Of a stretch of 64,000 nt of DNA, positions 1-64,000 are shown piece by piece. Location of the stretch: NCBI GenBank assembly GCA_028554795.2, contig CM068835.1, forward strand, positions 28,832,311-28,896,310. The letters are read 5' to 3'. The notes under the pieces are model-generated. The model was not told the DNA's origin. It made no database searches and worked only from the letters and a program-made list of their open reading frames with translations. Each line of letters begins with the position of its first letter. Within the stretch, counting starts at the first letter, position 1. This DNA is from Sinohyriopsis cumingii (Eukaryota; Mollusca; Bivalvia; Unionida; Unionidae). Both the position numbers and the translations under genes were made by a program.

Positions 1-27
1 CCTTCACGTCCGCGCTTTGACTTTAAG
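1..27 (+). promoter_or_regulatory. Promoter element and TATA-like box of array gene 1
   Basis: Positions 1-18 match the CCTTCACGTCCGCGCTTT element that also precedes array genes 2 and 3. A degenerate TATA (CTTTAAG, 21-27) follows at the same spacing, and the start codon is about 55 bases further on, as in the other two genes. The upstream half of the promoter lies outside the window. The TATA is weaker here than in genes 2 and 3. Confidence 0.7.
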
Positions 28-81
28 AACCGGGGTTGTTTACAGTCTAACCATCCATTGTCGACTCATCCTCCTACGAAG

Positions 82-309
82 ATGTGCTCCAAACTAGCTA
101 AGCTAAACGAAGCCTACGTGAATGTGCATAGGGTCAGACACAATCTGATACCGAAGCCAGAAGAAATAGAGAATGTGAGAATGTTAAAAGTCACTGAAGA
201 CCTGATAGAAGAGCTCTTCAGAGAAGAAGTGAACAGGGAGAAAGAAGAATGGACAGAGAAGTACAGACTTCAGAGACAGCAGCAACAGCAGCAACAACAA
301 CAACAATAA
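82..309 (+). CDS. Array gene 1: Lys/Glu-rich helical protein ending in a polyglutamine tract
   Basis: Intronless ORF of 75 codons from the first ATG (82). It begins MCSKLAKLNEAYVNVHRVRH and is then charged and helical, ending in a Gln tract. The pattern L-x-E-A-x-V-x-V-x-x-V-R followed by an EEV...KE-W block recurs in array gene 3, so the two are paralogues. The stop TAA (307-309) interrupts a run of CAA/CAG codons and is one base from CAA. The frame stays open for 47 more codons to a TAA at 451-453. Only that later stop gives the short 3' leader (37 nt to the stem-loop) seen in genes 2 and 3, so the present stop may be a recent nonsense change or allele. I recognise no known domain. Function unknown. 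Confidence 0.6.
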   Translation: MCSKLAKLNEAYVNVHRVRHNLIPKPEEIENVRMLKVTEDLIEELFREEVNREKEEWTEKYRLQRQQQQQQQQQQ

Positions 310-490
310 CAGCAGCAGCAGCAGCAACCTGAAGCTGACAGAGGCTTTGTCGATTGTCGTATCGACACCAAAGAGTTCTTCTTCTCTTTCCGAAGAAGCA
401 GACCTATTGCCAGAAAGTCCATCCTCAGAGGACATCGCATTCTTAGAAACTAAAAAAGATTGCCATAGCAAACAAAAAAAAGCAAAAAAC

Positions 491-506
491 AGCCCTTTTC
501 AGGGCT
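491..506 (+). promoter_or_regulatory. Histone-type mRNA 3' stem-loop of array gene 1
   Basis: AGCCCT-TTTC-AGGGCT forms a perfect 6-bp stem with a 4-nt TTTC loop, followed at once by ACCCA. This is the canonical replication-dependent histone 3' end, bound by SLBP in animals. The loop, stem length and ACCCA cleavage context all match. No histone is encoded upstream. Confidence 0.92.
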
Positions 507-519
507 ACCCAATACTCTA

Positions 520-532
520 GAAAAGAAATAAC
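520..532 (+). promoter_or_regulatory. Histone downstream element-like purine tract, gene 1
   Basis: GAAAAGAAATAAC begins 13 nt after the stem-loop. Position and purine-rich composition fit a histone downstream element that pairs with U7 snRNA. The same sequence is present after gene 2 and a close variant after gene 3. Confidence 0.8.
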
Positions 533-540
533 CATCAATT

Positions 541-700
541 TGCCAATGTGTGTGTGTGTAGGTAGAGTAGTGTGAATATAAACACTAACTCTTTTTTAAT
601 AGTGTGAGTGTATGTGTTTGTGTGTTTGTGTGTTTGTGTTTATAACCGCTCACGTACGTTGGTGTGGATAGTAGATTAAGATGATTTTTTTTTGGTGTTT
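541..700 (+). repeat. Conserved spacer of the tandem array, copy 1
   Basis: The GT-rich spacer after gene 1 (TGTGTGTAGGTAGAGTAGTG, then a CTAACTC block and (TGTTTG)n) is repeated after gene 2 at about 1368-1500. Stem-loop to stem-loop distance is 824 bp. This shows that genes 1 and 2 arose by tandem duplication of the whole unit, spacer included. Confidence 0.85.
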
Positions 701-828
701 GAGGTGTGGGAGAGTAGATTTGGGGTTGGATTGCTTTGCGTATGTGGATAGTCTATTGAAGTGGTTAATGAAAAAAAAATTTTAGAATAGGAATGGGTAG
801 TATAAAAAGTGAGTGAGTGTTTCTTTTA

Positions 829-920
829 GGTCCGCGCGTTGTTTTGGTCATGATCTAGGTAAGATCAATTTTATGTTTTTAGGGGGATGTTTTCCTTCAC
901 GTCCGCGCTTTCACTATAAA
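829..920 (+). promoter_or_regulatory. Bipartite promoter of array gene 2
   Basis: Two copies of the TCCGCGC core (830-837 and 901-908) bracket a conserved block containing GGTCATGATCTAGGTAA and GATCAATTTTATG. TATAAA follows at 915-920, and the coding start lies 52 nt beyond it. The same two-core layout with the same intervening block precedes gene 3 (1578-1673). Such uniform promoters suggest coordinated expression. Confidence 0.75.
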
Positions 921-971
921 TTGAAACTCGCTGGGCAGTCTAGCTACCCTTGTTCATTGATCAACACCAGA

Positions 972-1283
972 ATGAATACCAGAATAAGCAAACTTCTTGA
1001 ACTCCAGATACATCTGGAATATGTCAGGCGCCTGTTAAATGAACTGGCTGCGGAGGCTATAGTAGAAGAGGAAAGAATAAAGAAGGAAGAGGAGGAGAGA
1101 AGACAGAGGGAAGAGGAGGAAAAGAAAATAGGAGAGAGGATGGCTTACAAGATACCAGAGACAGAGGATTGGGGTGATGAAGCTAATCATCCTCCCTCTG
1201 CGCTCCCAGCCAAACGTGTCAACTGGAAAGACTGGAGTAGAAGATGCGTGTGTGGCGCCAGGCCAGGAAGGTGCCAGCATTAG
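972..1283 (+). CDS. Array gene 2: Lys/Glu-rich coiled-coil protein
   Basis: Intronless ORF of 103 codons. I chose the ATG at 972 because it lies 52 nt after the TATA box; an upstream extension of the frame would run through the promoter. It starts MNTRISKLLELQIHLEYVRR, then has a dense EEERIKKEEEERRQREEEEKK helix (residues about 36-56), then an unstructured Trp-containing tail with a Cys pair (RRCVCGARPGR). The LLEL...YVRRLL portion aligns with array genes 1 and 3. The stop is 31 nt before a histone-type stem-loop. It is not a histone or linker histone, and I recognise no known family. The 3' end suggests a replication-coupled, non-polyadenylated mRNA. Confidence 0.75.
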   Translation: MNTRISKLLELQIHLEYVRRLLNELAAEAIVEEERIKKEEEERRQREEEEKKIGERMAYKIPETEDWGDEANHPPSALPAKRVNWKDWSRRCVCGARPGRCQH

Positions 1284-1314
1284 ATAGGTGCATCTGGAGT
1301 TCAAAAAAACCAAC

Positions 1315-1330
1315 AGCCCTTTTCAGGGCT
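1315..1330 (+). promoter_or_regulatory. Histone-type mRNA 3' stem-loop of array gene 2
   Basis: AGCCCT-TTTC-AGGGCT followed by ACCCA, identical to the stem-loop of gene 1. It is preceded by AAAAACCAAC, resembling the usual CCAAA flank. The purine element GAAAAGAAATAAC follows at 1344-1356, again 13 nt downstream. Confidence 0.93.
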
Positions 1331-1343
1331 ACCCAATACTCTA

Positions 1344-1356
1344 GAAAAGAAATAAC
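1344..1356 (+). promoter_or_regulatory. Histone downstream element-like purine tract, gene 2
   Basis: GAAAAGAAATAAC is identical to the element after gene 1, and its spacing from the stem-loop fits U7 snRNP-directed cleavage between the two. Confidence 0.8.
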
Positions 1357-1367
1357 TATTAATTTGC

Positions 1368-1500
1368 CAATGTGTGTAGGTAGAGTAGTGTGAATATAAA
1401 CACTAACTCTTTTTTCATAGTGTGAGTGTATGTGTGTTTGTGTTTGTGTTTGTGTTTGTAACTGCTCACGTAAGTTTGTGTGAATAGTAGATTATGGGTT
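1368..1500 (+). repeat. Conserved spacer of the tandem array, copy 2
   Basis: Near-copy of the spacer at 541-700, including TAGGTAGAGTAGTGTGAATA and the (TGTTTG) tract. It places genes 1 and 2 in one duplication series. The spacer beyond gene 3 does not contain it. Confidence 0.8.
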
Positions 1501-1577
1501 TGTTTATTGTTTCTTAGCGTATGTGAAGAGTATAGTTTGGGTTTTATTATACGAAATGAGAAAGTAGGGGATGTTTT

Positions 1578-1673
1578 CCTTCACGTCCGCGCGTTGTTTG
1601 GTCATGATCTAGGTAATATCAATTTTATGTCTTGGGGGATGTTTTCAATCACGTCCGCGCTTTAAGTATAAAA
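1578..1673 (+). promoter_or_regulatory. Bipartite promoter of array gene 3
   Basis: CCTTCACGTCCGCGCGTT at 1578 and CAATCACGTCCGCGCTTT at 1646 flank the shared GGTCATGATCTAGGTAA block. TATAAAA follows at 1667-1673. The ATG lies 52 nt after the TATA. The layout is the same as for gene 2. Confidence 0.75.
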
Positions 1674-1724
1674 CTAACAGTGTTTGCCATTGGAGCCCAT
1701 TCTACGGAATAAGCAAACAAGAAG

Positions 1725-2318
1725 ATGCCAGCAGCTTCAGCTTTGTATAACAACCTTATGGGAAGTTGGTATTGGATGGTGGATGGATTGAATGTAGCAG
1801 AAAGGCTTGAACAGGAATGGAGGCATGCAGTGACAAAAGACTTCGTCTCAAGACAAGTAACCAGCCTCCACTTAGCCATCGATATTGTAAAAGAAATGAT
1901 AGAGGATGAGGAGAAGAGAATCAGAGGTTTAATTAACCCACCGTATGTGAAAGTGGGTAAGTTGAAAGAAGCGATAGTTTATGTGACGAGTGTAAGGTGT
2001 TTTTTAGAAGACATTGTAGAATGGACAGATTGGTCTTTTGTGAAGTGGGGCTTAGACAAGCTTAAGAAAGCGGAAGAAGTAATGAGGAATGTGCTGACCG
2101 AAGAGGTCGAGAAGATCAAAGAAAAGTGGTCAAAGGAAAGAAAAGAAGAAGAAAATAGAAAGAAAAAGGAAGAACTAGAGAAACTAAACGCTAACTGGAT
2201 GAAAATCCAAGAGAAGTTCCGAGCCATGGGTCACCCGGACTGGATGCTAGAAACAGAAAAGAAGAAGAAAGGAATGATGGAAAAAATAAGAGGATGGTGG
2301 AAGAAGTTAAGGAGTTAG
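1725..2318 (+). CDS. Array gene 3: long Lys/Glu-rich helical protein
   Basis: Intronless ORF of 197 codons, the longest of the array. Residues 1-45 are mixed and Trp-containing (GSWYWMVDGLN). Residues about 46-70 (QVTSLHLAIDIVKEMIEDEE) and about 83-130 form two related helical blocks. The second block, with KLKEAIVYVTSVR and LTEEVEKIKEKW, aligns with the body of array gene 1. The C-terminal third is strongly basic/acidic helical and ends GWWKKLRS. The gene therefore looks like an internally duplicated, longer paralogue. The stop is 22 nt before a histone-type stem-loop. No signal peptide or known domain is visible. It is unlike any histone; a DNA- or chromatin-associated role would be inference only. 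Confidence 0.8.
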   Translation: MPAASALYNNLMGSWYWMVDGLNVAERLEQEWRHAVTKDFVSRQVTSLHLAIDIVKEMIEDEEKRIRGLINPPYVKVGKLKEAIVYVTSVRCFLEDIVEWTDWSFVKWGLDKLKKAEEVMRNVLTEEVEKIKEKWSKERKEEENRKKKEELEKLNANWMKIQEKFRAMGHPDWMLETEKKKKGMMEKIRGWWKKLRS

Positions 2319-2340
2319 AAGAAGAAGAAAAAAACCCAAA

Positions 2341-2356
2341 GGCCCTTTTCAGGGCC
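2341..2356 (+). promoter_or_regulatory. Histone-type mRNA 3' stem-loop of array gene 3
   Basis: GGCCCT-TTTC-AGGGCC has a perfect 6-bp stem, the usual 5' flank ACCCAAA, and ATCCA after the stem. The first and last pairs differ from genes 1 and 2 (A-T to G-C), a compensatory change that shows selection on the RNA hairpin. GAAAAGAGAATGAC follows at 2370-2383 as the downstream element. Confidence 0.93.
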
Positions 2357-2369
2357 ATCCATATTTCTC

Positions 2370-2383
2370 GAAAAGAGAATGAC
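2370..2383 (+). promoter_or_regulatory. Histone downstream element-like purine tract, gene 3
   Basis: GAAAAGAGAATGAC lies 13 nt after the stem-loop and is a variant of the element behind genes 1 and 2. It marks the end of the visible array; no fourth unit follows. Confidence 0.75.
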
Positions 2384-2439
2384 TTTCCATTGCCTACCCT
2401 TTTTTTAAAAAAAATTTTATTTTAAAAATTTAAAAAAAA

Positions 2440-2690
2440 ATCAAAAAAAATCCCATATTCAATTCCCCTTGTCCCTAGACAGACCCAAACTCTATTCCCC
2501 ATGTTCAATTTCCCTTGTCCCTAGACAGACCCAAACTCTATTCCCATGTAATGCTAATTCCCCTTGTCCCTAGAGTTGCCCACGATTTTTCTCCATGTTA
2601 AATTTACATAGTCCCCACAGTTGCCCAGGGGTGTCTGTAATGGTAATTTCCATTGTCCCTAGGGTGCCCCACCTCACTACTAATCTGTTT
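2440..2690. repeat. Decaying tandem repeat with CCCTTGTCCCTAG core
   Basis: At least five spaced copies of the core (C)CTTGTCCCTAG, the first two embedded in a ~57-bp unit that includes ACAGACCCAAACTCTATTCC. The later copies are degenerate. It follows the A/T homopolymer stretch after gene 3. No coding potential. Confidence 0.75.
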
Positions 2691-2914
2691 CTAAACTCCA
2701 TTCGTTTACTGGCCGAACATACCATATGTTACATTTTAATAAAGAAACTGAATACATGAATTTAAGATCTGTTAGATTTTTGTTTCCGTTGCGTTTATAT
2801 TTAAAAACATAATCACCGAAATATTCTAAATTAAATCATGAATATTGTGATAAACCAATTTAAAATATTTTTGCTTTAATATTTATAAGCAATGAAATTA
2901 TAATTGTAGTTCAG

Positions 2915-3031
2915 GTAGTGGACTGTGAAAATGAATCTTCTGAAGATAATACCGGATCAGAAAGAATACCATATCGAAGCTCCTCACACCGAAAGAAACT
3001 AAAATATTGAGCTCCCCAGACTGAAGGCCAA
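2915..3031 (+). pseudogene. Putative N-terminal exon of recombinase-like family copy 1
   Basis: A 117-bp segment is bounded by a good acceptor (TTGTAGTTCAG) and donor (GTGAGT). It is in phase 0 and reads VVDCENESSEDNTGSERIP, an acidic low-complexity stretch. A second bounded segment at 4248-4337 reads similarly (VADIDGSSYIEEDVGSESIQ), so the two look like duplicated exons. One in-frame TGA (3007-3009) breaks this copy. Assignment to the downstream gene is inference from strand, phase and composition. Confidence 0.4.
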
Positions 3032-3183
3032 GTGAGTTTATGACACGGTCCTGACTATATCGTGTCCATCTGTCTTCTAACAGGTATTCTTTTTCAAAAC
3101 ATTGTCAGCAAGAAGGGTGAAGACCTTAGTCAACACTTCTGAGTGTGCCATCCTGAATGTCGTAAGAGCTGACTACAGACGCC

Positions 3184-3358
3184 ACGGTTTCTCAGTTGTT
3201 ATAGTGCCGGTCTCGTGACGGAATAGAGTTTGGCTTCGAATCATACCATCGTGTCAGCCCATGTTAGCTACCGTGGTTTGCCTTGGAGAAAAGAATTTAA
3301 TTTCAATTGGTTGAGCACTGAATAACCTGTGCTGCTCTGTAGTAGAACACCAAACAAA
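3184..3358 (+). mobile_element. tRNA-derived SINE-like sequence
   Basis: A degenerate A-box region (CTCAGTTGTTATAGTGCCGG) and a B-box-like GGCTTCGAATCATACC lie about 25 bp apart. They are followed by an unrelated body ending in CACCAAACAAACACC. This is the layout of a tRNA-derived SINE inside the intron of the recombinase-like gene. Confidence 0.5.
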
Positions 3359-3372
3359 CACCAATATCTATA

Positions 3373-3632
3373 GGGGGCCCCGAGTGGCCAAGTGGTGTAA
3401 AGCGCTCTCCGTTACGGATCACTGCCATATCACCTGTCTGCGTGGTTTCGAGTCTCGGATTCGGCTAATGTGGGTATGTGAGAAAGCTTGCCAGTAACTT
3501 CACGTGGGTCGGTGGTTCTTTCCGGGGTTTTCCCGGGTTCTTCCTCCACCATTAATACTGGCCGCCATGTTTAGCCTATCCTCTGCTGAAAAATGGCGTT
3601 AAACCCTACAACAACAACAACAACAACAACAA
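3373..3632 (+). mobile_element. tRNA-derived SINE with (CAA)n tail
   Basis: The head has an A box (GAGTGGCCAAGTGGTGTAAA) and a B box (GGTTTCGAGTC). The body contains CCGGGGTTTTCCCGGGTTC, and the tail is GGCGTTAAACCCTA followed by (CAA)n. The 3' part recurs in inverse orientation at 8501-8616. This is a full-length SINE of a type common in molluscs; the family name is not assigned. Confidence 0.8.
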
Positions 3633-4247
3633 TATCTCAACAAACGTATTCTTTATAGAATATCTTAGGACATTTTGACTCTCAATATTAATCTTGGCTC
3701 TGATGTAAATTGATCAAAGGTAAATAGATTTACTCTGCTACCATAGTTTCCCATGATCTTGAAATGCATAATACTTAGTCCTGTCAGGGATAATAGGGCT
3801 CTTTTATGTCTTTTATTGTCATCGAAATAAGTAGAATATTTTTGTGTTTGGGTGAAAATGTCAATGATAAATTGTCGCATTGAGTTTGAAACATTTTCAA
3901 AGACACTCAGCAAAGCAGTATCTAAATTTCAGGAGACACTATACTGCTGACTGATAGACGTTAATGTCAAGATATATCATGCTTAACGATAGTTGATTGT
4001 ATAAAACGTTCATGTGCCATCAAGCACAATGCCTACAAATAAAACGGTCACACTACTGTTTGAGCGAGCTAGGACGTGCAAGTCGCCTTTAAAAAAGAAA
4101 TAAAAATCAGTCACTATTTTCGTTAGATATATATAGGTTTCATTTTAAAGCTATGAAATACATGTGTCTTAATAGTAAATTACAAAAGTATTTTCAGTTA
4201 TATAGGTTTGCTTGATTTTATATAATTGAATTACAACTATATTTTAG

Positions 4248-4337
4248 GTAGCAGACATTGACGGAAGTAGCTATATTGAGGAAGACGTGGGTTCAGAATC
4301 AATACAAAGCCAAACTGGCTTTCCAAACAATCAGCCA
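4248..4337 (+). pseudogene. Second putative N-terminal exon of family copy 1
   Basis: A 90-bp open, phase-0 segment between ATATTTTAG and GTAAGT. It encodes 30 acidic/polar residues resembling those of the 2915-3031 segment. Its phase matches the phase-0 acceptor of the large exon at 6253. Confidence 0.45.
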
Positions 4338-4480
4338 GTAAGTGTCTTTCACATTAAGCGAAGTTGGTGACTTTTAATGTTTTAGTTCCATTTACAAGAT
4401 AAAATCTTGAGGAAAAATATTGCATGGCTATCCTAATCTCTTGTCTTCGGGAAACTAAAAACTGTAATTAGACAAAAGTT

Positions 4481-4608
4481 GATGTTAAAATATATCCTGC
4501 TAGACGGCTGTACATTTTAGAACACATGAATATGTAATAATGATGATGTTAAAATATATCCTGCTAGACGGCTGTACATTTTAGAACACATGAATATGTA
4601 ATAATGAT
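4481..4608. repeat. Perfect 64-bp tandem duplication
   Basis: The 64-bp unit beginning GATGTTAAAATATATCCTGC occurs twice head to tail (4481-4544, 4545-4608) without a mismatch that I can see, so it is young. It lies in an intron. Confidence 0.95.
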
Positions 4609-6240
4609 AAAAAACGGTTCTCAAATGTACCCGTGAAGCAATAATAATAATAAGGAAAACGCTTGTTATAAACATGATGTATTTATAAAATTTCTCTAAA
4701 CGAATCTACCATCAAACGCTACTTTTTAGTGACTTGAAAAATACATTCATATTATGACTATGGCAGCAGATTTTTCTATTATAACCAGAAAATCATACAA
4801 TGAGTCATATTTCATACCTCAAGGATAAATACGGACATAGTATTAACTTAATTCAGGTTGCAGCGTAAGTCACCACCACTAAAAACACCTGAAGCAATGT
4901 AAAACTGGACAGTAGCTGTGTTTCTTCAATTAATCCTGACAAAATGTATACTAATGGGGGAGAATATTAAAAAGATCAACAATTCAGCATGTATTTGGCT
5001 CCTATGTCCAAGCATTAATTTACACAGGCTGCTCACTCCACTTTATTAAAGGAATGCCGATATGTGATATAATATATAAATCAAACCACAACCGTCCTAT
5101 CTAAAGGTGTTTGGTTACAAAAATTACAATATGGCAACATAGTGTAGCAGAAAAACGAAAATGAACCAAGACAAAGACTTGCATTAACTTTAGAAACATA
5201 ATCAAATCCTGTTTCATTAGCAATGTAAATCGATATGAGAATTCCTAAGACTTTCCGTCTAACAAAAGATGTGTAGATCTTGTTTAAAACGAAAGCTAAA
5301 TATTCCAGACAAATCATCTAATCTTTTACAAATGCAAAACTTCAGACCGTTTCGTTTCCTTTATTACGTGTGTTCTTGTGCTGTGTTTGTTTTGTTTCTT
5401 TCTGTGCCTTCTGTTTTTCACATTTGGGGCGAAATAGAGGCCCAAAACCTAAAGTGTGATGCTGACATATCGTCTCCAGCTATGACACTTGACGAAACTT
5501 TAAATACTAAATCCACCCTGAACTCCGCTTTCTTCGGAACATGTAGAGGTCGCTTTGGTAATCATGACTTGAATCACGCGATAACTATCTAATCCAATAC
5601 TCGCTGTCGTTACATAAATTGGAATTGATTTTGATAGAACATTTCTCTTGTCAATACATCATTCTGAAACTATCGTGACACGACACATAGTCCATTTCAA
5701 ATGCCCATCAATCCATATTTATCTGCTGAAAGTAGATCGTTTCTATTTTCTCGATGATGATAATAGCTATGCATTAGGGTTTGGATTGCAAGTTATTTAA
5801 ATAATGCAAAAAATTGTATGCAATATTAGATTCATGTCTACGTAAAACAAGATTAACATATTCATGCCTTCATTTTGATATTGTTTTAGATTTTTCATTA
5901 TTACAGTCATTGTGTACTGATCTAACATACTTTTTGACATTGATTCCCTAACCTATTTTGTATCTGTTCCTCAATCTTGGTTCTTTTATTTTGTTTCAAA
6001 GTTATGAAGGATGCTACGAATACAGTTTTCTTTTCTTTCATATAAACGTTTTGTTTCGCTTCGATTCTACAAGTTCATGAGAGAGCGCGGGATATAGAGC
6101 AAATGGGTTTCAATTGTTATAACTTTTAATTCCTTTTTATTTTGTATATTTAAAGAATATTGAAAATATATAATGATCCATTTAAATAAAGAGTACTTAT
6201 TAAAAATATATTCTCATTTTAATTTATACTACCGTGTTTT
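4609..6240. other. Intron sequence without a supported gene
   Basis: AT-rich non-coding sequence between putative exons of the recombinase-like gene. An ORF at 5269-5592 has a hydrophobic stretch but no recognisable family, no homologue in the window and no flanking signals, so I do not call it a gene. Confidence 0.6.
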
Positions 6241-6252
6241 CTGTACAGATAG

Positions 6253-7951
6253 AACTCAACCCCAGATTGCTGTGCAGCTAAGTCAACTGCAACAGGAATA
6301 AGAGATTGGACTAAATCTCATCATTGTTTTATTTGTGGAAAAGATGTAAAGAAGATATCAAAACATCTAGAACAAACATATAGCTAATCCACAAGTTTCA
6401 GAAGCCTTGTCAAAGCCTAAATGATCCAAAGTACGAAAACGTTATTTAAAAAATCACAGAAATTATGGTGATTATAAGAGGAACATCAATGTATTGAAAT
6501 TGGGAGGTCAGATGATAGTTCAAAGAAGACCAGTTGAAGACAGCAATTAAAGAAAGTATGATTATGGATGCTCACACTGCTATGGATTTTACAAAGAGAG
6601 AGATCTATGGAGACATTCCAAGGTATGTTCGGTAAAACACCCAGAAATGACTCAGTTACATGATCGAACATTAAAAGGACCTGCCAGCAGATTATTTCCA
6701 TGGCAACTGGAGGAATACAAAGTTTCAAGACCTTATTTTATCAAAAATGAACAAGGATCAAATTTCTTATTGTTAAAAATGTCACTTTTAAAATTTATAT
6801 GAACAGACACTCTTGGACACAGTGGTTATGGAGCGCAAGGATGAAATGTCAAACAAAGTCAGGAATGTAGGTCGCCTTTTGCAAGTCTTGAGATCCTTAA
6901 CAAACAAGTGCTCAGCCAAAATGGAAAGTTTCATCGATCCTGCATTTTTATTTTATATGGTCGTTGACTTTACAACGGAACTGGCGGGCAATACACTGGA
7001 TGAGCAAGGCATACACATACACACACCAAGCCTTCTGCGGATAGGATACAGTTTGAAAGCCTTAAGGGTTATCCTAAGAGGGAAAGCAATAAAGGAAAAT
7101 AAAGAAGAATTGATAACAAAGAGTAGAAACTTCGTAGAGCTGATGGATGGTGAATGGACCATTCTGAGCACTAATGCACAGAAACAGCTACACGAAAACG
7201 AGATGATATTCCGGAGAAACCATCACTGACTGAAGATGTTAGAAAACTCAGTACTTTTTGTCAACATGAGATCAAAAATCTCTGCGACAGCGCTGATCGA
7301 CAGAAAACGCTGAATGAAGAGGACTGGATGGCTTTAAATGGATATTTGTTGTGGCTTTTGGCTTCCTTTAATACCAGAAGAGGTGGTGACTGTGCACAGT
7401 TGCCGATACATGTTTGGATTAGAGCAGAAGAAAGGCAGTGCATACAATATTTTGAATTGATAATTGACGACACAGAAATTGTTGGCCAAGAGACTCAAGG
7501 TTTGCTCCATTTCAGAGAAAAGACGAAAGAAGGTGCCAATAATATTAACACCTGACGTTACGCGGGGAATAAGGATTACAATAAAATATAGCCATTGCTT
7601 GGGGTTTTCAACACGAACAAGTTCGTTTTCGCAATACAAAGATTGAAAGTGGGCACATTCGTGGGTGGGATAGTGTGAGACATTGTGCACATAAATGTGT
7701 TGCAAGGTATCCTGAACTTTCAACCTCTACCAAGAAAAGAAAATACCTGGCTACTGTTCTTCACTTGTTAGACATGACGGATCCAGAACTTCGATGGGTC
7801 ACGGAACATCTTGGACATTCAATTGATGTCCACAAGTGGTACAGGCTGAATGACACAACAGTTGAACTAACCAAAGTAGTAAGAGTACTTTGTGCCGTAG
7901 AACGAGGAATAGTCAAAGCAAACTTGAAACAAAGTTCTCTTCAGATAAAAG
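6253..7951 (+). pseudogene. Zinc-finger/tyrosine-recombinase-like gene, copy 1, large exon (broken)
   Basis: After a phase-0 acceptor the exon encodes, in shifting frames: a CxxC finger (HHCFICGKDVKKISKHLEQ, from about 6318); a second finger (YDYGCSHCYGFYKERDLWRH, about 6556-6620); a helical region (6813-7210); a segment with LASFNTRRGGD (about 7365); VPIILTPDV (about 7540); and a recombinase-type end with KKRKYLATVLHLLDM and LGHSIDVHKWY (7715-7850). The last resembles box II of tyrosine recombinases (LR...AT...LGH...Y), although the first His is not evident. Frameshifts near 6380, 6800, 7215, 7510 and 7650 plus stops make it a pseudogene. The donor at 7951/7952 leaves phase 1. The family is recurrent in invertebrate genomes; its exact role is not established here. 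Confidence 0.72.
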
Positions 7952-8500
7952 GTACTGATTAGAGTTAAAAGATTGTATGTTGTCAAATAAAATAAAAAAG
8001 CGTGCACGTTGTCATGTGAAATACCTTTCATGTATCTTAATGTACAATTTTTAAAAAATTAAAACTTTCGTTACCTGTGATAAAAATAGGAATATCAAAA
8101 TACAGATAAATACCAAACATTTAATAAGCAAATGTAAACTCACTCTACTTGCATAATCGATGAATAAGTTTGCAATATTGCGGTTTTTAACATAGGGATC
8201 AAATTGTATGTGTAAAAGTAATTGTATTGTTGAAGGAATCTAGTAAGGGATTCTTCTAATACAGCACCTTGAACATTTACTATCGCAGTTTTCGAAAATA
8301 GTTGATGTACATCAAAGTTAAAACTTATATTGTATTTCAGCTATTAATGTTATCAGCATTCTTCACATATGATTATTAAAAGGTTTGTACTGATAATCTT
8401 TATGAATCAGTAACATAGTTAATGTTGTTGCATTTTACACACCCTTCATTATTCTCCTGCAATCTGGCCATAGGTAGCAATATTGATTGTATATGCTTGG

Positions 8501-8616
8501 TTGTTGTTGTTGTTGTTGTGGGGTTTAACGCCATTTTTCAGCACACGATAGGCTATACATGGCGGCCAGTATTAATGGTGGAGGAAGAACCCGAGAAAAC
8601 CCCGGAAAGAACCACC
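8501..8616 (-). mobile_element. 5'-truncated SINE, minus strand
   Basis: Inverse copy of the 3' half of the SINE at 3373-3632: (TTG)n, then TGGGGTTTAACGCCATTTTTC and the reverse of the CCGGGGTTTTC body. The tRNA-like head is missing. It lies in an intron of the recombinase-like gene. Confidence 0.8.
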
Positions 8617-8692
8617 GTATATGCTTGGTAAACTTATGTGTGTATGCTTTATTTATATCAGTCTCAAAAATGACTACATATTGTTTTCATAG

Positions 8693-8758
8693 CACCCAGG
8701 ACAGGCCTGACGACTGTCAAAAGTGATGTGCAGAAAGACATAAAAGTCATAAAGAAAG
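8693..8758 (+). pseudogene. Small phase-1 exon of family copy 1
   Basis: A 66-bp segment between TTTTCATAG and GTATGA, open in the frame inherited from the large exon (split codon G|CA). It reads PRTGLTTVKSDVQKDIKVI. Its phase matches the exons at 9187 and 9740. Confidence 0.5.
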
Positions 8759-9186
8759 GTATGAACTCTATCTCTATGGCGCGGGGTACGCATTATAGCC
8801 TTATTTTTGAGCTAGGCAAGTATTCTACATGGAACAAAGAACACTTATAAAGATAAAACACTTACCACAAAAGGTATTAGTGGCGACAGAATCTTAACAT
8901 TGTGGTACCAGAAAAACAACCGTATGAAAAGAACGACAATGGCGAGAACACTAACTCTTTGAGAAATAGGTATATAAAGAACAATACATAATGACGAGAA
9001 ATAAAAAAGATCAATGGTCATGACCATTTAAAGTATGTGATTTCAAGGAATAAGCTTTGCAGTATCAAAGAATGTGCTCAGAAAGATAAACACAATGTTC
9101 TTTCGCATCTAGTCTTTTAAAGCTTATTCAAACTATTCATCTTCCAAACAGCGTTCTATTTTGTTATGACTTATGCGCTTTTTCAG

Positions 9187-9255
9187 CAAAGAACGCTCTA
9201 AGTGGAACATGCAGCGACAGCACAAATAATGACAGAAACTGGGCTCATGTGGCAG
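9187..9255 (+). pseudogene. Small phase-1 exon of family copy 1, duplicated module a
   Basis: A 69-bp segment between CTTTTTCAG and GTAAGA. It reads KNALSGTCSDSTNNDRNWAH in phase 1. The segment at 9740-9808 has the same length, phase and borders and a related sequence (KDSPRLTCSTSACKEIDQAH), so this is an exon duplication. Confidence 0.6.
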
Positions 9256-9739
9256 GTAAGACCAACATTTGTTTGTCAGGCTGAATGAAACTGTTTCAAG
9301 ATTGTACAAATTATGCTGACCTGCCATTCAATACAAGTTACTTTACTAAACTCGGAGAAACCTGTCAAGGTCAGAAAGCATCATTCTAACCGAAATTGGT
9401 GAGCGAATTACTCTGGCGTTTGAGGTAGTTTTAAGTCGGGCAAGAGATCTCAGACCCACTTGGGACTCTTTTTTGCTGACTTTATACCATTTTTTTTACG
9501 GAAGTTATTACAATTCATACGCATTGCCTCTTATTGCATTTACAGATATATCAATGCAAAATGTCAGTTTTAAGGAAATTTACAAACAAATTGAAAATAA
9601 ACACATGTTCTTTCCAGTTTAATTAGTTAAAGCTTATACAAACAATTTTCCATTTCAAATAAATTGTTTTTGACCAAACATCATATTATTTGCACGTGTT
9701 ACTGCACTATTAGTTCATATACTAAATGTGCTTCTTCAG

Positions 9740-9808
9740 CAAAGGACTCGCCAAGATTGACGTGCAGCACAAGTGCATGTAAGGAAATAGACCAGGCTCA
9801 CACAGCAG
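9740..9808 (+). pseudogene. Small phase-1 exon of family copy 1, duplicated module b
   Basis: A 69-bp twin of the exon at 9187-9255, between CTTCTTCAG and GTAAGA. The downstream intronic sequence (GTAAGACNAACNTTTGTTT) is also conserved between the two, which supports duplication of exon plus flanks. Confidence 0.6.
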
Positions 9809-9895
9809 GTAAGACAAACGTTTGTTTTAGTGAGGTCGAATGAATCAAGAGTTAATTTACTTTATAGCAATAGATTCATATGACGTTTAATGAAC

Positions 9896-9897
<2 letters not shown>

Positions 9898-9969
<72 letters not shown>
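9898..9969. repeat. (TA)n microsatellite
   Basis: An uninterrupted TA run of about 34 dinucleotides inside an intron of the recombinase-like gene. Confidence 0.97.
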
Positions 9970-9971
<2 letters not shown>

Positions 9972-10074
9972 TACACTTTTCAGATTTTTTTAAAGTTAAA
10001 TATGCAATTTCTACAAATGTGTTTTACTACCACTATGTAAACAAAAGTGAAGATATGCATGAATCTGTAAAAAG

Positions 10075-10206
10075 TACGGGTGCGGGTTCGAATCTTGCCA
10101 CTAGATCAGCCCGAGATATGTTTTTAGGCAATGTATTTGACCAGTTACCTCGGTACAAAATGACCTACCTATGTTGTTGTGCTATAAGCGACCAAACCAA
10201 ACGATA
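10075..10206 (+). mobile_element. SINE fragment with B box
   Basis: It contains a B-box-like GGGTTCGAATCTTGCC, then a body with CAGTTACCTCGGTACAAAAT and an A/C-rich end GCGACCAAACCAAAC. The A-box half has been lost. The arrangement resembles the SINE-like element at 3184. Confidence 0.5.
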
Positions 10207-10232
10207 GATATAGAGAAGCGAGTCTATCAGAA

Positions 10233-10318
10233 AACAGTACTTTGGTCAGCATGCGCCATGACGTTAAGGGAAGAAAACAGTACCGAGGACAGCATGCGCT
10301 ATGACGTTAAGACAAAAC
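10233..10318. repeat. Two-copy ~41-bp tandem repeat
   Basis: The unit around CAGCATGCGCTATGACGTTAAG occurs twice with a few substitutions. No function evident. Confidence 0.75.
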
Positions 10319-10447
10319 CTTTGGATATATAAGCCCGGTGAATATGGTACCTGTATAATTGAATAGCCCTTCACTTAATAATGAGAAAAGTTGTGTATGT
10401 ATCATACATTCATCTTAAATCAATTACAATGCAATTAACTTAATAGT

Positions 10448-10448
<1 letters not shown>

Positions 10449-10526
<78 letters not shown>
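10449..10526. repeat. (TA)n microsatellite directly before a splice acceptor
   Basis: A long TA run ends 11 bp before the acceptor of the last exon of copy 1 and replaces most of its polypyrimidine tract, leaving only TTCTCTCTCCAG. Confidence 0.95.
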
Positions 10527-10528
<2 letters not shown>

Positions 10529-10537
10529 TCTCTCCAG

Positions 10538-10755
10538 AGGAAACGAAATGGACGAAAGAAAAAGATGCACTATTAGCTGCATTTGAAACGTGTTTTCTAG
10601 CAGACAGAGTGCCTCGAAAGAAAGATTGCCAGGATGCTATGAGACAGTTTCCTCTATTGGCTGGTAGAAGCTGGCGAAACCTAGTTTTTCAAGTGAAGAA
10701 TATGATTGTAACAAAGAAACTTAAAAAGACAGCATTTGTAACAAAATTAACCTAG
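10538..10755 (+). pseudogene. Terminal Myb-like exon of family copy 1
   Basis: After CTCTCTCCAG the phase-1 frame is open to TAG (10753-10755) and encodes about 72 residues beginning EETKWTKEKDALLAAF. Spaced tryptophans (W in KWTKEKD and in GRSWRNLV) in helical context give a SANT/Myb-like look. The equivalent exon of copy 2 ends with the same plan (RRSWKNVKDF). This exon itself is intact, but the gene upstream is broken. The domain is typical of the C-terminus of this gene family; a DNA-binding role is inference. Confidence 0.65.
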
Positions 10756-10935
10756 TTTTCTTCTTGTGACGCTGTGTTTTTCAGCACTATATCTAATATA
10801 CTAGATGTGAGCTTACTAAACAAGCGTCAACAGCGATGGAAGCAGAAAACACTGCAACAAAGAACGGCGTAGCACCAAAATGGCTACCTGCCTTTGCAGT
10901 AATACCACCTCCAGCACTAAGGGCCAAAAGAGCAC

Positions 10936-11385
10936 TTGGTAAAAAGCAAGATACCATTTGGAGTTTGCGAGCAGGAGAAAAGAGAACAACTCTACTACTG
11001 GTCTGGACTTCCAACAATGAGGGTGAGGACCTACATGTCGGAGATGAGCAAGACTATTGTTATGACCAAGAGGAAAACTAGCAAGAAGTATAAACAGAAG
11101 GAAACCACAAGTAATGCCACCACCATTACGGAAATAGAGGAGCAGAAAGTAGAAGAACTAACAACATCGGAAGAAGAAACCACAGATGAGGAAAAAGAGG
11201 AAGGGGTTACGATCGAACAAAGCTCTGAAGAATTGGGTCTAGAGAAAACTTTAAGTGACCCCAAAAAGGCCAAAAATGTTATCAACTCGATAAAATATAT
11301 GGCATGGAGGTCACTTAAACCGAAAAGGAAACTCAATACACAACAATGGCTATTCGCCCAGCGTATCCCCTCTCAACACTTCTGA
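10936..11385 (+). CDS. Unassigned acidic Lys/Thr/Glu-rich ORF
   Basis: A 149-codon ORF whose second half is low-complexity (TTSEEETTDEEKEEGVTIEQ). An overlapping frame (10836-11081) is also open, and a Cys-containing frame (CGLRHCTNKKCMG, about 11400) follows. The three frames together may be one frameshifted gene. I recognise no family. There is no clear start context, promoter or stem-loop, so it could be chance low-complexity coding. Its composition is somewhat like the array genes at 82-2318, but I see no alignable block. Confidence 0.25.
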   Translation: MVKSKIPFGVCEQEKREQLYYWSGLPTMRVRTYMSEMSKTIVMTKRKTSKKYKQKETTSNATTITEIEEQKVEELTTSEEETTDEEKEEGVTIEQSSEELGLEKTLSDPKKAKNVINSIKYMAWRSLKPKRKLNTQQWLFAQRIPSQHF

Positions 11386-11399
11386 AGGCATATGACTCT

Positions 11400-14300
11400 T
11401 CATCCTTGTGGATTACGCCACTGCACTAACAAAAAGTGTATGGGTATGAGGCATTTCCCGCGGAAGAATAGGAAGACCAACATAACAGCAGAAGACACAT
11501 GGCACACAGAGAATGGCCGCAACCCCTTCAGGCTGTCGACCTGAATAAGAAGCCCTTTTTAGGCCCAAAATTACCTACTATTTAATAGAATTCCATTTTG
11601 GCTAGAAATCCCGATTCGATAAAACTACAAAAACTAATTTGATCCTTTTCTACCACCGCTTCTAAATTAACAACTTATCATGCCTAACAATGACTGCAAA
11701 AAAAAAAACAACATATTTTGAAGTCGCTCAAGACACAATAATTTGAATTCTCAGGGCACACAACGTACACTACGTACTAGTTTCTTATGGAACAGTTAAG
11801 ATTTAGAAAAAATATTGCAAAACTCAATTATTTTTGGGGGGGCACCAGACAGATCCCCCATTTAAAAAAGTGTTTTTATGTGTATTTGTATCCCCGGCAG
11901 GTGTGTAAGTTATCTTTTATACAGAGAATTTAGTTCAAAATTTGTTTATTTAGAAATTGAGTGGGTATTTTGTTCCCTAGTGTTATCTAAGGGGTGGTTC
12001 TTCCGCCATAGGTTTTGTTCCTAGTCAGAAACTCCTTTCCCCCTTTGTTTTTTTCTGTGACTTTTGTGCCAGAGGTGTCCTGTGTATATTGTGTTCTCCT
12101 ATATTGTATGTTTTGTTACAGAGTTTGTGTTAGGACGGCAGTCTATCGTATTTCCCCTTTAGTTTTTCCATTTTTTAAATATATTTTTTGAATCTTTTAT
12201 TTTTTCTTAAACATCTGTATTTTGGAGGCAAGAAAATTTGGTCCGAGTTGGAGGATGAAATGAGGGTTGCAGTCCGCATTGGCGGCGACATCCTTTTATT
12301 TGGTGTCTTACCGAATGCCTTTCTCATCCCCCTACTCATCTCCTTTTTTTTTCTTCCTTCAAATTTTGAATTTAGTCGAGAAAACGGTGCATTAAATTAA
12401 AGCTTTTGATAAAAACAAAGCTAATGTCTAGTATGACTGCGGCGTCTGTGCGTCCTACTTCTCCCAGAAGGTGTTCCCTGTACCTAGTTTCCCCTTGAAA
12501 GTTTTCTATTTAGAATATATTTTAAAAAATTAAAAAAATTGACTAAGTTTTTATTTTTTATTTTTATCACTTGGCCACAAGATAACATTGTCGTAATTAT
12601 GTAGTTTATTATTTGTAAAATTGTTTTATTGTCATACTTTACATCCAAATATAAAATATTATTTCTCTGATATTTATATTTTTTGCCTATTTCCATAATT
12701 AGTGTTTGCCTATTAATTTGTTTTATCACATTCAGTCATCGCATGGAGTTTGGTGAAATTTGCTATTTTGCATAGCGGACATTTTGGTATAATATTTATC
12801 ATGCGACGTTTAACAGCTTCTTCACCCGTAAGCCAGGCGTCGTGTAAGTATTTGAAGATTAAACTTTGTGTCAAACAATTCGACGCAATTACAGAGGCGA
12901 CTTTCACACTATTGGATTTATTTATCGTCCACTAATACAATATTGTCAGGAAAGCGAGCATGATCATTTATTGATGACGTACCGGTAATGAAGTTTGTAG
13001 AATTTTAAAGCACCAAAACAAAGTGCCTTCTTGTGCTATAACAATAAATATTACAGTACATATTGTACTATGACTCTAGGAATTCAACAATGACTAAAAG
13101 TTTCCAAAACGTTTATATAATATCAACATCATTTCTGATGTGATGAAGAGTAACTTAGAATATTTAGAGGCTATCAAATTCAATACCTTAAAATAATACT
13201 CAATACTATTATTGAGTAAAACTTTGATATTTTTAAAAACAAATTCTGTAAGACTTTCTTGTGCATGTCTTGTTATATTGCAACGCGAAATAAAGTTGTC
13301 CGCTAATAAACATTCCAACGGGCTTACGTCAAATGTTGGGTATTATTCGCTTTTGCCGGGTAGAAAACTGGAGAAACACTTCAGTTTCAAGTCATGAATA
13401 TGGAGAAGTTCAAATACGTCATTGTTTGTACTAACTTGCACATTCTTGAGTTTATTTTATGAGGTGTATACATAATCCTAACATAACTTAATCAAATGAA
13501 TTGATGATTTTCTCAAGTGCATTACATTCCAAGGATTACACTAACGTGTAACACCTCAAAACCGAGCACTGATATTTAAATTTTGGACTAGCGCTTCTGA
13601 AATTTGATAGCATTTATTTAGTGACGTCTGGGCAATTGAGGACAAGTGCTATTTTAATAGTCCAATGAACTGCGTGTGCGTGTCACTATTACCAAGGTCA
13701 TACTTGCTAGTTTTAATATTAATTTACTACTCTCGTTTAAACATCTTAAAACCTAACAGAAAAACGAATGTTCTTTGCTTACATTTAAAGACCAAACTCT
13801 TGTGAAGATTAGTTATTATTTGGTCAAAAACTGATCAAAATATGAAAATATATACAAAAGGAAGACTAACAATAGCATTAGAACTGGTATGAAAGAATAA
13901 ATTGTATTTATAGTCCTCATAATGAAGAGATTGAAATTCTACAATTATTTATAGTTCTAATAAAAACGATATTGAAATTAATCGGTCTTACTCTTGATAT
14001 ATGCAAATATATGCCTTAGCGTTATTCTAAAACATCATGTACTTGGAATAAAAACGAGTTAAAAGGCAGTTATATTGCATTTAATTGCGCTTAAATAGCC
14101 TGCTTGATTGCACCCGTTGTGTTGCGGTTTGTTCAGCGCAGTTAAGAATGTATTTTTCGAAACGGGTCTTGAAATTTATTTTTTCAAAACCGTTTACTCT
14201 TGACCAGCGACTAGAAAGTAGTCTAAACTGTGTTTTATAAGGAAAATATGCAAATGAACGAAATAACTGCGTACAATGATTAGTTTACGCTTGGTCTGCA

Positions 14301-17300
14301 AATTTTATTCGTCAGTAAATCAGTTTAGTAGACTGGTCTGCGTTTTATCACGAACTCTATTCATATTTAGATTATTTCACACCATGCTGCACAGATCCAC
14401 TAGGCTTCCGAAACATTTTACAGCATGTTCGAAACATTTTAAACACCATCTGCAAACTTAAATATATGAACTTGCAATGTCAAACATGTAATTTCGCACT
14501 TGTTATAGGTATTTTGACAACCACACATGATACATACCTGCAGGGTGGTATGTATTTATTTGTAGATGTATGAAAGTTTTAACAGCACATCAGCGCACTA
14601 TTGGCTATATGTGTATAATATAACTTGCAGACCTAGGAATCCTCCAGCACTGTGTAAACTTCAACATTGTGATATTTCAATACTTAATTTGCTGACACAT
14701 CTATATTGCGAGGTCTTGTGATATGTATACACATTACCATTGCGAGGTCTTAGAAATGAAATCATCTAGAAATGTTAACAATTATGTATCGTATACTAAA
14801 AGAGTAATATCGGCATTTAAAGCCGTTTAGTGTTAAAACAGATCAAGGCATTCACATGAATCATATACGTGTTTCCTGTGTTAACGCATTTTTTTAAAAA
14901 TTTGTTTAACCTCACTTGTAGGCAAAGATAACTATTATATGCCGAAAAGCCGTATTAGAAATGATAATTATATGGAAGTGCGAGTCCTTTCTGTATGTAT
15001 GTATGTCTGTCTGTCTGAGTTGGGTTTAACTGCCAGTTATGCTTTATAATTATTTTGCCAATCTTAAAACTCATCTGAATGTACCAAGCAACAATTCTTC
15101 AACTAGAATGAATTATTACCATACTTCTACGGTTACATTAGACATATTACAAAGTCATCTCCATACATGAAGACAATATTAGTAATAAACGCTTCTAAGT
15201 ATCAGTACCTATAATACATCAAGGGAATTGTACAGAAAAAAATGTATGGTACACGGGGTTTCTAAACTGTTTTATTTTATTCGCATTAAAATTAAGGAAG
15301 AAGGATCTGTTATGAATGCGAGGTGCGCCTCTGGGCAAGATATTATCAAGATCAAAATTTACAATATAGTAATATACCTTAACCCAGATACTGCTCGTTA
15401 CTTAAACTTTTTAAGCCTCAATTATCTATATATACTTAAATAAAGTTTAAAAATGGGCAGACTAAAATGGACTCAAACCGTACAGGAACGGGAAAACTAA
15501 ATATTGCAAAAGTTTGGAAAATTATGTGTGCCAAATCAACGTTGTGGCTATAAAAGCCTCCTCAATTTGATTTTATCAAATATTTTGCAACAGTCCACTC
15601 GTTCTTCAGAATAAGTTCAATTAAGTCACAGCATCAAATCGTGTCTATGCGCCCCTACATACAGACAGTTCGAAAGCCGGAAACAAGTGCTAAACCCCCA
15701 GGCAGTATCTCGAGTTTGTTACTGTGTAAAGCCCTAATTTTCCAGCCATACTAGATCTTTAATGTACAGTGAAATCTTTTGAGAAAAATATCCTCTATTC
15801 TGTATATTTTTGCAAACGGAGCCTTGCAAAAGCTAAACTTTGGCAAGCCTGTAAAATCTAAAATCTTACAGAAACATGATTCAAGCTACTACATTACCAA
15901 AGATGAATGGCTGATAAATTCCAAATTGATTAAACTTATTTCCTACTCAGAAAGGGACTAATTAACTGTTTTAGTAATCACATTTTAAAATGATAAGGCC
16001 TTTTGTGTGACCGATCATATTAAACAAGTAACTAAAAAGAGATTACGTATGTTACACATTTTGCAGACAAAATACACGCTAGTGATTTCAGAAATAATAA
16101 TTAAAATATAATAAATGTGCTAGTCTTGTCATTCACAAAGTGTTTCTAAGAGTCTCCTCACAGGTGGAGCGTTGTTTCCTTAACCTGGACCGTTGGTTTC
16201 ATTTTGTTTTACCCTGTAATACTTCAATAACTGGACTGCAGTCATTGTAGACGTTCTAACAATACAGAGAAACGTAGATTCTAGAAGCTGTATCAACTTT
16301 TTTTTTCTCAGATCTAAACAATTAGATATTAGTGAAATAAGGACATGTCTCTTTTTTTAAGGTACTAATGACAGAAATTTTAAGCATTGAATATATTTTT
16401 AACCGAACGATATAGGCAGAAAACCTAGAGTTCGCGTACATTGTATTCTAAATTTGATACTTATCACCAGAATCCATTTCATGCAGATATTTCAGTGAAA
16501 ATCTACAGAATTATCTACATTGTTAGAAAATATTACAATTATAAAATATATGTTGTAATGAATGGTTTAATTAAAGTGAATTTTTCTTGAACTGGGGGAA
16601 AACGAACGAACTTCTAGAACCAGATAGCAAACCACCAAAGTATTCTATTACAGACTTTCAACTCACATCATCATAGCAACACAGCCATCTGCTGTAGCTG
16701 AAGCAGTGGTGTTATGCAAAACTAACGGTTAAGTACAGATCAAGTCGGCACTGAAGATGACATTTTCTAGCCTAATGTTTTGAACTGATTTAGAACTTAC
16801 TGTTCTATACTGATAAAATAAAGTTTGGTACATAATTTAAAACGGAAGTTTTAAAGTAATGTTATGTATTCAACGTTTACGAGACTTTAAATGAGTATAG
16901 TTTATCTTTCAAACTTTTATACACGTTTTTAATGGAGTTGCATTAAGTTAGTTGAAGTTCGTGGCAAATAAATAACTATATGAATGTAATCAGACCAACT
17001 ATAGTTATTTTTTATGATGACGTGTTGGAAAACTTGCATCTTCCCTAAGTGAAAGCGGTGTATCATAACCTGTTTTAATCCCATTTAGAATCTTTCGATG
17101 CCAGTTGAAATTGCCGACATATTCTCTTCGGTACATAAAAAAACTTCTTTCAAATAAGATTACGGCAGATATTATAGAGAAGAAAAAAAAAAACGCTACG
17201 TGTATTATAGAACAATCAATCTAGAATATAACTGATTCAGCACAACACTATCATACAGATGTTTACGTGATTTTAGAGGCATTCCAAATGAATATTCTTT

Positions 17301-17830
17301 CTTTGCCAGGGGGAAAACCTAAACAAAACTTTACAAGTTCCAAAGAATGCAGAATTACTATTATTCTCGTTAGAACGATTTTATCACAGCGCATAAGCAA
17401 TAACTATTTACATAAGCACATATTTGTGTTGTGATGAGGGAAACTATATGCATTAACAAGGGTTTTTACAATTTATTCCCCAAATAAGATTGTAATAAAC
17501 TCACTACTTAAGATTTCGATGAACATAAAGTTTAATATTCTCTAAACCATTACTAGATCTTTAACCCAACAAATACAAAAATTTACAAGACAGCAATACT
17601 TGACGCGTAGGGCAAGTAATACACAGTTTAAATGCGAATCTTAGTATTCATTCAATGCTTATTTAATCATAAATGTCAAATTTGCAAACGCTTACAAATA
17701 ATTCATATTCTTTAAACTTAATTTTTCATACAGTTAAAAACATGAGTTGGCATCTGCTTAATACTTATATCAGGGAAAATCTTTAATTACATTTAAATCT
17801 ATACATGTTACTGACAAACGTTTGACCTTA
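11400..17830. other. Long AT-rich region without a supported gene
   Basis: More than 6 kb of AT-rich DNA. ORFs on either strand stay below about 82 codons, lack family resemblance and have no paired splice signals that I could link. It is probably intergenic or long-intron sequence; old transposon debris cannot be excluded. Confidence 0.6.
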
Positions 17831-17841
17831 TCATCATAAAC

Positions 17842-17912
17842 AATTTGGCCCAAAGACAATTCGGCCCAAGACAAGTCGGCCCAACTCGAAAGACAATTCG
17901 GCCCAACTTAAC
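17842..17912. repeat. Short tandem repeat with TCGGCCCAA core
   Basis: Four copies of (AAGACAA)TTCGGCCCAA with 13-20-bp spacing. No associated gene. Confidence 0.8.
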
Positions 17913-17919
17913 AATAGTT

Positions 17920-19190
17920 GGAACAAGTTCTATTTCTTGAAACAACAAGTATATACTATGTAAGATAGGTTTTAAGAATAGGTTTTAAGGAAAAAACTTA
18001 ACTTTAAACAAGCCAAATTATCTTGATATTCTTTAAAAGAAAATAATTAATCATACTTAGAGAGAAAACACAAACTGACATATCTTGCTCGTTTTAGTTA
18101 AAATATTTATATACATTTTTTTAATGCTAATAAAACACGTGCATCTGCACAACGATATTCTCAATATAAGTCTTCCAATCAAATTATTGATATTGATTTA
18201 TAAAACAATGCTACTTAACAGGTACTATTCTATATAATACGTATAAATGTTATTCTATATAATACGTATACATGTTTCTAAGGGTAGCGTAATGAGATAT
18301 TATAACAAATATCTTAAATTTTAGGCTTCAGGCACTAACACTGCTGCATATAATACACACTCGATTACACATGAGAGAGAGACAGAATAATGTTGAGCCT
18401 TTGGTCAGTTTATAGTTGCTGCAATATGAAGTTCTTACCATTTAATTTTATTGTTTGTTTTTATTTTTCAAGTTGTCTTAGTGTGTGCGCACGTAAATTG
18501 AAAGCTTGTCATTACTAGTCAATATATCAATCATATTTGCTCCATTATTCCATGCAAATAAGAATGGAACTAATTTAGTGTTTAATTTGTGCCCTCCTCC
18601 CCCCCCCCCCGGCACGGTACAATACAATTTATAAACAAATTTTTTGTTTGAAAATAAAATGAAAGTGACTAACCTTGCATTGTTATCATTTATTCCTTCT
18701 TTTTTCATCATGCAAAATTTACTGAACAAAATATAACCACGAACTCCGTATATGTAGCAGATGCCAGCTTGCGTATGCATCCTTTCTGTAGTGTGTATCG
18801 CTTATGTCAGATAAAAAATCGCAAAAGAGACGAAAATATCATCTGATTGCTTGAAGGTACCTGCCATTCACGCATGATAAGTTACAAGGTGCAAACTCAC
18901 CAAGATTGTATTGTATCCAGGTTAACTATACTACGATATCTCACAAATAAAAAATTATTATTTTAAAATACATTCAATGTGAGTGCAAATGATAATCTTT
19001 TCGCTAGCATGGGCTACGAAAGTATTAATAAAGCAAGTGTGTACTATTTGCACTGCAAACATTAATTATGATTACATATGGCAAACAAATAGAAGCCCGG
19101 GCGATGGATAAACAGAGCTGGCAGCAAGCAATAAATTCCTTGCTTAAACTTACCGACAGGATACCAAGTACAAAGGTTATTTTATTACAA
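17920..19190. other. AT-rich sequence without a supported gene
   Basis: Contains a short two-copy repeat (TATTCTATATAATACGTATA, 18224-18270) and a C10-12 tract near 18598. A 100-codon minus ORF (18478-18780) spans the C tract and shows no recognisable family. Confidence 0.6.
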
Positions 19191-19204
19191 AGCAAACCGA
19201 CCCC

Positions 19205-19350
19205 GAAAACTGACTTTGGTATCTTTTAAGTGTACCGATGTTTTCTTATGAAGTCGGCCGACATAAGGAGGCCAAGTTTGGTTTCTTTGGATTCTTTTAA
19301 TTGTCCCGATTTCTTTCTTGTAGAAAGTCGGCCGACATAAGGAAACCAGC
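19205..19350. repeat. Two-copy imperfect ~77-bp tandem repeat
   Basis: Both copies contain TCTTTTAA, a CCGATnTTTTCTT block and AAGTCGGCCGACATAAGGA, about 77 bp apart. No coding frame. Confidence 0.75.
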
Positions 19351-19765
19351 AATGATTCCTATTTACCGGTATTAACGGGATTTTTCAAAATAAATTTAAA
19401 CAATGGAACAGTTTTGAAATCGACACAATCTAGTGCGTCGGGCACATCCATATAACGCTAAACAGTAAATTGGTTTTCAGTAGTTTCATCTAAATGTCCC
19501 CTATTCATAGTTTATAGTGTTTTATTTTCCGACAAGAAGCATGTACTTCGTCTTGTGGGCATACATGTACGTCATTTCCTGCTGGCATCCTCTATAGGTG
19601 GAAAATCGTAGCTAAGGGGAATGAACAGCGTTGTATACTTCTATTTCAAGTACTTAAATTATTATTTCTTCTTTACTATTGACAAGACTTTGTTCTTTTT
19701 GTGCGAGTATAACTACTTGTGATCATGTTCTTCAAAATTTGATGTAAAAAGAAAAATGTTGGAGC

Positions 19766-21841
19766 ATGGCCGGTAACCGAGAACAACTCGATAACCGTCT
19801 GCGTTCATTGCTTGACAAACATGCCCCAGCTGCCAAGTGCAGAGTATCAATTCAAAAGTGTTCTTCATGTTATAGCAGTGTTAGGGATCAGCTTCCCACT
19901 GCTAAAAGAGACCGCCATAAAGCTGAGAGACTCTGGCTTTCCACCAGACTCACTATTCATAAGCAAATCTATGAAGTCGCTAAGAAGAATGTCACATATA
20001 TAGTCCATGCAGCGAAATCAGCCCACTACACTACTAAGATCATGGAAAGTTCCAGCTGCAAAGAGCTCTTCGAGATTACTAACAAGCTAATGTCAAGGAA
20101 CAAATCAACACCACTTCCAACCACCTTCTCTCCAGTCGACCTTCCGGACATATTTGCAAATTTCTTCCGTGACAAACTACAAACCATTAGAGATAAGCTT
20201 GATACCACAATTTCAATTGACTCGTCGTCACCATACAGTTGGGATACAGAATTGGAGCGGCAACCATTAGCAGCATTTGAACCTGTCTCTATGGATTTCG
20301 TACGAACAATCCTGATGAAGAGTGCACCAAAGTCATGTGAACTTGATCCAATTCCAGCATCACTGCTGCTTGAGTGCTTAGATCCAGTATTGCCTTCACT
20401 AACTGATGTTATTATTACCTCTCTCTCATCCAGGGAATTCCCATCATTTTTGAAAGCTGCCATTGTAAAGCTTCTGTTGAAGAAACCAACACTAGACCAT
20501 AACGATTTAAAGAACTACCGCCCAGTTTCTAATCTCCCATTCATATCAAAAATCTTAGAAAAGGTTGTTCTATCCCAGCTTGTATCTCATCTAAATTCCA
20601 ACAGTCTTTTTAGCAATGTACAATCTGCATATCGCTCTTGCCACAGTACTGAAACTACTCTTCTAAAAGTAGTTATTGACATTCTCTCTGCGTTGGATAG
20701 CGGAAAGATTACAGTCCTCACCCTCCTTGATTTGTCTGCAGCGTTTGACACAATAGACCATGATATATTACTTCATCGTCTCCAGCATGTATTTGGCATT
20801 CATGATACAGCCCTACTGTGGTTCAAGTCCTACTTGGTCAACAGGACACAAATTGTATCTGCAAATGGAATACACTCCAGCCCAGCTGATCTATGTTGTG
20901 GTGTTCCACGGGGGTCTGTTCTTGGACCTGTTCTGTTCTCTTCATTCTGTATACTCAGTCGCTCTCAAGTGTCATAGATCATCATCCAGTGTCTCACCAA
21001 TTGTACGCTGATGACACCCAAATATACAAATCTAGCCACCCAACTGAAGTTGATGCTACCATCCAAGGTGCAGAGAGGTGCATTTCTGATGTGAAATCAT
21101 GGATGACATGTAACAAGCTGCAGATGAATGATGATAAAAATGAGGCCATTCTGATCACAACACAAAAACTTTCTCATTCAACATCCTTTACCTCAAACAA
21201 TAAATATCAGCAACACCAACATTAAATTCACACAATCAGCACGAACCCTAGGTGTTACTCTGGACAGTACTCTCACGTTGCACCAACATGTCGTGAACAT
21301 ATGCAAGGCTGCATATCTTGAGCTGAGATTCATCAGCTCAGTTCGCAAATATCTTTCAGTTGATGCCAATAAAACACTTTTGTGTTCATTAGTACTTTCA
21401 AGACTGGACTATTGTGACTCAGTTATGTCTGGTTCATCTCAATATCTACTCCAGAAACTTCAAAAAGTTCAAAACACAGCTGTACCACGATTAGGGCACA
21501 CCTCCCCGCTGCTCTGTACCCTACACTGGCTATACATTCGATCCAGAATCAAACACAAAATGTGTTGTCTGTGCTACATTTCACTGTCGGACTCTATTCC
21601 AACATACCTATCCGATCTCATCCATGTGTACACACCAACAAGATACTTATGCTCCTCTTCTGACAATCGTATACTCATTATTACCACTATGAAAACAAAG
21701 TCATATGGACAGCGTTCTTTTGCATACCAGGGCCCAGCAACGTGGAATGAATTACCCACTGAACTTAGACACAAAGACACAGTGATCACATTCAAGAGGG
21801 CTCTCAAAACTCACTTATTTCGACTGCAAGAACAAACTTAA
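19766..21841 (+). pseudogene. LINE copy A ORF2: reverse transcriptase remnant
   Basis: The first frame (to about 20940) encodes the region before the fingers and the RT blocks NYRPVSNLPFISKILEK, QSAYR, LLDLSAAFDTIDHDIL and CGVPRGSVLGPVLF. A frameshift just after GPVLF moves the catalytic YADDTQIY motif (about 21001-21024) into another frame. A second frameshift near 21200 is followed by the conserved C-terminal part (LSRLDYCDSV, GPATWNELPTELR) ending at 21841. The endonuclease domain is absent. The order of RT motifs is diagnostic for non-LTR elements. The copy cannot encode a functional enzyme. Confidence 0.9.
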
Positions 21842-22022
21842 AGACCTAATAATGTTTCCTACCTGAAATATTCTCAGTATGTTTTTTATTTTTTAATGTT
21901 TTTCTAATTTCATGGTGTTTGTTTTTGTAATATTAATATTATATGTTTTTTTTTATCTTATATGTGTTGTCTAATGTTGTAAAGCGCTTAGAACTTCTAA
22001 AGATTAGGCGCTATACAAAGTC

Positions 22023-22058
<36 letters not shown>
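19777..22058 (+). mobile_element. L2/CR1-type LINE, copy A, 5' truncated
   Basis: A non-LTR retrotransposon copy. Alignment to copy B (57.8-59.9 kb) starts near 19777, inside ORF2 and after the endonuclease region, so the 5' part is missing as usual for LINEs. The 3' end has AAAGATTAGGCGCTATACAA followed by (ATT)n (22024-22058), a typical L2/CR1 terminus. Identity to copy B is high (roughly 90% or more by eye), so the family has been active fairly recently. Confidence 0.9.
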
Positions 22059-22059
22059 T

Positions 22060-22980
22060 TGCGTCCTGGCAACGGAAATTAAATTCCGCGCGTGCGCATT
22101 TTGTGTGGGGGCTAAACCCACACAACAACAAGCAAGTGAATTCAAATATCTATTAAAACGAGCTATTACGTGAAAAATTGGCCTGAAAAGAGCAAATATA
22201 GGTACTATAAAAGGTTGTCAAGTCTTGGATTCGGCAATCCTGAGTTTTTATGCTGATGAAACATTTTCAGTAGAAAAGAGGGGAGGTGTGGGAGGGGGTT
22301 ACCCTCTACCGCTAGAAGGAGTTCGGGGACCTCCCCCAAGAAAAAGATAAAATAAATCATTAACAAAGCATTAGAATAATTGGTTTGAAATACATCATTG
22401 TTTGTTTTTTGTCAAAATTTTCATACGCAGCTATGTATTTGCCTATATCGTAAAGAAATTGCAAAAAATGTTATATCCAGGTTTAAAGTTATAAAGTATT
22501 ATTTTTATTTTATTTAATTTTATATTATATTTCACTGAAGTCAACAAGTTAACAATACCTTTCACATCATATACTTTTTAAAAGTATTTCTAATAAAGAT
22601 GCGATGTTGATAAGGGAGAAGGAAAATAATTGAATTATTGCATTTGAGCTAATCGGACTTTAACTAAGGAATTGTCATACTTACAAGTTTCTGGTCTGTA
22701 TCACAGTTTAGTCAGTCCATATGTGATTAATTTAGTGAATCTACCATTAGATCAAGTTATGGAATGGGGGGGGGGGGGTGAGAGGAGCGGGTGTTGGTTT
22801 TGACCAAACCTTTTCCATGTTAAAGCGTGTTTTCAATGTTAAAGATGGAGCGAAATTATCATTATAAGCAAAACGAACCACTCCCATTTTAATATCGAGT
22901 ACCATTAGAAGAAATAGCCTTAGCCCGTCAGATAAATGACATACTGCGGCAAATATAATGACAACGGCATATGAATACCG
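22060..22980. other. Sequence without a supported gene
   Basis: Non-coding. Contains a short palindrome-like GTGTGGGGGCTAAACCCACAC (22101-22121), a G tract near 22766-22777, and GGGGACCTCCCCCAAG near 22325. No ORF of interest. Confidence 0.6.
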
Positions 22981-22981
22981 T

Positions 22982-23910
22982 CAGAGCCGTTTTAAGGTGT
23001 TTGGGTGCCCTAGGCACAAACCCTAACCTTAAACGTAACCCGATTGTTCCGCCTCAGTCTCTCAGTCTCAGATATAGAGTATTGCATTGCATTTCCATGT
23101 GCATGTGTGTCTTTTTGTTAAATTTATTAATATAGTACTAAACTGCTGACACAGCAAACTGCGTAGGCTCTACGAGTGTAAAACAAATAAAAGTTTAGTT
23201 AAACATACGCTAAAGTTTGTATTGTTAATTAAATTGAAAGCGAGATTGTATTACTGTAATGAGTAAATGTTTGCTTACTTAGCTATACATTGTCTGGACA
23301 TTTTCTTACAAACATCGCTTTCGTGTTTTGCTCTCAGCAAAGCCTCCGATAATATCATCGAAATTCAAAGACTCATGCTCATGACAGACAGGCAGTTTAG
23401 TCGTTCTAGCATCATACGGCTGCGAAGCTCGTTCTTGATTTTAAGTTTTGAGAAAGAACGTTCACTGGTACAGTTTGTCACCATCATTGACATAAACATT
23501 CTTATTGCAATTTCAACGTCTGGAAACGTTGATTCCAGATGGTCGTTCTTTATCATGGCATAGATTACTGACATAGATGGCACTGATGTTTTCGCACATG
23601 ACACTGACATAGAGCGTTTCAGGTGTACACATTCTGAAATTAGTTCGTGTTGGTCAAGATCTTGAGGATATTACTTTGCAAGTTTTTCACTGTATTCTGT
23701 TATTTGTTCAACATTCAAATGGTCCAGTTTGATTATGAATATAAATCTGCTGCTGATTTCTTCATAAGCTTCTCCACGTTTGTTTAGTTCTGTGATCAAT
23801 GAGTCTATGATTGGCAAGTAGGTTTGAATTCTAAATTTTCTGCTCGCATCCATAACAGTGTCTATTGCAGGACCTTCCAGAAATGTAATTCGCATATTTC
23901 TTTTAGTCAC
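22982..23910 (-). mobile_element. hAT DNA transposon remnant
   Basis: CAGAGCCGTTTTAAGG (22982-22997), with nearby GGGTGCCCTAGGC, is a hAT-type terminal sequence. It sits about 280 bp beyond the 3' end of the transposase remnant on the minus strand, as expected for the element's 3' terminus. The 5' terminus is not seen; a SINE-like sequence begins at about 23984. Confidence 0.65.
23262..23910 (-). pseudogene. hAT transposase C-terminal remnant
   Basis: The minus-strand frame runs through ITFLEGPAIDTVMDASRKF, an in-frame TAA near 23674, then FPDVEIAIRMFMSMMVTNCT-SERSFSKLK and LRSRMMLERLNCL. The last blocks are the hAT dimerisation domain signature (SERSFSKLK, LRS.M..ERL). Only the C-terminal third is present. 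It lacks the N-terminal zinc finger and the catalytic part, so it is a fossil. Confidence 0.85.
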
Positions 23911-23983
23911 TCGTCTTTGGCTGTCGTTGTACTCTGCGTTGTGAGTTTGTGTTTTGGCTCTGCGTTGATATTCTTCAAACTCC

Positions 23984-24115
23984 CCCTGCGGGTCCGGGGT
24001 TGTAGAATTGGCCCGACGTGTCTTGCTACGTGTCGTAAAAGGCGACTATGGAATATAATAGCCACAAGAAATTCCGTGGTGACGGCCCTGCTATTAACTG
24101 TGCAGAATAAGGTAC
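23984..24115 (+). mobile_element. SINE-like sequence with CCCTGCGGGTCCGGGG head
   Basis: Contains CCCCCTGCGGGTCCGGGGTT and GTCGTAAAAGGCGACTATGG, a combination typical of dispersed short elements in molluscs. It abuts the truncated end of the hAT remnant. No family name assigned. Confidence 0.5.
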
Positions 24116-24556
24116 TGAAATGTCTACCTCGACAAATACAAATTCCTAACAGAAATATACTTCATCTTTTACTGTTGTCGGCTGCGTATTTTACGATTTG
24201 TGAGTAAAACTTAGTTTAGAGGAGAGATATTTACTTATAGCGGTACGCGCTTGTTTCATAATCGTGAATGAATTTACTTCACGTGGTTTTCTGAAAGATA
24301 CCGCAATACATATTGTTTAAACTAAACAATTTACACATTTGAATCAAATGTATTTTCGAATACAGGAAAAGTAATCCGGATCATTAATTTTGTTTTTCTC
24401 AGGCATTTATTTCAAATACTAAAGTTTCTGAGAAAACAAGAACACAATAAGAAAACCAACTTGTTATTTCGGAGACACTGATCGAGTATGCCAAAGAACC
24501 AACTTTGAATGGACTGAAGCAAGCTGGAGACACACTTAGACGGGCTACGAATACAA

Positions 24557-24956
24557 ATGGACGAGATGAAGATAATCATACTCTCTGCAAGGACGGAATG
24601 GCTCAAAGCTCGCGATTTAAAGAGACGAAATGAAGTTCGAAGACCAATAAAATACAAGGAGGAAAGTCTGCGACAAAACGGAAATTCGTTGGATCATGGC
24701 GTGGATAGGCAGAGCAAGGCCGATCATACGATGAGTAACTATGAAGATGCATTAGGGCATGCTGGAGATACACTATGGCAAGGTGAGGATACGCTAGAGC
24801 AAGCTCAAACTATACAACCGGAGGATAGTTATATAACGAGGGATAAAACTAATGAACGAAGCCACGCCAGGACAATTGATAATAAGAACGTGCATCATCA
24901 GCATTACCAAGAGCTATGGAGTGAATCTGAAGATGATGAATTTCACGAAAAAACAG
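24557..24956 (+). pseudogene. Putative N-terminal exon of recombinase-like family copy 2
   Basis: An open frame from ATG 24557 runs to a GT at 24957. It encodes about 133 polar residues with an internal repeat (EDALGHAGDTLWQ and GEDTLEQAQ) and ends SESEDDEFHEKT. An earlier frame (about 24480-24600) contains LKQAGDTLRRATNTNG, a third copy of that motif, implying a frameshift. The acidic end resembles N-terminal parts of this family, but the link to the exon at 26750 is inference. Confidence 0.35.
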
Positions 24957-26740
24957 GTTCATTGAACATATTAAAAAGGAGCGCTGTCGTCATTTTGCAC
25001 AGTTATGGAATAGTAAATTTTTGCACATGATTTGATACCTAACATACTATGCAAATATATTGAGGTTAGAACCTATGTCAGTATGGTAATTGGTAGTCGT
25101 CTGTTTAATATTGTATCGTATAAAATAGTTCTCTGTCAGCAATTATTTATCATCGTCGTCGTCTTCGTTGTCATCGTCTTCATTATAGTAATCTATATAG
25201 AAGTATCAATAAATCAATATGGAATCAAGGGTAATAAGTTATATAATTTAGATACCATGCAAGCGTAAATTGTACGCTGATAATATCTGCCTGGAACGAA
25301 TATGAAATACAATGCATGACATTTTAATAGAATGTATAACGTACTAACATTAGACTTAATAATTTCATATACAAAAGCAATATTAATGAAAGGATTGCAC
25401 AACACAATTTAGCTTTATTAATAGACTCTGTACTTAGCTACTGATAGAACAACTACTATCACAATGATACTGTGAATTCAGTTTATTGCGATACCAATTT
25501 CAGTGGATTTTATAGTAGTTTCCCACACCGTGAATTTAAGGTACGAAGGAAACTATTATTCATTTATGTAAACAGTTTGAAACCTATATCAAACCATGAA
25601 AATAAATTCCAACTGAAATTTAATTTGTTGCAAACGCACGGAAATTAATACCCGCTTGGAAATACATTGATATAAATAGCAAAGACTATCAATTACAAGC
25701 AACAAATGAATTCTATACTAATGGGTCAGTCAATATGTTTGAATGTGCAATGAACAATAATATGGTACATTTAAATAATATGCTTTGTTTCTTCAGTTTT
25801 GAATATGCTTTTAATATAAAGAATGCCATTCATTGTAAATAATAAAAGACGTGCACTTTTGTTTTGTGTTTAGCAAATTTCACTCCAAAAATTAGGCCTC
25901 TGAAGAACTATTGCACACTATCTACATTAGACAGAACCGTGATTATCTGATTCTTATATAACAACATGCACAGTCAAAATAATTTTATTTACAACGCTAT
26001 GTTTTTCTTACAATTTTAAACATATCAATATCAAATGCATTGTTTATAATATCGCTGTTTGAATCTGCATTTCAGCAAAAGGTATAGGTGTACACATCTG
26101 AAAACTGTCAAAACTGAGTACAGGTGACGTCTGCTATATACCAATTAGATTTACGTACTTTCATTTTGACGTCTTTTATAATGAAATGACATTCTTTTTG
26201 CTACACAGTGCTCGTTGTTACGTCATCGCTGACATCACGTGATATAACTTGTGCGCAGTTCGCGTATATATTATATGAATTAATTGGCTTGAAAATCATG
26301 CATAAATAATTATCACTTGAAAACTTAAGAGAATAAATTTACACAAGAACATACTTAAGTATCAAGTATAATATGCGGGTAAAATTACTTTCGATTTATG
26401 CCAAATTTCGATTTAAGCCGTGACTTCAGGAACACATCTATGGTGTAAATCGAGCATCACCTGTAAACAACTATAATGTATTATGTAAATTTTCTCATTA
26501 AACATAGCTCCCACCCAGTATAAAGCAGGAATTAATTTTTTTTATGTATATAACTGGCATGTTCTTATTACACCAACATATTTTGACTATTTTCTCAATT
26601 AAATGCAGCCCTCTTTTTCAATGAAGTTTTCAATACGCGAGAACGACGTTTATAAGTATTACGAATCTAGTTTATGTGTAAATATTTGCTTGATAATTTT
26701 CACTCATGTGATGGGTGATGGTATGATAAGTAATATTTAT
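24957..26740. other. AT-rich intron or intergenic sequence
   Basis: No supported gene. Contains a (GTC)n-like stretch at 25152-25180. ORFs are short and AT-driven. Confidence 0.6.
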
Positions 26741-26749
26741 TTGTTTATT

Positions 26750-28842
26750 TCGGAGTATATGTATATTCTGATAGTGAATAATAGTCTTCAGATGATGAAC
26801 AATATGTATCGGATTCACAACCTACTGACTCGTGTGATTCTGATATAATACCCAACCACCTTAAATTGGATTCCTTAAAACTAGAGGACTATCTGGAGCT
26901 GAAGCCTTCAAAGAAAACGAAGACCTCTCAAAAGACATCCTTAAATGAAATCCTGTCAAATGAAATGTCGGATTCAGACATAGCTGGTCATATCAAGAAA
27001 CAGATCACATAAAAATAAATTGGTTCTTACGTTGCGAAATCAATTCAAAACAAAGTAGTTTCATCGATCGGTTTGGAGCCAATAGCAAACAATGTGGCCC
27101 CATTGACAGTCCCCAAAACAAGCAATGCCGGGCAGAGATCTTATGACAAAAAGTTTTCTGTTTATATTGTAACAAATCACAAACAAAATTACCGAGACCT
27201 CTGATTTGGCAACATGAAGACGAAACAGAGGTAATATAACACATTATGGAAAAGGTTCAGGGGAAAAAGAAAGAGCTTCTTGATAAACTTAGGAATATAG
27301 GAAATCATATTCACAACCGTGACATGCTAAAGAAGGGGGAAGGAGAACTAGCAGTACGCTATCACCAACATTAGACAATTCCAAAGCTGATGACTATGGT
27401 CTATATCCATATTGCTTCCGCTATTTTGTACGCAGAGAGCTCTGGAATCATAACTGTCCTTTCAAACCTTCGAAAGAAGCGGGAAGGCGACACATGATGG
27501 CTAAGTCAAGTTCACTGCTCCTGCCCTGCACATCCGGAGTGACTGTCAATCTTCGAACCGTTATCGCAAGTTTGAAACAGGATGATATTAGAAGGATTGC
27601 AAAAAGTTACGATATCATTTTTGCATTCGGAGAAAAACTCTGCTGTCATCACGGCCATGACAAAGAACAACATAGTTACATACGACAAAATTGAGAGAAA
27701 TGGGGCGTCTAGTTAAGGAGCATAGAAAAACGGAAAATAAGCCAGATCAATCGATAAAGGATTTTATAGATCCAAAATATTTTCGAGCTGTGATGGATTC
27801 TAGCAAAGCAATATCGCTATTTGATATACATTTCAACAGGTACGGCACTCCATCTCTTGCCCTGAAATTAGTCCAGTCCTTGCAGAAATGTGCAAAAATC
27901 AAAGTAAGTCAAGCCATCGAAAATCAAGACAAAGCCCTTCAGGCAAAAGGGGAAGAGTTCGCGAAACTCTTAGAAATAAATTGGACATAAGAAATCGCTT
28001 CTAATGCTCTAAAGACATTACATGAAGGGAAGTGAAATACAAGTTATAAAATGCTCCCCCTTGCAGACGAAATAAAGTCCCTGACAGACTATTTGAAAAA
28101 AACGTCAGAAGAAACATACGAGTCCCTGATAAGTTCCACAGAGAAGGAAGCAGTCAAACAATACTGGGTGGAACTATCAGAAATTTTGTTAGCGCAAACG
28201 ATTTTATTCAACCGACGTCGTGCCGGGTAAGTTTCGAAAATGACCACAGAAGAATAATCAAATACACACAAGGCGGACATAGATGGTCCAATTAAAGATT
28301 CATTGACAGAACTGGAGAGAAAGCTGTGCATGACTTTGACTAGGATTGAAACAGGGGGAAAAAGGACGAATAGTTCCGGTTTTATTTAATACTCAAACCA
28401 CAAAGTACCTGGATACACTAAATGAAAGAAGATCATTAGTTGTGAGAGGATCGAACCAGAATTTATTCCCGAGAGCAACCTGTGGAAACTCACATTTACG
28501 AGGTACAGATTGTCTCCACAAGTTTACTGCCAGGTGTGGCGCAAAAACAACCCCAAAAATTAACGTCAACCAAGTTGAGAAAGCAAATAGCGACAATGTC
28601 GCAACTAATAAATATAAAAGATAACGAACTCGACATTTTGGCCAATTTTCTCGGTCATGATATCAGAGTTCATCGAGAGTATTTTAGGCTGCCAGAGGCT
28701 ACTATCCAGGTGGCAAAGGTCAGTAAAGTCTTGTTAAGGATGGAGAAGGGCGGAAAAGGCTTGGGGGCCAGGCAATCCCTAGATTCCATAAATCTGGAAG
28801 AGGAGAGTGAAGTGGACGACGTAGACGACGAGGAATTCGAAG
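26750..28842 (+). pseudogene. Zinc-finger/tyrosine-recombinase-like gene, copy 2, large exon (broken)
   Basis: Same plan as copy 1. It has an acidic start (SSDDEQYVSDSQPTDSCDSD, about 26778); a finger CLYCNKSQTKLPRPL (about 27160); a second finger YGLYPYCFRYFVRRELWNHN (about 27396) in which the first Cys is Tyr; a helical region with LKLVQSLQKCAKIK (about 27870); and ILFNRRRAG (about 28200). Next come GRIVPVLFNTQTTKYL (28360), TKLRKQIATMSQL (about 28584) and LGHDIRVHREYFRLPEATIQ (about 28650-28710). The last two are the recombinase box-II-like end. Stops near 26766, 27012, 27360 and 27990 and several frameshifts disable it. The donor at 28842/28843 leaves phase 1, as in copy 1. Copies 1 and 2 are distant paralogues, not recent duplicates. 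Confidence 0.75.
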
Positions 28843-29206
28843 GTAAAATGGGTACCATTAATATATGAGTATATTTCCTTTGCAATCATTTTTTTCTTTG
28901 GGTGATATTTAAACAGCAACATGGTTATATTTTAATTTACAGAATGTTTGCTACTAGCTAAGTGTCACAAATTATTCATTGGTATTATCATATCAACTCT
29001 AGATGTGAGAACAATCAGCAACACACCTTTTGTAGATTGATAAACAACGTAAACAAAATCGTTTGGTAAAATATAGCTTTAAAGTTTATTTTTCAGTCAT
29101 GGTTTCCTGTAAAATTACAAATTAGAATTTTTCTTGAATTCTAGCATAATTTTAATTTGAATCATTAATAATCCTTGTTTCAAATAACCAGTTATATAGA
29201 CAGTAA

Positions 29207-29208
<2 letters not shown>

Positions 29209-29283
<75 letters not shown>
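29209..29283. repeat. (TA)n microsatellite
   Basis: About 37 TA dinucleotides inside the intron of copy 2. Confidence 0.97.
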
Positions 29284-29288
<5 letters not shown>

Positions 29289-29479
29289 GTTGTAATATTA
29301 CAGAATAATTACAGAATATGTTATGGTAGAAAGGAAATAATACATGAAATTCATTCACAAATTTGTTAGTAAGATACTGATGTTAATTTCTTACGACTCA
29401 TAAATGAAATAAATCTTGATAAAATCAGGCTGTTGTATTGCAAACCATCATTAATCATATTTATATTCATTTGTTTCAG

Positions 29480-29572
29480 AAGAATCCGAATCTGAGGAGG
29501 AAAAGAATGACCATGAAGAGCAGTATGGCGAAAGTAATGAAAAGGAACAACAAAGAAAGAAATATCCTACAT
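29480..29572 (+). pseudogene. Small phase-1 acidic exon of family copy 2
   Basis: A 93-bp open segment between TTTGTTTCAG and GTAATT. It enters and leaves in phase 1 and encodes EESESEEEKNDHEEQYGESN and a basic end. The phase matches the large exon donor and the modular exons of copy 1. Confidence 0.55.
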
Positions 29573-29910
29573 GTAATTTAATTACAACCATTTTATGTTT
29601 GTATCTATCTGAACGACAAATCATGTAATGCTCGTGGTTTTCAGTGTACATTATGTTTTCCATATTTCTCCAACTCTAACTGTACTTATCACAAAGATAT
29701 AGTATGACCCTAATGAAGCAAACACGATAGACAAGTACCATGCTATCAATGAAGTCCGCTTCTTGTTGATCGAACGAGTAAAATTCTTTCTTAATCAGAA
29801 TCATCAAACCTTGTTTCATTTGTTAAAATATAATGTGATGATAACAGGTTAATTTACAAATTTTTCTGATAAATATGATTAGGGTTAATTTTGTATTAAC
29901 ATGTACAAAG

Positions 29911-30174
29911 AGGATGCAGGAAGGTGAAAGAAAAAAACCAGTTAAGAGGATGAAGATCAGACTCCACCTCCAAAAGGGTAGAAAAAGAGCTTGGGTGAAG
30001 GAATAACAAGATGCTGTCCTAAAACTCCACAGTAAATTCATCCTAATGAAGAGAATTCCTGGGAAAAGGGATATTGATAATTGCATCGCAAAAGAACCAG
30101 CACTAAGCAGAAGAAGTTGGAAAAATGTAAAGGACTTCTGCAGAAATAGAGTACCTTCTGCTCACAGAAAGTAA
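29911..30174 (+). pseudogene. Terminal Myb-like exon of family copy 2 (broken)
   Basis: The frame contains KGRKRAWVKE, an in-frame TAA (about 30004), then QDAVLKLHSKFI, MKRIPGKRDID and RRSWKNVKDFCRNRV before the stop at 30172. It aligns with the last exon of copy 1 (KWTKEKDALL... and GRSWRNLVFQ). The 5' border is approximate. Confidence 0.6.
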
Positions 30175-31890
30175 TGACTAGTCACTGGGTGAATAAGGAG
30201 ATTTAAGAACACATCTTTCATAGCCTCCTAATAATGCTGCAGTGTCCATGCAAATACTTTTTGGTCTTAAGTCGTTGATTGTATGACGGCTTTACAACAT
30301 AACACTGTTCTATAACCTTTTCAATAGGAAGACCCTTTTTTCTAACTTTTTTTTTTTGGATTGGATATCGCTGTGGACCGATCCAATGAAACTTAGTGGA
30401 CAATGTCCCTCTCGCTGTCTGTTAATGTGGGGACGGATAAGAACACCCCGTCGACTTCCTTTTGATTCTTGATCCAACCTTTAACATATAGATGTGATAA
30501 CGGCAATCCTTTGTTAAGTGATGCGACCGGTCGCCTTTGCCAACTCAAGTTTCAGATCTTTGGCTGGTTATGGTAACCTTGCGTGAGAGTTCAACACTAA
30601 CCCCACGGTATTGTTTAGTGATCAAACACAAGACCGCAGTAATATTCCCAAGACAGGTAGATTGTAGCTTATACATGACTCTATAGCTGGGGCTTAGCAA
30701 ACGTGACACCGATTAATGTAATTGGTTAATATCAAAGATTGGCATTTTATTGAGAGGTGGGTGGTTCGTGTTTACTTAATATTCGAGAGCATTTGAAGAG
30801 AAAACTGAGACACAAACATCACTCTTTGTTCTTATTCTATTTTTTTTACATTACCTATTCTTTATAAACTGTCTTGTCAAGTAGTCTTTGTTAATAATAA
30901 TATATAATTGAAAGAGAAATGCTAAAGTAATCGGAGCTGAAAGAAATTGTTAGCTTTCTTTTAATATATTTTAAAAGACAACACATAATAATTATCATTA
31001 TGAAACTGCTTTCTGTTGAAACCGTATATGCCAGAGGCTGGATCCCTAATATACAAGAGAAAAATATTGAATAATTTCATCACTGATACGGGGAGTATCG
31101 ATACTTTTCTGGAGTCAAGTATATAACAAGCAATAACTATAAAGAGAACAATGATTTGCTGTTTGCTGGACAGGAAAAACTTAAGAGAATATATGTTTAA
31201 TTTCTCCTCATGAATTATGTATTATCTTTGTTTAAAATTTTTTGTAAGTTGGTCAAACCCGAAATATTTTCACATTCATTATGCCCAAAATGGACCCAAA
31301 TTTAATCTTTTCTAGCAGGATTTCTGGGTGGCTCATGAGACTGAATGAGATTAGATTTATACCTTTATCATGATGCTGTTTTTGATGTACTTTTTTACGT
31401 TATGGTTCAAACTAAAATGTGGTAGGGTCGGTCTCTTTCAGCATTTCATACACAACTTTACTAAGTAAGTACATTATAATACCGAGCACATTTCATATTT
31501 TTTCGCAAGGTGGTGAACGGGTATGTCAATTACAAATGTTGTGTTTTTATTAAGAAACAAGTAAAATTATGTCAAGCTTTGCTTTTTATCTTCATTCAAC
31601 TGTGAATATTTTTCATGCACACATACGGTACATTATTTTAGACACAAAGAGTCATTCCCACCTATAAAGTACATGTGTTTTTTCAAACTATGAAACGGGC
31701 GCAGTTTAGTTGTAGCTGGCATTTTTTGGACGGGGGAGGGGGTAGGTGGGATGGGTGGCTTGTGGTAACTGCACTTTAAACACATAGTTGTCTATATCAT
31801 GCCCAGGAAATGGGAGCTAAGTGTCAGCAACACTCTAAAGCAGCCGTCGGGTATTGAACCTGTGATGAGGTTAAGTCCAGAATGGGGGAT
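30175..31890. other. Sequence without a supported gene
   Basis: Mostly AT-rich and non-coding, with a somewhat GC-richer stretch at 30380-30620 that has no recognisable frame. Confidence 0.6.
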
Positions 31891-31919
31891 CTTGCATTTT
31901 TTTAATGGGCATTTTCATG

Positions 31920-32400
31920 CAAACGATCCTGATCTGGTACACACCAATTGAGAATATTTTTGCATACATAATACTGAAGTGGCGTACAGAAAATTAGTCA
32001 GTTAGATACACACATCTTTGATGCTGTATATACAAAAGGGATTATTTTAATACACACAACCGTGACATGGTAAATACAAAGTTGGAATATTTTCATACTC
32101 ACCACTTTGACGTGGTCCATGCATACTGTGGACATTGTCATGCCCACAACTTTGAAGTGGTCCATGCATACTGTAGACATTGTCATGCCCACAACTTTAA
32201 AGTAGTACATAAAAAATGGTATAGTTTCATACACACCAGTTTGTTCTGGTACATAATAAACATAACCTAGCCTTTTGCGTATTATACAAGGATATTTTCT
32301 TATGCATATCATTGAAAGAATACAATCATAAACAAGGACATTTCATGCATGCAAACATAGCATATGGTACATAAAAAACGGGAACATTTATATGCACAGA
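31920..32400. repeat. Diverged ~48-bp tandem repeat
   Basis: Repeats of a unit of the form TCATGCCCACAACTTTGAAG + TGGTCCATGCATACTGTAGA + CATTG. The two central copies (about 32094-32190) are near identical, and flanking units decay outwards (CACACCA..TTTGA..TGGTACATA). Overlapping ORFs on both strands are by-products of the repeat. Confidence 0.8.
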
Positions 32401-32689
32401 ATCAATACATATTGCTTACAAAAGGGGCTGAGTTGAGACATTAACATATTCTTGGTATGTTACATCGAAGAGATACTATCTTGTATTCAGTTATTAAGGA
32501 CTTGGATCAATAAGGCAAATTTTAATACTCAAAGCTTAAACTATTTTGTAATTTTATGAGACATTTTAAATTCTAAAATGTATTAATTTAAGTAAAAGTA
32601 TTATAGATGAACAACATCTCACATGCAGATTTTCGACTGTTTCTTCAAAATCGTTAACATACTGTTTCATTTAATAGTTACGTAGAATC

Positions 32690-32960
32690 ACAATATATAT
32701 TTATAGAATGTCCCCGATTCGATTGCATAATTTCTAACACTGTGTATATTTGTGCGTTCCCGTTCTGATGGCAAAATTTCTGATACAATATTTGTTGGAA
32801 ATCAACCACAAATCAATTATAAATGACATATATAAATCAAATGCATGGCAAAATAAATCTTTCTCTCCCAAAGTTTGATAAAGTAACGATGTCCCCGTTT
32901 TGATGGTAAAAATCTTATGTCCCCGTTTTGTAGGTTTTACAAGTGTGTGTGTGTGTGTTC
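32690..32960. repeat. Degenerate repeat with TCCCCGTTTTGATGG core and (GT)n
   Basis: Four spaced cores (TCCCCGATTCGATTG, TTCCCGTTCTGATGG, TCCCCGTTTTGATGG, TCCCCGTTTTGTAGG) followed by (GT)n at 32944-32958. The block borders the polymerase remnant. Confidence 0.7.
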
Positions 32961-33024
32961 TTCTTATCAGGACGACCTGGTGACTAGATGGGAGTGCGCT
33001 ACACCCGATGCACAAGGCAGATGT

Positions 33025-34050
33025 ACCAGCATGCTGAATAAAGGTTCGATACATCATGCCCTATCGAGACCTAAAACTCTACACATTTTAATGGCGCATC
33101 ACCAAGATTCTCAGGGCGTTAGCAACTCCCAACGAATGGTACCTAACATCCAGAGGAACTCATGCATGAAGACTAAGACCACGATATATTTCAAGTAGGA
33201 CTTCTTTAACCTGCTTAAAAAGCCTGTCTTTGGCAACACCATGGAAAATCTGCGGAGCGTTTACGCGTCAACTTCTTCCAATGGAAGGCGAGTAGGACAT
33301 GCTGCAACGCCTGATCGCCAATCCATCCTTACAATCACTCAAGATATTCGACGATAATCTCATGTTAATAAACTCCACCAAGGACAGACTCATTCTTAAC
33401 CGCCATGTCTACACATGTCAGGTCCTTCTTGATCTATGGAAATAATGTTTGCAAGCCTCTTACTATAACCACGTAAAGACGAGTTACGGTGCTAAATAAA
33501 TGTCAGCTACTTTGCACCGGTACCATTTGTGGAGATAAAGACTGACGATGAATATAGGGAAATGGCGGAGGACCCCGACATCTTCTAGACAAGTAACTTC
33601 GCAGAAGGTCACCCCGTACATAGTGACCCTACCTATAGGATTGTAGGAAAGTTTAAGGACATATATAACAGAGTTATTATCGCTGAGTTTATGCGTTTAC
33701 CATCCAAGATGTACCATAGCCTGCGAGCAGACAATGTAGAATCCTAAAGGGCTAAGGGCGAAGTAAAATCCATGGTTGATAGTTATTAATGCCATAAACA
33801 ACACATCGAGAGCCTCATGCTTATGAAAGATTTTCGAAACATCATCACGGTCATACGTAGCAACAATAAGAAATACCAGATAGGGGTGTATAGCCTGACA
33901 AAGTCGAGCCTGTAGAAAACATTCGTCTAATTAGATGGTATCAGGATCCGAGTTTATGGCCACGTTCAAATACAGGTGGAGGATCACAAAGAATTTGAAG
34001 AGCTTATAAACTCCCTATTTGAGACCTAAGCATTTGCGGATTACGTACCA
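33025..34050 (+). pseudogene. Virus/Polinton-type family B DNA polymerase remnant
   Basis: In shifting frames I see, in order: VRYIMPYRDLKLYTF (about 33045); DFFNLLKKPVFGNTMENLR (about 33200-33255, the polymerase motif-B region of protein-primed type polymerases); TDDEYREMAEDPDIF, a stop, then TSNFAEGHPVHSDP (33548-33630); VGKFKDIYNRVIIAEFMRLP (33645-33705); and a C-terminal LDGIRIRVYGH (about 33935). The order is that of the palm and C-terminal parts of virus/Polinton-type PolB. Where the catalytic DTDS motif is expected the sequence reads FAPVPF, so both Asp are gone. With several stops and frameshifts it is an inactive fossil. The N-terminal exonuclease is absent. Confidence 0.75.
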
Positions 34051-36400
34051 AAACTACGAGCCGTCACAAAACCATGTTTTAGACGATGTACCATCATTGT
34101 AGAAAGGTTCTTTTTTGTGCTCATCTTGTTGGTTGCTGAAGGAGTGTGTGAACATATTTGCAGTACGCATGGCAGTGTTGTTGTATACGACCAAGCAACA
34201 TACCCCGCAGGATTCTCGTATCCTGCATTGACCGAATCTTCATTCTTTTCTCAGGTACCCGATCGATATGGCGAATAGCTTGAGACAGCCATTTTTACTC
34301 GATAAACTTTTTACAGGGTGAGAAGACCCGTGGTAGGTAGTTGAGTATCTTCCAGTACGCCAGCGTCTATTATCTGAGGAATGCAGGGCGACGCTTCTGA
34401 TCATCCACCACAGCGATTGACCTTTACGGGGGTAAAATGACGTGCAGGCCAGAGATTTACAATTGGCCGGTTATAAAGTACGTATCAAGCGCTCCATGGT
34501 GCGTCGGGTCCCCTACCCCGAGTTCTCCAGACGTGTGCAAAGAGAGCACCATGGCTATTTCATTGCGCGTCTGGCCGTTCTGGTATCTCTTACGTCACGA
34601 AAGTGTTGAAAGCTAGGTGCAGACATCGTTGAATGGACACACGTCTCATTCAGAACAGACACCATAGCCGTTAGTCTCCGACCCGAGTCCACGCTCTGTG
34701 TGGTCATCACTTTCTCAGTAAGTAACAGCTCCTTTGGGTAAGGAAGCCGACATAGCTCTATAAATCCACTCCATTATGCCGGGGGTTCCGGTTTTGCTGA
34801 AACTCATGCAAATGTCACGCCTAGTCAGCAGTGTTACACGGCACAAATGAACACCCGTCTGAATCGACCTACAACAACTTATCCTAATTGAGTGGATACA
34901 ACATTTAGATATGCGTCAGCAATTGGACAACCCAGGAGGATTTCTTACTGATAAACGGTTCTGGCGCCCATTAGTGGCTGGTGACTTTAAGCATGGCCTG
35001 GACATATCTGTAGACGTGCCATCGATTCATGTCGTGCGACAGGAACAAGACGTCGGCTTGGTGAACCTCGATGGATATCGAGATGATAAAACAATGGCTG
35101 ACGACTTTGGGCGTCCTAGCTTGACAGATCAGCCAAGCGGCCTAAATATTAGTCACTCACTGCAGTGTCGGTCGGCACTCTGATAGAAGCTACAATATTT
35201 GTAGCGCCATCAGCTACATTTAGCAACCTTTTCGATATTAGTAGACTGATGTAAGACGAACTTCTGTCACTAAAGCTTATTGGACCTAACTTTAAATGGC
35301 AGAGAGCTTGGGCTTTGTCTTCTAACTAACATGCTGTCGAGTCCTTCGCCGAAACAGTGTCCCCGGATGACGTTAAGATCGGGGATCAGGTCCACGTTGA
35401 CCTTGTGGTGTTCGCGTTGTTGCGTGCACACAAGCAGTTGTGCAGTATCACGTGGCGGCTACGCGCTTTACTGGCACAGTAAGACGTTTGATGTTGATGA
35501 GAGCTTTTAGTTGCCTATCGCAGGCCTGCAGAAGTTTAAGCGTGGCTGATCCTTTTCCCCTGGATACTTTCTCCAAACAATCTTGGTTGCTCTCCGAGAC
35601 TGGCCGACGTTTCGTCGCTGCGCTTTTCTACCTTGATGGGCCGACGAATATACCATTTCTCGCATCGCACATTGCGAAGGCTTAAAGGTGGGTACGTGAG
35701 CTTTGGCCCAGGAAAACCACGTTGACACTCGCCGCCTGGATTGGGCTTTGCTAGACAGAGTAGACAAAATACGTGATTTTGTAGAAGTCGGAAGTGTTCA
35801 ATGAATATGGACCTCTTTGATTTACTCCGCCAAACGGAATATTAACAAGTCGCGTCATCATAGATGCCTACCGCGGACCGCGTTCCCTGAGGCCTTGCAG
35901 TCAGAGGCTCGACCAAACTGCTAAAGAATCTCTTGACCGGCTTGATGAAATGGGAACTACAGTATGCTGTCGACTAGTGCGGACAACCAAGCAATGCTTC
36001 ATGTAGAGACAGATTAGCGACGGAACCAACGTTGCCGTGTACAATAACGTGATACTAAAAGGACAAAAGACTCTCACCAGCTTATTCGCACGTAGAAGGT
36101 ACAAAATCACCGACGCTATGTACCCATCCCATAGGTACGGTTATATCCCAAAGGTGATTCGCAATAATGACTGTGGTACCGATGCACCCGATATGTTTCA
36201 CGTCTATGCAAGAAGTGGGCTGCCGATATGGACTGGCTCGACTGAGCATTGGCATTTTACCGAGGCATGCGCAACACCGCACAGCTTCGCCACCAGGGAT
36301 CTGACCAATATCGTCCCGGCAAAGTTTCGCGCTGACATTGATCGTGTGTAGTTATGTAATTTAAGTGAATATGTGGACTACCAACTTACTGCAACCTTCC
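34050..36400. other. GC-rich block adjoining the polymerase remnant, products unknown
   Basis: About 2.3 kb with visibly higher GC than the sequence on either side (many CG-rich stretches). ORFs at 34911-35183, 35280-35510 and 36037-36351 lie on the plus strand, the same as the polymerase. None matches a family I know. Composition and position suggest they belong to the same integrated element. Confidence 0.5.
36037..36351 (+). CDS. Unassigned ORF in the GC-rich block
   Basis: 104-codon ORF, possibly longer at the 5' end (the frame is open from about 36013, with TNVAVYNNV before the Met). It contains RRRYKITDAMYPSHRYGYIP and ends ADIDRV. No membrane segment or signal peptide. It is the cleanest frame of the GC-rich block and ends just before the minisatellite. 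Function unknown; it may be a structural gene of the virus-like element, but I cannot show that. Confidence 0.35.
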   Translation: MYNNVILKGQKTLTSLFARRRYKITDAMYPSHRYGYIPKVIRNNDCGTDAPDMFHVYARSGLPIWTGSTEHWHFTEACATPHSFATRDLTNIVPAKFRADIDRV

Positions 36401-36479
36401 TTCAATCTATCGTAAACTGCCTACAACTTGACGCAACTCCAACATAATGTCTTATAAGAAGAACACTCAAAGCAGAGAC

Positions 36480-37765
36480 CAAAGCACTTGCATTAGAAAA
36501 AGACAACTGAACGAATAGACCTTGATAACAAAATGACAACAATCAATGTATAAACCAAAGTACCATGATTAGAAAATGAAAACACCCAAAGCATAGACCA
36601 AAGTATTTTTTTTCAGAAAAGGACAGCACTCAATGGATAGACCGAGGTACCTTGATTAAAAAATGAAAGCACTCAATGGACAGACCTTGATAAGAAAATG
36701 ACAACACTCAATGTATAGACCAAAGTACTTCGATTCGAAAATAACAACACTCACTGGATTGACCTTGATTAGATAATGACAACACTCAATGGATAGACCA
36801 AATTACTTTGATTAGAAAATGACAACACTCAATGGATAGACCTTGATAAGAAAATGACAACACTCAATGGATAGACCGTCATAAGAAAATGACAGCGCTT
36901 AATAGATTGACCAAAGTACCTTGATTAGAAAACGACAGCACTCGAAGCATAGACCAAAACACTTTGATAAGAAAATGACGACACTCAAAGCATAGACCAA
37001 GGTACTTTGATTAGAATATGATAACACTCACTGGATTGACCGTGATTAGAAAATGATAACACTCAATGAATAGACCTTAGTTAGAAAACGACAGGGCTCA
37101 ATGGATAGACCAAAGTACTTTGATTAGAAAATGACAAGACTCGAAGCAATGTCCAAAGTACAATGACTAGAAAATGGCAGCACTCAATGTATAGACCAAA
37201 GTACTTTGATTAGAAAATGATAATACGCAATGGATAGACCAAAGTACTTCGATTACAAAAATGACAACACTCACTGGATTGACCTTGAATAGAAAAAGAC
37301 AACACTCAAAGCACATACCAAATTAGTTTAATTAGAAAATGGCAACGCTCAATGGATAGACCAAATTACTTTCATTAGAAAATGACAGCACTCAATGTAT
37401 TGACCAAATTTCTTTGATTAGAAAATGACAACACTCAATGGATTGACCTTGATTAGAAAATGACAACAGTTAGTGGATAGACAAAGTACGTTGATTAGAA
37501 TATAATAACACCCAATGGATAGACTAACGTGCTTAGATTAGAAAATGACAACACTCAATGTATAGTACAAATTACGTTTATTTGAAAATGACAACACTCA
37601 ATGCATCGACCAAAGAACTTTGATTAGAAAATAAAAACATCATTGTTTAGTCCAAAGTACTTTGATTTGAAAATGACAACACTTAATGTATACACCAAAG
37701 TACGTTGAACAGAAAATGATAACACTCCAATGGATAGACCAAAGTAATTTGATTAGAAAATGAAA
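36480..37765. repeat. 35/43-bp minisatellite (about 30 units)
   Basis: Units of the form GATAGACC(AAAGTACTTT)GATTAGAAAA + TGACAACACTCAATG. Two length classes alternate: about 43 bp with AAAGTACT, and about 35 bp without. Units differ by a few substitutions, so the array is not recently homogenised. An isolated unit end recurs at 38715-38742 inside the virus-like genes. Confidence 0.93.
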
Positions 37766-38004
37766 TGACTCGCTTAATTAACGTATTTACAATATCGGAA
37801 GATATTGCATATTTTTGATGTCCAAACAGATGACACGAATTCACGAACGATTGAATACTTTGTTTGGTTGATGGAACAACTCAAAATGCTCATCTGAGTT
37901 ATGAACAGGAACAAAAGAGCACGTAATAAAGTCATAAAGAATGTGAAGCATTCCAGCGCGGTCATTTCAATAAAACTGTCCAGCACCTAAGTGATACCAG
38001 CAAG

Positions 38005-38660
38005 TGTGATTACAATAATAAATCAAGCAGTTAATGAGCGTTTGAGAGAATTAGCTAGAGTGCCACCACCGACAACAGAAGCCGAGGCTGAGATAGAAAA
38101 AAACACATAACCGCAAACCTGATAGTGGATAATGGTCTGGCCCGTCATCGTTGGCCATACTGAACAGTGTTAGAACATCGTTTTACACAACAAAGACTGA
38201 TAATAAAATGTTTAAACGTGTACTTGATCCATCACTGGACATGGATGCATCGGTTCTCAAAGATGAATCAGCTTCGGTGATTATCAGTATTATTCTTATG
38301 ATGTTCATTTACCTGATGCGCGTGGACAAATCGAATTACAAGTTCATGATACAAGCATATATTTTCTGCCCGCCGAGTCATTCATTGAGATCGAACGCAA
38401 ACTTTTCAAAACAGATAATACAGAATATGGACTTGGAGATCGATTGGTTTTGTTCATAGGCAACGGCGGCAAGTCAACGCTGTCATGGTTGACTATGATC
38501 ACAGACAGTATCAAGAGTAACGTTGTTGGGTTATTTACATGGCAGATAGCATCGGCGCCACAACATATATTTATAGTGTTTAAGGAAAACGCCAGAAAAG
38601 ATCTACAAGAGCGAACCAAATGGTGTTTGATACTCTCGGAATTAGTGAAATATCTCTGAG
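38005..38660 (+). pseudogene. Possible capsid-type gene of the virus-like element (broken)
   Basis: The first frame begins VNERLRELARVPPPTTEAEA (about 38031) and ends at TAA 38107. A second, from about 38200, reads FKRVLDPSLDMDASVLKDES. A shift then gives YDVHLPDARGQIELQVHD and TSIYFLPAESFIEIERKLFK (about 38295-38410). The LPAESFIEIE block recalls the beta-strand segments of a protein recurrent in virus-like integrated elements of invertebrates, possibly a jelly-roll capsid, but I cannot verify the fold. The remaining part (to about 38660) is scrambled across frames. Function call is tentative. Confidence 0.35.
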
Positions 38661-38714
38661 AATAAATAGACATCGAGAATTATCAGAAGAAGTGTTATTG
38701 AATTTTGAAAACTA

Positions 38715-38742
38715 GAAAATGATTAGAAAATGATAACACTCA
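38715..38742. repeat. Solitary minisatellite unit end
   Basis: GATTAGAAAATGATAACACTCA matches the unit of the array at 36480-37765. It sits exactly between two coding remnants of the virus-like element. Confidence 0.85.
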
Positions 38743-38976
38743 GGTTTCCAGATATCTGAGCGTGATATCTTAACTCTGTATCCGATCTATTATTTCTCAC
38801 TGGAACAGTTGGACTTATTTAGACAATCTGTCGTCGACATAAACTTCCGATCTCGTCTATCACGATTACTAGCTGGTGGTTACAGAGCAATCACTGTTAT
38901 ACTGTCAGACAAAACAATGTTACTTGAAAGTGTTGACGGACGAATGAGAGTGATTGATGCACCCTCTGAAATTTGA
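38743..38976 (+). pseudogene. Small virus-like element gene remnant, 77 codons
   Basis: Open frame without a start codon, beginning directly at the minisatellite junction: GFQISERDILTLYPIYYFSL, then LLAGGYRAITVILSDKTMLL and a stop at 974-976 of this kilobase. It has even coding-like composition and no known family. The missing start suggests that its 5' end was removed when the minisatellite unit arrived. A continuation with MFSKHVRVF and, in another frame, IRNLIIHDVILSYHHVNVTL reaches about 39120. Confidence 0.4.
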
Positions 38977-39221
38977 ATGTTTTCCAAACATGTAAGAGTT
39001 TTCCGAACATGTAATTGGATCGCAAGATATCCGTAATTTGATCATTCATGATGTTATATTGTCCTATCATCACGTTAACGTTACTCTGACCCCTGGTAAG
39101 ATGAAAAACTTCAATCCCCATCGAAGAAGAAATCTGGGGCAAACATGAATCTGAAATCACGGTGTTGCAGGTCCAAAATAAATTATTGTTTGACTGAACG
39201 TCAACTCAGACATTTGGTAAT

Positions 39222-39604
39222 TTGATAGAAACAGAGTACAATAGACTCTTCCCTCGATGGTCAAGACTGGATAACAGAACACAAGTTCCTCAAATAGACA
39301 AAATCGCCAATATGATTAGGCAGGAAAATGAAAATACACTGCGCACTCTTTTTGATCAGTATGTGATTTAATATCGGAATGATGATCTTAAAACAAAGTT
39401 ATTAGCACAATAAAAAAATCTGACGATAGTGGGTGGCGACGGTTTAATAGATAAGGTTGTCAGGGCAGCCCGTAGTTATCCCGATTATAAAAGGATATTT
39501 CTTGAATATTTTAACATCACTGAAGACCAATTGCGTACGTTCAAAATACCCGGGTTGCTCGATAACGCTGAAATGGAGAAGAACTTCAATCACATAATTG
39601 ACTA
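39222..39604 (+). pseudogene. Charged protein remnant of the virus-like element
   Basis: One frame reads ETEYNRLFPRWSRLDNRTQV, IDKIANMIRQENENTLRTLF, then two stops, then IVGGDGLIDKVVRAARSYPD and FNITEDQLRTFKIPGL before TAA 39602. With only two stops in 127 codons it is a recognisable former gene. Family unknown. It lies on the same strand as the capsid-like remnant. Confidence 0.5.
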
Positions 39605-40539
39605 ACATTTTCCAAAGATCTAATTCGCATGGGAGAAGTTACGGTCCCCTCCAGAGATTCTTCGACATAACAACGATCAAGCAGGTGGTGGTCGTCATGT
39701 GTTGCCGAGGAAGAAAACAAATTTGTTTCACGGTGACATCAATATGCCCTAGAATTACTGCACTTTCAGGAAAGATCTAGTAAATGAGTTGCGAGACTGC
39801 CTCATGCGGTGGCCGCGTTAAACAATGATATTACGAGTAGAATTAACATGAGACCTGTCGATGCAATACCGAAAAAAACACATGCCACGACGAAAATCAC
39901 CTGATAAGCTACAACAACCAGTGTTGGGTAGTAAAGACACAGTGAGGTATTTCTAGGAACCTGGTGAACGTGAGGGTAGTTCTGCAAGAGCAACCGATCC
40001 CGTGTGGAGTGTAACAACACATAAAACGAACAGCGTGGTAAGATCTACTACGCAGCCACCAAATATACAGACTATATTCAACAGCCCCTTAACGTGGATT
40101 TGTACGTGAACAATTACAGGTAATTCCTAAGAACACCCAGTTACCACCAAATTGGATATGGCGTCGCGGACGCTAGCGACTGACTCCCCACTCACGCTAA
40201 CAAAAACGCTAAGAAGAGTCACACGCGTTGAGCAACGAAGCTCCTCTACGTTTGTTACATTCAAGACATGTCAGAGAAACATTTTTGCTCGTGTGACCTA
40301 GACTACTATCAATTCTGCCCACGGTAAATTGTCTTACGTAATTATGAAAATATTGCCACAACATTACTGTGGTTCAGCAGGAGCAGTGATTATTTTATCA
40401 TTGTTTGAGCGTCATGATAAATTCGACACCAAGTTCAAACTGGCATAATTTTTATTGTGTTACCTGGCGCATAATTTGTCAATTTTGTCTTCACTTCGTT
40501 GATAATTCCTGGTTATTATGTTGGTGTTTGTGACCTTAT

Positions 40540-41400
40540 TTTCAACTCCAATATTTGGACAACCATTTGTAATTGAGATATTTTTGCTACTCTAGACACA
40601 GCCAGATAAACTAAATTTGACCATTCGATGCAATCATCGACAAACCAGATGTTGGTATCTGATATTGTTAATCCCTTAGACGAATGGATTGTTATTGGAT
40701 ATCCAAGAGTCCAGCACGATTAATTTAACGACAATGCCTGTTGTACAGCTTCCACTAGAACATCGACGATATCATGAAGAACGGGTTTTTGTTTTACGCG
40801 GACACCACTTGCTGATTTGGAAATTTTTCCTTGTGAAGCTCAAATAATATACGCTGAAGTGAATCACAGACATTTTTCCTCTGAGTAACGATTTCAGTTG
40901 TCGTATAGTTGTTCATCCTGCGATTTATGGTCGTACAAAACGTCTTTGTAGTAGCTAACATAATTGATCAACCATTCGTGTGTTGATTCATCTGTAAACT
41001 GCGGAGGCTGTCCATGATAACCAAACACGATAATTGCAGTAGATTTTATTGATAAGCAATCAAGAAACATTTCTAAAACATTTTCGGATACTGTACAAAT
41101 CTCATTCCAGATAATTATTATCGGGATATATTTCTCACCCATTCGTTCGGGAGTCCTTGCATTACCTCGCCATCTAAAGAAACTATACGTGCATGCGCTG
41201 ACACCACGTTGTCTTGTCTCTCTGGCAAGTCGGTGAGTTGGAATCAACACAATCATGTCAGAGTTTTTAAATAATTCTATCACACGTGTTGTTTTACCAG
41301 AACTACCTAGACCATCCAAACAGACCGCGCTATATCTCTTGACTGGATCGTTCTCTGACGGTGGTGATGATGGTTCTGATAAATTATCGTTCTAATAAAT
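40540..41400 (-). pseudogene. SF1 helicase remnant (Pif1/RecD-like) of the virus-like element
   Basis: On the minus strand the frame opens NDNLSEPSSPPSENDPVKRY, then has Walker A GLGSSGKTT (about 41300), a motif Ia-like LIPTHRLARE, and a Walker B-like IIIIWNEICTVSE in which the usual Asp is Asn. It continues with motif III VFGYHGQPPQF (about 41010). After a stop near 40893 and a frame break, motifs V and VI appear as ITIHSSKGLTI and NLVYLAVSRV (about 40570-40700). The full order of SF1 motifs leaves little doubt about the family. The Asn in Walker B and the stops mean no activity. An N-terminal extension is probably encoded up to 42240. Confidence 0.82.
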
Positions 41401-41429
41401 AAACATCAGATGTTTTAACATTAGCAGAT

Positions 41430-42240
41430 TCATAAAATGTACGTATTTGTCATTTCGTGTGTTGGGTGCCCATATCTTTCAAAATGACGATGGCACTCGC
41501 CTAATCCAAGATAAGCCGCCGGATAAGCAGCGATATTGTCAACAGAAATCATGTCAGAGGAATTATATATTGTGTTCCAAAGACCGCCATAGCCAAACTC
41601 AACACAAGATTTGTGATACATCTTTGCGAAATTGTTTTGGAGTTGGACGTCATTTATTTGTTTGTTGGGCTAAATGAGCCACAACATACGACGTAGTAAA
41701 ACAATAAATACGTAAATCATCGTTGTAACCGTCATATTTTATTCTGAACATATATTTGCTGTCATCAACATGATTATTGACGATGGCAGATGCTCGTTTG
41801 TAATTCATGGTGGAATCAATAAATATTACATCGCCATCAATCTTAAACGTCGACCAAGCTTGAATAGAACGATCGCTGATAATTTCGTTCTTCGCCATTT
41901 TGATAAAATCATACAGTTGTAACTCAATTGGTATTTGTTTTCTCTCATGCGGATAATCTGTGAAAATCGGATTTGGTGACGTGCTCTGGCTCAATAGCAG
42001 ATAACCTTATGAACTCATCTTGTGTTGCTTCTAATGGTCCGATGTAATTTTTGATGAGATTTATATCTATTTTTGATTTGCGTAACATCATTTTGTTTCC
42101 GGAAAAATTTTGATACTTTTGTTGCAGTAATATGATTTATATTCTTTAATATACATAACAGTATTTCTCTAATTAGGCTTTCGTCTAATGAGACTTTTAC
42201 TAATAGTATAATGATCAGGTAACCATATAACAGTTGCAAG
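41430..42240 (-). pseudogene. Upstream part of the helicase gene or a separate small gene (broken)
   Basis: Minus-strand frames at 42015-42239, 41650-41994 and 41430-41621 follow one another towards the helicase. The middle one (YPHERKQIPIELQLYDFIKM, then FKIDGDVIFIDSTMNYKRA) looks like genuine protein. No known domain. I infer an N-terminal region of the helicase, or a gene in the same operon-like run. Confidence 0.35.
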
Positions 42241-42278
42241 TGGCTGATGATATGGTCCTCGACACCTTGTAAACAAAA

Positions 42279-42494
42279 ATGTCCCAGTCATTATTATGCG
42301 CTTCAGTTACAGAGTGTTCGACGTGGAAATGCCGGCCCAGAACCTGTCTGGTTTGTGGAGTTGGCGTTAAAAGAATAACACACTTGTGTGTAGCTTGTGG
42401 TGGGAGAAAATATCGTGCGTTGAAAAGATACTTCGAGATAATAAATGCCTCAATCATGCAAAAAATAAAACTCAGCATGATTAGGCCGATATAG
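42279..42494 (+). pseudogene. Zinc-ribbon ORF, possibly piggyBac transposase C-terminus
   Basis: Contains RPRTCLVCGVGVKRITHLCV-ACGGRKY, i.e. CxxC and CxxC spaced like a zinc ribbon, followed by RYFEII. This resembles the cysteine-rich C-terminal domain of piggyBac transposases, but no catalytic part is visible nearby. It could equally be a small zinc-ribbon gene of the neighbouring virus-like element. Confidence 0.35.
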
Positions 42495-42634
42495 ACCGTT
42501 ATATTAAAACAATAAAATTGATCAAATTAGCGAGGAATCTGTTGAACAAGTTAGTGAAGACTTGTCCGATGCCCCTTAGGTCGATTATCCCCTCCACCCA
42601 TGTTGCTCATATCATATAAAAATATTCATATTTT

Positions 42635-42965
42635 ATAGCACATAAAAAACATCACGGTGTGTCATATATATTATGTTACTGTTCGTTGTTTATTCCAACG
42701 GTCCCATGTATTTTTTTGCCTCATTTTGTTCACACCCCCACCCTACCCCACCCCCCACCCCCGCCACCATTTGGTCAGATCACTTGCTTAACTATGATTA
42801 GTTGTTAGTTTTTTTTGGTAACAAAAATATAGCCCATAAAAAAACATCATGATATGTCACATATAGTTTAGGTTGCCCTGCGTTGGTCATTTCAACGTTT
42901 ATATGTGCTTTTACGTCGTTTTTTCACCACCCCCACCCCCCGCCTGCCAATAAGTCGGATCACCC
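42635..42965. repeat. Two-copy diverged ~195-bp tandem repeat
   Basis: Both copies contain ATAGC-C-ATAAAAAACATCA, TGTCA-ATATA, TTCCAACG/TTTCAACG and a C-rich CACCCCCACCC stretch followed by GGTCAGATCAC/AAGTCGGATCAC. Non-coding. Confidence 0.8.
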
Positions 42966-43029
42966 CCTCTTGCTGCTATTTTTAAATCTCAAGTAAACAG
43001 TGAATTTGTTTGGAAACCTGACGATTCGT

Positions 43030-43543
43030 ATTTCAATTAGCAATCAATTACACGTGTAGACATAGTAAATGACCTTTAGTAACTATCAGAACATTAACGT
43101 AAACACAAAGAAACACGCTTATTCATGTATGGGTGTATAATGGATTTGGTTATACCATATACACTGGAAATGAAAAGCTAGTAATTTTGCTGCCTGCGTC
43201 GTTGCACAAATGCAATATTTTTCTCGACCATTTTCAATTAAAATGTCTTTATTTAAGAAGAAAGGATATCTCAACAATCAAGATGTAAAATAGAGTGTTG
43301 CTTAAAACTATACTTTACAACTACCGTGGAGAGGTAAAAAAAAAAAAACAATGAACGTCCTGAGATCAAGCTGTCTCACCGTCGCCCTTGACCCATTTCA
43401 CGGTAAATTTCCAGGATGGAAAAGGAGATGAGATAGTGGTGATAACAGTGTCGAGTTCAATGAATATTTTGCTTATATATACATGTTATGCTTTTATTGA
43501 CTACTTCTGTTCTCGTTTTGCCCATTCGTGTGTGTTTGTGTGT

Positions 43544-43584
<41 letters not shown>

Positions 43585-43940
43585 CTTTTCCGTAGATGTG
43601 TTGGTAGAGAAAAGATTGGTACTAGGCGGTATATATCGAGTGTGTGAACGTGATATTACAAACTGTAGCACTTGACAGCCTGCTGATTTGACCTCGTGAC
43701 ACTGAGATCCATCTGTCATTCATGAATTTACACCGTCTTGTCCAAACACATATATAGATACTCTGTACATATTTGTTCAAACGTTGTCAAGGATGCATCA
43801 GCCTTTCGATCGGTGGGAGAGCTATCTTATCTGCCTATGGGATTAAACTATACGCATTGTTATTTGAAAAACAATTTAAAAGTTTTCATTATGTAACATT
43901 TTGTATTGATTTCTTGTCAAGATTCAGTTTTGGATGCGTC
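43030..43940 (+). repeat. Dispersed ~0.9-kb repeat, copy 1
   Basis: Aligns in the same orientation with 46035-47255. Shared blocks include ATTACACGTGTA, AACACAAAGAAACACGC, GAGTGTGTGAACGT, GCCTTTCGATCGGTGGGAGA and TTGTCAAGGATGCA. It contains (GA)n at 43548-43578. No coding frame. It is probably an old transposable element or segmental duplicate. Confidence 0.8.
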
Positions 43941-44099
43941 ACCCGTTCCTAATGTAAATATCCAACAGACTGAAAAGTGTCCATGTTTAGCAGTGTATCA
44001 AGATGAAGAAAATTTTAATTACAACTACAACAAAGTTTCAAAATTTAAACTGCCTTGACTAAAAAAGACAATTGTTGGAATAAAGAAAGTTGGTTGTGA

Positions 44100-44200
<101 letters not shown>

Positions 44201-44780
44201 ATACAAATCCAATGGCGAATAACAGTCCTTTCAAATGCACTGGATTCAGCAAGGGATCACATGTGTCAGGGATTGATTAAGATAAATGCAATAGTCTGAC
44301 AACGAACAGTGTAAAACTATTATCTAACTAGCATGAGCGCTTTCGACTCCTAATGCGTGTTTTTTTCAAAGGCAAATACAAAACATAGACAAAAAAAAAA
44401 AAACAACAAATAAAACAGAAAAACCGTTGGATTTGCATAGCTTTATATGACTGTGTCTATAGGAATTAAACATTTAAATGTATTATGTTTCAACTAATTT
44501 ATTTCAACTGGTTGAGGATGTTGGAAAATATTTATATTGACCTAGAAATCGATGAGCCATAACGACATCTGTTATTTTATGCATATTAATGTAAACACAA
44601 AATTTTATCCTTAATATTTGATTGTTATAGTAGTACTTATAGGATACTAAGAAAATTTAGAGAATTATTTAAAAGAAACTGTGTCGGCTGCAAAAAATAA
44701 TTTTATTTGTGCATGGCTTTCTTTTCATTGTCTTCTTGGTTTAAACCGCATGGTTTCAATGTTCTAAGGCGGCGTACGCA

Positions 44781-45257
44781 CTAAAATTCCTTTTCTTTCC
44801 TGGTTTCAGCACTCCAGTTAGGGTTGTGATCAATTGCACTACGTGTAATATCACTGAAAGTGTGGCCAGGGGAGGAGAAGTGTTCCGCGACCGGGCTTCT
44901 GTTCAGCTTCTTTGTCATCCAATCAGATCTATGAAGGTTGATCCTTTTGTGTAGCTTTTCAATTTATCCGACATACTGAAGGCTACAGATCTTACATGCA
45001 ATGAGATAAATTACATTCTCTGTTTTGCGCGTTTTGTTTGGACCAATAATGTTTATCTTTTCTCTAGTTACTGTGCTAGAAAATGTCCTGGTCTCTATCA
45101 TATGTTGACAGGTTTTGCACCTTTTATAGACACAAGGGCCAGATTTACTAGGATGGTCTTGATTAGTGATTGGCGTTAGCTTCGCCATGACTAGGGTGTC
45201 CTTGAGGTTTTCTGGTCTCCGGTAGGCTACTACAGGTTATTTGGGAGGATTAACTTT
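44781..45257 (-). pseudogene. Penelope-like element: linker and GIY-YIG endonuclease remnant
   Basis: The minus-strand frame reads PVVAYRRPENLKDTLVMAKL, then the CxxxRCxTC linker (CVYKRCKTCQHM), then VIYLIACKICSLQYVG (the GIY-YIG-type core) and SPVAEHFSSPGHTFSD before the final stop at 44781. One stop (after QYVG) and one near the start interrupt it. The Cys-rich linker plus this core is diagnostic for Penelope-like elements. Confidence 0.85.
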
Positions 45258-45322
45258 AGTGCGTCGACGAACACCAGTATCTCCTCCCAACCATCTGTCA
45301 TCCAAGACACTGCATTAGGAAC

Positions 45323-45506
45323 ATTCCATATAGCTAGGCACTGAAAATACGCAGAATTTGCTCCGACAATGAAACGTTCCTAAAAAAGATCTCAAGAGCT
45401 ATCTGAATATTTAGTTTACCGAGGCTATGTCAAAGACCTGATTGCGGAGGCAACCCAAAGAGCTAAACAAACAAACAGCTATGACCTACTAAAATATGGA
45501 AATAAA
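45323..45506 (+). pseudogene. Penelope-like element: reverse transcriptase C-terminal remnant, opposite strand
   Basis: The plus-strand frame reads IPYS, a stop, ALKIRRICSDNETFLKKI, then after a 1-base shift QELSEYLVYRGYVKDLIAEA and LLKYGNK. This is the thumb/C-terminal part of the Penelope RT (ALKIRRICS and RGY motifs). It lies head to head with the endonuclease part, so the element has been inverted internally or consists of two copies. Confidence 0.75.
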
Positions 45507-45753
45507 TAAACTAAAATAATTAAACAATTACATAATAAATTTTAAGGTTTAATTTCTGTAGAAACAACCATGTAAAATTTTGCAAACACTCCGGTTATTG
45601 TTTTCTTTGTTGGTCTTGTCTATGTTTTGCATTTGCCTTTGATAAAGACTCATTAAGTCGAAAGCGCTCAGGCTAGTTAGATACCAGTCTGGCACTGTTC
45701 GTTGTCAGTTTATTGTTTATATACTCACATACACACACGCACAAACACACACA

Positions 45754-45756
<3 letters not shown>

Positions 45757-45848
<92 letters not shown>
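45757..45848. repeat. (AT)n microsatellite beside the Penelope-like element
   Basis: About 45 AT dinucleotides preceded by an imperfect (CA)n at 45726-45754. Confidence 0.97.
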
Positions 45849-45851
<3 letters not shown>

Positions 45852-46069
45852 TACGAGTACAGAATTCACTTTTGCTAGTTACTGCCATATATTTCATCTT
45901 TTCATATAGATAATTTATTGGAAAAACTTAATTGCAATTATTACGTTGAATATTTGGTAAAACAACAGAAATACTAACCCCTTTAATGTATTACCTTATA
46001 TCTAGTATACAGTGACATTTTGTTTTAAAATTTAACGATTTCAATTAGAAATTATTACACGAATTACAC

Positions 46070-46189
<120 letters not shown>

Positions 46190-46506
46190 TAAGTGACCAT
46201 TGGTTAATAGCATGCCATTAACGTCAACGCACAGAAACACGCATATCTAAGTCCCAAAAACACATGAATGTGTGTATTTTTATTTGTCTTTCAAAGCTCA
46301 AAAACACATGTAATGGTGCATATTGATTTTTTTATGCCATACATATTCGCAATCAAAACCTTGCAACGTTGCCTGTATCAATGCCGAAATGCGCTGGTTT
46401 CCTAGTCCTTTTTTGCGATAAAAATATCTCCGCTTATGTGGAATTATAATAAGGCATTGAGAAGACATTAAAAAGCAGAGAAAAGTTTGAGTTAGAAGAA
46501 AGTTTG

Positions 46507-46570
46507 TACCAAAAATATATTTTACTACTGCCATGGGTATCCATGGCAGTAGTAAAATATATTTTTGGTA
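46507..46570. repeat. Perfect inverted repeat, 30-bp arms, 4-nt loop
   Basis: TACCAAAAATATATTTTACT and the rest of the left arm (46507-46536) is mirrored exactly at 46541-46570, separated by GTAT. The transcript of either strand would form a 30-bp perfect hairpin. It has no known terminal motifs. It could be a young foldback insertion, a hairpin RNA locus or a sequencing/assembly foldback. Confidence 0.95.
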
Positions 46571-46704
46571 GAATAAATAAGCCACGTCCTGACAAAGCTG
46601 CCTCTTCTTTGGCATATACTTATTTTAAAGTATATATTCAAGATGGAAAAGGAGGAGGGCCGATGGGGATGGTGCAGTGCAGAGATTAGTCAATTTATGT
46701 TTGT

Positions 46705-46762
46705 CCTCTCTCTCTCGATCGATCGATCGACCGATCGAGATCGAGACAGAGAGAGAGAGTCT
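46705..46762. repeat. Imperfect palindrome of CT/CGAT and GATCGA/GA repeats
   Basis: (CT)n then (CGAT)n is followed by (GATCGA)n then (GA)n, so the halves are roughly reverse complements. It lies within repeat copy 2. Confidence 0.8.
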
Positions 46763-47064
46763 CTGGTCTTAAACTTAGGTTTGTATGACTAAGCGTTGTA
46801 AATCAAGATGCTAATCCTTTTCATAAGTGACCATTCTGAAAGAGACGTTCGTAGAGAAAATAGAGGTAGTTGTAAAACTGTCGAGTGTGTGAACGTAAGA
46901 TAACCATAGCACTGGACGGCACGCTGAAACATCCTCGTAACACTGAAATTCACGACATCGGAGTCATTTCTCTGAGTGTTTTGTAGGCTCCCCATTCATG
47001 TATATACACGGTAAGTCCAAATACGTAATCAGATAAATACCTACTCTAAGTCCAAATAAGTAAT

Positions 47065-47068
<4 letters not shown>

Positions 47069-47131
<63 letters not shown>
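47069..47131. repeat. (TA)n microsatellite
   Basis: TA run of about 31 dinucleotides within repeat copy 2. Confidence 0.95.
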
Positions 47132-47133
<2 letters not shown>

Positions 47134-47337
47134 TCTGTAAATATTTGTTTATACGTTGTCAAGGATGCAGCCAGCCTTTCGATCGGTGGGAGAGCTATCT
47201 GATCTGCCTCTGGGATAAAAATACACACATTGCTATTTAAATATAACTTTCTCATTTTGTGTGCGTGTGCGCGTGTGTGTGTGTGATTTAGATTTTTAAT
47301 GTAGCTTTAACAATTTTTCAGTTATACGATATCTGCA

Positions 47338-47590
47338 GTGTGGTAGTTTATAGTGATGTCTAGCACTGGGGCATCATGCCGCAGACATGTAGCTTGATGA
47401 CCCACCCAGTCACCTTATCCTGACACCAGGCCGACCAGTCCTAACACTAACCTCTTAATGCTGACCGACAAGCGAGGCAGCTCTTAGTACCATTTTTAGA
47501 AGTCTTTGGTATGACTCGGCCGGGGATCGAACCCACGACCTGCTGCATCCGAGGCGGACACTCTAACCACTAGGCCACCGGAGCGGTCGT
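47338..47590 (-). mobile_element. Full-length tRNA-derived SINE, minus strand
   Basis: On the minus strand the head reads GGTGGCCTAGTGGTTAGAGT (A box) and GGTCGTGGGTTCGATCCCCG (B box), spaced as in a tRNA. The body contains GCTGCCTCGCTTGTCGGTCA and a central domain seen in molluscan SINEs. It ends near TGATGCCCCAGTGC. It is not a tRNA gene, because the 3' acceptor half does not fold back on the 5' end. Confidence 0.85.
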
Positions 47591-47739
47591 TCTCATTTTA
47601 TACTTCGTGGTGATGATTTAATGTCCAGAATAGGCTTTGTATATATCGTATGTTTCTAATATAAATATTCAGTAATGTGGAGAGCGTCCATGCGCAGCAC
47701 CTTCCTGGATTAACCGACTCGTGTCACAGTCAGCTCGAT

Positions 47740-48760
47740 CACACTGCAGCAGTTATTGTAGACCCTCTAGCCAATAGTTAATGTAGACCCTCTAGCCAAC
47801 AGTTAGTGTAGACTTTCCAGGGAACAATTGCTGTAGACTCTCTAGCCAGCAGTTACTGCAGATCCATCCAGCCAACAGGCCAACAGTTACTGTAGGCTCA
47901 GTAGCCAACAGTTGATGTAGACCATCCAGCCAACAGTTATTGTAGACCTACTATTCAACAGTTACTGTTGATCCTCTTGGTAACAGTTACTGTAGACCTT
48001 CGAGCCAACATATACTGTAGTCCCTCTAGCAAACAGTTACTGTAAACCCTCTAGCCAACAGTTACTGTAGACCCTCTAGGCAACACTTACTATAGACGCT
48101 CTAGCCAACATTCACTGTAGACCCTCTAGCCAACAGTTACTGTAGACTCTCTAGCCAACATTTGCTGTAGACCCTCCAGCCAAAAGTTATTGTAGACCCT
48201 CCAGTCAACATTTTCTGTAGACCCTCTAGCAAACAGCTACTGTGGACCCTCTAGCCAACAGACAGTTTATGTAGACCCGCTAGCCAACATTTACTCTAGA
48301 ACCTCTAGCCAACAGTTACGATAGACCCTCTAGGGAACATTTACTGTAGACCCTGTAGCCAACAGTTACTATAGCCCTCTAGCCAACTGGTATTGTAGAC
48401 CCTCTAGCCAACAGTTACCGTAGACCCTCCAGCCAACAATTACTGTAGACATTCTAGCCAACGGTCAATGTAGACCATTTAGCCAAACAGTTACTGTGGA
48501 CCCTCCAGCCAACATTTACTGTAGACCCTCTAGCCAATATTCACTGTAGACCCTCTAGTCAACAGTTACTGTAAACCCTTTAGCAAACATTTATTGTTTA
48601 CCCTCTCGCCAACAGTTACTGTAGACCCTCTAGCCAACTGTTACTGTAGACCCTCTAGCCAACATTTACTGTAGACGCGCTAGCCAACATTTGCTGTAGA
48701 CCCTCTAGCCAACAGTTACTGTAGACCCATCCCGCCAACGGCGACTGTAGACAATACAGC
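47740..48760. repeat. 25-bp minisatellite, about 40 units
   Basis: Unit ACTGTAGACCCTCTAGCCAA + CAGTT in head-to-tail array. Variants differ by one to four bases, and a few units are shortened or lengthened. No spacers of unique sequence are present. Confidence 0.95.
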
Positions 48761-48769
48761 TAATATTTG

Positions 48770-49350
48770 TACAATCATTGAGATGCCGTAAGAAATGCGT
48801 AAAAGTGATCTCCAAACAGCAAAAGGTAGGAAGCTGTAAATGATTGAACAACATGACCTGTTGCTAAATATGTCTTACTGTATTGTATATCTGTAACGTT
48901 TGCAACAAACAATACACATTTTTCAGAAAACGCTATTAAACATAGCAATACAACTTGTTTAAATATCACCTTTAACCATCATCACAGTCGGGTTTTTTTT
49001 TAATACGATGGGAAAATAAAACATTGATTAGTGTTGATTGCAAACCGAACTTATTTGACAATCGAAATGAATACAGATTCCACTACTGAGTTAAACTTCT
49101 AGTTTTCGATGGCCACTGAGCCAATGAAACATTTACTTTCGAATGAAGACATGAACAAAATGAAGAACAAAGATGTTTGAGGTAAAGACTCAATGATTAA
49201 AGTTTCTTTTTTAAAGATGTTACGTTCTTCAAATTCAACGGCTCTGTTATATTTCTAGGTATCCTACCAAAATAGTATCAGTCCACACATAACGTGCTGA
49301 CAAAAAAGTATTATCTTATAAATCTTTGACACATTATACGTATTAAAGCG

Positions 49351-49426
<76 letters not shown>

Positions 49427-50847
49427 GTCCCAACATTATTGTAAAATATGCAGAAATTTCCTTTTATCCATGTATTAATGCAGCTATTAATCGCGTATTG
49501 GCGTAGACTGGAGAAAACACATGCAAATCGACAAATCACACGCTTTTATAAATCTACGTTTTTTTAGTAGATATAAGAAAATACGTCACTCGTGAATTGA
49601 AATTGTTTTGTAGTGTGACTCGTGACAATACAATGTTTCTACTGCACTCGTGTAATATTTCGGTATATCGACTTAAAAAAAAAACGTATTTTCGTATTCT
49701 ATACAGTATAACAGTATATACACCTGTAAGGATAATACACAGATCCAGTTATGTCCTCGGTACAGTACACACACTTAAAGTACATGTAGGGATAAAACAT
49801 AATTCAAGTTATGTCCTCAGCAAGCGTTGCAATGGCAATGTTGAAAATACAGACAGAGTGATTTAAATAAGCAGCTAATACTTGCAAGGGTGCAACTGCA
49901 CGGTACTTTAAAGCAAAGACCTTCAGAAATGTAATGTTAAGAACGTTCGGCGCTTCTATCGCTAGTTTTCCTAGAACTAGGATATTTTCCCCTTAGAATA
50001 TCCATAATTCCCCAGCAATGGAATCCGAGCTTAATTCCTCACTCTTGAATTACTTCATCCAAGAAAGGCATAGATGACGCGATGTCCCCAAATATATTGT
50101 ACTGATAGATTTCAGCATTGGTTGAGTTTGATGTGGGTAATTTGTTAATTATACACTCATAAAGATAGCAGAGACATCTGTCCAGGTACTAATGTTGCTA
50201 ATTTGTATTACAGGTACACAAAGGTAAAACACGAATCCAAACAAAACGATACGTTTATTATTAGGGTCGTTTTCTAAACATTTATCAGATTTGACCTTTT
50301 TATTTGTATCTTTAATTGATGTGGGAATGTTTGCACTCAAAGTTTAAATGCATTTGCAAAAAAACATTCCAATGAAATTAACTAACACTGCCTTGAAGGG
50401 TGTGAACCTAATCATATAGTGAGTTGTTATTTCCCTTCTTGAAAGACCGGTAGCTCCCCATTTAACCTGATGGAGGAACTGCAGTCGAATTGACATGTTA
50501 GCTGTCAACAGAAAGACTACTGGTTTACCACTTATGTCTACTGATCTAACTATTGAGGTAGCGCATATTGCTGCTTGCCTAAATGGGTTATGCGAGTAGT
50601 CTCTCGGTTTCTCCGTTGAAGGCACTGATTTGGAACAGTGATGCAATGGATTATTTTCAGCGTCATAACATTTGTTTGAATAACAGACAATGACCTTTAC
50701 AAAACCGTGTCAGCAGGAAAATAAGTGGTAAAACTTTACATCTTGTCACAAATACTAAATCATCATCGTCGTCATCATCAGTATCATTAATGATATCATC
50801 AAAATGAATATCGTCAAAACGAATATAGTCTCATCATGTGCACTATC

Positions 50848-50878
<31 letters not shown>

Positions 50879-52680
50879 CATTGGTAGTAAAATTAGTAGT
50901 AGTCGCTCCTTCAGTATTCTTATATGTTAGCAAGTATAAAACAAGCTCTACTTTAAGTTAACATATGATTAAACAAAGAAACTTAAGCTTCGAAGAGATA
51001 ATGAGAATCAAACTACAGAAAGCTGCTTTTATTAATAAATTATGTAATTTGCCATGCATATTTGTTTTTGTTAAACAAATGTTGTATTGGGTAAGTGTGT
51101 CAATTTTGAAACGTTTCTACAAGGGATAGGAGCGGTTGTAACGTTTACAATTGTGAACGAAATCTAGAATACATAGTACTTAAATGACATGAACTATTAA
51201 CACCAATAGCAGCTACCGGTAGCTTCACCTCCTCGCAGAGTAATACCACAATAAGCTCGTTTCTTGTTGCAATTGAAACAGGTGTGTTGTAGGCTGACAG
51301 CCTCTTTAACACCACGTTCAAAACGGCATGGTCAGTTTGATAAGAATCATCAACTAGCGAGTTGATCCTCATAGCGTCACTTATTTTAATTAAGTGATTA
51401 TGCATGCATGCCTAATATCATGCATAATTAAACAAAAATATGTCTTTCTGAATTTACAAGTACAGAAAAAATTTCAGTAGCAATCTCTAAGTAAAACCAT
51501 GGTCCTTAAGAACAGTAGCAACAATAGTTAGTGGAGATGCTTGCAGGAGCTATGCACCTTGATTGATTAATGACAGAAATTACTACTGAGCCAAGAATTG
51601 CCATGATCGTGACTCTTGTTGAGTTCAGCTGAACTCCGATCAATAATCCGTGCGTCAAAAGGGTTTTACTTCATTATTTACATTGGTTGTCGTGTCGGTA
51701 CATATTCTTCTTTTGCAGTTTGTCTTCCAGCTCATGATCAGAGAAATGAAAATCAATCAAAACCAAAAAAATAACATATTTCCCTGGAATAGCATCGACA
51801 TTAAAACAATAGATTTATTTTTCAAAATAGGTATATACAGTTTTTGCGAGGCGCGAACAATATATGCAAGCATACGTTTATCGATGTCAACCCCACTGTC
51901 AATCAAATATACTGGAACTTCTTGTTGATCACATAACATTCTTTTCATTTCCCTATTTGAATGGCAAATATCAACATAACAACAAGACCATCAGCCAAAT
52001 AATTTTATTTAATACAGAAACAGTGTGACGCATCTCTAGATACTTAAATGTATTTTAATACTAAATATACATTGTTCCCGTGTCCATTTCATTGGAATTT
52101 GTGGTACGGTATCTCAAAGCCTAAAACACATGGCTCTTTACCCTTGTCGCATCAGTTTTATGGTGTAAATGAAATTTCGCGTCTTTCACACTTTTTTGTT
52201 GCTAGTAAATTGCTGAATAAAGAAAATCTGTCCCATCTACAAGGACCAAACAAAGATTCAATGGAAGATTATTATGCGTGTTCCAGAATTCAAATGACAT
52301 ATCCAAATACCATAAAATCTATTCTGCGGAAAATTCAACTGCAAATCAACAGGAAAGACACGAGATAAAACATTGAATTAAATATGAACATTTGTAAGAA
52401 AAGCATGTAACCTTTATTAAGACCACTAACATTTAATTGCAGATATTTTAAATCATATATCTTATCAAACTATGCAAATAATGCCTAATGGTCTAACACA
52501 CACAGAAAGCTCTTTACCGACCAAACGGTCCGTAGGGGAGTTTATGTATATCTAACACTGTTGCTTAACTCTGTTACATATGTACGTTTAGCAACGGATG
52601 TAACACATTTAATACAGTCTTTTGTGACGATTGAGAAAGTCTGTCATCGATTACGATACAAATTAATAGAAGCACGAAAC
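48770..52680. other. Sequence without a supported gene
   Basis: AT-rich. Contains (AT)n at 49351-49422, a two-copy repeat with AAGTTATGTCCTC near 49747-49820, and (ATC)n/(ATT)n at 50756-50880. ORFs at 50344-50646 (-), 51145-51405 (-) and 52048-52368 (+) have protein-like composition, but I recognise no family and see no linked splice sites. Confidence 0.55.
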
Positions 52681-52686
52681 GCAAAG

Positions 52687-52692
52687 TTTATT
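52687..52692 (-). terminator. PLAC8-like: Poly(A) signal of the PLAC8-like gene
   Basis: AATAAA on the minus strand lies 80 nt beyond the stop codon of the last exon, a normal distance for a short 3' UTR. Confidence 0.65.
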
Positions 52693-52771
52693 TTCTAATA
52701 TTAGATAATTGTTGCACATTGCTGTCACAATTAGGTCACACTGCACGTCATACTGGCTTCACACTTGTGTT

Positions 52772-52864
52772 CTATAGCCCCATTGCCTTCAGCTCTCGCT
52801 CCATCTGGCAAATTGCTAACGGCGTGCAATAGTACACAGCAAACCAATCACCGCAGATAGAGCC
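52772..52864 (-). CDS. PLAC8-like: PLAC8-like protein, coding exon 3 (C-terminus)
   Basis: After the acceptor TTTTCTTGCAG the phase-0 frame reads GSICGDWFAVYYCTPLAICQ and ends MERELKAMGL before TAG. This is the usual end of PLAC8 proteins (GS.C.D....YC....CQM.REL). The phase matches exon 2 exactly. An AATAAA follows 80 nt downstream. Confidence 0.92.
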   Translation of the reverse strand, partial: GSICGDWFAVYYCTPLAICQMERELKAMGL

Positions 52865-53696
52865 CTGCAAGAAAATTTGTTTTATTTCAGACTCATGAAA
52901 TAGGAAGATATGTGATATCTGGCACTAGAGCACCTATATCTTCCATTTAATGACTGCACGACCACATAATATAGGATTTCTCAGCTTACTTAAATAAACT
53001 CCATTTATGTAACTATTTATCTGTGGGCATTATTCATAAAACTGCAATTGAATGATGGCTGTACGAAAGGAACGAATAACTGATTTTAATAAGAACGAAT
53101 GTCGGTCTAACTAATGATGCTAGCAATATATGAACACGTAAATACCATCAAAGTATTTGACAGATAAAGTTGACATGATCCATTATTTTTCTAAAATTCT
53201 ACCTTAATTTAGTGTAGAGGATATAAAGCAAACTTTACCAGTTTGTGCAAGTATAATTGCTCACGTAATGAAAATCTTGAAATAAACCCTAAGTTATTTC
53301 AACGTTAAGCAATAAAATCACAAAAATCATATCGGAGTGTTTAGAATTTCACATGCTAAGGAAATCATTAACAAAATCTCCGTGTTAAAGTATCCAAGAA
53401 GGGAAACGAGAATAGTGAAATATATGTCAAGTATCACTGTCTGGCAGAAGGAAGTGGAAAGAAACGCGCATGTCATGTTGTTATTGGTATAATCTCATTA
53501 ATATGTATAAATCAAGCACAGCGGAACAACGTCAATGTAACTCAGTGGTATCAAAATCATAGACATCAATTAGAAAATCGCTGTAGCAGCTTTTGTTTTG
53601 ATTCAAATTGTATTATATTATTCGCTGAATCATACAAATCGAATGTCCAACTGTACTTTGTCCACCTTATACATGTTTTATTAAGTAGATACTCAC

Positions 53697-53836
53697 ACTA
53701 ATGTCCCCTAGGGTCCGAGTCCGGGTTCTCATTGCTAAAAGAGCACCAGGGATACAATAAGGCATGCACATACAGTCACCTAGGCGACTGGACAGCTCAA
53801 GTATCGTCCATTCCATGCAACAGCAGGTCTTCACCA
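53697..53836 (-). CDS. PLAC8-like: PLAC8-like protein, coding exon 2
   Basis: Bounded by TTATTATTTCAG and GTGAGT. It enters in phase 1 and leaves in phase 0. It encodes VKTCCCMEWTILELSSRLGD, then CMCMPYCIPGALLAMRTRTR. The Cys-rich stretch and the LRTR-type basic motif are hallmarks of the PLAC8 fold. The CCC cluster and the small hydrophobic segment are the parts thought to face the membrane in relatives. Intron 2 (52865-53696) holds nothing I recognise. Confidence 0.92.
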
Positions 53837-54090
53837 CTGAAATAATAATATAGACCACCCTTTACTAATTTAGTAATATACATCGTTTCAGAACCCATAT
53901 CAAAATGTATCGAGAATTAATCGATATGACAGTCACATGCAGTGAAGAGAGATATTGAAAATAAGCAGTATTCTTAAATAAGAAGGCTTTAACAAACTTC
54001 GTTTTCCTACATATAATTATTTTATTTGATAAACAGTTCTGACAATATCTAGTAATTTTTCTATATCATAATGGCTTATTAAATAAAATG

Positions 54091-54280
54091 GGGAGACGGG
54101 GTGGCTTTTTAGTTATCGGGCTGAACTCGCCACCGAAAGGGAGCGGGTCCGAATCCTAGCATCGGTCAAGCCTGGGTCAGTTACCATGGTGTGTCCCAGG
54201 GTAAGGCACTTTACTCAAATTGCCTCAGCATTAAATAGCCTATTTGTGTTGATGTGCCGTAAAGCACCATACCAAATCAT
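54091..54280 (+). mobile_element. tRNA-derived SINE in intron 1 of the PLAC8-like gene
   Basis: A box GGTGGCTTTTTAGTTATCGG and B box GCGGGTCCGAATCC are followed by a body with GGGTAAGGCACTTTACTCAA and the end GTGCCGTAAAGCACCATACC. It is inserted opposite to the host gene. Confidence 0.75.
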
Positions 54281-54740
54281 TAATTCAACGGTAATACGAT
54301 GAATGGAAGCCGAGAAATGAGTGATCAAAAATGACGTTATTAATCAGTGGCTCGATGAATTGATATCACTATTTATGTTAGCCTGCATGTATGAAGTATG
54401 ACTAATATACTATCGATCTGAGAAGGGCTCATGTGAGCAACAATTGACATTCGTACTTTAAGATATAATCTTTTTAATTATACCTCTGTTAACATAACTG
54501 GATATATTGTAATATACTTTACAATGCAGCGTGCTTGCTGATTGGATCAATGAACATCACGTCTACTTCAAGCAGAATTAAAGACACGTATCGGAAGAGC
54601 TGACGCTATTTAAACGTCGTGAGATTAATTCTTACGTAGTACCACAGAAAATTACATTTTAATATTATTTCTAACAAAATCTTGAACATTTTCTTCGAGT
54701 CGATAAAACGTATCCACAACCGTCAAATCCTCATCAACGC

Positions 54741-54901
54741 CAGGCCCGGCCCTAGGATGTACGGGGCCCAAGGCAGCATGCGGGGCCCCGATGCAGCAAG
54801 CGATGAGCCGGGCGTCAAGCATTAAAATTGCATTGCGGCGTTGATTTCCTGAAAGTGCGGGGCCCAAGATGGTTGCCTCATTTGCCTTGCCCTAGGGATT
54901 G
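54741..54901. mobile_element. 161-bp hAT-type MITE
   Basis: Begins CAGGCCCGGCCCTAGG and ends CCCTAGGGATTG, with imperfect inverted ends. It is flanked on both sides by the identical 8-mer ATCAACGC (54733-54740 and 54902-54909), the target-site length made by hAT transposases. It has no coding capacity. It lies in intron 1 of the PLAC8-like gene, 57 bp from the donor. Confidence 0.88.
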
Positions 54902-54958
54902 ATCAACGCTCTAACATTCTCAAACATATTGACAGTTCTACATCATAAAGGCACTCAC

Positions 54959-55103
54959 TCGACCCGCAATCCTCGAAGCATCCACAGAGTCCGGTCGTCC
55001 AGTCCCTGATTCCATTCCTGCTCCCAACTAATAACTTTGGACCCTGTGCAACGGGCTGATTTATGATAACTGTCGTGTTTACCTGGTTGCTTATTTGATT
55101 CAT
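54959..55103 (-). CDS. PLAC8-like: PLAC8/cornifelin-like protein, coding exon 1
   Basis: The ATG at 55103 (context CCAAGGATGA) opens MNQISNQVNTTVIINQPVAQ, followed by RDWTTGLCGCFEDCGS, the diagnostic PLAC8 start motif. The donor GTGAGT splits a codon after its first base. Joined with 53836-53697 and 52864-52772 the frame is continuous: 145+140+93 = 378 nt, 125 residues, a normal length for single-domain PLAC8/cornifelin proteins. The family comprises small Cys-rich proteins of membranes or cytoplasm, with roles in differentiation and in plants metal/size control; the role here is unknown. An upstream AG (CATCTGTAG, 13 nt before ATG) may be the acceptor of a 5' UTR intron. This is the only gene in the window that looks intact and under constraint. 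Confidence 0.93.
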
Positions 55104-57690
55104 CCTTGGGTGTCTTCTACAGATGTTTCCTTTAAAAACAAATGTTTGATAAAAATGCCTGATTTTATGCATGGGTTTTAATCAATTGTATTTGCATTAG
55201 AAACTCACTTCATCAGGTTGTGGGACAAAATGCAGACGAAAGCTTCGGCTGAGGTTCTCGTGTGAGCATATCTTTGTCATACATTAGAAATGATTATTTT
55301 TACCACAAGACTACTGCATGGTAACAACTAGACATGACACAGGATTGACGTTACAGTATATTTAAAAACCCTATACAGCAAAAATGAAGCGAAATTCTAA
55401 AATTAATAACCGTATTTTCTTTCAAAATATGATATCTATTACACCCTAAACATAAAATGTTTAATCCTTATTCATATAATCAGATTTATTGCGTCTTTTT
55501 GTGATATTCTTTAGAAAACAGTGGGAACCTATGTAGAAATGCTTCTGAAATCACACGTTTTGAACTCGGAATAATGCAACTTTGCATCTACAATAGGAGC
55601 AAGATCTGTTTAGATATATGGCTTCTCAAATAGTCAGAATTATATCTAACTAGATTAAGATTTTACCCGATGTGGACCACATGCCTCTTTACTGTGAGCA
55701 AGATCTGTTCATAAATATGGCCTTTTAAATAGTCAGATTGTGACTAATCAGGGTTAGACCACAGATTCAGACTTTATTTGCTGACTTGATAATATCTTTA
55801 TGCAGCCATAACCCGACTGACAATCTAAACTGTAGGCAATGCAGTGAATGCTTTAATATCGTGTTATTCTGTTCATATTCCTTAAGAAGGGCATACACTG
55901 TATGCAGATGCAATCGTTCTAAACTAAGTAATTGTAGACGGAGTCTTATTTCCAAAGACATAGATATTTTCTTAAATTGATTTCATTGTATGCAAACAAA
56001 AACGTGATTTTCGATAAATGCTTTCACTATTTTTATATACAATATGTTGTGATAAAATTTACTTATCTGGTATACCACATAACATCAGATCACATCACAT
56101 AGATAGTTGTTTAAGTATTTGTTTATTGTTTTATAATAAGTGTTTATTTGTACACAGTTGATATTGTGTGCATGACCTTTATCCGTGATTGAATGTATAT
56201 TTCGTGCCTACCCGAGTAAGACCTAGCATTGATTATGACCGTAGAATGTTCTGGAAGCAAACTTGTTGACAATATTTAATGAAATTTTCCATTAAAAAAG
56301 AAGCACATCCAGAGCATTTTGCTGTGTTAGAGGTCAGCTGACATTCTGTATACAAAGAACAAGGTAAATAATTCTTCATTCCTGTTTTAATATCAGTGTG
56401 TTAACACTTTTAGTTGTGTTCAGATATAATTTGAGAGGAATAGTTTATTGAAATTATTCATTGGAATTTCAGAGTGATACGGACTCTTTGGACTACAACA
56501 CTGATTTGGGATTATTGAAGACGCATTCACATACATTCCAGATTATATCATTATGATACAGAAAGATAATTGGTACATCAGCACATTCAGGATTATTGGA
56601 ATTCATTCCGAACAGTCTATGCTTTTGGACTTGTGATAGAACATTTAGGATTATTTGGGTTTTAATTTACAATACAGTAAGTTCCTTTTAAATATTCACT
56701 TTATATGCTACGGAAATAAATTGTTTGCTGAGGTTATTGAACGTTTTGGTTTTGCTTTTTTCTGTTACATAGGTTAAGATCGTACACTCGTAGGTACAAT
56801 AAAGAGACTTTGCCTATAAATCCGAATAACCAATACAAGAATCTATTGTTTTAAAAAAATATAGATCGAAAGGTTTGGCCACGTTCCACATTATTTCTTT
56901 TTTTAACTAATGCAAATTTGTTAGGAAAATTTATGCCACTAACATTCTAGAGCCTAGATCATTTCCCCAATAAATCGGTATAATCTTAAACATACACATT
57001 TCTGCTTGAAAGCGAGTTAATTCCATAACATGTTATTCATATCGTCAGAGATTGTTTGGACACAATAGTTAGAATAAATTAATTTACTCATTGATTGCCA
57101 TTGACTTTGTAGAATATCCGATAAATAATATATATGAGTTAAACGTTTGTAGGTAACCATTTTTAAGATTGGACAAACTATTGTCGAACAGAACAGAAGA
57201 GAACTAAACATTTATTAATAAAAGTAAATCTCAGGCCACACATATGTGGTATATGAGAATACCTCAACTTCTAAAATACCGTAAGACAACGTTACTAACA
57301 TTTGGAGATACAAATCACAGCATAGATCAACATTTTCAATCATAACAAGAATAAACATTCGGACGTAATGTGAGATCATTCTGGGTAAATAAATGTAACG
57401 TTGATTTGGTAGAGTACAATATCTTGCACTGAATGTACAAAAGTTGTAAGAGATAAAAACATTAAATGAAGTTCGAATGACTTTATGTTAAATTTGTGAG
57501 TGATTAGGTAAAGTTTACACATCGATAAATACCCAACCATGATCATTTAATCTTTATAATTCCAGTTGCGTCCTTTCTTCGTCAAATCAACTTATTCCAT
57601 CAACAATTCATTCCAACTTAAGTAGCGCGTACTTTCCTTTCATTCGCCGCTTCACATCGCCAAATAATACATAACCTGTACAGAATCACA
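55104..57690. other. Upstream region of the PLAC8-like gene and intergenic sequence
   Basis: No further gene supported. Near 55598-55762 a ~99-bp unit containing GAGCAAGATCTGTT and TTTTAAATAGTCAGA occurs twice, diverged. The promoter of the PLAC8-like gene should lie here, but I cannot place it. Confidence 0.55.
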
Positions 57691-57699
57691 CGAACATAT

Positions 57700-57792
57700 T
57701 GGCTACTGTCACCGTTACGTTTATTCAGAAACTTCAGACTTCACATCTTAGGCATAGGCTATCGATGGTTTCAACACATTTAGTTCATTTAA
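57700..57792 (+). repeat. ~90-bp dispersed repeat, copy 1
   Basis: About 75% identical by eye to 60236-60332: shared CTACT-TCAC-GTTA-GTTTA, ACATCTTAGGCA and CACATTT. The two copies flank LINE copy B on both sides. It is too long and diverged for a target-site duplication. Confidence 0.7.
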
Positions 57793-57809
57793 AAAACAAG
57801 CAGGCTGAC

Positions 57810-59753
57810 TCTCTCTTTTTGGAGAAGTTTCCGAATCTTCTGAACTATGGAAATTCGATAGGTGGCAACCTGGTTATTCTTGGAGATTTCAACTTTCACT
57901 TTGACTGCCCCGGAAACCCAAATACATCAAACTTCATCGATACCATTAATGTTTTCAACCTGAAACAGTCAGTTAACCAACCCACCCATAAACACAGTCA
58001 CATTTTAGATTTGATTCTTCATAGACCTGATGATAACATTCTACGGTCCTCCCTGATATCCCATGACCTTGCAACAGATCACCTCTGCGTTATATGCCAT
58101 CTTGACGTATCAGTCCCTAACCCTCCACCTTTATCTGCTACTAAGAGAAACCTCTGTATGATAAATAGAACCAAACTAATGCATGACATCCAAGCTAACT
58201 TAACAACTTGCTTACCTCCTACCGCAGAACAACTCGATAACTGCCTGCGTTCATTGCTTGACAAACATGCACCAGCTACCAAGTGCAGATTATCAATTCA
58301 GAAGTGTTCTCCATGGTATAGCAGTGTTAGGGACCAGCTTTGCGCTGCTAAAAGAGACCGCCGTAAAGCTGAGAGGCTTTGGCTTTCCACCAGACTCACT
58401 ATTCATAAGCAAATCTATGAAGCCTCTAAGAAGAATATCACAAATATAGTCCATGCAGCGAAATCAGCCTACTACACTACTAAGATCATGGAAAGTTCCA
58501 GCTGCAAAGAGCTCTTCGAGATTACTAAGAAGCTAATGCCAAGGAACAAATCTACACCACTTCCAGCTACCTTCTCTCCAGTCGACCTTCCGGACATGTT
58601 TGCAAATTTCTTCCGTGACAAAGTACAAACCATTAGAGATAAGCTTCACACCACAATTTCAATTGACTCGTCGTCACCATACAGTTGGGATACAGAATCT
58701 GAGCGGCAACCATTAGCAGCATTTGACCCTGTCTCTATGGTGAAGAGTGCACCAAATTCATGTGAACTTGGTCCAATTCCAACATCAATGCTGTTTGAGT
58801 GCTTAGATCCAGTATTGCCTTCACAAACTGATGTTATTAATACCTCTCTCTCATCCGGGGCAATCCCCATCTGTTTTCAAAACTGCCATTGTTATGCCTC
58901 TGCTGAAGAAACCAGCACTTGACCATAACGATTTAAAGAACTACCGCCCAGTTTCTAATCTCCCATTCATATCAAAAATCTTAGAAAAGGTTGTTCTATC
59001 CCAGATTGTATCTCATCTGAATTCAAACAGTCTTTTTAGCAATGTACAATCTGCATATCGCCCTTGCCACAGCACTGAAACTACTCTTCTAAAAGTAGTT
59101 AATGACATTCTCTCTGCGTTGGATAGCGGAAAGATTACAGACCTCACCCTCCTTGATTTGTCTGCAGCATTTGACACAATAGATCATGATATATTACTTC
59201 GCCGTCTTCTGCATATCTTCAGCTGAGACGCATCAGCTCAATTCGCAAATATCTTTCAGTTGATGCCACTGAAACACTTGTGTTTAGTACTTTCAAGACT
59301 GGACTATTGTAACTCAATTATGTTTGATTCATCTCATATCTGCTCCAGAATCTTCAAAAAGTTCAAAACACAGCTGCTCGGATCATACTTAGAGTACAAC
59401 GATCAGAGCACACCTCCCCGCTGCTCTGTACCCTACACTGGCTATCCATTCGATTCAGAATCAAACACAGAATTTGTTCTCTGTGCTACGTTTCACTGTC
59501 GGACTCTAGTCCAACATACCTATCTGACCTCACCCATGTGTACACACCAGCAAGGTACTTACGCTCCTCTTCTGACAATCGTATACTCATTTTTCCCACT
59601 ATGAAAACAAAGTCATATGGACAGCGTTCTTTTGCATACCAGGGCCCAGCAACGTGGAATGAATTGCCCACTGAACTTAGACACAAAGACACAGTGATCA
59701 CATTCAAGAGAGCTCTCAAAACTCACTTATTTCGACTGCAAGAACAAACTTAA
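57810..59753 (+). pseudogene. LINE copy B ORF2: endonuclease tail and RT remnant
   Basis: The first frame (to about 58860) starts with the end of the apurinic-type endonuclease: LVILGDFNFHFDC (the GDFN motif) and LATDHLCVICHLD (the SDH-like motif). It continues into the region before the RT. A frameshift near 58862 moves the NYRPVSNLPF, QSAYRPCHSTE and LLDLSAAFDTIDHDIL blocks to a second frame. The internal deletion then removes the YADD catalytic motif. The C-terminal GPATWNELPTELR part ends at 59753. Inactive. Confidence 0.9.
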
Positions 59754-59945
59754 AGACCTAATAATGTTTCCTACCTTAAATATTCTCAGCATGTCTTTTT
59801 TAAAGTTTTCTAATTTCGTGGTGTTTGTTTTTGTAATCATATCATTATATGTTTATCTTATATGTGTTGTCTAATGTTTTAAAGCGCTTAGAGCTTCTAA
59901 AGATTAGGCGCTATACAAGGTCCTCATTATTATTATTATTTACAA
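57810..59945 (+). mobile_element. L2/CR1-type LINE, copy B, with internal deletion
   Basis: Same family as the copy at 19777-22058 but extending further 5' into the endonuclease C-terminus. A deletion of about 525 bp relative to copy A joins sequences equivalent to 20781 and 21307 at about 59212, sharing a GCAT at the junction. The 3' end again has AAAGATTAGGCGCTATACAA and (ATT)n. Confidence 0.9.
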
Positions 59946-59949
59946 CATT

Positions 59950-60785
59950 CTTGTTCAGTTTTAGTCAGTCCCATCTGCTACGTCAGATGACCATGACCTT
60001 ACGTAATAACAGCTGATACGGAATGAACTTGTGTGCTGGATTAAATTTCCAATCAAACCTAAAATCATAATGGATTTTGTCAATGAACAACATGGAAATA
60101 TGAACAAGATGATGCTATCCCTTACTAACAAAGGTAACAATTAAATAAATTGTATATAGAAATAACATTGTATATCATTCTCAACAGCGTTAATATTTGT
60201 GAAGACCCGTTCAGTGATCTAATGTCAAATGAAATGTAACTACTCTCACAGTTAGGTTTATTCGGCAACTTCATACTTTACATCTTAGGCAATGACTACA
60301 TGTAGTGTCAGCACATTTCTTTTCATATAAAAAAAATATTCTCTTTTTTAATTATAGTATGTCCTATACAGGGACAACATTTTATATCTTTTTCATCAGC
60401 GTTAATGCTTAACAATACCCTTTCAGCTATCTAATGTGAAATTCAATGTGCAGTTGTTAAATGTAGAGTTGCTCGCAAAACCGGCCATATATTTTGTTTG
60501 GTTGCATAGTTGAGTGCTGGATTGCTGGACTACACATCCAAAATAATTTAAATTAGCAAAACAATCATCTTTATGGATTATTATGTACATTTTGCAATGG
60601 TGTTAAGTCACTTTGGTGGAGATGGTAGTTATACCGTTTTAAAACTTTATTCAGTCTTTGAATAATTTTCTCATAAATATTTGTTTTTATTTTTATGTAA
60701 GTGGTCATATTCACCAAGCCACCAACATCCACACACGTTTCACCTTTTTTAAATAACAAAATTAAAATAAAAAGTTTTTAAAAAA
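59950..60785. other. Sequence without a supported gene
   Basis: Contains the second copy of the 90-bp repeat (60236-60332), and CAGCGTTAAT repeated at 60185 and 60400. No gene seen. Confidence 0.6.
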
Positions 60786-60789
60786 TTAC

Positions 60790-61075
60790 CATTGAAGACA
60801 CCAATAACCCATTTTGTGTTTCGTTTAGTAGCCTTTAAGTGTTGATTTATTTCAATAGCTTTTAAGTCATCTGAGGTCATTGTGTGCCATGTGAGGGAAT
60901 TTATCAATCTCTATTGTTCTGTTTCAATTTCAGCGTTTGTAACATCCATCACATTATAGTCAAATCCATTTTGATCTGCTCCAATCACTGCTATTATTTC
61001 TTTTAACTCTTTGTCATCTGATGGTTCAAAAAACTCCGCAGAAAATTGCAGTGAAAAATCACCGTAATCGGCCAT
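60790..61075 (-). pseudogene. First exon of a DUF3504/Crypton-type recombinase-related gene
   Basis: On the minus strand ATG 61075 opens MADYGDFSLQFSAEFFEPSD, followed by acidic sequence, an in-frame TAG after ETEQ, and then AIEINQHLKATKRNTKWVIG before a donor (GTAATT) at 60789. The NTKW-type motif near an exon end is the start of the DUF3504 domain, which derives from Crypton tyrosine recombinases and occurs in ZMYM2/QRICH1-like genes. No following exon is visible within 800 bp. The TAG suggests a pseudogene. Confidence 0.5.
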
Positions 61076-61414
61076 TTTGCGCGACTATGTAGCGGACGAA
61101 CGCCAAATTGTAAACAATGCATTTCAATCAAAGAATATTTGAAAAAGTAAACAGTAAAAAAAAACCGAAAGTAGTCCCAGAATTTATCGATGTTTAAAAA
61201 AAAGTCCAGATCAGTATTACGTGACCGTTTACAGCCAATTGTATTGCGGAAAATCCTTTTCGTGTATAAAAATTGGAATTATTATATTTTTGGATCAGTT
61301 CACAGAAACAAGTGTAAAATGTTTACGTTTAAGACAGCAATCATTTAAAGATGCGCATTCGATATCTTTCTTTCACAGACTGTATATACCCCAGTTTTGA
61401 GTTTTATTTGACAT

Positions 61415-62261
61415 TCATGAGGAAACATCACTACGATCGTCCTTTAAACACTCCGTATACTCCAAAATGGTAATAGAGACACAACGGTCTGACTCACCGT
61501 CTGAATTCTCTGGTGGTTTATCGGAAGGTTCTGTAGTTTCTTTCTCTGGTGGTTTTTCTGTACGTTATACCGGTTCTTTGGACCGTATAGTTCCGAATGC
61601 CATTTCTTTCAAATCTGTGATAATTAGTGGTGTCGTCTGATGCAAGTCATCATTACTTTCCACAATTATGTCTTCAGATTGGACATCTGAGGTTAAAACG
61701 GTTCTAGGTGCAACAGTTTTTTGTTTGTCGTCATTATCTTCTCTAACGTCATTGTTTCATAATTTATATCAACGACCTGTGAGGTTTGTGCGCTTTTTGA
61801 CTCTTTCTCGTCCTTGGTAGTTAGCAAAGGACCGTGGGACACGTATATGCTGTTCAGTCTGCTTCTTCTAATAAGTTGATTCCAATCTAGAAGAATATCT
61901 TTGCTTCACCATTGACGGTTAATTTCGCCAGGAACTTATTGGTAACTTTTGATGGTGGATACTTGGTTTTCAGTAGTTCTAGCTCACTGATCAACGATTT
62001 CCGAGCGTCTGTAATTTCTTGTGGATAATCGCCTTTAATGCCAAGTTCGGTGTCTTTCAGTTTTAAAGCATTTGATAATATCACTTCAACATCCTGATAA
62101 TCACGCAAGGCTACTATTATTGGTCTGTGTCTAAATGTAGCAGAACGGCTGATATGATTAATATGATTGCCGTTGCAAACTCTTTCCAATGGTGGGTCAT
62201 AATACATGTTGTCCATTACACGGCACCTTTTGAATTTTTTATCATCAATACGTCTACACAA
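61415..62261 (-). pseudogene. L1-type LINE ORF1 remnant
   Basis: The minus-strand frame contains PPLERVCNG, then HRPIIVALRDYQDVEVILSN, LKLKDTELGIKGDYPQEITD and KFLAKLTVNGEAKIF. These are the order and spacing of the L1 ORF1 RNA-binding region (RPI-V-F..., N-A--LK-T--GI--D-P-E, L-V-G). A frameshift near 61885 is followed by DWNQLIRRSRLNSIYVSHGP and a Pro/Glu/Ser-rich tail to TGA 61415, with one more stop in the tail. No ORF2 follows in the window. Confidence 0.6.
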
Positions 62262-63158
62262 GCCTTTTTTTATTGGTTCAACACTTTAAATACATTTAAA
62301 ATCAAATGGTTTCCTTCCTTAATTGAGATTGGGTTATATGCTTTGACTAAAATTCTTTCAACAATATACATTCCTCATTCTGCTGTACATTTATCTTGTT
62401 GATTATCTTGTTTATTTTAGCTGATGCAATTGCTGATAGAGGCTTTGGTGATGTTAGTGAATTTAATTCCTCTAACTCATTTGTGTGTTTGTTTCTAACG
62501 TTCATGTGTACGTTCCACATGATTTTATATGCATGAGTTCAATGAAGTCACTGCTAAGGCATTTCGTTTCTATTTAGTGAAACCATTAAGACACGGATGT
62601 ATAAAATAGGTACTGTTTACCATAAAAAGTTTACAAACTCAGTAGCATGGACCGTATTTTTCCAGGGTGAGTACCAAAACTTTTAGTCTTAACCTTTTCG
62701 CAAATAAAAACCATCCCCACCCCGCAATAAGGGATACAAAAATTGTATATAACCCCACAACCAACACACTTTTTCTAGAATAATCCCAGAGCTCCACACC
62801 CTCCTATCCAAACTTTCACTTTCTAACTTCTAGACCACTGTGTCCCTCTTTAAGAACCCCATGAACTAAAGCTTAAAAATATGCATTAAACAGCATACAT
62901 TGAAAATTGGACAATAAGTATGAAAAAAGCAGCTATGAGGTTCTTAATTCTCATTGTTATAGCACATTCAACTTAGTAACTCAGTGAGCTTGTAAACACC
63001 ATCCATTAAACGTTATTTTAAACACTGAATATTGAAAAAGTAAAAGGAAACATTACATTATATCGCCAGCTATTGGCTTATTAATTGGCTAATTAAGTAC
63101 TTAATAAATCTTTTTTAGAACTGACCTACCTGGATAGCTAAAATGAAATAAGTGCTCA

Positions 63159-63229
<71 letters not shown>

Positions 63230-64000
63230 TCTAACACTTACTGGTACATATATGTATACTCACTAAGTCATATAAAAACAATAAAAAAGTAAAATATATA
63301 ATAATATATATCATATTCGTAGATGGAATATATAAAGTCTTCTTTAGTCAGTGAGTGAAACTTTAACGCCCCCTCAATCGCCTACACACACACACACACA
63401 CACGCACTAACTACATAAGGGAATAATAAATGAAAGCAGTACGTCTTATCATTGACTTAAGCTCGGTTTATTGCCTGAGACAGGAAAGTTTATACGGGAG
63501 TTGTTCAAATATTGAATGCTGTTTACTTGGCCTCACTTTGTTGGCAAAATTACATAAATAGAGAATATGTGTCGGATACTCGACATAAAGCCATCGCTAT
63601 CAACAATTTTTTGTCTTCATATAGTTTACTTCCCTCTCACCTTTTTCCACAAGATTTCTTAGAGGTAATTTGAGTTCTTGTTCAGTTTGTTAAGCAAATA
63701 ATACGTGTATGAATATGTATTCATTATTAATACAAATCATATCGACTTTGTTCAGTGGTATACTTTGCAAATGTTTTACCATGACATGAATGAACAGTCG
63801 CACGCAATTGCTGTCTGTTTGAGGATTAATGAAGATTCGTTATTCCTACATTATCGATCTTAAATCAACCACACAACACGGACATCAGTAAAGTATGACG
63901 CTGATCAATATAAGGTACACTCGCAAAAATTTCCCAGGCAAACCAATATTAATCGTACATCAAAACGGATTATTATAACCTATCTTGTGTTGTTTTCATT
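62262..64000. other. Right-edge sequence without a supported gene
   Basis: AT-rich, with (AT)n at 63163-63228 and (CA)n at 63385-63403. No ORF with a recognisable family. Confidence 0.6.
63163..63228. repeat. (AT)n microsatellite
   Basis: About 33 AT dinucleotides. Confidence 0.97.

Follow-up and report, generated by a model that had tools for sequence, protein, structure and literature searches.

Histone-type expression signals on the terminal genes of a Polinton/Maverick element in the genome of Sinohyriopsis cumingii

The terminal genes of a Polinton/Maverick element in the genome of the bivalve Sinohyriopsis cumingii are probably expressed through the host's replication-dependent histone programme, by means of a histone-type cassette, a reading to which we assign a probability of roughly 0.8. 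Four features are in place at the sequence level: the anatomy of the element, stem-loops oriented with the genes and close behind their stop codons, a promoter signal and a 3'-end signal that also occur in one host histone gene, and an excess of third-position differences in the ORFs.

Results

The window (the whole 64,000-nt stretch of DNA that was analysed, to which all coordinates refer; stranded features lie on the forward strand) opens within the right-end part of a Polinton/Maverick copy (1-2681), recognized by its terminal inverted repeats (TIRs), target duplication and upstream core genes; the copy totals 20,053 bp and starts upstream of the window (G000:C12:28814939). Its right TIR (2333-2681) and the left TIR (L032:2629-2973) are 97.1% identical in an alignment of 350 positions, and the target-site duplication AATCTG (2682-2687) has the identical six bases beside the left end, 6 bp being the usual length for Polintons. 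As the pattern used for the element ends matched nothing in the remaining copies examined, the target duplication is established for the window's copy only. This setting came to light through the check that the earlier note had proposed, searching the genome for the 16-nt stem-loop and inspecting the sequence upstream; it also alters the extent given there, the unit starting before the window and stopping at 2681.

The core genes comprise a family B DNA polymerase (PolB; PF03175, 4.9e-37 in the window's copy and 1.9e-38 in another), a retroviral-type integrase (rve, PF00665; 3.6e-14 and 2.6e-14, respectively), an A32-type DNA-packaging ATPase (PF04665; 4.7e-8 and 1e-7, over the cut-off) and, as a weak match, a candidate adenoviral-like protease (PF00770; E 0.0066 and 0.0084, both under the cut-off). 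One copy has a chromodomain attached to its integrase, and the ORFs which, from their position and sequence, we take to encode the major and minor capsid proteins gave no match among Pfam families, solved structures or viral contigs. As the core genes from PolB to the protease are devoid of the stem-loop and an AATAAA lies 120 nt 3' of the protease, their transcripts are probably polyadenylated. Genes 1-3, intronless and spanning 82-2318, are the right-end genes of this virus-like mobile element and not a host gene family, and the genome apparently contains very many copies of the element.

Each of the three adjacent genes ends in a histone stem-loop followed, 13 nt past the stem, by a purine-rich GAAAAGA, which confirms what had been read from the letters earlier, and every hairpin is predicted to fold as drawn. 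Stem-loops 1 (491-506) and 2 (1315-1330), both AGCCCT-TTTC-AGGGCT, score 31.0 bits (E 6.4e-5) and 31.7 bits (E 3.3e-5) against Rfam Histone3 (RF00032), which is 2-3 bits short of the family cut-off of 34 bits; stem-loop 3 (2341-2356; GGCCCT-TTTC-AGGGCC), situated within the TIR, surpasses it with 38.9 bits (E 7.2e-8). The downstream elements lie at 520-526 (HDE-like), 1344-1350 and 2370-2376. A permissive search of both strands of the window for stem, loop and purine-rich element recovers these three sites, with 0.033 expected per 64 kb, and five sites versus 0.72 expected if the purine-rich element is left out (expectations from 60 simulated windows). The first two stem-loops are non-independent evidence, as genes 1 and 2 share a 75-nt and a 90-nt block (stem-loop and downstream), each 92% identical. 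An AATAAA is found 382 nt past stem-loop 3, beyond the end of the element.

The compensatory change formerly pointed out in the stem of gene 3 exists as an A-U/G-C swap, although it concerns one outer pair only, and as an argument for selection it is not significant over three sequences (179/500 shuffles reach it); across 48 distinct contexts of the genome, however, the outer pair is A-U in 14, G-C in 34 and never broken, in a search that held the three inner pairs constant and demanded a purine-rich element close by, at whatever position. That element stands exactly 13 nt past the stem in 46 of these 48 contexts. Within the 2.9-Gb genome, 67,529 stem-loop matches with at most two mismatches were counted, compared to 1,291 for a reversed-pattern control, and over 140 kb of pieces Rfam Histone3 passed 15 of 24 stem-loops, the nine under the cut-off being the ones with an outer A-U.

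Five stem-loops are present in each of the five copies followed from end to end, three at the right end and a divergent pair at the other end. Among the 26 element ORFs printed, 25 have their stop codon 21-34 nt ahead of the stem-loop and one has it 63 nt ahead; the stem-loops are oriented with the genes, and identity between otherwise unalignable genes amounts to 0.60-0.93 from the stem-loop to the downstream element versus 0.17-0.44 upstream. Gene A, at the left end, has an AATAAA just ahead of its stem-loop and an ATTAAA 216 nt beyond. The search for the SLBP family was uninformative, as it returned zero matches both in this genome and in 14 control genomes.

On the promoter side, the comparison with host histones rests on one type, H2B, a tandem gene (PF00125 1.7e-22, serving as a control in the Pfam search) whose stem-loop-type 3' end is of the same kind as those of genes 1-3. 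The motif CACGTCCGCGC, an 11-mer identical in the host H2B promoter, is found 77 nt ahead of the ATG of gene 1 (5-15), in the promoter of gene 2 (898-908, TATA at 915, with a partial copy, GTCCGCGC, at 830-837) and twice before gene 3, first inside an upstream block (1571-1595, motif at 1582-1592) that is a 25-nt match to the H2B promoter and then proximally (1650-1660, TATA box at 1667). Genes 2 and 3 have 25-27 nt in common with the H2B promoter (scores 41 and 45 versus 500-shuffle maxima of 25 and 27), and the cut promoter of gene 1 gives a marginal score of 27 versus a shuffle maximum of 24. The distance from CACGTCCGCGC to the TATA-type box is 17 nt in genes 1-3 versus 40 nt in host H2B. 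Over 224 kb, each of the 22 copies of the motif (15 of them in elements and 7 in H2B units) has a same-strand stem-loop no more than 1 kb downstream, and the zone so defined makes up 7.0% of that sequence; these placements are not independent because the copies are related. The exact motif is missing from left-end genes A and B and from two of five gene 3b copies. Histone-like expression of genes 1-3 is a fair inference, because the host H2B gene resembles them in the type of its 3' end and has a block of promoter sequence in common with them.

The ORF of gene 1 (82-309) is 75 aa long in the window's copy, where a premature stop (307-309) precedes stem-loop 1 by 181 nt, and longer intact forms exist in three other copies. 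Gene 2 (972-1283) encodes 103 aa, a first-ATG ORF of such length arising in 39 of 20,000 resamples, and gene 3 (1725-2318) encodes 197 aa, a length equalled in 0/20,000; in other copies, ORFs related to gene 3 stand ahead of the outer stem-loop. Across the five gene classes compared, gene 2 included, the third codon position is always the one with the most differences among copies. Genes 1 and 3 have a stretch in common (BLASTP E 2e-4; 0/1000 shuffles reach the score), genes 2 and 3 resemble each other in a stretch that is charged and of low complexity (3/1000), and genes 1 and 2 gave no BLASTP match, 90/1000 shuffles reaching their alignment score. The earlier note held that these proteins are not histones, and indeed none of the three matches a Pfam family above the cut-off in a profile search, histones included. 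Nor was homology found that would make these decayed histone genes, a possibility that the same note had raised against itself, and which is disfavoured for the proteins because of the lack of a Pfam histone match together with the third-position excess.

Relatives of the gene 3, capsid-like and PolB proteins were not found in viral_contigs, which likewise held no match to the three exact stem-loop patterns, and relatives elsewhere were found neither in genome_contigs nor in phages, the best PHROGs match for genes 1-3 having an E of just 0.032. PDB sequence matches to gene 3 (best E 0.017) were rejected as noise. Single-sequence AlphaFold predicts gene 3 to be all-helical with low confidence (pLDDT 64), which is too weak for the model to suit a fold search.

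Discussion

Taken together, these observations point to the following scheme: the right-end genes would use the motif common to host H2B (CACGTCCGCGC, 17 nt ahead of a TATA-type box), while all five terminal genes would end in the histone stem-loop and HDE-like element; their transcripts would be cleaved by the SLBP/U7 pathway past the ACCCA-type flank and left without poly(A); and transcription would coincide with histone gene activity (S phase, cleaving embryo, germ line), the terminal, perhaps early, proteins thus appearing during host and element DNA replication. With odds slightly better than even, we would extend this to the proposal that a Polinton lineage has made the host's replication-dependent histone programme its own, at the promoter as well as at the 3' end, with terminal genes firing with DNA replication, and that, given stem-loop ends numbering in the tens of thousands in this genome, non-histone stem-loop loci may far outnumber the histone genes and compete for SLBP/U7.

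The hairpins might, instead, work at the DNA level or serve as generic terminators (in replication, packaging or the stopping of convergent transcription) and not as SLBP/U7 signals, for which the position of the outermost hairpin in each TIR would speak; we deem this unlikely, as the hairpin also sits on internal genes, oriented with them and mostly 21-34 nt past the stop, and such a role does not call for a downstream element with a constant 13-nt spacing. A little less likely still is that the flanks of a histone gene were captured in a single event and that the signals persist as relics passively copied in dead elements: they do match host H2B, and gene 1 is broken in the window's copy, but each element has five stem-loops, on genes that otherwise cannot be aligned, the outer pair is broken in 0/48 contexts and the ORFs show a third-position excess. 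An origin by capture fits the use of the host histone programme favoured here, and it is the relic part alone that is disfavoured. The earlier note's tandem family stands as far as coding, non-histone genes with histone-type 3' ends are concerned, but not as an ordinary host family, given its place inside a multi-copy Polinton/Maverick: a host-owned, lineage-specific tandem family expressed with histones, suggested by the tandem arrangement of intronless ORFs with TATA-type boxes and histone-type ends, is very improbable, since the genes are part of an element that has TIRs, a target duplication and the core genes of a Polinton, and they recur together with it in other copies, which contradicts host ownership at this locus.

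Should expression through the histone programme hold true, a mobile element using such ends in very many copies would constitute a large non-histone class and offer a concrete mechanism for a virus-like element to time its genes to S phase, and both stem-loop searches and poly(A)-selected RNA-seq may misread or miss such genes. The abstract of PMC6303110 describes replication-dependent histone mRNAs as the only known animal protein-coding mRNAs in which a stem-loop replaces poly(A), and the literature matches listed, as far as their excerpts go, included neither a non-histone or transposon gene family with histone-type ends nor a Polinton combining such ends with an H2B-like promoter motif. 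The histone-like proteins of adomaviruses treated in the excerpt of PMC11071296 are a matter separate from histone-type mRNA ends.

Closest among these sources, the part of PMC12220804 concerned lists six histone 3'UTR stem-loop hits among the ncRNA classes of a Polinton-like virus (PLV)/virophage collection, none of them in the cryptophyte PLV/virophage genomes; the likeness lies in the occurrence of such stem-loops in related virus-like genomes, whereas section 16 of that source gives the hits without discussion of genes, downstream element, promoter or function. Animal replication-dependent histone genes are similar in being intronless, with a TATA-type promoter, a short 3' UTR, a TTTC-loop stem-loop, an ACCCA-type flank and a purine-rich element, but here the proteins are non-histone and part of a mobile element. 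Known Polintons/Mavericks (adintovirus-like) resemble the present element in their size of ~20 kb, TIRs, 6-bp target duplication, PolB, integrase and A32-type ATPase and perhaps, by a weak match, in an adenovirus-like protease; unlike them, it carries five terminal genes with a histone stem-loop and downstream element, and its right-end genes bear a promoter motif common to host H2B.

Non-Histone Genes with Histone-Type 3′ Ends

At the start of the window lie three intronless ORFs (gene 1 at 82-309, gene 2 at 972-1283 and gene 3 at 1725-2318), followed by stem-loops at 491-506, 1315-1330 and 2341-2356, which score 31.0, 31.7 and 38.9 bits, respectively, against Rfam Histone3 (cut-off of 34) and have GAAAAGA 13 nt further on in each case. 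The earlier note was right in seeing histone-type ends on three non-histone genes: a search combining stem, loop and purine-rich motif found 3 sites versus 0.033 expected per 64 kb, and none of genes 1-3 encodes a histone. First-ATG ORFs at least as long as those observed arose in 408, 39 and 0 of 20,000 resamples for genes 1, 2 and 3, so that this test clearly marks genes 2 and 3 as coding, with gene 1 a less clear case. A TATA-type box lies 57-60 nt 5′ of each ATG (that of gene 1, a weak TTTAAG, was included by widening the search pattern), no AATAAA/ATTAAA is present from the stop codon to the following promoter in genes 1 and 2, and the first such signal past gene 3, at 2738, is already beyond the end (2681) of the mobile element to which these genes belong.

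A Polinton/Maverick Element as the Carrier

A search of the mussel’s own genome (2.905 Gb) for the 16-nt stem-loop, allowing up to two mismatches, gave 33,358 matches on the forward strand and 34,171 on the reverse, whereas a reversed version of the pattern gave 642 and 649. Among 100 exact sites listed, all in the initial 6.28 Mb of a single contig, 23 divergent pairs spaced by 1.07-1.10 kb were counted by hand, which would, if this stretch were typical, roughly extrapolate to ~10,600 pairs per genome; element copy numbers are extrapolations, with degraded copies included. The check that the earlier note proposed, a look at what stands upstream of such stem-loops across the genome, revealed ~20-kb Polinton/Maverick-type units in the sequence read (30 short loci plus 16 pieces, each of 10 kb): a divergent stem-loop pair on one side, three stem-loop genes on the other and, between them, PolB, packaging ATPase, integrase, capsid-like ORFs and protease. 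All five copies followed end to end (window; L034-L036; L036-L038; L039-L041; L042-L044, the L numbers being pieces read elsewhere in the genome) have five stem-loops each. PolB, rve integrase and A32 ATPase have Pfam support in two copies, the protease match is weak (0.0066 and 0.0084), and the capsid-like ORFs, which gave no match, are putative and named after their position and sequence; genes of the further copies were matched by eye. The integrase at L043:769-1878 bears a chromodomain too (PF00385, 1.2e-7), and a zinc-knuckle (CCHC) protein ORF with no stem-loop of its own seen (L035:9043-9492) separates gene A from PolB and is encoded on the other strand than PolB.

The window copy, 20,053 bp long with a target duplication of AATCTG, has terminal repeats of 97.1% identity over 350 positions, inside which the outermost stem-loops sit; the element-end pattern had no match in the remaining copies read. 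A ~46-nt imperfect tandem repeat (2452-2672) makes up the outer portion of the terminal repeat. The element is classed as a Polinton/Maverick on the genes and terminal repeats that PMC9683012 gives for this group.

A second Polinton-like type adjoins the element in L033 (A32 ATPase, 4.5e-12; rve, 2.9e-7, just under the cut-off; helicase-like, 0.0013), and no stem-loop was found in the 10 kb covered, which take in part of that second element; the trait may therefore be restricted to a single lineage. ORFs at 40894-41319 of the window (reverse strand) and L033:356-1243 are related (54% over 79 aa) and helicase-like by eye, the L033 ORF being a neighbour of that integrase and ATPase. Other window repeats are a non-LTR retrotransposon family (19766-21841 and 57699-59604, with RVT_1 and endonuclease matches; 82% identity over 221 aa) and diverged copies of an uncharacterised two-ORF unit (6813-7962 and 27691-28868; 30% and 38% identity).

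Terminal Genes and Their Conservation

The left-end stem-loops belong to two further genes: A, whose product (MTETQ...) has about 190 aa, and B, which encodes an Arg-rich protein (MWT...) of about 76 aa. An ORF of at least 40 aa ends within 70 nt 5′ of the stem-loop in 38 of 42 contexts and none does in four; the 38 comprise one host H2B, 19 in named gene classes and 18 “other”, seven of which, when inspected, were gene B (four), gene 3 types (two) and a gene A tail (one). The stop-to-stem distance is 21-34 nt in 25 of 26 element ORFs inspected and 63 nt in one. Differences at codon positions 1/2/3, counted over non-independent pairs of intact copies, number 16/10/29 for gene 1 (three copies), 202/206/476 for gene 2 (six), 35/40/91 for gene A (four), 248/159/594 for gene B (eight) and 137/73/357 for gene 3 subtype b (five), and this third-position predominance indicates that the proteins are, or until recently were, under selection. 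When genes 1, 2, 3, A and B were compared in eight pairings, identity reached 0.60-0.93 from the stem-loop to the downstream element versus 0.17-0.44 upstream of the 3′ end, with pairings 1/2 (duplication) and 3/B (terminal repeat), which have longer shared flanks, left out of the average. The products of genes 1-3 are charged, that of gene 3 being helical according to a weak model; early regulatory roles would be a guess from terminal position.

Signals Shared with Host H2B

The host has a core histone gene (PF00125, 1.7e-22), repeated in tandem about every 1,851 bp (contig C1, 5.073-5.085 Mb), that reads as H2B, the sole host histone type compared; all seven units read (L045, L046) have a 127-aa frame and a stem-loop 27 nt past the stop. 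Alignments of its 3′ end to the ends of genes 1-3 score 37-45 (500-shuffle maxima of 24-28), and ATGTTTTCATTCACGTCCGCGCGTTTC in its promoter matches upstream of gene 2 (27 nt; 41 vs. 25) and gene 3 (25 nt; 45 vs. 27), the latter at the upstream one of two motif copies, with gene 1, part of whose upstream region falls outside the window, being marginal (16 nt; 27 vs. 24). The motif lies 17 nt upstream of the TATA-type box in genes 1-3 versus 40 nt upstream in H2B. CACGTCCGCGC occurs 22 times on both strands of the window and 16 pieces (224 kb), 15 times in elements and seven in H2B units, always with a same-strand stem-loop at most 1 kb downstream (a condition that 7.0% of the 224 kb satisfies), although these are not 22 independent events, as copies share descent; the exact motif is absent from genes A and B and from two of five gene 3 subtype b copies.

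Possible Mechanism and Precedents

In its sequence, the element surrounds non-histone ORFs with both the 5′ and the 3′ signals of a histone gene. Its terminal genes would then be transcribed together with histone genes, their transcripts cleaved past the ACCCA-type flank by U7 snRNP and SLBP and left without poly(A). The simplest benefit might be that terminal genes of a replicating element become tied to the S phase of germ or embryonic cells that are dividing; a second might be compactness, as the terminal repeat has room for both stem-loop and downstream element. Counting against this, poly(A)-type signals flank the gene A stem-loop, just 5′ of it and 216 nt 3′. The abstract of PMC6303110 describes histone mRNA as the only known animal protein-coding mRNA ending in a stem-loop, and among the matches listed (subscription journals being mostly outside coverage) no precedent is closer than PMC12220804, which lists six histone 3′UTR stem-loop matches in Polinton-like virus/virophage genomes.
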